Below, piece by piece: positions 1 to 33,456 of a stretch of 33,456 nucleotides of DNA; position 1 is the first letter of the stretch, and the number at the start of each line of letters is the position of its first letter. The stretch is taken from assembly GCA_012838745.1 (NCBI GenBank), contig DUOS01000164.1, positions 1-33,456 on the forward strand, in the 5' to 3' direction. The position numbers and the translations under genes are program-made. The notes beneath the pieces are model-generated. The model did no database searches. It was not told the DNA's origin and saw nothing but the letters and a program-made list of their open reading frames with translations. This DNA comes from Treponema sp. (GTDB lineage Bacteria; Spirochaetota; Spirochaetia; Treponematales; Treponemataceae).

Positions 1-1481
1 AATATGCATCGTTTTTTTCTGATAAAAATCAAACTCGAGACAGTGGTAACCGCCTTGTTACCGTTGATCCCGAACTAAAGAACATACGCCCCTTTATGAC
101 CGCCTTTGTTATTTCCGGAAAACCAATAGACGAACCAATGCTTTTGGATATTATCCAGACACAAGAAAAACTTTGCTGGAATTATGGTCGCAAACGAAAA
201 TCTATTTCGATGGGTATTTACCGTTCGTCTTCTATTTCTTGGCCAATTCGTTATGAAGCTGTTGATCCAGACACCACCAGCTTTATTCCTCTCGCAAGCA
301 CTAAACCCATGACTTGTCGTCAAATAGTAACCGAACATCCCAAAGGAAAAGAATACGGTTCAATTTTGGCAGATAAACTCAAATATCCCTTACTTATTGA
401 TGCTAAAGACGAAGTGCTTTCAATGGCTCCCATTATCAACAGTGCAACCCTTGGAGCTGTTCAAGTAGGCGATACAGACCTGCTCGTTGAAATGACAGGA
501 ACTGATATGCCAACTCTTACCCTGGCAACAAGTATTGTTGCCTGCGATTTCGCAGATGCGGGTTACATCATTCTTCCGGTTAAGGTAGAACACCCGTATG
601 ACACCGGCTTTGGTGCCCATATAACAACACCTTTTTATTTTCAAAAGCCAATTAAAGCGTCTTTGATTGCTACAAACAAATTGCTTGGCTCCAATCTTAC
701 CGCGGATGACGTTACAGACGCACTCGAACGAATGGGCTGTTCTTCAACAATTTCCGGCGATGTTATAGAAGTTCGCCCTCCAGAATATCGCAACGACTTT
801 TTGCATGAAGTTGATGTTATCGAAGATGTTATGTCGGGTATGACGTTGGATTATTTTACTCCAACAAAACCCCACGACTTTACCATTGGTCGGCTTTTGC
901 CTCAAACGCTGTATAATCGAAAAGTAAAAAGCCTCATGGTTGGCATGGGATACCAGGAAATGATCTTTAACTACCTTGGTTCTGGCCGAGACTATATAGA
1001 AAACATGAACCTCACCGGAACAAGCAAGGGCGACGCTGTTATTGAAATTTCTAATCCCATGTCGGAGAATTTCCAGTTTGTTCGTCCTTCAATTCTTCCC
1101 AGCCTCCTTTCAGCGGAGTCTGTTTCTGGAAATGCCGTATATCCACATCGAATTTTTGAAACGGGTAAGGGCGCTTCTCGCTGTGAAGAAGAAAATACGG
1201 GAACCCGTACTCATGACTACCTTGGCTTTCTTACTGCGGCTAATGACGCTAATTTTAACGACCTGGCAAGCGAAGTTTCTACTCTTTTATTTTATCTTGA
1301 TCGTGAATACAAGGTTGCGGAATCTGACGATCCTCGCTTTATTCCAGGGCGGCAAGCTTCAGTTTTGCGAGAAGGAAAACAGGTTGGTATTTTTGGAGAA
1401 GTTCACCCTGTAGTGTTAGAAAACTGGGCTATTGATACACCCTGCGCCGCAGCGGAGTTCGATCTTAAATTGCTAATATAA
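1..1481 (+). CDS. pheT: Phenylalanine--tRNA ligase beta subunit, archaeal/eukaryotic type (5' end outside window)
   Basis: The reading frame is open from base 3 to the TAA at 1479-1481, giving 492 visible residues; the true start lies upstream, since an in-frame ATG at 96 falls in the middle of conserved sequence. The product is the beta chain of the PheRS heterotetramer, which charges tRNA-Phe with phenylalanine in the cytoplasm. A B5-type domain is visible around nt 630-850, ending in the acidic segment PEYRNDFLHEVDVIEDVM, whose Arg/Asp/Glu pattern is typical of PheT. A catalytic-core-like fold follows, with GMGYQEMIFNYL and a C-terminal GIFGEVHP. There is no C-terminal anticodon-binding (ferredoxin-fold) domain, so the protein matches the short archaeal/eukaryotic class (about 550-600 aa) rather than the roughly 790-aa bacterial class. 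Spirochaetes are known to carry this class. pheS is not in the window. Confidence 0.95.
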   Translation, partial: YASFFSDKNQTRDSGNRLVTVDPELKNIRPFMTAFVISGKPIDEPMLLDIIQTQEKLCWNYGRKRKSISMGIYRSSSISWPIRYEAVDPDTTSFIPLASTKPMTCRQIVTEHPKGKEYGSILADKLKYPLLIDAKDEVLSMAPIINSATLGAVQVGDTDLLVEMTGTDMPTLTLATSIVACDFADAGYIILPVKVEHPYDTGFGAHITTPFYFQKPIKASLIATNKLLGSNLTADDVTDALERMGCSSTISGDVIEVRPPEYRNDFLHEVDVIEDVMSGMTLDYFTPTKPHDFTIGRLLPQTLYNRKVKSLMVGMGYQEMIFNYLGSGRDYIENMNLTGTSKGDAVIEISNPMSENFQFVRPSILPSLLSAESVSGNAVYPHRIFETGKGASRCEEENTGTRTHDYLGFLTAANDANFNDLASEVSTLLFYLDREYKVAESDDPRFIPGRQASVLREGKQVGIFGEVHPVVLENWAIDTPCAAAEFDLKLLI

Positions 1482-1483
1482 GC

Positions 1484-2329
1484 CTAGTCTTTGCATTTTT
1501 CTAAAAATGCATTTTTTAGTATTCCGGTAATTTGAGTCGTTAATGACGAATGGATAATCTCGTTCACCTTTATAAGGTGATCGGGATTTAATCCCTCTCG
1601 ATCTTCGCTTGTTCTAAAAACAAAAACATTTACTAATTCACCATTCAACACCCGCTTGAGACAAATCACCGCATCAACATTGATCAGAATCCCATGAAGG
1701 TTCATTTGTATGTTTTTAATTTTTTCGTGGAGGGGAATATCTGCCGTCTCCCCGTTAAAAACACAGGAAAAGTGGCTTATGCTAATATCTCGAAGAACAC
1801 ACCGATAATCCTTACCTTGAAAAGAAATGTTTGCCTTGCAGGATTCACCACAGATAGTTCGCAAAAACCTTCGTTGCCCATTTGCTTGATTCGCAGATAA
1901 CACATTTACAAATCTGTATAAGTTTTTTGCTTTATTATACTCCATGGGAATACATCCACAAATTATTCCGATAGTGTACAAATACAGCCACTCTATCTTT
2001 TTAGTTTCTTCTTGGCTGTTTCTTTTTTGATACATAACCCCAATCATGGCCCGTTCACCGTATTCCTTTTGTAAGGTCCCAATAAACGATGGCCAATCAA
2101 TCCCGTTAATTTGACGATCTACATTAAAGAAAAGAATAACTTGTGGAAAAATAGAGAAAAGTGTATGTATTTTTTTTTCCAAAGAGCAATATGGATCGTC
2201 GTGAATAAAATAGGTTTCATAGCCTTTTAAAAAAAAGCTTTTTGAAAATTCTTCAGAAAAAATCGTTAGATCGGGCACAACAAAAAAAATCTTCATTCCC
2301 TGGGTTGCGTCACGGTACTCATCATTCAT
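1484..2329 (-). CDS. PilZ-domain-like protein with degenerate c-di-GMP motif
   Basis: This 281-aa cytoplasmic protein has no signal peptide. Residues 12-130 look like a degenerate receiver-type alpha/beta fold (MKIFFVVPD at the start, then alternating strands and helices) without a clear phosphoacceptor site. From about 150 on it resembles PilZ: RRFLR at 153-157 gives the RxxxR arm, and DISISH at 181-186 stands where [DN]xSxxG is expected, with His replacing Gly. PilZ domains bind cyclic di-GMP; the altered second motif makes binding uncertain. The ATG at 2329 is chosen because GAGGGGG sits 5 bases upstream. The gene converges on pheT with only two bases between the stop codons. The family call is moderate; it may be a spirochaete-specific PilZ variant. 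Confidence 0.6.
   Translation of the reverse strand: MNDEYRDATQGMKIFFVVPDLTIFSEEFSKSFFLKGYETYFIHDDPYCSLEKKIHTLFSIFPQVILFFNVDRQINGIDWPSFIGTLQKEYGERAMIGVMYQKRNSQEETKKIEWLYLYTIGIICGCIPMEYNKAKNLYRFVNVLSANQANGQRRFLRTICGESCKANISFQGKDYRCVLRDISISHFSCVFNGETADIPLHEKIKNIQMNLHGILINVDAVICLKRVLNGELVNVFVFRTSEDREGLNPDHLIKVNEIIHSSLTTQITGILKNAFLEKCKD
1492..1517 (+). terminator. Rho-independent terminator of pheT, embedded in the convergent PilZ gene
   Basis: A 9-bp stem TGCATTTTT/AAAAATGCA (1492-1500 with 1503-1511) is followed by six T (1512-1517), 10 bases after the pheT stop. It lies entirely inside the last codons of the convergent PilZ-like gene, where the same bases encode KNAFLEKC. The two-base central gap means the outermost loop pairs must open in the real hairpin. 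Confidence 0.7.
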
Positions 2330-2382
2330 TTGTCCCCCTCAAGACGTTCAATTTTAAATTTTTAGGGACTTTTGATTATTAC

Positions 2383-2410
2383 TTGAAGTATAGCTTTTAC
2401 TCTGTATAAT
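2383..2410 (+). promoter_or_regulatory. Sigma-70-type promoter for the esterase gene
   Basis: TTGAAG (2383-2388), a 16-bp spacer and TATAAT (2405-2410) lie about 75 bases upstream of the esterase translation start. A 6-bp inverted repeat, CTTGAA (2382-2387) and TTCAAG (2410-2415), overlaps the -35 and the end of the -10. Confidence 0.55.
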
Positions 2411-2491
2411 TCAAGGATAATAGCAAACATTAAATGAACATTGAATTTGTTTTTTCATTAAACATATTCATTAGTTTATAAGGAGACTACA

Positions 2492-3316
2492 ATGACCCAT
2501 GAAAACCTGAATTTACATTCTATTTGTACAAGCCAAGAAATTAAAACTCCTAACAATGGAGCAATTTTATCAACGTACATACCTGATAATTTTGAGGAAA
2601 TTAACCCAAAACGAACGAGAGCCGCAGTAATCATCTGCCCAGGAGGAGGATATGAATACACATCTACCCGCGAAGGAGAACCTATCGCTCTCCGCTTAAA
2701 CGCACTAGGCATTGCTGCTTTTGTTCTTCACTATAGCTGTGCTCCCACTGTCTTTCCAACCGCATTATGCGAACTAGCGGCAGCGGTAGCACTTCTCAAA
2801 AAGAAAACAGATGCTTGGCATCTCGATCCAAAAAACATTTCTGTCATGGGCTTTTCAGCAGGGGGCCATCTTGCGGCAAGCCTTGGTTGCCTATGGAACT
2901 CAGACCATGTAGGGTTTCCTGATAGCAGCGCTCGCCCAGACGCAATGATTCTTTCCTATCCGGTAATTACTTCAAATTCTTTTGGTCATGAGCAATCTTT
3001 TAAAAACCTACTAAAAGACGAGTACGCTTCGATGCACCAAGAGTTATCTCTGGAAACCCGAGTAACAAAAGAAACTCCGCCTGCTTTTATTTGGCACACT
3101 CACAATGATAACGTGGTTCCCGTAGAAAACTCGATGCTCTTTGCAATGGCTCTACGAGAAAAAGGAGTTCCGTTTGAATTACATATTTATCAACCAGGTG
3201 GTCACGGTCTTTCAACAGCTACACCGGAAACACAAAATTCAAGGGGAGAGGCTGTTCAACCTGAATGCGCAAACTGGCTAGATATGGCAGCAACTTGGAT
3301 CAAAAACAATTCCTAA
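2492..3316 (+). CDS. Alpha/beta hydrolase, acetyl (xylan) esterase-like
   Basis: The 274-aa protein belongs to the Aes/BD-FAE-like carboxylesterase group. The oxyanion motif is PGGGY at 50-54, in place of the HGGGW of classical members. The nucleophile elbow is GFSAGG with Ser122, and the rest of the triad can be read as Asp206 in HNDNVVPVENS and His238 in GGHGLS. There is no signal peptide, so it acts in the cytoplasm, probably deacetylating short acyl or sugar esters taken up by the cell; the substrate is inferred only from the family. AAGGAG lies 7 bases before the ATG. The gene appears monocistronic: a promoter precedes it, and it converges on the Crp-like gene with 8 bases between the two stop codons and no obvious hairpin. 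Confidence 0.85.
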   Translation: MTHENLNLHSICTSQEIKTPNNGAILSTYIPDNFEEINPKRTRAAVIICPGGGYEYTSTREGEPIALRLNALGIAAFVLHYSCAPTVFPTALCELAAAVALLKKKTDAWHLDPKNISVMGFSAGGHLAASLGCLWNSDHVGFPDSSARPDAMILSYPVITSNSFGHEQSFKNLLKDEYASMHQELSLETRVTKETPPAFIWHTHNDNVVPVENSMLFAMALREKGVPFELHIYQPGGHGLSTATPETQNSRGEAVQPECANWLDMAATWIKNNS

Positions 3317-3324
3317 AAAAAACA

Positions 3325-3999
3325 TTAACTTCTTTTACAGCGTGAAACGCCGTCTTTATCCTCAAGGCTTTTTTGAAGCGCTTCTTTGTCAGTTATTTTA
3401 ATTTTTCCCCGAGCCAAAGAAACATACCCGTTTTTTTCGAAATACTTGAGCATTCTACTTACAACTTCTCGAGCAGTGCCTAAATCGAAGGCAATTTCTT
3501 CGTGTGTTGCATAAACAACCGAACTCGTCTTTTCTAGAAGATAATTACCAACGCGGCAATCCATAGCATGAAAGGCAACCTGTTCAACAACCCACATAAC
3601 ATCGCTAAGCCGGTCGTTCATTTTTTCCAATAAGTATTTTTGTATTTCCGGTGTTCGTTCGTGAATGTCAGAAAAAACATCGTTCGAAATACTGGCGATT
3701 TTACAATCGGTATCTGCTTTGATCATTGCCTGCATCGGAAGTTTTCCCATTAGACAGGAAATTGAAAGCGTACAAATATCATTTTCAAATAAGCGATAAA
3801 GGGTTATTTCCCTCCCGCTTTCCGAAAGAATGTATACTCGAACCACCCCACTAATAATCACGAGAATACCCTTACAGCTTGATGCATCAAAAAGAACGGT
3901 TCCAGCAGCAGAATCTGATAAAACCAAATTCTCCCGAATAAGCTGCTGATCCTGTGGAGTAAGATATTCATTAAGTGGAAACACAAAGTCTTTGCGCAT
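3325..3999 (-). CDS. Crp/Fnr-family transcriptional regulator
   Basis: The 224-aa protein has an N-terminal cyclic-nucleotide-binding-type beta-roll (about residues 15-110), a dimerisation helix (about 115-150) and a C-terminal winged helix-turn-helix (about 163-205). The recognition helix is TAREVVSRMLKYF at 175-187. No N-terminal Fnr cysteine cluster is present. Cys76 and Cys82 lie in the roll (ICTLSISCLMG), a position often occupied by Cys in the Crp/Fnr proteins of anaerobes. The effector is unknown; redox, nitrosative or heme sensing is possible given nifJ and hcp nearby, but this is inference. No Shine-Dalgarno precedes the ATG; a possible -10 (CAAAAT) lies only 7 bases upstream, so the mRNA may be leaderless. 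It is divergent from the DUF898 gene. Confidence 0.85.
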   Translation of the reverse strand: MRKDFVFPLNEYLTPQDQQLIRENLVLSDSAAGTVLFDASSCKGILVIISGVVRVYILSESGREITLYRLFENDICTLSISCLMGKLPMQAMIKADTDCKIASISNDVFSDIHERTPEIQKYLLEKMNDRLSDVMWVVEQVAFHAMDCRVGNYLLEKTSSVVYATHEEIAFDLGTAREVVSRMLKYFEKNGYVSLARGKIKITDKEALQKSLEDKDGVSRCKRS

Positions 4000-4006
4000 G
4001 GTTGTT

Positions 4007-4035
4007 ATTTTGGCTCAAAAACTCTTCCTGCGCAA
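4007..4035 (-). promoter_or_regulatory. Possible promoter of the Crp/Fnr-like gene with start close to the ATG
   Basis: On the minus strand, TTGCGC (4035-4030), a 17-base spacer and CAAAAT (4012-4007) end 7 bases before the ATG at 3999. The -10 matches only four of six consensus bases. The TGCGCAA at 4029-4035 is repeated in inverse as TTGCGCA at 3992-3998 over the start codon, so the pair could be an autoregulatory site. Confidence 0.3.
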
Positions 4036-4064
4036 GAGAAATTACACATGTTTAATGAGAGAAG

Positions 4065-4073
4065 TGCTATACT
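4065..4073 (+). promoter_or_regulatory. Extended -10 promoter element for the DUF898 gene
   Basis: TGCTATACT (4065-4073) fits an extended -10 (TGnTATAAT-like) 29 bases before the chosen ATG. No good -35 is seen at 16-18 bases. Its position argues against translation starting at the upstream in-frame ATG at 3992. Confidence 0.45.
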
Positions 4074-4092
4074 ACAAATACAAACTTTTTTT

Positions 4093-4097
4093 AGGAG
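4093..4097 (+). promoter_or_regulatory. Shine-Dalgarno deciding the DUF898 start
   Basis: AGGAG stands 5 bases before the ATG at 4103. The longer frame beginning at 3992 has no such site and would overlap the Crp-like gene's start. Confidence 0.75.
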
Positions 4098-4102
4098 AAA
4101 TT

Positions 4103-5110
4103 ATGAAAGAACGATTTTCCTGTTCCTTGGATGGCAATATGTGGTGGAAACCGTTTTTGGGCTTTATAATACTATCCTTTGCTTTTACAATTCCTATTCA
4201 GAAGGCTACAAATTCACTGGACATATCAGCAGCACCCTCGGTAATTTTGAGTGCTTTTTTGTTTATTATTGTCCTATCCCTTGTTTTCTCAGGTATACAA
4301 GCTGCATTTTATGTCCTATTAGCGAGAATAGCGCTTCCCTCAATTACGTTTAAAGAAAAATCTTTTTCCTTTACCGGAAGCGTCGGGGAATTTGTCTCCC
4401 TGAACCTTGTGTGTACTGGTCTCACTATTGTTACTCTGGGGTTTTATCTTCCCTGGTATTATACGCGAATTAATCGCTATTTTTTTAGCCATATTGCATA
4501 CAATGGGAAACCTGCGGGCTTTCTCGGTAACCCAAAAAATCTTATTAAACCCTTTCTTCTTGGTTTAATTCTTCCATTGGTTTTATGGTCATTTGCTTTC
4601 GCCTTTGTTTTTTTACTTGCAGAAATTTATAATGCAAACAACTTAATAGATATTGCAAATACCTTTTATATGCTCTCTTCTTTAATTTATCTTTCTATTA
4701 TATTTTTATTTATTCCATTTATGTATTATTTTTTAAAATGGATAGTAAATATTACTTGGAAAGAGTTCCTTTTTACATGGAAGGCTGAATTTTGGAAATC
4801 CTGTTTTTTTATCGCAGGAAGAGTATTCCTTGTCATAATTACTTTGGGAATATACTTTCCTGCTTTTATGCTTTCTGTATGGGAGTATTTTGTTGAACGA
4901 GTCGTTATAGAAAAAGAGAATATTCCCGTTGCCCGCTTCGCGTTTATTCGTGAAAAAGGTACAGATTTCAAATATTTATGGATTCAAATACTCTTATCGT
5001 TAGTTACTGTGGGCATATATCTTCCTTGGGCCTACGCAAACTGCATTCGCTTCTTTGCAGAAAAAACTTTTTTCCAAGATGAGCAACTTACTCTCCCAGA
5101 AAAAAAATAA
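4103..5110 (+). CDS. DUF898 (YjgN-like) polytopic membrane protein
   Basis: The 335-aa protein has about seven or eight hydrophobic segments. It carries two copies of the signature typical of DUF898: TLGFYLPWYYTRINRYF with a following ...YNGKPAGFLGN, and LGIYFPAFMLSVWEYF / VGIYLPWAYANCIRFF nearer the C-terminus. Proteins of this family sit in the inner membrane; their function is unknown. The start at 4103 is supported by AGGAG and an extended -10; the frame could run 37 codons further upstream, but that stretch covers the promoter. It is divergent from the Crp-like regulator, so it may be a target of it, and convergent with the pspC-like gene, whose terminator lies just past its stop codon. 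Confidence 0.8.
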   Translation: MKERFSCSLDGNMWWKPFLGFIILSFAFTIPIQKATNSLDISAAPSVILSAFLFIIVLSLVFSGIQAAFYVLLARIALPSITFKEKSFSFTGSVGEFVSLNLVCTGLTIVTLGFYLPWYYTRINRYFFSHIAYNGKPAGFLGNPKNLIKPFLLGLILPLVLWSFAFAFVFLLAEIYNANNLIDIANTFYMLSSLIYLSIIFLFIPFMYYFLKWIVNITWKEFLFTWKAEFWKSCFFIAGRVFLVIITLGIYFPAFMLSVWEYFVERVVIEKENIPVARFAFIREKGTDFKYLWIQILLSLVTVGIYLPWAYANCIRFFAEKTFFQDEQLTLPEKK

Positions 5111-5131
5111 AAACCTCCGCGGAGTCCGCGG
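5101..5131 (-). terminator. Rho-independent terminator of the PspC-like gene
   Basis: Read on the minus strand, CCGCGG (5131-5126), a 3-base loop and CCGCGG (5122-5117) are followed by a T-rich tract (complement of 5113-5101). The T tract corresponds to the A-rich Lys codons at the end of the convergent DUF898 gene. Confidence 0.65.
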
Positions 5132-5139
5132 CGATAAAA

Positions 5140-5337
5140 CTATTTGATAACTTCACTCTTTTTGGGTAAAACAAGAGCACATATAAAATAGAGCACCACT
5201 CCTGTTCCATAAAAAAGAGAAATAATTAACCATAAAATCCTAACGATGGTTGGATCAATATTTAAATATTCTGCAAGTCCTCCGCAAACACCAAGAAGGT
5301 TTTTTCCTTGTTCAACCTTATATAACCGTTTTGCCAT
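5140..5337 (-). CDS. PspC-domain small membrane protein
   Basis: The 65-aa protein is almost exactly one PspC domain. It has KRLYKVEQGKNLLGVCGGLAEYLNIDPTIVR-like sequence at 3-34 (the conserved GVCGGLAEY is at 17-25), then one hydrophobic segment of about 22 residues ending at LVLPKK. PspC domains are found in phage-shock and envelope-stress membrane proteins and in many stand-alone small proteins of unknown role. GGGAGGG lies 4 bases before the ATG. No pspA or pspB is in the window, so a stress function is only inferred from the domain. The gene stands alone between two terminators. Confidence 0.85.
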   Translation of the reverse strand: MAKRLYKVEQGKNLLGVCGGLAEYLNIDPTIVRILWLIISLFYGTGVVLYFICALVLPKKSEVIK

Positions 5338-5423
5338 CTTTCCCTCCCTTTTTCTTCCCTCTTTAATCTTAATACATTCCCCATTTTACCGAAACCTTCA
5401 CCATCTTAATAAACTTCAAAACA

Positions 5424-5453
5424 GAAAAAAATACCCCGGATTTTCATCCGGGG
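5424..5453 (-). terminator. Rho-independent terminator of the LPP20-like lipoprotein gene
   Basis: On the minus strand, CCCCGGAT (5453-5446), a 4-base loop and ATCCGGGG (5441-5434) are followed by TATTTTTTT. It lies 39 bases beyond the lipoprotein stop codon. Confidence 0.9.
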
Positions 5454-5491
5454 TTGGACCATCCATTTTGCAATGGCTCGGTTTTCCGTAA

Positions 5492-6085
5492 TTAGCGCGT
5501 TACACCGTCTTGGGTTTCTTTTTCTAAGAAAGAAAGAGCTTCCTCAGCCTTGAATTCGGCAAAAGCGGCTGCTTCATTTCGTTGAAATGACCCCACAGTT
5601 TCGTTGAAACTCTTGTTTACGTTTTCTTTAGGAAAAGAACAAAGCATGTATACGCCGCCCTCTGCATCAACCCAGAGTTCGTCTTCTTCTACTCCCACAA
5701 GCGTTTGTTCTGCCACCTGCTTGGAAATATTTTCAAAATGAGTCAAGGTCTGTGTGTTTTCGCCTTCCCCACCTTCACTGGTATAACTCACAAGCGCATT
5801 TTTTACACTCGTTCCAACCCAGCGGGCTATTTGATCACGTGCATCCTGACCGGCTGCTGTTTTGGAAATGTCTCTGCGTGATTTTTTTGCATACCCTGCA
5901 GTATAAAAGATCTCTTCACTCTTGGGGTTTTTAGTTACCCAAGAAGGCATTGGAATACCATCCATTCCAATAACGGTACTTACAGGTTCTTTTTCTTCTT
6001 TTTCTTTTGGCGCAGAAGAACAAGCTATAAATCCTGCAAAAACCATAACGATTAGTGTTGCGAGAGAAATAAATTTCTTGATCAT
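5492..6085 (-). CDS. LPP20-family lipoprotein
   Basis: The 197-aa exported lipoprotein has a signal peptide at residues 1-21 and a lipobox FIAC with Cys22. A short charged linker rich in Lys and Glu follows. The sequence PSWVTKNPKSEEIFYTAGYA and the following KTAAGQDARDQIARWV helix are characteristic of the LPP20 fold. Such proteins are envelope-anchored; their role is not settled. The ending EFKAEEALSFLEKE is probably helical. AGGAGG sits 6 bases before the ATG. It is divergent from nifJ and shares a 187-bp intergenic region with it that holds two dyads. Function beyond envelope location cannot be read from the sequence. Confidence 0.8.
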   Translation of the reverse strand: MIKKFISLATLIVMVFAGFIACSSAPKEKEEKEPVSTVIGMDGIPMPSWVTKNPKSEEIFYTAGYAKKSRRDISKTAAGQDARDQIARWVGTSVKNALVSYTSEGGEGENTQTLTHFENISKQVAEQTLVGVEEDELWVDAEGGVYMLCSFPKENVNKSFNETVGSFQRNEAAAFAEFKAEEALSFLEKETQDGVTR

Positions 6086-6164
6086 AAAAATCCTCCTAAA
6101 TAACTTATGTAGTTAAAACTGTATCACACCCAATATAACATATCCAGTTCAATCAGGGTAGAAC

Positions 6165-6182
6165 GCAAGGCTCTCCCCTTGC
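6165..6182. promoter_or_regulatory. Dyad 1 upstream of nifJ (candidate operator)
   Basis: GCAAGG-N6-CCTTGC is a perfect 6-bp inverted repeat over 18 bp. Its right arm overlaps the presumed -35 (TTGCAA, 6179-6184). No downstream T-tract is present, so it is not a terminator. Confidence 0.35.
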
Positions 6183-6207
6183 AAAAATTCATCTGGCGAG
6201 GTATTTT
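6179..6207 (+). promoter_or_regulatory. Likely nifJ promoter
   Basis: TTGCAA (6179-6184), a 17-bp spacer and TATTTT (6202-6207) lie 65 bases upstream of the ATG. The -10 is imperfect; TTATAT at 6207-6212 is an alternative. Confidence 0.4.
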
Positions 6208-6217
6208 ATATAGGCAC

Positions 6218-6235
6218 TGGGTAAAAATTTACCCA
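6218..6235. promoter_or_regulatory. Dyad 2 upstream of nifJ (candidate repressor operator)
   Basis: TGGGTAAA-AA-TTTACCCA is a perfect 8-bp inverted repeat over 18 bp. It begins about 10 bases after the presumed -10, where a bound repressor would block transcription. It differs from the Fnr (TTGAT-N4-ATCAA) and Rex (TTGTGAAA-type) consensus sites. Confidence 0.45.
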
Positions 6236-6272
6236 TATAAAATTCACTTCAATACTTTATAAGGACGGAAAT

Positions 6273-9200
6273 ATGTCTGAGAAAAAACTCGTAATGATCG
6301 ACGGCAATACAGCTGCCGGTCATGTAGCCCATGCATTGAGTGAGGTAATTGGTATTTATCCTATTACTCCCTCTAGCCCAATGGGCGAAGTAGCCGATGA
6401 ATATTCGGCGAAAGGTAAGAAAAACATCTGGGGCACGGTTCCAGAAGTTGTAGAGCTGCAATCCGAAGGCGGTGCATCAGGTGCTGTTCATGGTGCTTTA
6501 ACAACCGGTGCTCTTTCTTCTACTTTTACTGCTTCACAGGGACTCCTGCTCATGATCCCGAACATGTACAAGATCGCTGGGGAGCTCACTAGTACAGTAT
6601 TTCACATTGCTGCACGAGCAATTGCTGCAAGCGCTCTTTCCATTTTTGGCGACCACTCCGACGTGATGGCCTGCCGACAAACAGGTTGGGCAATGCTTTC
6701 ATCCAATAACGTTCAAGAAGTTATGGATATGGCCGTTATTTCACATGTGGCAACGCTTGAATCACGGATTCCCTTCCTTCATTTTTTTGACGGATTCCGT
6801 ACTTCTCATGAAATCCAAAAAATCGAAGAAGTTTCTTTAGAAACGATGCAGAAAATGATCGATAACGAACTAGTTCGTGCGCATCGTGCCCGTGGTCTTA
6901 CACCAGAAAGCCCCGTAATCCGCGGAACAGCTCAAAACCCTGATGTGTTTTTCCAAGGTAGAGAAGCCGTAAACAAGTATTACCTTGAAGTCCCTGCAAT
7001 TGTACAAAAAGCAATGGACAAATATGCAAAACTCACCGGCCGACAATACAAGCTTTATGAATACGTGGGACCAGCTGATGCAGATCGCGTAATAATAATA
7101 ATGGGATCAGGTGCAGATACCGTTGAAGAAACAGTTGAGGCACTTAATGCCAAGGGTGAAAAAGTTGGAGTACTTAAACTTCGCCTCTATCGCCCATTCA
7201 GCGCGGAGCTCTTTGTAAAAGCCCTCCCTGCTACAGTAAAAGCTATTGCAGTTCTCGACCGAACAAAAGAACCTGGATCAATTGGCGAGCCCTTGTACGA
7301 AGATGTACGCACCGCTATTGGCGAAACCCAGGGAGCAGGAACCTGCCCATTTAAAAACTTCCCACTAGTATTGGGAGGCCGCTACGGTATTGGTTCAAAA
7401 GAATTTACCCCTGCAATGGTAAAGGCTGTATTCGATAACCTTAAGACTGGCAAAAAAGCCAACTTTACCATCGGTATCGAAGATGATGTTACCAATACAA
7501 GTCTTACCTATGATTCCTCTTTCCAACTTGAAGACCTGGACATGCACCAAGCAATGTTTTATGGGCTCGGTTCAGACGGAACAGTTGGAGCAAATAAAAA
7601 CTCCATCAAAATTATTGGTGAAGCAACGGACAACAAAGCACAAGCTTATTTTGTATATGACTCGAAAAAGTCGGGCTCTATCACAACAAGTCATCTTCGC
7701 TTTGGAAAACACTCTATTCGCAAGCCATATTTGGTAACACAGGCAGACTTTATCGCTTGTCACAAGTTTAACTTTCTAGAAACCTATGACATGCTTTCTA
7801 ATGCAAAAAAGAATGGCACGTTCTTGCTTAACAGCCCACACAACAAAGACGTAGTATGGGATAACATTCCTATTGAAGTTCAAAAACAGATTATTGAAAA
7901 GGAACTTAATTTTTACGTAATTGACGCAGTTTCCATCGCTGAAAAAGCGGGGATGGGCGGAAGAATCAACGTTGTTATGCAAACTGCTTTCTTTAAGATT
8001 TCTGGAATCCTACCAGAGGCCGAAGCCGTTGAACTCATCAAGAAATTTATTGAAAAATCATACGGTAGAAAAGGTGCAGATGTTGTTAGTAAAAATATTG
8101 CAACCATCGACATGGCTCTCGCTGGAGTTGAAAAAGTTGATTATCCTAAAACTGCAACCAGCAAACTCAAAAAAGTTCCAGCAATGTCAACAGAAGCTCC
8201 TGAATTTGTTCAGCGTGTTCTCGGAACCATTGCAGTTAACAACGGAGACAGCATAAAGGTAAGCGAACTTCCCGAAGACGGAACCTTCCCAACTGCAACA
8301 ACCCAATACGAAAAGCGCGGAATTGCAGAACGTATGCCTATCTGGAACCCAGAACTTTGTATCCAATGTGGCCAGTGTGTTATGGTATGTCCTCATGCTG
8401 TAATTCGTGCAAAAGCCTACGATCCCGCAGTACTCGAAAACGCTCCAGCAGCTTTCAAATCTGCAGATTATAAAACCAAGGAATTCCCTGGTTGGAAGTT
8501 TACCATTCAGGTTTCGGCAGAAGACTGTACAGGATGTGGATTATGCGTTCAGCAGTGTCCTGCAAAATCCAAGGAAAACCCCGAAATTAAGGCAATCAAC
8601 ATGAGGAACTTCGCCGAGCACCGCGAAGCAGAGTCCGAAAACTGGAAGTTCTTCTTTAAAGATATTCCAGAGACTGACCCAACAAAACTCAATCTTTCTA
8701 ACGCAAAGTTTGTCGCAATGAAACGCCCCTTGTTCGAATTCTCTGGCGCATGCGCAGGCTGTGGAGAAACACCTTATATTAAGCTTCTTTCACAGCTCTA
8801 CGGAAATCGAGCGGTTATTGCCAACGCAACCGGTTGTACATCAATCTACGGAGCAAACCTGCCATCCACGCCCTATGCAAAAACTGCAGAGGGAAAAGGA
8901 CCCGCTTGGTCAAACTCACTCTTTGAAGATGCAGCAGAGTTTGGTTATGGAATGCGATTGACTAGCGATAAACTTGCAGTTTATGCACGTGAAGTTGCTC
9001 AGATCGTCGCAGATAAAGGCGTTGCATCCGATGTTATCGCTCGCCTTCTTGCTAATGAACAGGCTGATGATGAAGCGATTGAAACACAACGAAAAGATAT
9101 CGAAGTCCTCAAGAAAGAACTTTCAGCTTCCAGTAATGAACAGGAAAAAGAACTCCTTTCTCTCGTTGACCACTTTGTCAAACGCTCTGTTTGGGTAATT

Positions 9201-9830
9201 GGTGGAGACGGATGGGCTTATGATATTGGCTATGGTGGGCTCGACCACGTGCTTGCCTCTGGCCGCGACATCAACGTCCTTGTTCTTGATACTGAAGTCT
9301 ATTCCAACACTGGTGGTCAAATGTCCAAGGCTACTCCAATTGGAGCAGTTGCAAAGTTTGCCGCAAGTGGAAAAGAAACAAGCAAAAAAGATCTTGGCAT
9401 GATGGCTATGACTTATGGCTATGTGTACGTTGCAAAAATCGCAATGGGCGCTAACATTAACCAGGTTATCAAAGCCTTCCGTGAGGCAGAGTCCTACGAT
9501 GGACCGTCCTTAATCATTGCGTACAGCCACTGTATTAATCATGGAATTAATATGGAGAAGGGTCTAACTAACCAGAAAGAAGCTGTTTCTTCTGGACTTT
9601 GGCCTCTGTATCGTTTTGACCCACGTCTTGTAAAGGAAGGAAAAAATCCCTTCCAGCTTGATAGTAAGGAACCTGACTACAATATCGCAGATTACATGTA
9701 TAAAGAAGTTCGCTTTAAATCCCTTAAGGTTGCAGACCCTGCTCGAGCTGAAATGCTCTTGAAGAAAGCTGAAACACAGGTTAAGCGACAGTGGCAGGAG
9801 TACAAGTATCTTGCTGATCGCCCCTTCTAA
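6273..9830 (+). CDS. nifJ: Pyruvate:ferredoxin (flavodoxin) oxidoreductase, single-chain
   Basis: The 1185-aa enzyme converts pyruvate and CoA to acetyl-CoA and CO2, reducing ferredoxin or flavodoxin in the cytoplasm. It is the central step of anaerobic pyruvate use. All domains of the fused form are visible in order: N-terminal catalytic domain (GNTAAGHVAHAL, IYPITPSSPMGE), a transketolase-C-like domain around 260-370, a gamma domain around 430-630, a two-[4Fe-4S] domain with CIQCGQCVMVCP from Cys696 and CTGCGLCVQQCP from Cys752, then the TPP domain. The proximal cluster is bound by Cys827, Cys830, Cys855 and Cys1087, and TPP/Mg binding uses GGDGWAYDIG from about 977. Length is normal (about 1170-1200). 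AAGGA lies upstream of the ATG. It is monocistronic, with a strong terminator, and is probably regulated at the two upstream dyads. Confidence 0.97.
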   Translation: MSEKKLVMIDGNTAAGHVAHALSEVIGIYPITPSSPMGEVADEYSAKGKKNIWGTVPEVVELQSEGGASGAVHGALTTGALSSTFTASQGLLLMIPNMYKIAGELTSTVFHIAARAIAASALSIFGDHSDVMACRQTGWAMLSSNNVQEVMDMAVISHVATLESRIPFLHFFDGFRTSHEIQKIEEVSLETMQKMIDNELVRAHRARGLTPESPVIRGTAQNPDVFFQGREAVNKYYLEVPAIVQKAMDKYAKLTGRQYKLYEYVGPADADRVIIIMGSGADTVEETVEALNAKGEKVGVLKLRLYRPFSAELFVKALPATVKAIAVLDRTKEPGSIGEPLYEDVRTAIGETQGAGTCPFKNFPLVLGGRYGIGSKEFTPAMVKAVFDNLKTGKKANFTIGIEDDVTNTSLTYDSSFQLEDLDMHQAMFYGLGSDGTVGANKNSIKIIGEATDNKAQAYFVYDSKKSGSITTSHLRFGKHSIRKPYLVTQADFIACHKFNFLETYDMLSNAKKNGTFLLNSPHNKDVVWDNIPIEVQKQIIEKELNFYVIDAVSIAEKAGMGGRINVVMQTAFFKISGILPEAEAVELIKKFIEKSYGRKGADVVSKNIATIDMALAGVEKVDYPKTATSKLKKVPAMSTEAPEFVQRVLGTIAVNNGDSIKVSELPEDGTFPTATTQYEKRGIAERMPIWNPELCIQCGQCVMVCPHAVIRAKAYDPAVLENAPAAFKSADYKTKEFPGWKFTIQVSAEDCTGCGLCVQQCPAKSKENPEIKAINMRNFAEHREAESENWKFFFKDIPETDPTKLNLSNAKFVAMKRPLFEFSGACAGCGETPYIKLLSQLYGNRAVIANATGCTSIYGANLPSTPYAKTAEGKGPAWSNSLFEDAAEFGYGMRLTSDKLAVYAREVAQIVADKGVASDVIARLLANEQADDEAIETQRKDIEVLKKELSASSNEQEKELLSLVDHFVKRSVWVIGGDGWAYDIGYGGLDHVLASGRDINVLVLDTEVYSNTGGQMSKATPIGAVAKFAASGKETSKKDLGMMAMTYGYVYVAKIAMGANINQVIKAFREAESYDGPSLIIAYSHCINHGINMEKGLTNQKEAVSSGLWPLYRFDPRLVKEGKNPFQLDSKEPDYNIADYMYKEVRFKSLKVADPARAEMLLKKAETQVKRQWQEYKYLADRPF

Positions 9831-9847
9831 GTAGCACTTTTTGCTTT

Positions 9848-9880
9848 AAGGCCTTCCGGATATCCGGAAGGCCTTTTTTG
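9848..9880 (+). terminator. Rho-independent terminator of nifJ
   Basis: A perfect 28-bp palindrome (9848-9875, arms reading AAGGCCTTCCGGAT) is followed by continuous T to 9879. It starts 17 bases after the nifJ stop. Confidence 0.95.
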
Positions 9881-9910
9881 TTTTAATGAATATTTTGCAA
9901 TGTATTGTCC

Positions 9911-9916
9911 TATACT
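9911..9916 (+). promoter_or_regulatory. -10 element of the GH13 gene
   Basis: TATACT at 9911-9916 lies 29 bases before the chosen ATG. No convincing -35 is found at 16-18 bases. Its position inside the extended frame supports the downstream start. Confidence 0.35.
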
Positions 9917-9935
9917 GTAGGTATCACCTTGTTCC

Positions 9936-9940
9936 GGAGG
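9936..9940 (+). promoter_or_regulatory. Shine-Dalgarno deciding the GH13 start
   Basis: GGAGG stands 5 bases before the ATG at 9946. The frame is open back to an ATG at 9886, but that ATG has no such site and lies upstream of the -10. Confidence 0.8.
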
Positions 9941-9945
9941 ACAAT

Positions 9946-11502
9946 ATGCCCAAATGGCTCGACAATGCAGTTTTTTATGAGATTTATCCCCAAAGTTTTC
10001 AGGATTCTAATGCAGATGGAATTGGCGACCTACCCGGAATAATTCGACGCCTTGATTATATTAAAGATCTTGGTTGTAACGCCTTATGGATTAACCCCTG
10101 TTTTGATTCCCCGTTTAACGATGCAGGTTATGATGTTGCAGATTATAAAAAAGTTGCTCCCCGATATGGTACAAACGAAGATCTTATTCTCCTTTTTTCT
10201 CAAGCCCATAAACGAGGAATAAAAGTAATCCTCGACCTAGTTCCTGGTCATACCTCTGCACAACACCCTTGGTTTGTGGAATCTATGAAATGCGAGAAAA
10301 ACGAATACACTCATCGATATATTTGGACTGATAGTATTTGGAAAGGAATTGAAAACGTTTCTTCTGTTTTAGGATCCCTTAGAGGGATCTCCGATCGAGA
10401 CGGAAGTTGTGCCCTCAATTTCTTTACTTCTCAGCCGGCTTTAAATTACGGATTTGCGAACCCAACGGAATCTTGGCAGCTTCCCGCCGATGCACCCGAA
10501 GCACTTGCAACCAGAGAAGCAATGAAAGACGTTATGCGTTTTTGGCTTGCCCTCGGCTGCGACGGGTTTCGAGTAGATATGGCTTTTTCTTTAGTTAAGA
10601 ATGATCCCGACGAAAAAGAAACAATTGCTCTCTGGCAAGATTTTCGAAAATTTCTAGATGCTGAATATCCAGAAGCTGCATTTCTTTCCGAGTGGGGAGC
10701 TCCAGATAAAGCCCTCAGGGCTGGTTTTCACATGGACTTTTTGCTCCATGTAGGACCCTCACATTATCCCGAACTGTTTCGCACCAAAACCCCATTTTTT
10801 TCACGAAAAGGAACTGGCAATGCTCATGAATTTGTCGCTTATTATGAGGAGGCCCGCCGTATTACCGGTGGAAAGGGACTAATTTGTATTCCCTCTGGAA
10901 ATCATGATATGTGCAGAATTGCACGTCATCTTGATACGGAAGAGAGAAAAATAGCATTCGCATTTCTTCTATCAATGCCCGGAGCACCTTTTATTTACTA
11001 TGGAGACGAAGTTGGACTCCGTCATGTTGAAAATCTTATTTCTGTAGAAGGCGGATACGATAGAACAGGCGCTCGCACCCCTATGCAATGGGATTCGTCA
11101 CCTAATGCAGGATTCTCATCAGCATCGCCGGAAAAGCTGTACATTTGCCAAGATTCTTCACCTGATCGCCCAAATGCAGAAAGGGAGAGAACAAATACAG
11201 AATCTTTATTTACAGAGATACAGAGACTAATAACTATTAGGCAGAAAAACGAGCCCCTTCAAAGCAATGCAGATATCAAGTTTCTTCTAGGACATAAAAA
11301 AGGTGATCCCTTAGTATATTTACGGTCTGGTGTTTCTGGAAAAGTTCTTTGTGTAATTAATCCAGCCGCAAAATCATTTACCCTTCAACTTCCTGGCTTT
11401 ACGGTAAAAGACACTCTCTATTCAGGGATTGTTTCAGCAACACTTGCAAAAGAAAGCCTTTTTATTCCGGCGGAATCTGCGACTTTTTTAATGGTAGATT
11501 AA
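9946..11502 (+). CDS. GH13 alpha-amylase-family glycosidase (oligo-1,6-glucosidase/trehalose-synthase-like)
   Basis: The 518-aa protein has no signal peptide, so it acts on sugars inside the cell. The (beta/alpha)8 barrel of GH13 is plain from the start: AVFYEIYPQSFQDSNADGIG, then LDLVPGHTS, GFRVDMA, FLSEWG and SGNHDM. These give nucleophile Asp211, acid/base Glu249 and transition-state Asp321. GARTPMQWD and NAGFS later in the chain are typical of the oligo-1,6-glucosidase/alpha-glucosidase/trehalose synthase subfamily, and a short C-terminal beta domain follows. Compared with typical members (about 530-570 aa) it is slightly short. The exact substrate cannot be fixed; alpha-glucosides or maltooligosaccharides are likely. 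It stands alone between the nifJ terminator and a convergent aminotransferase gene, with 8 bases between the stops. Confidence 0.9.
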   Translation: MPKWLDNAVFYEIYPQSFQDSNADGIGDLPGIIRRLDYIKDLGCNALWINPCFDSPFNDAGYDVADYKKVAPRYGTNEDLILLFSQAHKRGIKVILDLVPGHTSAQHPWFVESMKCEKNEYTHRYIWTDSIWKGIENVSSVLGSLRGISDRDGSCALNFFTSQPALNYGFANPTESWQLPADAPEALATREAMKDVMRFWLALGCDGFRVDMAFSLVKNDPDEKETIALWQDFRKFLDAEYPEAAFLSEWGAPDKALRAGFHMDFLLHVGPSHYPELFRTKTPFFSRKGTGNAHEFVAYYEEARRITGGKGLICIPSGNHDMCRIARHLDTEERKIAFAFLLSMPGAPFIYYGDEVGLRHVENLISVEGGYDRTGARTPMQWDSSPNAGFSSASPEKLYICQDSSPDRPNAERERTNTESLFTEIQRLITIRQKNEPLQSNADIKFLLGHKKGDPLVYLRSGVSGKVLCVINPAAKSFTLQLPGFTVKDTLYSGIVSATLAKESLFIPAESATFLMVD

Positions 11503-11510
11503 GCAATGTT

Positions 11511-12374
11511 TTATTTTTTGCTCCTAGCTTCACGCTCCCAAGATTCAAGCCAAGAATCATAGAGAGTAGAAAACGTTTGTAGTTTATTAAAAACTGGAAG
11601 AGTATGCCAAAGGTCACCTTCAGGATTATATATACGAGCTACCGGAACTAAGGTGGTGGAAGTACTGCTAATAAGCATACCAAACCTTCCACTGAAAGCT
11701 TGTTCTAAAGTAAGGGGTTCTTCAATCCAAGAGATTTCAGCGTCATCTAGGGCATGCAAAAAAGTTTTTCGTGTAATCCCAGAAAGAACCTGTGAAGCGG
11801 GAGGTGTATACACAAGGTTTGGCTGATCTTTTTCTACATAAAAAACATTGGTTCTGGTGCCTTCAGTTATTTGTTCGTGGCGATTAACTAAGAGAGCATC
11901 ATAGCAATCCCGCTCACAAGCTGCACGATACGCTATAGTTGAAAGAAGCATAGAAAGGCTTTTTGCTCGCGGTAGTTGCCGCTCACCAAAAAAAAGCAAG
12001 CAATCAACACCGTTTGTTTTTGCTTTTACTGGCGGAAAGAATGCAGGCTGTGAAAGAATATACCAGTCTGCATTACGACCTTCATGCCCAATAACAACCA
12101 TTCGTAAATTTGAATTATCAAGATTCAATGAAACCACAAAGTTTCTAAGGGAAGGAATAAGACCGGCTTCGTTAAGGTTATGTTTAAATCCAATAGCGTC
12201 GGCAGAGGCTATAAGACGCGCAACATGTTCTTCGGGAAAATACAGTAGTCCCGATCGTACTTTAAGAGTCTCATAACAACCGTAACCATAAAGCATATCG
12301 GTGTCTTCTAGAGAAAATCTAACAGTTCCTTCGTCAACAAGTTTGCCGTTATAAATAATTTTTTTTTGTTTCAT
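11511..12374 (-). CDS. Class-IV PLP aminotransferase (IlvE / D-amino acid transaminase / PabC family)
   Basis: The 287-aa cytoplasmic enzyme has fold-type IV hallmarks: YNGKLV near the N-terminus, DMLYGYGCYETLKV at 26-39, the likely PLP lysine Lys138 in RAKSLSM, and the cofactor-contacting Glu171 in EQITEGTRTNVF. Whether it is a branched-chain aminotransferase, a D-alanine transaminase or aminodeoxychorismate lyase cannot be decided from these motifs. The start at 12374 is chosen because GGGAAGG stands 4 bases upstream. The frame is open 49 codons further, but that part would read through the hcp terminator and overlap the end of hcp, and it lacks family similarity. It is separated from hcp by the terminator and so is probably transcribed independently. 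Confidence 0.85.
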   Translation of the reverse strand: MKQKKIIYNGKLVDEGTVRFSLEDTDMLYGYGCYETLKVRSGLLYFPEEHVARLIASADAIGFKHNLNEAGLIPSLRNFVVSLNLDNSNLRMVVIGHEGRNADWYILSQPAFFPPVKAKTNGVDCLLFFGERQLPRAKSLSMLLSTIAYRAACERDCYDALLVNRHEQITEGTRTNVFYVEKDQPNLVYTPPASQVLSGITRKTFLHALDDAEISWIEEPLTLEQAFSGRFGMLISSTSTTLVPVARIYNPEGDLWHTLPVFNKLQTFSTLYDSWLESWEREARSKK

Positions 12375-12378
12375 AGAA

Positions 12379-12385
12379 CCTTCCC
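12379..12385 (-). promoter_or_regulatory. Shine-Dalgarno deciding the aminotransferase start
   Basis: GGGAAGG on the minus strand, 4 bases before the ATG at 12374. It rules against the longer frame beginning near 12521. Confidence 0.65.
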
Positions 12386-12403
12386 ACAAAAAGAATACCA
12401 CAG

Positions 12404-12449
12404 GATAAAACAAGACGCCACCTCTGGATAATTCCATTGGCAGCGTCTT
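12404..12449 (-). terminator. Probable Rho-independent terminator of hcp
   Basis: On the minus strand AAGACGC (12449-12443) pairs with GCGTCTT (12418-12412), extended inward by G-T and G-C pairs to about 11 bp. GTTTTAT follows. It begins 4 bases beyond the hcp stop; the T run is weak. Confidence 0.6.
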
Positions 12450-12453
12450 TACC

Positions 12454-14025
12454 TTATGAAAGTATTTTTTTAAGATCCGCTTCTGGAGTAGAAATAGGCG
12501 ATACGTTCCAGTTTTCAACAAGAACTTTTAATACATTAGGAGATACGAAGGCAGGAAGGGTAGGGCCCAAAAAGATATCCTTTACTCCGAGATATAGTAG
12601 GGTCAAAAGAATACAGACTGCTTTTTGTTCGTACCATGACAATACGAATGTAAGAGGAAGGTCATTAACGCCGCATTTAAACGCCTCTGCAAGCGCGAGA
12701 GCCACCTTTATAGCGCTGTATGCGTCGTTGCACTGTCCCATGTCCATAATTCGTGGAAGACCGCCTATTTCGCCGAGATCAAGATCATTAAAACGAAACT
12801 TTCCACAAGCAAGAGTTAGGATAATCGAATCCTTCGGGGTTTGCTGTACAAAATCTGTGTAGTAATTTCGACCAGGCTTAGCACCGTCGCAACCACCAAC
12901 AAGGAAAAACCTGGAAATTGCACCTTTTTTTACTGCATCTATTACCGTATCCGCAACAGAGAGAACTGTTCCGTGGCCAAAACCCGTTGTAAGAACGTCT
13001 CCTCCATTAATACCGGTCATCTTGCGGCCTTCAGGATAGCCTCCTAGCTCTTTGGCCTTTGCGATAACCTGGGAAAAATCTTTTTGCCCATCAAGAGAAT
13101 CTATATGCACAAGGCCAGGAAAACCGACAACACTTGTTGTATATACCCGATCTGAATAACTTGCCTTCGGAGGCATTAGGCAGTTCGTCGTGAAAAGAAA
13201 CGCCGCAGGAACTCCATCGAATTCTTTTTGTTGGTTCTGCCATGCAGTCCCAAAGTTTCCTTTAAGATGGCTATATTTTTTTAATTCGGGATATGAATGA
13301 CAAGGAAGCATTTCGCCATGGGTATATACATCCACACCCTGCCCTTCGGTTTGTTCTAAAAGTTGTTTCAAGTCCAATAAATCATGACCAGTTACCACAA
13401 TAAATGGTCCGGCCGAAATATTTGTTGTTACCTTAGTTGGTTCAGGTGTGCCAAAAACGTCAGTGTTTGCACCATCTAAAAGTTTCATACAGGCAAGATT
13501 GACCTTTCCAAATTCCATGTTCAAATCTAAAAGCTCAGGAACATTCTTCTTTTCTCCAAGAGTACGTAGTCCTTTATAAAAAAACGCATTGCATGTTTCG
13601 TCTGTTTTTCCCAAAGCAGCCGCATGATGAGCATACGCCGCCATTCCTCGCATCCCAAAAAGTAACAGAGACTTTAAGCTTCTCGCATCTTCATCTTCGT
13701 CTTTCCATAGCTCATCAAGGTCCATTTCAGGGTACAAATCGTAACCACCCAGTTCTTCTAAAGCTGCATCAATACGGCCAGCAAGAGCTGAAATTTGAAC
13801 ATCGTCAAAACTGACATTGGTTATCGTAGTAAATAGTGCGTCGAGAACAAGTTCATCTGTTGTTTTTGAACTTCCTCTGTCTGAAACAGCTCGGGATAGG
13901 GCTATAAGCTTTCCCGTCAATCTATCTTGCAAATTAGCAGTCGATTCTTTTTTACCGCAAGCACCTGCAACTGTGCAACTCTTTCCCCCAACCGTTTGCT
14001 CACACTGAAAACAAAACATTGACAT
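12454..14025 (-). CDS. hcp: Hybrid cluster protein (hydroxylamine reductase/NO reductase, S-nitrosylase)
   Basis: The 523-aa protein has the N-terminal cysteine set Cys5-x2-Cys8-x8-Cys17-x5-Cys23 that binds a cubane cluster in the class found in anaerobes. Ligands of the hybrid Fe-S-O cluster are supplied later by segments such as CLMPPK, GGCDGAKPGRNYY, LACGKFRFNDL and MGQCNDAYSA, all present. Hcp proteins act in the cytoplasm in nitrosative stress; hydroxylamine and NO reduction and protein S-nitrosylation have been reported for family members. AGGAGG sits 10 bases before the ATG. The usual reductase partner hcr is not next to it, so another electron donor is expected. The Crp/Fnr protein at 3325-3999 could be a regulator, but no matching site is seen upstream of hcp. 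Confidence 0.96.
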   Translation of the reverse strand: MSMFCFQCEQTVGGKSCTVAGACGKKESTANLQDRLTGKLIALSRAVSDRGSSKTTDELVLDALFTTITNVSFDDVQISALAGRIDAALEELGGYDLYPEMDLDELWKDEDEDARSLKSLLLFGMRGMAAYAHHAAALGKTDETCNAFFYKGLRTLGEKKNVPELLDLNMEFGKVNLACMKLLDGANTDVFGTPEPTKVTTNISAGPFIVVTGHDLLDLKQLLEQTEGQGVDVYTHGEMLPCHSYPELKKYSHLKGNFGTAWQNQQKEFDGVPAAFLFTTNCLMPPKASYSDRVYTTSVVGFPGLVHIDSLDGQKDFSQVIAKAKELGGYPEGRKMTGINGGDVLTTGFGHGTVLSVADTVIDAVKKGAISRFFLVGGCDGAKPGRNYYTDFVQQTPKDSIILTLACGKFRFNDLDLGEIGGLPRIMDMGQCNDAYSAIKVALALAEAFKCGVNDLPLTFVLSWYEQKAVCILLTLLYLGVKDIFLGPTLPAFVSPNVLKVLVENWNVSPISTPEADLKKILS

Positions 14026-14070
14026 TTTCTAAGCCTCCTCTGGCAATAATTAAAGAAAGTTTAACCGAAG

Positions 14071-14106
14071 AATAAAAAGGCCTATGTTGCAATAGCAACA
14101 TAGGCC
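14071..14106 (-). terminator. Rho-independent terminator of the hydrolase-DUF4139 operon
   Basis: On the minus strand a perfect 12-bp stem (14106-14095 with 14090-14079, arm GGCCTATGTTGC) and a 4-base loop are followed by TTTTTATT. It lies 47 bases after the DUF4139 stop and upstream of hcp. Confidence 0.92.
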
Positions 14107-14152
14107 GATCTTTAAAAAGGAATGCGACTCTAAGCTTGTAGCTAAGCCTTAC

Positions 14153-16186
14153 CTATTCAAAGGACAAAGACTCCAAATATTGATCATATTGATTCTTAAG
14201 TTGATAAATGTCTTTCCGTTCACTTGTTATTTCTGTATTCAAGATATCAATATCTTTATCTAGAGAAACAAGTTTTTTCAAATATTCTTGTCCTTGTTGT
14301 GAAGAATTTCCGACCGCATGGATATTAACCCGTACTCGTTCCTGTTCTTGAATCTTATCTTTCTTTTGAATTTCCAACACACTTGTAGTTTTTTCCTTCG
14401 AAGCAATCGAGTGTTTAATTTCAATTGCCTTTTCCAGAGCTTTTTTAACTTTAGCCGGTACATTACTTGAACTAGCATAGTACAATAATGTCTCTTCTTC
14501 TTGTCGCTGAAGAACTACTGTTTCAGAAATTAGCTGGTCTTCTCGAACAGTTAACGTTCCTGTTTTGCCAGCCAAAACATCAAGAGGAAATCGATATAAG
14601 GTTGCAGTTTGTTCATCAAAACGCGAGGGTTCAACTAAATCTGCACCAGTCGTTATAGGATGCTCTATGAGTAAAGACCTTTTGGAATCAGAAGAATTCT
14701 TAAACTGATAAGTCTTGGTATACTGTTGCTTTCTTGTAACCGTCATAACTCCGCGAGAAATCTTTACGCCAACGAGTGCTCGGGAAGAATCCTCACGAAC
14801 GGTTCCACTAACGGCGAGGTCCTCTCCATAGGAAACTAAACGACTATCTTTTTCTGGGAAAAACTCAAGAAGACCATCTCCAGCGTAGGAGCCACTATCA
14901 AAAATGGTTATCGGTCCTGCTGGAAGTTTAGTTCCAGAATTGTTAATAAGCTCCACGCAAAGCATCGGATGAGATTCATTAAAATGTCTCATATTTTTTC
15001 CTGAAAAAACAGAAACTTTTTTTGCATCAATTTTTGCCTCTACAAGAGGAACCATAGAACTTTGTCTGCGGTCAATTGTTACCGGAGTTTTAAGTGTATA
15101 TAAAAAGAGCTCCCCAGCTTTTTGGGCAACAGCAGTTTCAACAACCCCTGTCTCAACTCCACTAGTACGCGCAGCCATACCCTTGAAACTTCTTGATTCC
15201 GCATGTGGTACAGACATCTCCTGTTCCATAACATAATCAAGAGTTTGTATATCTGCATTATTCATTGAAGAACTATATACCGTGGGTTTTGCTGCGCCTG
15301 CAATAGATAGAGGTACTTCAGGACGCTGCAAATAAAACGGAGGATACAACTGTTGAATAAAAGATACTGGTCTCCCTGAAACAAGCGTTAGCTCTACATT
15401 TTTCCAGTCGTAATCACTTGCATTATCTATTATTGCCCAACCTTGAAGCGCGGGAGTTTTATTTGAAAGATCAAGACGATACGAAACTTTCCATACTGGA
15501 GAAGAAACTACATATCCTAAAGACAATTCTCGATCCCCGGTACCGGAAAGATTTATTCTTAGTAAACGAGAGTCTCCAGTTCGTTCAGAAAGAAGTAAAT
15601 CAAGGGCACGATTAAAATCATGTTTTATCACAGGATCAGTAAATGTAAAAGAAGAAACCTCAGAAAGCTCAATGCGGCGAAGCCCATTATCTGTATGTAA
15701 ATTTAGAAAAGAACGCTTTTGGGATTTTGATTCGTTGATATCAATTAGCTGGGTTTCAACGCCTATAATACGCCCTGTAATAGTTTCTGGAACGCAGACA
15801 GATACTTCACTACCACGAAGGCTATCAAGAATTTCTGCTATACCAGGGTTTCTTGAAAGATCAACCGAAAGACTTTGGAGAGTTTTTTGTAAAGTATCTT
15901 CAGATGCATAGGTTATTGATTGATCAGCGCTTTGAGGATCATGTATAACAAGAGACTTTAAAACATCATTTACTGAATTTCGATGAAAAGGAAGGGTCAC
16001 GGAAACAGATCCAGAGGCCCGGCCTGAATGTTCAACAAAACTTACACCAGAAGAAAAAAGAGAAATCTTTTTTATTGATAAATCCAAATCACTAGCCTCC
16101 CGAGTTTGCGATAAAAGTATTGGACTTACAATAAATAAATTTACCGCTAATAAAGCGCTAAATACAATAGTTTTCTTAGAATTCAT
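14153..16186 (-). CDS. Exported DUF4139-domain protein
   Basis: The 677-aa protein has an N-terminal signal peptide (about 1-26, ending near SQT) and is expected in the periplasm or at the outer envelope. The DUF4139 domain is recognisable from about 215: VSSPVWKVSYRLDL, LQGWAIIDNASDYDWKNVELTLVSGRP, with a further match near IEHPITTG and the C-terminal DVLAGKTGTLTVREDQ. The last 110 residues are charged and helical, with a likely coiled coil (KALEKAIEIKHSIASKEKT, LDKDIDILNTEI). The function of DUF4139 is unknown; related MuiA-type proteins have been linked to mucoidy and the envelope. It follows the membrane-anchored hydrolase by 9 bases with TAGGAGA as Shine-Dalgarno, so the two form an operon, divergent from the moxR cluster. 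Confidence 0.8.
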   Translation of the reverse strand: MNSKKTIVFSALLAVNLFIVSPILLSQTREASDLDLSIKKISLFSSGVSFVEHSGRASGSVSVTLPFHRNSVNDVLKSLVIHDPQSADQSITYASEDTLQKTLQSLSVDLSRNPGIAEILDSLRGSEVSVCVPETITGRIIGVETQLIDINESKSQKRSFLNLHTDNGLRRIELSEVSSFTFTDPVIKHDFNRALDLLLSERTGDSRLLRINLSGTGDRELSLGYVVSSPVWKVSYRLDLSNKTPALQGWAIIDNASDYDWKNVELTLVSGRPVSFIQQLYPPFYLQRPEVPLSIAGAAKPTVYSSSMNNADIQTLDYVMEQEMSVPHAESRSFKGMAARTSGVETGVVETAVAQKAGELFLYTLKTPVTIDRRQSSMVPLVEAKIDAKKVSVFSGKNMRHFNESHPMLCVELINNSGTKLPAGPITIFDSGSYAGDGLLEFFPEKDSRLVSYGEDLAVSGTVREDSSRALVGVKISRGVMTVTRKQQYTKTYQFKNSSDSKRSLLIEHPITTGADLVEPSRFDEQTATLYRFPLDVLAGKTGTLTVREDQLISETVVLQRQEEETLLYYASSSNVPAKVKKALEKAIEIKHSIASKEKTTSVLEIQKKDKIQEQERVRVNIHAVGNSSQQGQEYLKKLVSLDKDIDILNTEITSERKDIYQLKNQYDQYLESLSFE

Positions 16187-16195
16187 TAGAATCTC

Positions 16196-17275
16196 CTATA
16201 AAAGTTTTTCGGAAGAAACAGCTCGAAGATCATTTCTCCGTGCAAAATCAATAATCTTTTGCATATACAAATCACTAGCATAAAAATACGGCCCGATATG
16301 AGGTGCCTCTGGTACAACAACCATCTCGTCAGCAGGTTTCACTGAACGTGAAAATAAATTTCTTGCATCCACGATTGGAATAAGAACATCTTTTTGCCCA
16401 TGAAATAACAAAAGGGGAACAGGAATCGTATGTATTTTCTTTTCCGGATTCATTTTTCCAAATCCAACTCCGGTATGAAGAATAGACATACAGTTTGTTC
16501 CAAAGGTTATAGACCGGGCAACAAATCGATTTTTTACCATTGATTCAAGAATACGGAATAACGACCCTCGATAATCTGAGTAACTAGAATCAGAAATAAT
16601 ACCTCTAACAAAGGAAGATAGGCGTTTCTTAGAAGCTGCATATAAGAGAGCGGAAGCACCACCCATAGATATCCCATGTATATATATATTGTGGAATCCA
16701 TTTCGTTCAACTAATAAATCAACCCAAAGCGCTAAATCTTCAGACTCTCGAACGCCCATGGTTCGGTGATTACCTTCGCTTTTCCCATGAGCTCGTTGAT
16801 CAAAAACAAACACATTCCACTGAAGTTTGTGATATTCCTCAGCGAGATACCCCATTCCTGAAGCAGAATCCATGAGTCCGTGAACGAGTACGACGGTTCT
16901 TTCTGGACCCTTTTCTGATTTACTGGAATATATTTTAGTTGATTTGCCGAGCTCTCGTTCGCGCGGCCAATAATAACCGAATAAGCGTAGTCCATCACGC
17001 GAAAAAACTGATAACTCATCAAAAAGATCCTCACTCTGATTTTTTATCCAGCGATCCCGTGCTTCGTTAATAGGATCCATCAAAACAGGATCTTTTGTAT
17101 GAGAATACGCTACCGTTTTTTTTTCAGCTTCTAAAACTGATTTAGGTTCAATATCAGCATGTGCAGTACTCATGGTTGAATGATAAACAACAATTCCTGC
17201 AGCAAGAGAAAAAAGAAACCACCCAAATCCTAACAGTGCGAAAATAATGCCTACAGTTAAAAAGATTTCAAGCAT
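16196..17275 (-). CDS. Membrane-anchored alpha/beta hydrolase (serine aminopeptidase S33-like)
   Basis: The 359-aa protein begins with a hydrophobic helix (about residues 3-30), which anchors it in the membrane. A lid-like linker follows, then an alpha/beta hydrolase domain from about 90. VVLVHGLMDSA (128-138) forms the oxyanion region, GISMGGAS carries nucleophile Ser203, and the triad is completed by Asp296 in HGQKDVLIP and His326 in APHIGPY. It is likely an esterase, lipase or peptidase acting at the envelope; the substrate is unknown. The ATG at 17275 is chosen for AAGGA 8 bases upstream; the frame extends to a TTG at 17323. A -10-like TATACT lies at 17339-17334. It is the first gene of a two-gene operon with the DUF4139 protein and is divergent from moxR. 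Confidence 0.8.
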   Translation of the reverse strand: MLEIFLTVGIIFALLGFGWFLFSLAAGIVVYHSTMSTAHADIEPKSVLEAEKKTVAYSHTKDPVLMDPINEARDRWIKNQSEDLFDELSVFSRDGLRLFGYYWPRERELGKSTKIYSSKSEKGPERTVVLVHGLMDSASGMGYLAEEYHKLQWNVFVFDQRAHGKSEGNHRTMGVRESEDLALWVDLLVERNGFHNIYIHGISMGGASALLYAASKKRLSSFVRGIISDSSYSDYRGSLFRILESMVKNRFVARSITFGTNCMSILHTGVGFGKMNPEKKIHTIPVPLLLFHGQKDVLIPIVDARNLFSRSVKPADEMVVVPEAPHIGPYFYASDLYMQKIIDFARRNDLRAVSSEKLL

Positions 17276-17355
17276 TTGCATCGTCCTTGCCATAACCATA
17301 TACGGATAAAGAAATAGTGGCAACTAAAACTACAGTATAGAAAAAGAGAGTCCTA

Positions 17356-17364
17356 TGATATAAT
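17356..17364 (+). promoter_or_regulatory. Extended -10 promoter of moxR, very close to the start codon
   Basis: TGATATAAT is a perfect extended -10 (TGnTATAAT). It ends 7 bases before the ATG at 17372, so transcription should begin at or next to the start codon. No Shine-Dalgarno is present in that space. Confidence 0.55.
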
Positions 17365-17371
17365 TATATTG

Positions 17372-18364
17372 ATGACCACTAAAATTCTAGCTGAAACCCT
17401 TATCACTGGTATTTCTTCCGTTATTCGCGGAAAACAGTTTGAACTTGAACGGTTTGTTACCGCCTATCTTTCTGGGGGACACGTTCTGCTCGAAGACGTT
17501 CCAGGTCTCGGAAAAACAACCCTTGCTAAGACTCTTTCTCGTCTTGTTGGTACAACCCTGCAAAACAAAATTACACCGGTAATCTTTAAACGGATCCAGT
17601 TCACCCCAGACTTACTTCCCTATGACATAACTGGTGTAGACATATTTAACCCCGAAACGCATTGTTTTGAGTTTATGAGTGGTCCTGTATTTTGTGATAT
17701 TCTTCTTGCAGATGAGATAAATAGAACAACCCCCAAAGTTCAGTCGGCACTTTTAGAAGTAATGGCAGAACATCAGGTTACCTCAGGAGGAATCACTCGG
17801 CAGGTTAGCCCTCTTTTTTTTGTGGTAGCCACACAAAATCCGGTTGAAACTGAAGGAACGTATCCTCTTCCTATAGCTCAGCTCGATAGATTTATGATGC
17901 GACTTTCCCTAGGATACCCAGCAGAAGATGCAGAAATTTCTATATTGCATGACGATCCTGCAGAATCTGTACTACCAAACTTACTTCCTCAAATAACAGA
18001 TCTACAAATATTAGCCTCACGCAAAGAACAACATACTGTTTTTTGCCATCCTGCACTCGAAAGAGCAATCATACATCTTGTACAAAAAACGAGAAAACAT
18101 CCTGCAATTCACTTGGGCGTTTCACCTCGAGGAGCCCTTCAATTACTTCACGCCGCACGAACCCTAGCCTTGATTAGGGGAAGAACTTGGATAGAAGATG
18201 ACGATGTCGCAGATCTTGCTCCTCCTATCCTTGCACACCGCATAATTGTCCGTGATTCCCGAACAAACCCTAGCATCCTTGTGTCTGAAATAGCGTCACT
18301 AGTTCTCGGGAAGATGTCTCGAACAACAGATTGGACCCGTGATGCACTATCAAAAAAATCATAA
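17372..18364 (+). CDS. MoxR-type AAA+ ATPase
   Basis: The 330-aa protein has Walker A VPGLGKTT at 43-50, Walker B ILLADEINR with Asp114/Glu115, the ATQNP sensor and the PLPIAQLDRFMMRLSLGYP segment typical of MoxR. MoxR ATPases are chaperone-like and are usually encoded with a DUF58 or von Willebrand A-type protein; this one precedes DUF58 directly and its 3' end overlaps it. The ATG at 17372 follows a TTG at 17369 in the same frame. No Shine-Dalgarno is present, and a perfect extended -10 ends 7 bases upstream, suggesting a leaderless message. A small insertion near residues 64-71 (QNKITPVI) separates the Walker A helix from the conserved RIQFTPDLLP segment. Confidence 0.92.
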   Translation: MTTKILAETLITGISSVIRGKQFELERFVTAYLSGGHVLLEDVPGLGKTTLAKTLSRLVGTTLQNKITPVIFKRIQFTPDLLPYDITGVDIFNPETHCFEFMSGPVFCDILLADEINRTTPKVQSALLEVMAEHQVTSGGITRQVSPLFFVVATQNPVETEGTYPLPIAQLDRFMMRLSLGYPAEDAEISILHDDPAESVLPNLLPQITDLQILASRKEQHTVFCHPALERAIIHLVQKTRKHPAIHLGVSPRGALQLLHAARTLALIRGRTWIEDDDVADLAPPILAHRIIVRDSRTNPSILVSEIASLVLGKMSRTTDWTRDALSKKS

Positions 18365-19616
18365 GTATAACAATAAGAAATTACACTTTCCGCTTACCAT
18401 AAGAGGACTTTCCTTTCTTCTTCTTTCCTTAATTCTATTATTTATTGGTTTTAATCGAGGAGAGTTAGTTGCAGCTCTTGTGGGAACACTACTTATTGTT
18501 TATATGCTTGTTTCTTTTATTCTTTGTATTATTTCTATTCCTATTTGGAATAAAACTAGTGTTTTTGGATCTTGGAATAAAACCAATTCATTTTCTCTTT
18601 CTATAATGAACTATCCAATATTTTTTTTACGCTTGTTTTGTTCTCAACGAATTTTATTATCCTTTTTACAAGCAAACACATCGGTAAATACTAAACAATG
18701 GAACCTAACAATTTCTATAATAAGTAATGAATCAATCCATCAAATAAAATCTCCGAGAAGGGGAGTCTTTTCAGTAAATAAAAGCTTCTTAATCCTCGAA
18801 GACTATGCTCGTTTTTTTTCTTTTCGTCTGACCAAGCCTGCTAGTCTTTGCACTGAAACGGTAATCTTTCCTGCGGTCCCTAAATCCTATCGCTCAACAA
18901 AGGCCGTTTCTGGAAGTACTGGCCAAAGCAAGGGAAAAAGCACCTTTAAGCGTTCAGAAAATTTATATGAAACAAGAGTCTATATTCCTGGTGATGATCC
19001 GCGAAAAATTAACTGGAAAGTATATGCCCATTCGCAAACGCTCACCGTACGAGAAGGAGAGCTTCTACCTCCTCCGTCTGCAGAGCTTGTTTGTCTTTTT
19101 AATATAAAAACAATATATTTACCTTCATCAGAACTCCAAGCAATGTTTACTGAGCTTATCAATAGAAGCGCTACCTTTTTACTGGAACATCTTAGAAATA
19201 ACCATATTATTTCTTTTATCATCCCCTCTCTTCAAAATTCACATGATATATTTCGTTTTGACAATAGAGAAAGAAATTGTTCAACCCAACTTCTTGAAGC
19301 ACTTGCCCTACCAGCGCTTTCCCTTGAAGGACCAGCCCTTGAATCTTTCTTGCCTAGTGTTCCTTCAGGCGCAACGGTTTTGATAATTTCTTTGCCTGAG
19401 ACTATACCTTCCCTAAAATTGAGAAAAAACACCTTTTTTCTTACTGGTCCTTTTCCTCAATCAGAAAAAAAGCAGTCTTTTTCAAAAAGATTACAGCAAT
19501 ATCTTTTTTTACCAGATCAAAACCAAGAACCCCCCGTTCGTACATATTCCCAACCTGAATTTATTGCTTGGATTGAATCCCTTTCTCAGGAGGGTTTCCG
19601 TGCGTATATCCTCTAA
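18342..19616 (+). CDS. DUF58 protein, MoxR partner
   Basis: The 424-aa protein has two hydrophobic segments near the N-terminus (about residues 20-60), then the DUF58 domain. The DUF58 signature is clear: YIPGDDPRKINWKVYAHSQ followed by LTVREGE. DUF58 proteins are commonly encoded after moxR and are thought to act with it at the membrane. The von Willebrand-like metal site (DxSxS) that many DUF58 proteins show after this signature is not visible here; the matching region reads LVCLFNIKTIY. The start (ATG 18342, preceded by GTG 18339) overlaps the moxR end by 23 bases, so translation is probably coupled. Its 3' end overlaps the next gene's Shine-Dalgarno and start. The stretch is noticeably T-rich compared with nifJ. 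Confidence 0.82.
   Translation: MHYQKNHKYNNKKLHFPLTIRGLSFLLLSLILLFIGFNRGELVAALVGTLLIVYMLVSFILCIISIPIWNKTSVFGSWNKTNSFSLSIMNYPIFFLRLFCSQRILLSFLQANTSVNTKQWNLTISIISNESIHQIKSPRRGVFSVNKSFLILEDYARFFSFRLTKPASLCTETVIFPAVPKSYRSTKAVSGSTGQSKGKSTFKRSENLYETRVYIPGDDPRKINWKVYAHSQTLTVREGELLPPPSAELVCLFNIKTIYLPSSELQAMFTELINRSATFLLEHLRNNHIISFIIPSLQNSHDIFRFDNRERNCSTQLLEALALPALSLEGPALESFLPSVPSGATVLIISLPETIPSLKLRKNTFFLTGPFPQSEKKQSFSKRLQQYLFLPDQNQEPPVRTYSQPEFIAWIESLSQEGFRAYIL
19588..19594 (+). promoter_or_regulatory. Shine-Dalgarno deciding a GTG start for the transglutaminase-TPR gene
   Basis: AGGAGGG lies 5 bases before the GTG at 19600. The frame can be read from a TTG at 19564, but that one lacks a ribosome-binding site. 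Confidence 0.8.
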
Positions 19617-22600
19617 TCCCTCTTTCTTTTTTCGACTCGTAGCATTTATACTCATTTCTAGCATTCCCACTCGGTATTTACCTGAGTTTTTTTCTTGGTA
19701 TTTCTTACCTCTTGTAGTAATTTTATCTGTCTTTTCTGCTGTTGCAGTAATTAAGTCCGAATTACGAATTCCTGCATTATTTATACTTTCGGTTTGCTTT
19801 TGTGCCCTCGTATATGCTCTCGCAACTATAATCGCTTACGTAATACCAATCACACGGATACATACTATCTATCTTCACTTTGTTTTGGTTTTTTTTATAA
19901 GTTCGATTTTTTTTATTCTTAGTTTTATTACTACAGCAGCATTTATTCGAAAAACTCGGTGGTGTAATTTAGAACCAATGGTATTAATTATTATTTTCTG
20001 TCTTTTTTTCTGGCCTCAAGATAATTTTTCTCTAATTCTTTTTTCACATCCTGTTCGTGCAGGATTATTTGTCTTAGCTTTTGTTGTATCTATAACTGGA
20101 TCCTTACTCTTTACCCGAAACCAAAACAACAAACCCTTTGCAACCTTTATTTTACTATGCCCTTTGTATATACTCGCAGGAATAGTTTTTTTAGGTACAT
20201 ATAATACACTGTCTATATCAAGCACAGGCGGTCTTTTGCAGCCAACCCTATTTCGCTTTGATTTTTCTCCGTTCCTTACTCTTCAAGATGAAATAAAGCT
20301 GAACGATAAGCTCGTCTGTATTGTGAACACTCCAAATGAACACAGTGAAAATTTATTACGACGTGTATATCTTTCTGGTTGGAATTCTGAACAAGGATTT
20401 TTTCAAACTTCAGTTCCTGGTGAAAAAGATCAAATAACCACAGTACCAAAAACGACAACAAACCTATCTTTTATTCCTCGTCTTCTAAGAAAGGAAGTTT
20501 CTCAGAAGGTTTTTATTGTTAATTTTGACCCCAAATCACTCATTGCAATGGACTATCCCGTCCAAGTAACTCCGTATTCAATGTGGCAAAACTCTTCGTT
20601 TAATGGTGCTTATCAGGTTCTGAGTCAGGCGGCTGGATTTATTCCTTTTGAACTATATGATTCTCCTTTTCCTCAAACAGGAAAGGATCTTCCAGCTGAT
20701 ACATTATCATTTTATACACAAATAGATAAAACAACAAAAACCTTCCTCGATCCCCTTGTTAAGAATCTAATACCCCCCTCCTCCAACTACTATGAAACAA
20801 TAATGACTCTCAATAACTTTTTACATAATGGTGATTACCGATATTCTCTAAAACCAGGTGTTTCAAAAAGTGGTAACCAATTAGAACACTTTCTTTTTTC
20901 TTCTAAAAAGGGATATTGCACTTATTTCGCGTTTTCTCTCTGTCTTATGCTCAGAACAAGGGGGATCCCTGCACGGGTAGCGGTAGGATTTTTTCTTGAC
21001 GAAAAATCAGCAAAACTTGATTATTACCCTGTTCGAGCAAACATGGCTCATGCCTGGGTCGAGGTCTTTTTTCCAAACTATGGATGGATTTCTTTTGATC
21101 CTACAACAAACGTAATTGCTGAAGGAGAAACCATCCCGTTTTCTAATACAGCAGAAGGAGACGAGTTTATTTCTCTCTTAAATGAGATATTCGAAAATAA
21201 AGAGAGCTTAACTAAAGAATTAGTCTCTACAAATAATATGCATGAATCAACTAATATGTCTTTTATTTTTCATCAAATTTTCAATTTATTTGTCCGCATT
21301 ATTCCTTGTTTGTTTATTCTTATTCTATTGCTAACCATACCTTTTCTCAGAATACGAGAAAGGATTCTCATATCTCGTTCCTCAAATTATCGTTTAGTTA
21401 TTCTTCTTTGTGCAAAAGTAAGTAAACGACGAATTAGCTATACCAAACATATCTCTCGCTCTTATCGCTTATCTCAAGTTGCAGAGAAAACCAAGAATCC
21501 AGATGTAAATGCTCTTTATATACTTGAGCAGAAAGCGCGGTTTGCTCCTTTTTGTACTAACCTAGACGCTTCAAATGCTCGTAATCTTGAAAAGCAAATT
21601 CGACGCACACAACGCCCGAGAATAATTAACAAAAACCTTTTTTGTATCTTCTTCCTTTGTAGCATTTCTTTTTTAGTTAAAGCGCAGGAAACACCACAAA
21701 ACCTCCTTTCTAAAGCTGAAACTGCAATAAATGTTGAAAATTGGGAAATAGCTATATCTACACTTTCAAAAGGTAAAGCCCTGTATCCCCAAGATCCTCG
21801 ATTCCCTTTTACCCTTGGAAAGATTTTTCAAAAGGAAAAAATCTACGTCTCAGCAAAAAGAGAGTTTCACTCGGCATTGTCTCTTGGCATGGATAAAGAT
21901 GCAGAATTATATGAAAATCTCGCTTCTTGTCATGGTTTTCTTAATGAAAACGAATCAGCTCTTAATTATCAACGAAAATATTTAAACTTAGCTCCTGACG
22001 ATCTGTTTGGCTGGTCTATTTTTGGTTGGCTTTGTTATAAAACCAATAATTTGCACGAGGGAATTGAAACGCTTCATTCAATTCTCGCCCGCTACGGTCC
22101 CGACGGAAATCTGTATGTTGGTCTTGGAAATCTGTACACTGCTGGTTATGAATATGATAATGCAAAGAAATATTACACCTTCGCTATTTCAATTGCGAGA
22201 GAATCAAAACAAAATCTGCTTGGATCAATTTATTTATATAATCGCTCGATTTTAGAAGAAACATTTTATAATTTTGATGATGCTTACAAAGATACAGTTA
22301 GTTCTTTAAATGCGGCTTCTCGCTCTTCTGGTTTTTTAATGCAAGGTGAGCTTGAGCTACGAAGACTTGAATTTCAAACTGCTTTTTCTAGATATCAAAA
22401 AGCGTATTCTCTTGATTCCACTCCCCTTGCTTCTCTCGGCCTTGCAGATACCCTTATTCAAGCCGGTTATGTTGAAGAAGCAGAGCCTTACCTAGATGCA
22501 ATCGTTAAAAGAAAGGATATGTCCTGGATAGCTAATTATGGAACAACCCCCGATCAGTTCTTAGCAGATAGGAATCGAATTCAACGAGACCGTTATACTA

Positions 22601-23370
22601 TCCTAAAAAACAGAGAATCTCGTAAAGTTATACACAAGTTATCCACAGCTTTAGTAAGAACAGCAACTATTATTAGTTATACAGCCCATCTTTGGTATTA
22701 CAATGGCCTTTTTAGAATATATAACAAACGAGTTGCTCAGTATTATGAAAAAGGAGGGGAAACCTTACAGTATAACGCTTTTTATTATCGTACATTCAAT
22801 AATTGGCCTATAATAGGACGTACTTATTTGTCACGAGCTAAAGAAATTGAGGTATCAGCTATTCCACAAGCAGAAGCAGCATATCTTTATGAAAAAGCGC
22901 GAATGAACCGAGATCCTGAAGCCTATCGGGATGCAATAAGGTCATTAAACCCAGAATGGGAAAGAAACTTCATAGCAAAAGCACTTTCTAGCTATATTTT
23001 CCTTCTTCAAAAAGATAATCTTCGTATAGAACCAGAAGCTATTCAAACCCTCCTTCAACTTCAACCAGCTTCTTTTTTGTTATACAACCTTTCACTTCCT
23101 GTTTCTCTAGATATTCAAGGAGGATCAAGAAAAGAGAATAGGTATATACGCAGATCAATAAAAAAGGCAGGTTTTTACATAGTTAAAAACTCCGCCTACA
23201 TAGTTACTATAAAAATTTCTGAAGATTCTTTAACAGGACAATGTACGAATTTACACAACGAACCTGTTTGTACACAATTTATCCACAGGGGCGACTCCCT
23301 AAAAGCAGATTCTTCAAAGCTAATAAACAATATGGTTGATCATATTTATCGTAGTCCACTTGGAAGCTAA
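19600..23370 (+). CDS. TgpA-like transglutaminase fused to an exported TPR protein
   Basis: The 1256-aa fusion begins with about six membrane segments (residues 1-200). An extracytoplasmic transglutaminase-like domain has the triad Cys440 (KKGYCTYFAFS), His484 (AHAWVEVF) and Asp500 (ISFDP). A further membrane segment is at about 555-580, with a cytoplasmic DUF4129-like stretch at 600-675. This first part matches TgpA-type proteins encoded after moxR and DUF58. A second signal-like hydrophobic stretch, LFCIFFLCSISFLVKAQ, lies at 680-696, and TPR-type helical repeats run from about 700 to 1000. The C-terminal 250 residues are unclear and end in a small alpha/beta module containing RRSIKKAGFYIV. 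No Met, SD or alternative start precedes the second half, so a single chain is likely. GTG start; overlaps the DUF58 end by 17 bases. A strong terminator follows. Confidence 0.85.
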   Translation: MRISSNPSFFFRLVAFILISSIPTRYLPEFFSWYFLPLVVILSVFSAVAVIKSELRIPALFILSVCFCALVYALATIIAYVIPITRIHTIYLHFVLVFFISSIFFILSFITTAAFIRKTRWCNLEPMVLIIIFCLFFWPQDNFSLILFSHPVRAGLFVLAFVVSITGSLLFTRNQNNKPFATFILLCPLYILAGIVFLGTYNTLSISSTGGLLQPTLFRFDFSPFLTLQDEIKLNDKLVCIVNTPNEHSENLLRRVYLSGWNSEQGFFQTSVPGEKDQITTVPKTTTNLSFIPRLLRKEVSQKVFIVNFDPKSLIAMDYPVQVTPYSMWQNSSFNGAYQVLSQAAGFIPFELYDSPFPQTGKDLPADTLSFYTQIDKTTKTFLDPLVKNLIPPSSNYYETIMTLNNFLHNGDYRYSLKPGVSKSGNQLEHFLFSSKKGYCTYFAFSLCLMLRTRGIPARVAVGFFLDEKSAKLDYYPVRANMAHAWVEVFFPNYGWISFDPTTNVIAEGETIPFSNTAEGDEFISLLNEIFENKESLTKELVSTNNMHESTNMSFIFHQIFNLFVRIIPCLFILILLLTIPFLRIRERILISRSSNYRLVILLCAKVSKRRISYTKHISRSYRLSQVAEKTKNPDVNALYILEQKARFAPFCTNLDASNARNLEKQIRRTQRPRIINKNLFCIFFLCSISFLVKAQETPQNLLSKAETAINVENWEIAISTLSKGKALYPQDPRFPFTLGKIFQKEKIYVSAKREFHSALSLGMDKDAELYENLASCHGFLNENESALNYQRKYLNLAPDDLFGWSIFGWLCYKTNNLHEGIETLHSILARYGPDGNLYVGLGNLYTAGYEYDNAKKYYTFAISIARESKQNLLGSIYLYNRSILEETFYNFDDAYKDTVSSLNAASRSSGFLMQGELELRRLEFQTAFSRYQKAYSLDSTPLASLGLADTLIQAGYVEEAEPYLDAIVKRKDMSWIANYGTTPDQFLADRNRIQRDRYTILKNRESRKVIHKLSTALVRTATIISYTAHLWYYNGLFRIYNKRVAQYYEKGGETLQYNAFYYRTFNNWPIIGRTYLSRAKEIEVSAIPQAEAAYLYEKARMNRDPEAYRDAIRSLNPEWERNFIAKALSSYIFLLQKDNLRIEPEAIQTLLQLQPASFLLYNLSLPVSLDIQGGSRKENRYIRRSIKKAGFYIVKNSAYIVTIKISEDSLTGQCTNLHNEPVCTQFIHRGDSLKADSSKLINNMVDHIYRSPLGS
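22628..22647 (+). other. Two DnaA-box-like 9-mers within the TPR region
   Basis: TTATACACA (22628-22636) and the consensus TTATCCACA (22639-22647) lie in the same orientation with starts 11 bp apart, i.e. on about the same face of the helix. They fall in coding sequence for VIHKLST. Confidence 0.5.
23279..23287 (+). other. Consensus DnaA box within the 3' end of the transglutaminase-TPR gene
   Basis: TTATCCACA is a perfect match to the DnaA box. It is about 8 kb from the origin, in sequence encoding FIHRG. A chance match is possible (roughly 0.25 expected per window of this size with uniform base composition). Confidence 0.4.
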
Positions 23371-23402
23371 AAAAAAGCCGCCAAAAAGGCGGCTTTTTTT
23401 TT
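23371..23402. terminator. Bidirectional Rho-independent terminator
   Basis: GCCGCC (23377-23382), loop AAAAA and GGCGGC (23388-23393) are flanked by A on the left and nine T on the right. It can stop the transglutaminase-TPR gene on the plus strand and the immunophilin operon on the minus strand. Confidence 0.95.
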
Positions 23403-24482
23403 CTACTTTACTGAAAGAAGTTCTAAATCAAAGGCTATAAATGAATTCCCTGGAATCACTCCAGGAACCCCTGCGGGTCCATAGGCGAGTTCTGGTGGAA
23501 TAATAATAGTTCTCTTTTCTCCAACTTTCATTTGGAGAGCTTGTGAATCAAATCCCGGAATAAGTTGCCCACGTCCCACTTGAAATTCTAATGGTTTATG
23601 CATATCTGAATCATCGAAAACCGTTCCGTTGAGTAAATATCCACGATATTTCATCGTTAAAGATTGTCCTGTTTTAGGAGAGTCGCCAGAACCAGGCTGT
23701 AGTATTTCATAATAAACGCCAGACTCTGCTTTTTTTGCATTTGGCCATTTTTTAGTAATGGAATCTATTGTCGCTTTTTGTGCGTCTTTCTGTGCAGCGT
23801 TGCTGCGGTCTGCAACTCCGGCTAATAAGGCGTTAAAGGCCGCTTGATTTGCAGCAAAATCTTTTGCTTCAGCTCCTCTGCGCACAATTTTAATTTTGGT
23901 AATTACATCATTATTTTCAATTTTGTTAACAACATCTTGTCCTGTAAGCACACGACCAAATACTGTGTGTTTTCCATCTAGCCAAGGTGTTGGTACATGT
24001 GTAATAAAGAACTGACTCCCATTTGTGCCCGGTCCGGAGTTAGCCATCGAAAGAGTTCCTGGAACATCATGTTTTAATGTTGAATCTATTTCATCTGGAA
24101 ATTTATACCCTGGACCACCGGTGCCATTTCCAGAGGGATCTCCACCCTGTACCATAAACTCTTTAATTACACGATGAAAAACAAGCCCATCATAAAAGGG
24201 TTTACCCTTTGCTGCATCGAGAGAACCTTCGGCTAATCCCACAAAGTTACACGCAGTTAAGGGTGTTTTTTTATAAAAAATTTCAAGGGTTATAGAGCCT
24301 TTTTCTGTTTCTATTATCGCAAAAATACCATCAGAGGTAATTCCTGCAGCCAAATCTTGTTCCATTTGTTTTTCTCCTGTTTTAACGGTAAGACCACCCA
24401 TAATAATTGCAGCGGCAGTAAATCCAGTCATTACTACGAGCAATACAACTCCTATTAGTAGTATTTTTGTTTTCTTATTCAT
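23403..24482 (-). CDS. Membrane-anchored cyclophilin-FKBP dual peptidyl-prolyl isomerase
   Basis: The 359-aa protein has an N-terminal signal anchor (about 7-30). The cyclophilin domain (about 53-203) keeps Arg104 (FHRV), Phe109, Gln112 (MVQGGDP), Trp168 (TPWLDGKH) and His172. A charged helical linker (about 205-250) follows, then an FKBP domain (about 253-359) with Tyr279, Phe289/Asp290 (TVFDDS), Ile308 (LIPGF) and Tyr334 (ELAYGP). Dual-family immunophilins of this order have been described in treponemes. It probably folds proteins outside the cytoplasmic membrane, with two independent prolyl isomerase sites. ATG 24482 is preferred for AGGGAG 6 bases upstream; the frame is open 19 codons further, to 24539, overlapping the upstream gene and without a ribosome-binding site. 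It is last in its operon. Confidence 0.93.
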
Positions 24483-24488
24483 CCTCGT

Positions 24489-24494
24489 CTCCCT
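24489..24494 (-). promoter_or_regulatory. Shine-Dalgarno deciding the immunophilin start
   Basis: AGGGAG on the minus strand, 6 bases before the ATG at 24482. It places the start so that the signal anchor is at the very N-terminus. Confidence 0.65.
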
Positions 24495-24522
24495 TTTTGA
24501 AGACTCTTTAGTCGTCATAGCA

Positions 24523-25311
24523 TCAGAGTCCTTTTTCATATTCTGTTATAAACCAACTATAAACCGCATCTGCCCTAGTAGAAAAGGAAGAACTAATCTT
24601 CTTCTCAATTCCCGGTACTGCCAGAAATTCTATACGAGTAAGGTTGTACACCAAAAGATAATCACCCAAATCATGTACAATCAAGGAAATGCGCAAATTA
24701 TTTGGTTTTATCAATCGAAAAATTGCATAGCTAAGTCCATCTATATTAGAGGAAAAGAAAGCGGTTGTATCATTCGTTTGTCGATAATCATACCGATAGA
24801 GATATTTTCCAAAGGTTAAATCTTCTTGAACAGCATAAAGAGAAATTCCATCGGCATTTCCATTTACTGGATCATCTATACGGATCCGCGTTTCAGGAGA
24901 TTCAACTACATAAGAATTCTTATAGAGAGTTCTCATTTTTTTTCTACTGGTCGAAAAATAATCAATTCCTTCCAACAATGAAAGAGACCGGATTATAGCT
25001 GAAATTCGTGGAATTTCATCGCCTATCTTTTCCCCTGTTGTACTTGTTTTTTTATATAAATAAAGAGTTTCGCTTATAAAAGGAGCCGTATCTCCATCCC
25101 AAAACTGATCCGCCTCAGCAGCGAGGGGGACCATTGGTAAAAGAGAGAGATCAGCATTATCACCTCTGTAAACAGTTTTTCGAATAAATCCTTCTGTACA
25201 AAGCTCTGCTGCAGTTTCTTTTGAAACCACATTTTGAAGGCGCACTTGTATTTCCTGCGCTCCAACAGATACTGCCCCCATTAGAAATAGGGCTACAGCG
25301 AATTTTTTCAT
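24523..25311 (-). CDS. Exported protein of unknown function, spirochaete-type
   Basis: The 262-aa protein has a signal peptide ([19 protein letters not shown], cleavage likely after Gln19). The mature part is a mixed alpha/beta sequence without recognised catalytic motifs. Visible features include [23 protein letters not shown] and a C-terminal [16 protein letters not shown], then a short helix. I recall similar uncharacterised proteins next to jag in treponemes (possibly the family called DUF6675), but I cannot verify this. Its ATG follows the jag stop codon with no gap (TAA then ATG, with GGGGAGG inside the end of jag), so translation is coupled. The immunophilin follows. Location in the periplasm is likely; function is unknown. 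Confidence 0.7.
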
Positions 25312-26016
25312 TTACCTCCCCTTATAAAATACCCGAACTTGCTTATACAAGCCCTCTCCCTCGCTCTTTGTATCCACATCTCCAATATCGTTCAGTGAAG
25401 TATGAATAAGTCGTCGTTCAAAAGGGTTCATAGGTTCAAGTAGCATTGAGCCTCGGCTTGTTCTCACACGATCTGCTGTATTATATGCAAGTCGTACAAG
25501 TGTTTCTTCTCTTCGTATACGATAGTTTTCACTATCAAGAATTACTCTAGTAGATTCTTGGCCTTGTTTTCCTGAATAAACATTTGCAAGCAATTGCAAT
25601 GCATCAAGATTCTTTCCCTTCCTGCCAATCAAAATCGATGAACTCTTTGAGTTCAATCGTAGGCCTATCTTTCTTTCTTCACGAGAAACAACGTCTATTG
25701 TTACATCATAACCCATTTTCCTAATCATTGACGCAACGAAATCAATTATACCTTTTTCAAAATCGTCTTGTGGAAGAGGATCCTGAAAGGGACTAGTACG
25801 CCGAGGCGCATCTTTATCTTGTTTAGGGGTTCCTTCCGAGGAAACTCGGACTGCGTCATCAGTATGAACACAAATCTTTACGAATCCTTTCTTGAAAAGT
25901 GTGTTTTTTTGCGCTTCAAGTATTTCCACATCAAACTGATCTTTTTCTAAACCTAGTTCTGCTGCGGCAAGCTCAATAGCTTCTTTTTCTGTTTTTCCTT
26001 CAAATTCATATATCAT
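25312..26016 (-). CDS. jag: Jag/KhpB RNA-binding protein
   Basis: The 234-aa protein has a Jag-N domain at 1-50 (MIYEFEGKTEKEAIELAAAELGL with the following KGF), a variable linker rich in charged residues, a KH domain with GRKG at 131-134 (LIGRKGKNLDALQLL), and an R3H domain with Arg201 and His205 (RRLIHTSL). KhpB proteins bind RNA in the cytoplasm and affect cell division and elongation in Gram-positive bacteria; they are regularly encoded after yidC. Here it lies 24 bases downstream of yidC with AGGAG before the ATG. Membership of the rpmH-rnpA-yidD-yidC-jag series is standard; in spirochaetes its role is less studied. Confidence 0.93.
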   Translation of the reverse strand: MIYEFEGKTEKEAIELAAAELGLEKDQFDVEILEAQKNTLFKKGFVKICVHTDDAVRVSSEGTPKQDKDAPRRTSPFQDPLPQDDFEKGIIDFVASMIRKMGYDVTIDVVSREERKIGLRLNSKSSSILIGRKGKNLDALQLLANVYSGKQGQESTRVILDSENYRIRREETLVRLAYNTADRVRTSRGSMLLEPMNPFERRLIHTSLNDIGDVDTKSEGEGLYKQVRVFYKGR

Positions 26017-26040
26017 AATAACGCTCCTAGCGAAATAATA

Positions 26041-27816
26041 TTACTTGTTAATCAGCGATAATTCTTTATGCTTTTTTGCTTGCATCATCTTATTTATAAC
26101 CACCTGCTGTCCCAAAGTAAGAATATTTGAGAATGTCCAGTACAATAACAATCCTGCTGGTGCATTATAAAATAGGAAGAAGAACATTATGGGCATACCA
26201 TACATCATGAACTTCATCGAACCTTGCTGCTGTGTAGTTGATGGTGTTTGGGTAACTTTACCAAATAAAAGCTGAGACACAACGTAGATAACCGGTAAAA
26301 GACGTAATTCAGTCCATTTTACAAAGGGAACAACAAAAGGAAGTTGCATAAGACTGTCCCCTTGTGAAAGATCAGGAATCCAACCAGGAATAAACATAGC
26401 TCCACGAAATTCGAAATAGTTATTAAAAAGATTATACATCGCAAAGATTAGTGGAAATTGAATGAGTAAGGGCAAACAACCTGAAAGGGGATTATATCCA
26501 GAAGCCTGATAAAATTTTGCCATTTCCTCATTAAGTTTTTTTGGATCGTCCTTATACTTTGCCTGTATTTCCTGCATCTTAGGTGCATGTTCCTGCATTT
26601 TCAATGTTGATTCTGTACTCTTTTTAGTAAGAGGAAAAATTACCACCCTCATAAGAATAGTCATCAAGATAATTGAAACGCCCCAGTTGGGGATAAGTTT
26701 ATAAAAAAGCTGCATGATAAATTTGAGGAGGACTTCTAGTGGTGCAAGAATTCCAGTTGATTGAACAATTTCATTTAAACGAGAATCGGAAAGCATATAG
26801 GAATTATTTGTCGGTACATTATACCGAGCAAGCTCTTTTTCTGTTCTAGGGCCCAAATAAAAACGCCACAAATCTGTATTTTTCCCACCGGCAATAGGAC
26901 CACGAGAAAGAATCATTTGAGAAACGGGCTTAGTAGAATCTTCTGAAATTGAATTATAAGTTACAGCTTGTATTGGATTTTCAGGAAATGCTATGGAAGT
27001 AAAATATTTTCCTGTAAGGGCTGTCCAAGTAAAACGATCTGTTATTTGCTTTGTTTTACCTTGGTTTACAGCAATTGATTTTTTCTTTCCATCTAGAAGA
27101 TAATAGAACTTTCGGTATTCATAGCGATCTTGCTTTAGATTCCATTGCGGACCAATCTGAGGAGACGTACGAATACTGTATGCTGAATTACCGAATTGAA
27201 TACCACTAAGGGTCTCATCTCCATCTATGGTAATATTCAGTTCGAACATATATTCATCAGGAACGAATGAATATTTTTTAACTAGGGTAAAAGAACTTGA
27301 AGTTCCATCTGAATTTTTTACAGAAAAATCTCTATAAAACCCAATAGAGGTATCATTTATTTTTCTTACTGTAAAAAGTTCATCGATTGGAACTCCATTT
27401 TCACCGCCAAAAACAACCGAAAAAGCCCTATTGTCATCCACACTGTATGCCATTTCAACGGGTTCTTCATTATCTAAGTGTTTTTTTAACTTATATGAAA
27501 GAATATCTCCTCCACGGTTAGTAAAGACAACGTGAACAAGATCAGTTTCAATGGTATACAACGTTTCTGCAACGGGAGTTTCATTGTTTTTTTCTACCAC
27601 GACAAATTCTTCATCAGGATTTACTGCCGTATTTTCAAGTACGGTTTTCGGTGCTTCATTTTGAAGAACCGCACTTTCATTAATTATTTCTGTTTTAGTA
27701 GTTTCCTGTTCCGAAGACACAGCCGGTTGTGACGGATTTAATTTTGCTTGTAAGCTAAACCCGATTAAAACAACCAACGTAGAAAGTACAATTGCTAGAA
27801 GTGTATTTTTTTCCAT
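26041..27816 (-). CDS. yidC: Membrane protein insertase YidC
   Basis: The 591-aa protein inserts and folds proteins in the inner membrane, alone or with SecYEG. An N-terminal membrane segment (about 5-24) is followed by the large periplasmic beta-rich domain (about 60-340), as in Gram-negative YidC. The conserved core is NWGVSIILMTILMRVVIFPLT from about 378, with the hydrophilic-groove Arg in ILMRVVIFPL. A coiled cytoplasmic hairpin follows (QEHAPKMQEIQAKYKDDPKKLNEEM), then the ASGYNPLSGCLPLLIQFPLIF segment and the last three helices. The C-terminus is basic (MMQAKKHKELS), consistent with ribosome contact. The linker at 35-80 is rich in Glu/Thr/Asn. AAGGAG lies 11 bases before the ATG. It is 39 bases downstream of yidD. 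Confidence 0.97.
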   Translation of the reverse strand: MEKNTLLAIVLSTLVVLIGFSLQAKLNPSQPAVSSEQETTKTEIINESAVLQNEAPKTVLENTAVNPDEEFVVVEKNNETPVAETLYTIETDLVHVVFTNRGGDILSYKLKKHLDNEEPVEMAYSVDDNRAFSVVFGGENGVPIDELFTVRKINDTSIGFYRDFSVKNSDGTSSSFTLVKKYSFVPDEYMFELNITIDGDETLSGIQFGNSAYSIRTSPQIGPQWNLKQDRYEYRKFYYLLDGKKKSIAVNQGKTKQITDRFTWTALTGKYFTSIAFPENPIQAVTYNSISEDSTKPVSQMILSRGPIAGGKNTDLWRFYLGPRTEKELARYNVPTNNSYMLSDSRLNEIVQSTGILAPLEVLLKFIMQLFYKLIPNWGVSIILMTILMRVVIFPLTKKSTESTLKMQEHAPKMQEIQAKYKDDPKKLNEEMAKFYQASGYNPLSGCLPLLIQFPLIFAMYNLFNNYFEFRGAMFIPGWIPDLSQGDSLMQLPFVVPFVKWTELRLLPVIYVVSQLLFGKVTQTPSTTQQQGSMKFMMYGMPIMFFFLFYNAPAGLLLYWTFSNILTLGQQVVINKMMQAKKHKELSLINK

Positions 27817-27855
27817 AGTTCAAATAGCTCCTTTTAAAGCCCATTCCTTTCGTTA

Positions 27856-28077
27856 TCATGGTACTGGATCATAGCCACCCTGATGAAAAGGGTGACATCG
27901 GGAAATACGTCGAATCGCTAGAAAAAGACCTTTTAATGGTCCATATCTTGTTATTGATTGGTACGCATAGGCTGAACATGTTGGATAGTACCTGCACGAA
28001 GGAGGAAAAAGCGGAGAAAGAAATCGTTGATACAGGCGGATTAAACCGCACAGTACATTCTTTAGAATTTTATTCAT
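27856..28077 (-). CDS. yidD: Membrane protein insertion efficiency factor YidD
   Basis: The 73-aa protein has the UPF0161 pattern: [27 protein letters not shown] with three Cys-adjacent conserved residues, then [26 protein letters not shown]. It is membrane-associated, probably through an amphipathic helix, and assists YidC. The reading frame starts 8 bases inside the 3' end of rnpA, so the two are translationally coupled. yidC follows at 39 bases. Confidence 0.95.
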
Positions 28078-28426
28078 GTATATCCGACCAAAGGCCGGCC
28101 TTCCTGAAAAGTATTTCTAGATGCTTTTTTCGTTCCGGAAAAGAATCATTTCCCGGAAAAATAAGAATTGCCATGTCATATCCAAACGCAAGATTACGTT
28201 TATAACGACGGTAAACTTCCCGACATAAACGTCGAGAATAATTCCGTTCTACGGCATTTCCATAGTTTTTTGGAAAAGTGAATACTACACGGTTAGTTTT
28301 ATGTTCATTTTGCAGAATAAAAAGTTTTATTCTTTCCCCGTAATATTTTTTGCCTTTTCGAAATACTCTTTGAATGGCAGCGGAACGCCTTAGGCGTTCC
28401 GCTTTTGGAAATCCTGAGCATTTCAC
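28070..28426 (-). CDS. rnpA: Ribonuclease P protein component
   Basis: The 118-aa basic protein helps the RNase P RNA process tRNA 5' ends. The pattern [21 protein letters not shown] opens it, and the RNA-binding motif is [19 protein letters not shown], where the usual RNRIKRRLRE has Tyr and Ser in the third and fourth positions. The start is a GTG at 28426 with only weak purine-rich sequence upstream. A perfect 11-bp stem with a three-base loop (28379-28403) lies within codons 8-16. It follows rpmH by 14 bases and overlaps yidD by 8. Confidence 0.95.
28379..28403 (-). repeat. Strong hairpin in the 5' coding part of rnpA
   Basis: AGCGGAACGCC and GGCGTTCCGCT (11 bp, perfect) are separated by three bases. 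In the mRNA this makes a very stable stem about 25-50 bases after the GTG start. No T-tract follows, so it is not a terminator. Confidence 0.6.
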
Positions 28427-28440
28427 TGCTCACAACTCAA

Positions 28441-28596
28441 TCAATAGGGTTTCTTTTCGTCGGAAACGCTCAGTTTATAACGTCCCTTTGCTCTTCGGCG
28501 CTTGAGGATTTGGCGTCCTCCGCGAGTAGCCATGCGAGCACGGAAACCGAACTTCCTATTGCGTTTGACTTTACTGGGTTGATATGTCCGTTTCAT
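28441..28596 (-). CDS. rpmH: 50S ribosomal protein L34
   Basis: This 51-aa protein is highly basic and starts [18 protein letters not shown], the standard L34 opening. [19 protein letters not shown] follows, and the C-terminal extension [12 protein letters not shown] is short. GGAG stands 10 bases before the ATG. A very good promoter (28686-28714) lies about 80 bases upstream, so this is the first gene of rpmH-rnpA-yidD-yidC-jag. L34 is part of the large ribosomal subunit. Confidence 0.98.
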
Positions 28597-28685
28597 GGAA
28601 CTTAGACTCCTTTATTTGTAAGAACCCTGCCTTGTACAAGACCGGTTCACTTGATCAAAATAGTTACCCTTAGAATAGGGAGTGA

Positions 28686-28714
28686 AGTATACATCACCGC
28701 ATTAACGAGGTCAA
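28686..28714 (-). promoter_or_regulatory. Sigma-70 promoter of the rpmH operon
   Basis: On the minus strand, TTGACC (28714-28709), a 17-base spacer and TATACT (28691-28686). The untranslated leader to rpmH would be about 80 bases and contains the palindrome CTTGTACAAG. Confidence 0.75.
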
Positions 28715-28724
28715 GATACTGAAA

Positions 28725-29201
28725 TTACTGTGGTTTACCTTTTTTGATGCTTTCTCTTAATCGAGAGAGAACATCCTTGAGCGGATCATCAAGGTTCTTA
28801 TCAACCTCAACCGAAGGTTCTTTTTCTATTTTTTCCTGTGTGGAATTTCTTCGAAAAAGACCATCTCCAACGTTACCTGTTTGACGTTCATATGGCTTAA
28901 GGCAAACACTGGCATCTCGTATTGCTAAAGTTTTTATGTCTAATTCAGGAAAATTTTCCCTCAATTCTTTAATTATTCTTTTTTTAATAAATTGTAGTTG
29001 TTGACTCCATCCAGGGTGATCCACCTCAACAATAATACAACCTTTATTAACATCTAGAACTTTACTGTGAGAACTTAACCGTTCCCCTACAATCGTATCC
29101 CAGTTTTTAAAGAATTTATCTGCTTGTTCAAATTTTTCATTTTCTAACGATGAAAAGAGCCTGCTTATTGTTTCTGCTGCCGTATGGAATTTATTGGTCA
29201 C
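28725..29201 (-). CDS. DUF721/DciA-like protein (putative replicative helicase loader/operator)
   Basis: The 158-aa protein has the DUF721 pattern at 5-105: AETISRLF, FFKNWDTIVGERLSSHSKVLDVNKGCIIVEVDHPGWSQQLQF and a helix ending in LKTLAIRD-like sequence. DUF721/DciA proteins interact with the replicative helicase DnaB and are thought to load it where DnaC/DnaI are absent. The C-terminal third is charged and probably disordered (EKIEKEPSVEVDKNLDDPL). Its start lies 11 bases inside recF, so the pair is translationally coupled. It is the last gene of the dnaA-dnaN-recF group here. The location next to dnaA strengthens the replication role. Confidence 0.88.
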   Translation of the reverse strand: MTNKFHTAAETISRLFSSLENEKFEQADKFFKNWDTIVGERLSSHSKVLDVNKGCIIVEVDHPGWSQQLQFIKKRIIKELRENFPELDIKTLAIRDASVCLKPYERQTGNVGDGLFRRNSTQEKIEKEPSVEVDKNLDDPLKDVLSRLRESIKKGKPQ

Positions 29202-30267
29202 TCCATGTTCCTCCAGCTATATGATACACCCGCGTGGATGAATGTTGATATCGTTCATACGGTTCCCCTGGTAAAAAAGTACAAAAAAGTTGGTCGTATT
29301 CGGGAAGAAGAGCTGTAAACCGTTGTCTTTTTTCTGGATCAAGCTCCAACAATACATCATCCATGAGAAGAATAGGCTTTTTACCATTTTTCTCTGTATA
29401 AAATTGAGCTTGTGCGTTTCTAAGCAATAAGGAAAGAAGGCGGCGTTGCCCAGTAGAGGCAGTAGATACAAAAGATGATCCCTTTCGCATAAATCGAATT
29501 CTATCTCTATGTGGCCCCGAAGAACTTGTTCCCATCGAAAAATCAAGAGTTCTGCGTTCTGCAAGATGAATCATCACAGTTGAAACTTCACTTTTTTTCC
29601 AAGACGGAGAATATTCTATGGTTACATCCTTTATGCCGCTAACTTCCGCATATAACCGAGCAAAAATCTGATTAAATTCACGAATAGCGCTTCTTCTTCG
29701 CTCAACAACTTCGATGCCAGCTTGAGCCAATTGTACATCTAAGACATCTAAAACTTCGTTTCTATTTTCTTTAAGAACGGTATTACGTGTTCTCAAAATT
29801 TTTTTATAATTTCTTATAGTATCTATGTATGAACTATCATACATAGACAAAACTTGATCAATAAAAAATCTTTTACGTTCTGGAGTACCAGTAACAAAGT
29901 CTAAATCGTCATGACTGTATAATACACACGGTATGGTATTCACGAGTTCTTTCCGATCAGAAATTTGTTTGGCGTTTTTTTCTATTCTTTTTTTTCCATC
30001 TCGATACATAACTGAAATAGTATTTGTACGTTCACTTTCATCTCTAAATATAACCCGTACACTACAGGAATCAGTTCCTTTTTTCCATAATTCATTTTCT
30101 TTCCTTGTTCTAAAAGAAGATCCATATGCAGAAAGATATAAACTTTCTAAAATATTAGTTTTTCCTTGACCGTTTTTTCCTACAAGAAAAACTTCTTTGG
30201 ACAATAAATCCAGAGTATCATCAGCAATATTCCGGAAGTTTGCAAAAGAAACTGATAAAAAAGGCAC
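29191..30267 (-). CDS. recF: DNA replication/repair protein RecF
   Basis: The 358-aa SMC-like ATPase acts on single-stranded gaps with RecO and RecR. Walker A is GKNGQGKT at 30-37 (slightly different from the common GxNGxGKT only in the flanking residues), followed by NILESLYLSAYGSSFR. The signature region reads STASTGQRRLLSLLLRNAQ and Walker B is PILLMDDVLLELDP. The start is GTG at 30267 with no strong Shine-Dalgarno; it lies 9 bases downstream of the dnaN stop, which suggests reinitiation. The 3' end overlaps the DUF721 gene. Position between dnaN and DUF721 is conserved in many bacteria. Confidence 0.96.
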   Translation of the reverse strand: MPFLSVSFANFRNIADDTLDLLSKEVFLVGKNGQGKTNILESLYLSAYGSSFRTRKENELWKKGTDSCSVRVIFRDESERTNTISVMYRDGKKRIEKNAKQISDRKELVNTIPCVLYSHDDLDFVTGTPERKRFFIDQVLSMYDSSYIDTIRNYKKILRTRNTVLKENRNEVLDVLDVQLAQAGIEVVERRRSAIREFNQIFARLYAEVSGIKDVTIEYSPSWKKSEVSTVMIHLAERRTLDFSMGTSSSGPHRDRIRFMRKGSSFVSTASTGQRRLLSLLLRNAQAQFYTEKNGKKPILLMDDVLLELDPEKRQRFTALLPEYDQLFCTFLPGEPYERYQHSSTRVYHIAGGTWSDQ

Positions 30268-30276
30268 TGTTTCGTT

Positions 30277-31380
30277 CTATTCCATTTGCATAGGCATAAC
30301 AATATGAAAGAAATCTCGAGCTGGTTCGGTCCTAAGTGTTATAGCTTTCATTGGTTCTGTAAATTCAAAACTTACTCGATCAGAGCCAATAACCTTCAAA
30401 GGTTCCTCAATGTACAGGTAGTTTAAAGCTATTGTAATTTCTTCACCATCATAACGGCACGGTATTTCTTCTCTAGCAGTTCCTATTTCAGTTTCTTGAG
30501 AACTAATAGTTAAAGCTCCCGGTGCTATTTTCATATAAATTCTTCGAGATTTTTGTTCAACAAGCAATCCAACACGTTTTAACGCTTCAATAATATCCTT
30601 TGTATCAACTTCAAAGGAATATTCTTGGCTATCTGGAATAACACGGCTGTAATTAGGAAATGGTCCTTCTATGAGAATTGAAGAAAATTCGTAGTTCCCA
30701 AAACGGAAAAAGATGTTTTTTTCTCCAACAGCTATTGATATAGGACCTTCATCATGGGCTCGACGATTAATAAGGGTAAGAATTTTAGGAGGAATTATAA
30801 TACCTTTAAAGTCAGGAATATTAATTCCAAATTCTTTAGAGATATAAGCTAATCGTCTTCCGTCAGTAGCTACTAACTGTAGTTTAGCTTCTACTTTTTC
30901 CATGAAAACACCATTCATAAAATACCGTGTTTCATCATCTGAAACAGAAAAAACTGTTTGATTAATCATTTCACGAAATTCTTTTACAGGAATATCAAAA
31001 AAAACTAAATCTTCTGGAGCTGTAAATTCTGGATATTTATCACTCGATATACTTTTTAATTCAAAACGGGCTTTCTTTGTTGCAGGTCGAATAAAAATCT
31101 TTACGTCTTTTTGTTCAAATTCAATTTCTCCTGAAGGTAGTGAAGAGAGAATACTCATGAATTTATCACAAAAAACAGTAGTCGAACCATTTTCAATAAC
31201 ATCTACAGGAATACGAGTTTCAAAATTAACTTTAATATCAGTTGCCTTAATAGTTAAGGAACCATTCTCTGCAGCTAGTAAAACATTTGAAAGAATTGAT
31301 ATAGCATTTTTAGTTGCTATTATTTCCTGAGCTATGGAAATTTCTTTTAAAAGAGCATCTCTGTCAAAACTGAATTTCAT
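30277..31380 (-). CDS. dnaN: DNA polymerase III sliding clamp (beta)
   Basis: The 367-aa protein forms the ring-shaped dimer that holds DNA polymerase III on DNA. Three similar domains are visible: MKFSFDRDALLKEISIAQEIIATKNAISILSNVLL at the start, the middle YFMNGVFMEKVEAKLQLVATDGRRLA, and the C-terminal EEITIALNYLYIEEPLKVI, ending in FHIVMPMQME, the usual terminal pattern. GGAGG lies 4 bases before the ATG. It is 228 bp downstream of dnaA, the gap holding the origin. Confidence 0.98.
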   Translation of the reverse strand: MKFSFDRDALLKEISIAQEIIATKNAISILSNVLLAAENGSLTIKATDIKVNFETRIPVDVIENGSTTVFCDKFMSILSSLPSGEIEFEQKDVKIFIRPATKKARFELKSISSDKYPEFTAPEDLVFFDIPVKEFREMINQTVFSVSDDETRYFMNGVFMEKVEAKLQLVATDGRRLAYISKEFGINIPDFKGIIIPPKILTLINRRAHDEGPISIAVGEKNIFFRFGNYEFSSILIEGPFPNYSRVIPDSQEYSFEVDTKDIIEALKRVGLLVEQKSRRIYMKIAPGALTISSQETEIGTAREEIPCRYDGEEITIALNYLYIEEPLKVIGSDRVSFEFTEPMKAITLRTEPARDFFHIVMPMQME

Positions 31381-31422
31381 ATATCCTCCACATCTTTCTA
31401 TTTATACTAATATATATATATA

Positions 31423-31453
31423 TAGTAATAGTAGTAATAGGGCCTGTTGAAAC
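31423..31453 (+). other. DnaA-trio-like unwinding element
   Basis: TAG TAA TAG TAG TAA TAG (31423-31440) is followed by GGCC (31441-31444) and TGTTGAAAC (31445-31453), a divergent DnaA box in the reverse orientation. Read 3' to 5' from the box this gives box, GC-rich step, GAT/AAT repeats, then an AT tract, as described for the basal unwinding system of B. subtilis. Confidence 0.6.
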
Positions 31454-31526
31454 AAGCAAAAGTCATATTTCTCTTTACCCTATAATGAATTAACTTGTTA
31501 ACAACTTCATCTTTTAGCTAACACAG

Positions 31527-31535
31527 TTATCCACA
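31527..31535 (+). other. DnaA box, consensus
   Basis: TTATCCACA, identical to the consensus. The overlapping ATATCAACA at 31535-31543 shares its last base. Confidence 0.85.
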
Positions 31536-31564
31536 TATCAACAGGCACCCGCTTTTCCTAAAAT

Positions 31565-31573
31565 CTATCCACA
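31565..31573 (+). other. DnaA box, one mismatch
   Basis: CTATCCACA differs from TTATCCACA only in the first base. A further weak match, CTATCAACA, follows at 31587-31595. Confidence 0.65.
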
Positions 31574-31608
31574 GCATAGTAACATACTATCAACAGATAA
31601 CAAACAAT

Positions 31609-32997
31609 TTAACTATTGTAATCTTTTATCAATTGATTCAATTTTTGGATGGTTGTTTCTAAGCTAGGCTCAGCTTTTAAGCGTTCTTCAATCTTCTGGC
31701 ATCCATGCATTACGGTACTATGATCTCTTCCGCCAAACTCTATGCCTAATTCAGTCGTAGAATATTCGGTGATTTCTCTAGCAATATACATAGCAATTTG
31801 ACGAGGAAAAGAAATAGCTTTTGTTCTTTTTTTCCCTCTCAAATCTGAGTATGAAAGCGAAAAATATTCAGCCACAACCTTTTGAATGATGTCTACTGTT
31901 ACATTATTTTGACGAGGGGATCCAAAACTATCACGTAACTGTTGCTGTGCAACCTCAAGAGTAACAGGTTTTTTAGTTAGTTCAAAATAAGCAATGAGCT
32001 TAGTTAACGATGATTCAAGGTCACGAACATTTGAAGAAATATTTTTTGCTATAAGATCTATAACTTCTTTTGGAATATTTACTCCACGTTGTTCCATTTT
32101 TTTTGCTAGAATTGCACACCTAGTTTCGTAACTTGGAGGAAGTAAATCTACATTAAGTCCACGTTCAAACCGAGAACGAAGTCGTTCTGAAAGATTTTTA
32201 AGTTCAGATACTGGTCTATCGCAAGTAAAAATAATTTGTTTATTTGCATCATAGAGTGCATTAAAAGTATGAAATAGCTCTTCTTGCGTTTCATTTTTCT
32301 TTTGTAAAAAATGAATATCATCTATCAAGAGTACATCGGCAGTTCGGTATTTATTTTTGAACTTTTGGGTTGTTTGCGTTCTAATGGCGTTTACAAATTC
32401 ATTAGTGAAATTTTCAGCAGTAATATATATAATTTTATTACCACGTTCTTTCCACGCTAAATTGCCAATTGCTTGCATTAGATGTGTTTTTCCTAATCCA
32501 ACACCGCCATAAATCAGACAGGGGTTGTATGCAAGTCCTGGATTTTTAGCAATTGCAATTGCAGCATTTGCAGCAAACGAATTGTTTTCACCTATAACAA
32601 AATTATCAAAAACATAATCTTTACGAAGTTGAGCATGTTCTGTCCGTTTAACCGCTTCAGCACCCTTCTTTAAAAAGAGTTCTGATTTCGTTGTTTTACG
32701 AGATTCTTGATTTTCTTTTAATTCCGATGAAACGAGGTCTTTATTTCTAGCCTTAACTTCGAATTCCACGGTTATTTTTTGCCCTGAAAGTTCATAAAAA
32801 ACTGATTCGATGAGGTTTTGATACCGCTGTATTACCTGATCTCGATAAAATGCCGAAGGGACAGAAACAATAACAGTCGACTCTTGGGAATTCTCGTATT
32901 CCATGTTAAACCACATGGCAAATTCCTGTTCAGTGAGTTCTGTTTTTAATTGATTTAGTGCCTCTTGCCAAAATATACTGTAATCCCATTTACCCAT
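31609..32997 (-). CDS. dnaA: Chromosomal replication initiator protein DnaA
   Basis: The 462-aa initiator binds DnaA boxes and opens the origin. Domain I spans about 1-80 (WQEALNQLKTELTEQEFAMWF), linker domain II is short and charged (about 85-125), and the AAA+ domain III has Walker A GGVGLGKT at 164-171, Walker B LLIDDIHF with Asp226/Asp227 and the sensor region SERLRSRFERGL. Domain IV has the DNA-binding signature GGRDHSTVMHGCQKI. The start is ATG at 32997; the nearest GGAG is 14 bases away and falls inside the promoter, so there is no standard Shine-Dalgarno, and the message may be leaderless. It is divergent from gyrB. Confidence 0.98.
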   Translation of the reverse strand: MGKWDYSIFWQEALNQLKTELTEQEFAMWFNMEYENSQESTVIVSVPSAFYRDQVIQRYQNLIESVFYELSGQKITVEFEVKARNKDLVSSELKENQESRKTTKSELFLKKGAEAVKRTEHAQLRKDYVFDNFVIGENNSFAANAAIAIAKNPGLAYNPCLIYGGVGLGKTHLMQAIGNLAWKERGNKIIYITAENFTNEFVNAIRTQTTQKFKNKYRTADVLLIDDIHFLQKKNETQEELFHTFNALYDANKQIIFTCDRPVSELKNLSERLRSRFERGLNVDLLPPSYETRCAILAKKMEQRGVNIPKEVIDLIAKNISSNVRDLESSLTKLIAYFELTKKPVTLEVAQQQLRDSFGSPRQNNVTVDIIQKVVAEYFSLSYSDLRGKKRTKAISFPRQIAMYIAREITEYSTTELGIEFGGRDHSTVMHGCQKIEERLKAEPSLETTIQKLNQLIKDYNS

Positions 32998-33005
32998 AGG
33001 AACTC

Positions 33006-33035
33006 ATTATACTCCTTCTTTACTTTTTTTGACAA
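33006..33035 (-). promoter_or_regulatory. dnaA promoter, close to the start codon
   Basis: On the minus strand, TTGTCA (33035-33030), an 18-base spacer and a perfect TATAAT (33011-33006). Only 8 bases separate the -10 from the ATG at 32997. Confidence 0.65.
33029..33034 (+). promoter_or_regulatory. -35 element toward gyrB, overlapping the dnaA -35
   Basis: TTGACA is a perfect -35 hexamer on the plus strand. It shares five bases with the oppositely oriented dnaA -35. The best -10 at 17 bases (AATACG, 33052-33057) is poor, so assignment to gyrB is tentative. Confidence 0.3.
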
Positions 33036-33082
33036 TGACGATAGTATAGAAAATACGTGTTTCTACTATATAAGGATATAAA

Positions 33083-33456
33083 ATGAGTTCTGCTGACTAT
33101 TCTGCAAATAATATAACAGTCTTAAAAGGCCTAGAAGCGGTTAGAAAAAGACCGGGAATGTATATAGGTTCTACAGGACCTGATGGACTACATCATCTCG
33201 TCTATGAAGTTGTAGATAACTGTATAGATGAGGCTATGGCTGGTCATTGTGATACCATTCTTGTTGTTCTTGAAAAGAACGATATTGTTCGCGTAGAAGA
33301 TAACGGGCGTGGAATACCAATAGATCTTCACCAAGGAGAGGGAGTAAGTGCTTTAGAATTAGTTCTTACCCGTCTCCATGCCGGTGGAAAATTCGATAAA
33401 GGTTCATATAAAGTTTCTGGTGGACTTCACGGAGTCGGTGTTGCTGTTGTTAACGC
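33083..33456 (+). CDS. gyrB: DNA gyrase subunit B (3' end outside window)
   Basis: The frame runs from ATG 33083 to the window end, giving 124 residues of the GHKL ATPase domain. The visible motifs are [18 protein letters not shown], the Bergerat motif [13 protein letters not shown] with its Glu, motif [11 protein letters not shown], and [13 protein letters not shown] near the cut end. GyrB with GyrA introduces negative supercoils. AAGGA lies 6 bases before the ATG. The gene is divergent from dnaA across 85 bp, with overlapping -35 hexamers. ParE/topoisomerase IV B is a possible alternative, but the sequence near dnaA favours gyrB. Confidence 0.95.

Follow-up and report, generated by a model that had tools for sequence, protein, structure and literature searches.

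The window, that is, the whole stretch of DNA analysed, comprises 33,456 nucleotides of contig DUOS01000164.1 from a Treponema sp. assembly (GCA_012838745.1). The region of concern here is the gap between dnaA and dnaN (31381-31608; Table 1). Both genes lie on the minus strand, and their row is continued by recF and then a DciA-type gene. This dciA (helicase operator, PF05258; 28725-29201) follows recF directly, so that a helicase-loading gene and an origin-opening gene belong to one gene row.

Table 1. Features of the dnaA-dnaN region of the window. Box scores are matches to TTATCCACA and offsets are counted from the start of the trios.
Feature	Position	Strand	Remarks
dnaN, beta clamp	30277-31380	-	keeps the trio element in genera with dnaA elsewhere
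(AT)n tract, directly past the trios	31410-31422		A/T-dominated past the trios in relatives as well
Six DnaA-trios in register	31423-31440	+	TAG TAA TAG TAG TAA TAG
GC step GGCC, separating the first trio from the near box	31441-31444		C at -2 and at -1: 58% each in 96 anchored relatives
Near (proximal) box site GTTTCAACA	31445-31453	-	6/9; offset -13
Site of the second near box, as a rule the stronger one	31453-31461	-	decayed, TTTTGCTTG; 4/9; offset -21
Perfect DnaA box TTATCCACA	31527-31535	+	9/9; offset -95; points away from the trios
DnaA box	31535-31543	+	7/9; offset -103; in tandem with the 31527-31535 box at 8-bp spacing
DnaA box CTATCCACA	31565-31573	+	8/9; offset -133
DnaA box	31587-31595	+	7/9; offset -155
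dnaA, 462 aa	31609-32997	-	putative trio-binding residues E195, N199, V202, I205, K214, K234, E240

In the sense of the genes, on the minus strand, the end of the gap reads GTTTCAACA-GGCC-CTA TTA CTA CTA TTA CTA-(TA)n or, with more of its surroundings, CTTTTGCTTGTTTCAACA GGCC CTA TTA CTA CTA TTA CTA TATATATA. The plus strand is TGTTGAAAC at the near box site, and at 31423-31440, when read 3' to 5', it is 3'-GAT AAT GAT GAT AAT GAT-5', which is the DnaA-trio consensus 3'-(G/A)AT-5'. A DnaA-trio element is a run of three or more trinucleotides 3'-NAN-5' that keep phase on a single strand, with consensus 3'-GAT-5'; all six units here are GAT or AAT, and their strand and orientation are those expected from Bacillus subtilis. 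A sequence-only reading of the window had described six in-register TAG/TAA units between a (TA)n run and GGCC, with a divergent DnaA-box-like nonamer in reverse orientation adjoining the GGCC, and had taken the whole for a DnaA-trio unwinding element in a spirochaete origin. The description is correct to the base throughout. The setting is indeed a dnaA-dnaN gap with a cluster of boxes, the order of box, GC step and trios is that of the basal unwinding system (BUS) of B. subtilis and of the relatives examined below, and the near box does diverge from TTATCCACA. That reading had passed over the four boxes nearer to dnaA, and also the decayed place at 31453-31461.

Six trios in register at this place are beyond chance. 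The pattern (YTA)6 occurs a single time in the genome of 2,197,605 bases, at the dnaA-dnaN gap, and the reversed pattern, as a control, has no match in the same genome. None of 20,000 dinucleotide shuffles of the window's gap reaches six in register, and five or more are reached in 0.175% of them.

Searches with DnaA covered 118 genomes from the same family and 198 from the phylum, together with contigs of uncultured Spirochaetales, Treponema and Spirochaeta, and yielded 128 gaps in which dnaN adjoins dnaA, thinned to 106. At least five of six YTA units stand in register in the sense of the genes in 74 of the 106 gaps (six in 41, five of six in 33). The same threshold is reached in these gaps once by the reversed pattern, three times on the other strand and never by the complement, and by 0.08% of dinucleotide shuffles. 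When the tracts are anchored on the trios, the centre is T in 92-100%, the first base a pyrimidine in about 95-100% and the third base A in 79-94%. The commonest length is six trios (52 tracts). The order of CTA and TTA units varies among species while phase, length and spacing to the box stay constant, so the check that the sequence-only reading had proposed, conservation of trio phase and of spacing to the box in relatives, has come out in its favour (74/106 gaps; box offsets -21 and -13).

Within the tract, the first base is C (hence G on the strand of the trios) more often than the background of 0.27 in trios 4 (50/74) and 6 (51/74), in line with the preference for 3'-GA-5' that has been stated for DnaA (PMC10721633). 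First-base G is therefore uneven along the tract, being concentrated (about 68%) in these two trios. A favoured replacement of the central trio A by C, as expected from PMC10721633, was looked for and rejected, losses at the centre being spread over all three bases. Some relatives amount to natural mutants, and these predict which trios are dispensable. Trio 3 is CAA or TAA in three genomes of the same genus (L003-L005) and trio 4 is TAA in most sampled genomes of genus g15, the other trios remaining in phase in both cases. A Treponema genome of 1.1 Mb (L132) keeps the tandem boxes and their spacing, and only CTA TTA precede decay of the tract; it can be regarded as a natural minimal tract with about two canonical trios left. 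That L132 and Borrelia keep the register only in part counts against reading the tract as an unwinding element. At Leptospira-like and Brachyspira-like loci no YTA tract of at least five units was found within 800 bp after dnaA, and dnaN was not recognised beside dnaA there.

The spacing between boxes and trios is also conserved. Trio-facing boxes that score 7/9 or higher start at -21 in 31 of the 74 tracts, at -13 in 16 and at -22 in 6; between -30 and 0, no such box points in the opposite direction. The distance from trios to dnaN, by comparison, ranges from 46 to 293 bp. Relatives carry TTATCC(A/G)GA at the -21 site, and in members of the window's own genus this site matches at 5-8/9 (TTATCCAGA, TTATCCGGA, TTATTAAGR or TTATTCAGG). 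In the window both near places face the trios across a short, GC-containing spacer, with the same -13/-21 spacing and GGCC as in the relatives, and the near box is best read as a degenerate copy at a conserved place rather than a new motif. The decayed -21 box of the window is known from one draft-assembly contig. Only the 6/9 site lies inside the four mismatches that Ori-Finder 2022 allows beside trios; the 4/9 site lies outside.

On the dnaA side, all four boxes of the window (one 9/9, one 8/9, two 7/9) point away from the trios. Reverse-facing boxes in the 92 tracts with at least four trios peak at -155, -133, -122, -103, -95 and -84. Each of four upstream places tested is matched within one base by between 32 and 51 of these 92 tracts, compared with about one in shuffles, and most members of the window's genus repeat the upstream offsets exactly or with a shift of one or two bases. 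Because upstream and near boxes alike sit at fixed offsets, the gap is a rigid orisome map rather than a loose set of boxes. In 21 of the 92 tracts no box scoring 7/9 or better lies 16 nt away or closer, and the trios are therefore better kept than the boxes. Box-first searches undercount origins of this kind. A BUS has been predicted in 85% of origins, in 1755 of 2070 species across the bacterial tree (Pelliciari et al. 2021, PMC8287927); this figure is probably too low, since trios outlast boxes.

Near the start of the gap, at 31565-31600, the DnaA box at 31587-31595 is followed by an extended -10-like pattern, ATATGnTAnnAT. A strict regular expression for box plus pattern matches 19 of the 106 gaps, with the window a near miss, and the combination may be a DnaA-controlled dnaN promoter.

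Two genera of Treponemataceae, g15 and g20 (L212-L217, L264-L269), separate the two genes, dnaA lying apart from dnaN in most genomes, typically by tens to hundreds of kilobases. In five split g20 genomes the sole (YTA)6 precedes dnaN by about 60 bases. Genomes of g15 likewise carry a five-of-six tract, together with its boxes, upstream of dnaN, L269 being more decayed. GC skew was sampled in 20-kb blocks in two relatives (G057 and G043). In G057 its sign changes in the interval 855-885 kb, mostly negative values giving way to mostly positive ones; the trios lie inside this interval, at 881.6 kb. Positive values still predominate across dnaA, at 1140 kb, and one block left of dnaN is positive, against a clean switch. 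G043 is noisier: its sign changes at about 1100-1120 kb, only roughly near dnaN (1167 kb), and dnaA is at 1007 kb. These data support, to a moderate degree, the trio site as the working origin. The element thus lies in a dnaA-dnaN gap with a box cluster in the window and at a skew switch beside dnaN in one relative, and the split genomes show it staying at the origin where dnaA is elsewhere.

In the DnaA protein of the window the trio-capturing residues are either kept or replaced conservatively. In a comparison with the structure of the B. subtilis BUS (chain 8btg), the residues described as contacting the trio strand correspond as E183=E195, N187=N199, I190=V202, I193=I205, R202=K214, K222=K234 and E228=E240 (B. 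subtilis first). Five of the seven, E183, N187, I193, K222 and E228, are identical, and I190V and R202K are replacements; further changes are B. subtilis E223 to N and N196 to Q. The cognate DnaA thus has the trio-capturing residues of the initiator-specific motif, and across 61 spirochaete DnaA proteins E183, N187 and E228 are invariant and R202 is always K. The box-reading signature of the helix-turn-helix is FGGRDHSTV, compared with FGGRDHTTV in B. subtilis, and with a canonical signature the window's DnaA is expected to read canonical boxes.

Taken together, the tract is very probably the unwinding half of the chromosomal origin, a BUS of the B. subtilis type, and it is almost certainly at the run of six repeats that DnaA begins to open the chromosome. 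Binding, unwinding, choice of strand and helicase loading are our inference. DnaA-ATP would occupy the dnaA-side boxes as well as the weak near site or sites (31445-31461) that face the trios, and would then pass over the GGCC step onto the plus strand. Each protomer in turn would grip two bases of a single trio, 3'-(G/A)AT-5', and the plus strand would be stretched and freed as far as the (TA)n tract, the presumed site of helicase loading; the (AT)n tract at 31410-31422 is likely to be the continuing melted DNA. With near boxes this degenerate, recruitment of DnaA in this species probably relies largely on help from the strong boxes at -95/-103 and -133.

Several other readings of the tract have to be weighed. 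One makes it part of the dnaN leader or promoter, rich in trinucleotides by accident and with no role in opening the origin. The tract does always lie upstream of dnaN, remains with dnaN where dnaA has moved, and is surrounded by A/T-rich, promoter-like DNA. However, it is the distance and orientation to the DnaA box, and not the variable distance to dnaN, that are fixed to the base. A three-base unit conserved in phase would have no meaning in a promoter, the trio consensus is matched on one strand only, and the skew of G057 switches at the trio site; a dnaN element alone is thus very unlikely. A chance run, or a microsatellite made by slippage beside the (TA)n run, could be imagined in such low-complexity surroundings, where slippage makes trinucleotide repeats. 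It has next to nothing to recommend it once (YTA)6 is seen to be unique in the genome and almost never produced by shuffles, and on these grounds it was rejected. A microsatellite is also incompatible with the conservation seen throughout the order and class, where the order of CTA and TTA changes between species but phase, length and box spacing stay.

The remaining doubts concern the near boxes. The sequence-only reading had suggested that this origin uses a different recognition sequence, TGTTGAAAC-like in the window, and the site nearest the trios is certainly far from consensus. The suggestion does not survive the presence, in the same gap, of canonical boxes at 9/9 and 8/9 and of a canonical recognition helix in DnaA, nor the TTATCC(A/G)GA of relatives at the -21 site; it was rejected, and we consider it highly improbable. 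A reading with more in its favour, though still rather unlikely, is that the near boxes of this species no longer bind DnaA, which would instead be looped in from the reverse-facing boxes at -95 to -133 while the trios alone set the opening site. It is a sub-case of the BUS reading and compatible with it. The near boxes match at only 4/9 and 6/9, 21 of the 92 tracts have no good box close by, the upstream boxes keep fixed places, and the distal boxes of B. subtilis are thought to work via a loop (PMC6669920). Against this, a near box is essential in B. subtilis even with the distal boxes present (PMC6669920), weak boxes can bind DnaA cooperatively, and close relatives keep a box of 7-8/9. We give the same modest chance to its consequence, that the near anchoring box has in effect been lost, DnaA being handed over from boxes 95-155 bp away, and that single-stranded trios rather than double-stranded boxes would define the site of opening. 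Our main view of the BUS in the window is that the weak near sites still bind DnaA cooperatively.

The fixed spacing between boxes and trios can be used as a ruler for reading divergent DnaA boxes, and in Borrelia it points to a tandem of AATTNGACA. Borrelia-like gaps (L183-L186, L219-L225, assigned to Borrelia by the position of dnaA and by family) have no TTATCCACA pair at the -21 and -13 places and carry there a tandem AATTRRACA/AATTNGACA at 8-bp spacing. The tandem AATTNRACAATTNGACA occurs once per genome in seven Borrelia-like genomes, always between dnaA and dnaN, and a control pattern for it has no match in the same seven. The recognition signature of Borrelia DnaA is altered, to GGKTHSTV, and the borrelial DnaA box was still being identified as of 2022 (PMC9879097). 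We predict AATTNGACA as a candidate Borrelia DnaA box.

The sequence-only reading had held the element to be undescribed in this lineage. A literature search found no paper joining the DnaA-trio with spirochaetes; the tables of the 2021 survey may include them, as may those of DoriC, which, like Ori-Finder, annotates trios automatically. With a BUS predicted throughout bacteria the novelty is modest; what is added is a BUS in a phylum for which the literature searched held no description, with a near base-exact map of its boxes over many species. Like the BUS modules of Pelliciari et al., the window has at least three trios in cis to a box, and the spacer of 12 bp between the -21 place and the trios is within their peak of 10-13. 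Unlike them, it falls outside the requirement for a box no more than 16 bp away with two mismatches or fewer, because its near boxes have decayed to 6/9 and 4/9. When re-coded, this rule, which is a search threshold rather than a biological definition, reports no BUS for the window's tract in the sense of the genes and picks instead a site on the other strand at the dnaN ribosome-binding sequence; it accepts 71 of the 92 relatives' tracts.

The closest parallel is the BUS of B. subtilis (incC DnaA-box#6/7 and trios; PMC6669920, PMC10721633), which shares with the window the order of tandem boxes, GC step, six trios and AT-rich DNA, the consensus 3'-(G/A)AT-5', a second, distal subregion of boxes, the location between dnaA and dnaN and the conserved trio-binding residues. 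In its cryo-EM structure seven protomers hold six trios (PMC10721633), and reversal of box 6 or of boxes 6/7 abolishes origin function (PMC6669920). The window differs in its weak near boxes, in distal boxes that all point away from the trios at fixed places, in the K and V that replace R202 and I190 of DnaA, and in a DciA encoded after recF. The origin of Clostridioides difficile differs in being bipartite, with boxes also upstream of dnaA, whereas visual inspection of the 85 bp between dnaA and gyrB in the window showed no such cluster. Its oriC2, like the window, has a tract downstream of dnaA, CACCTACTACTATTACTACTATGA, and DnaA-dependent opening has been mapped to the region of this tract with P1 nuclease (PMC7561715).
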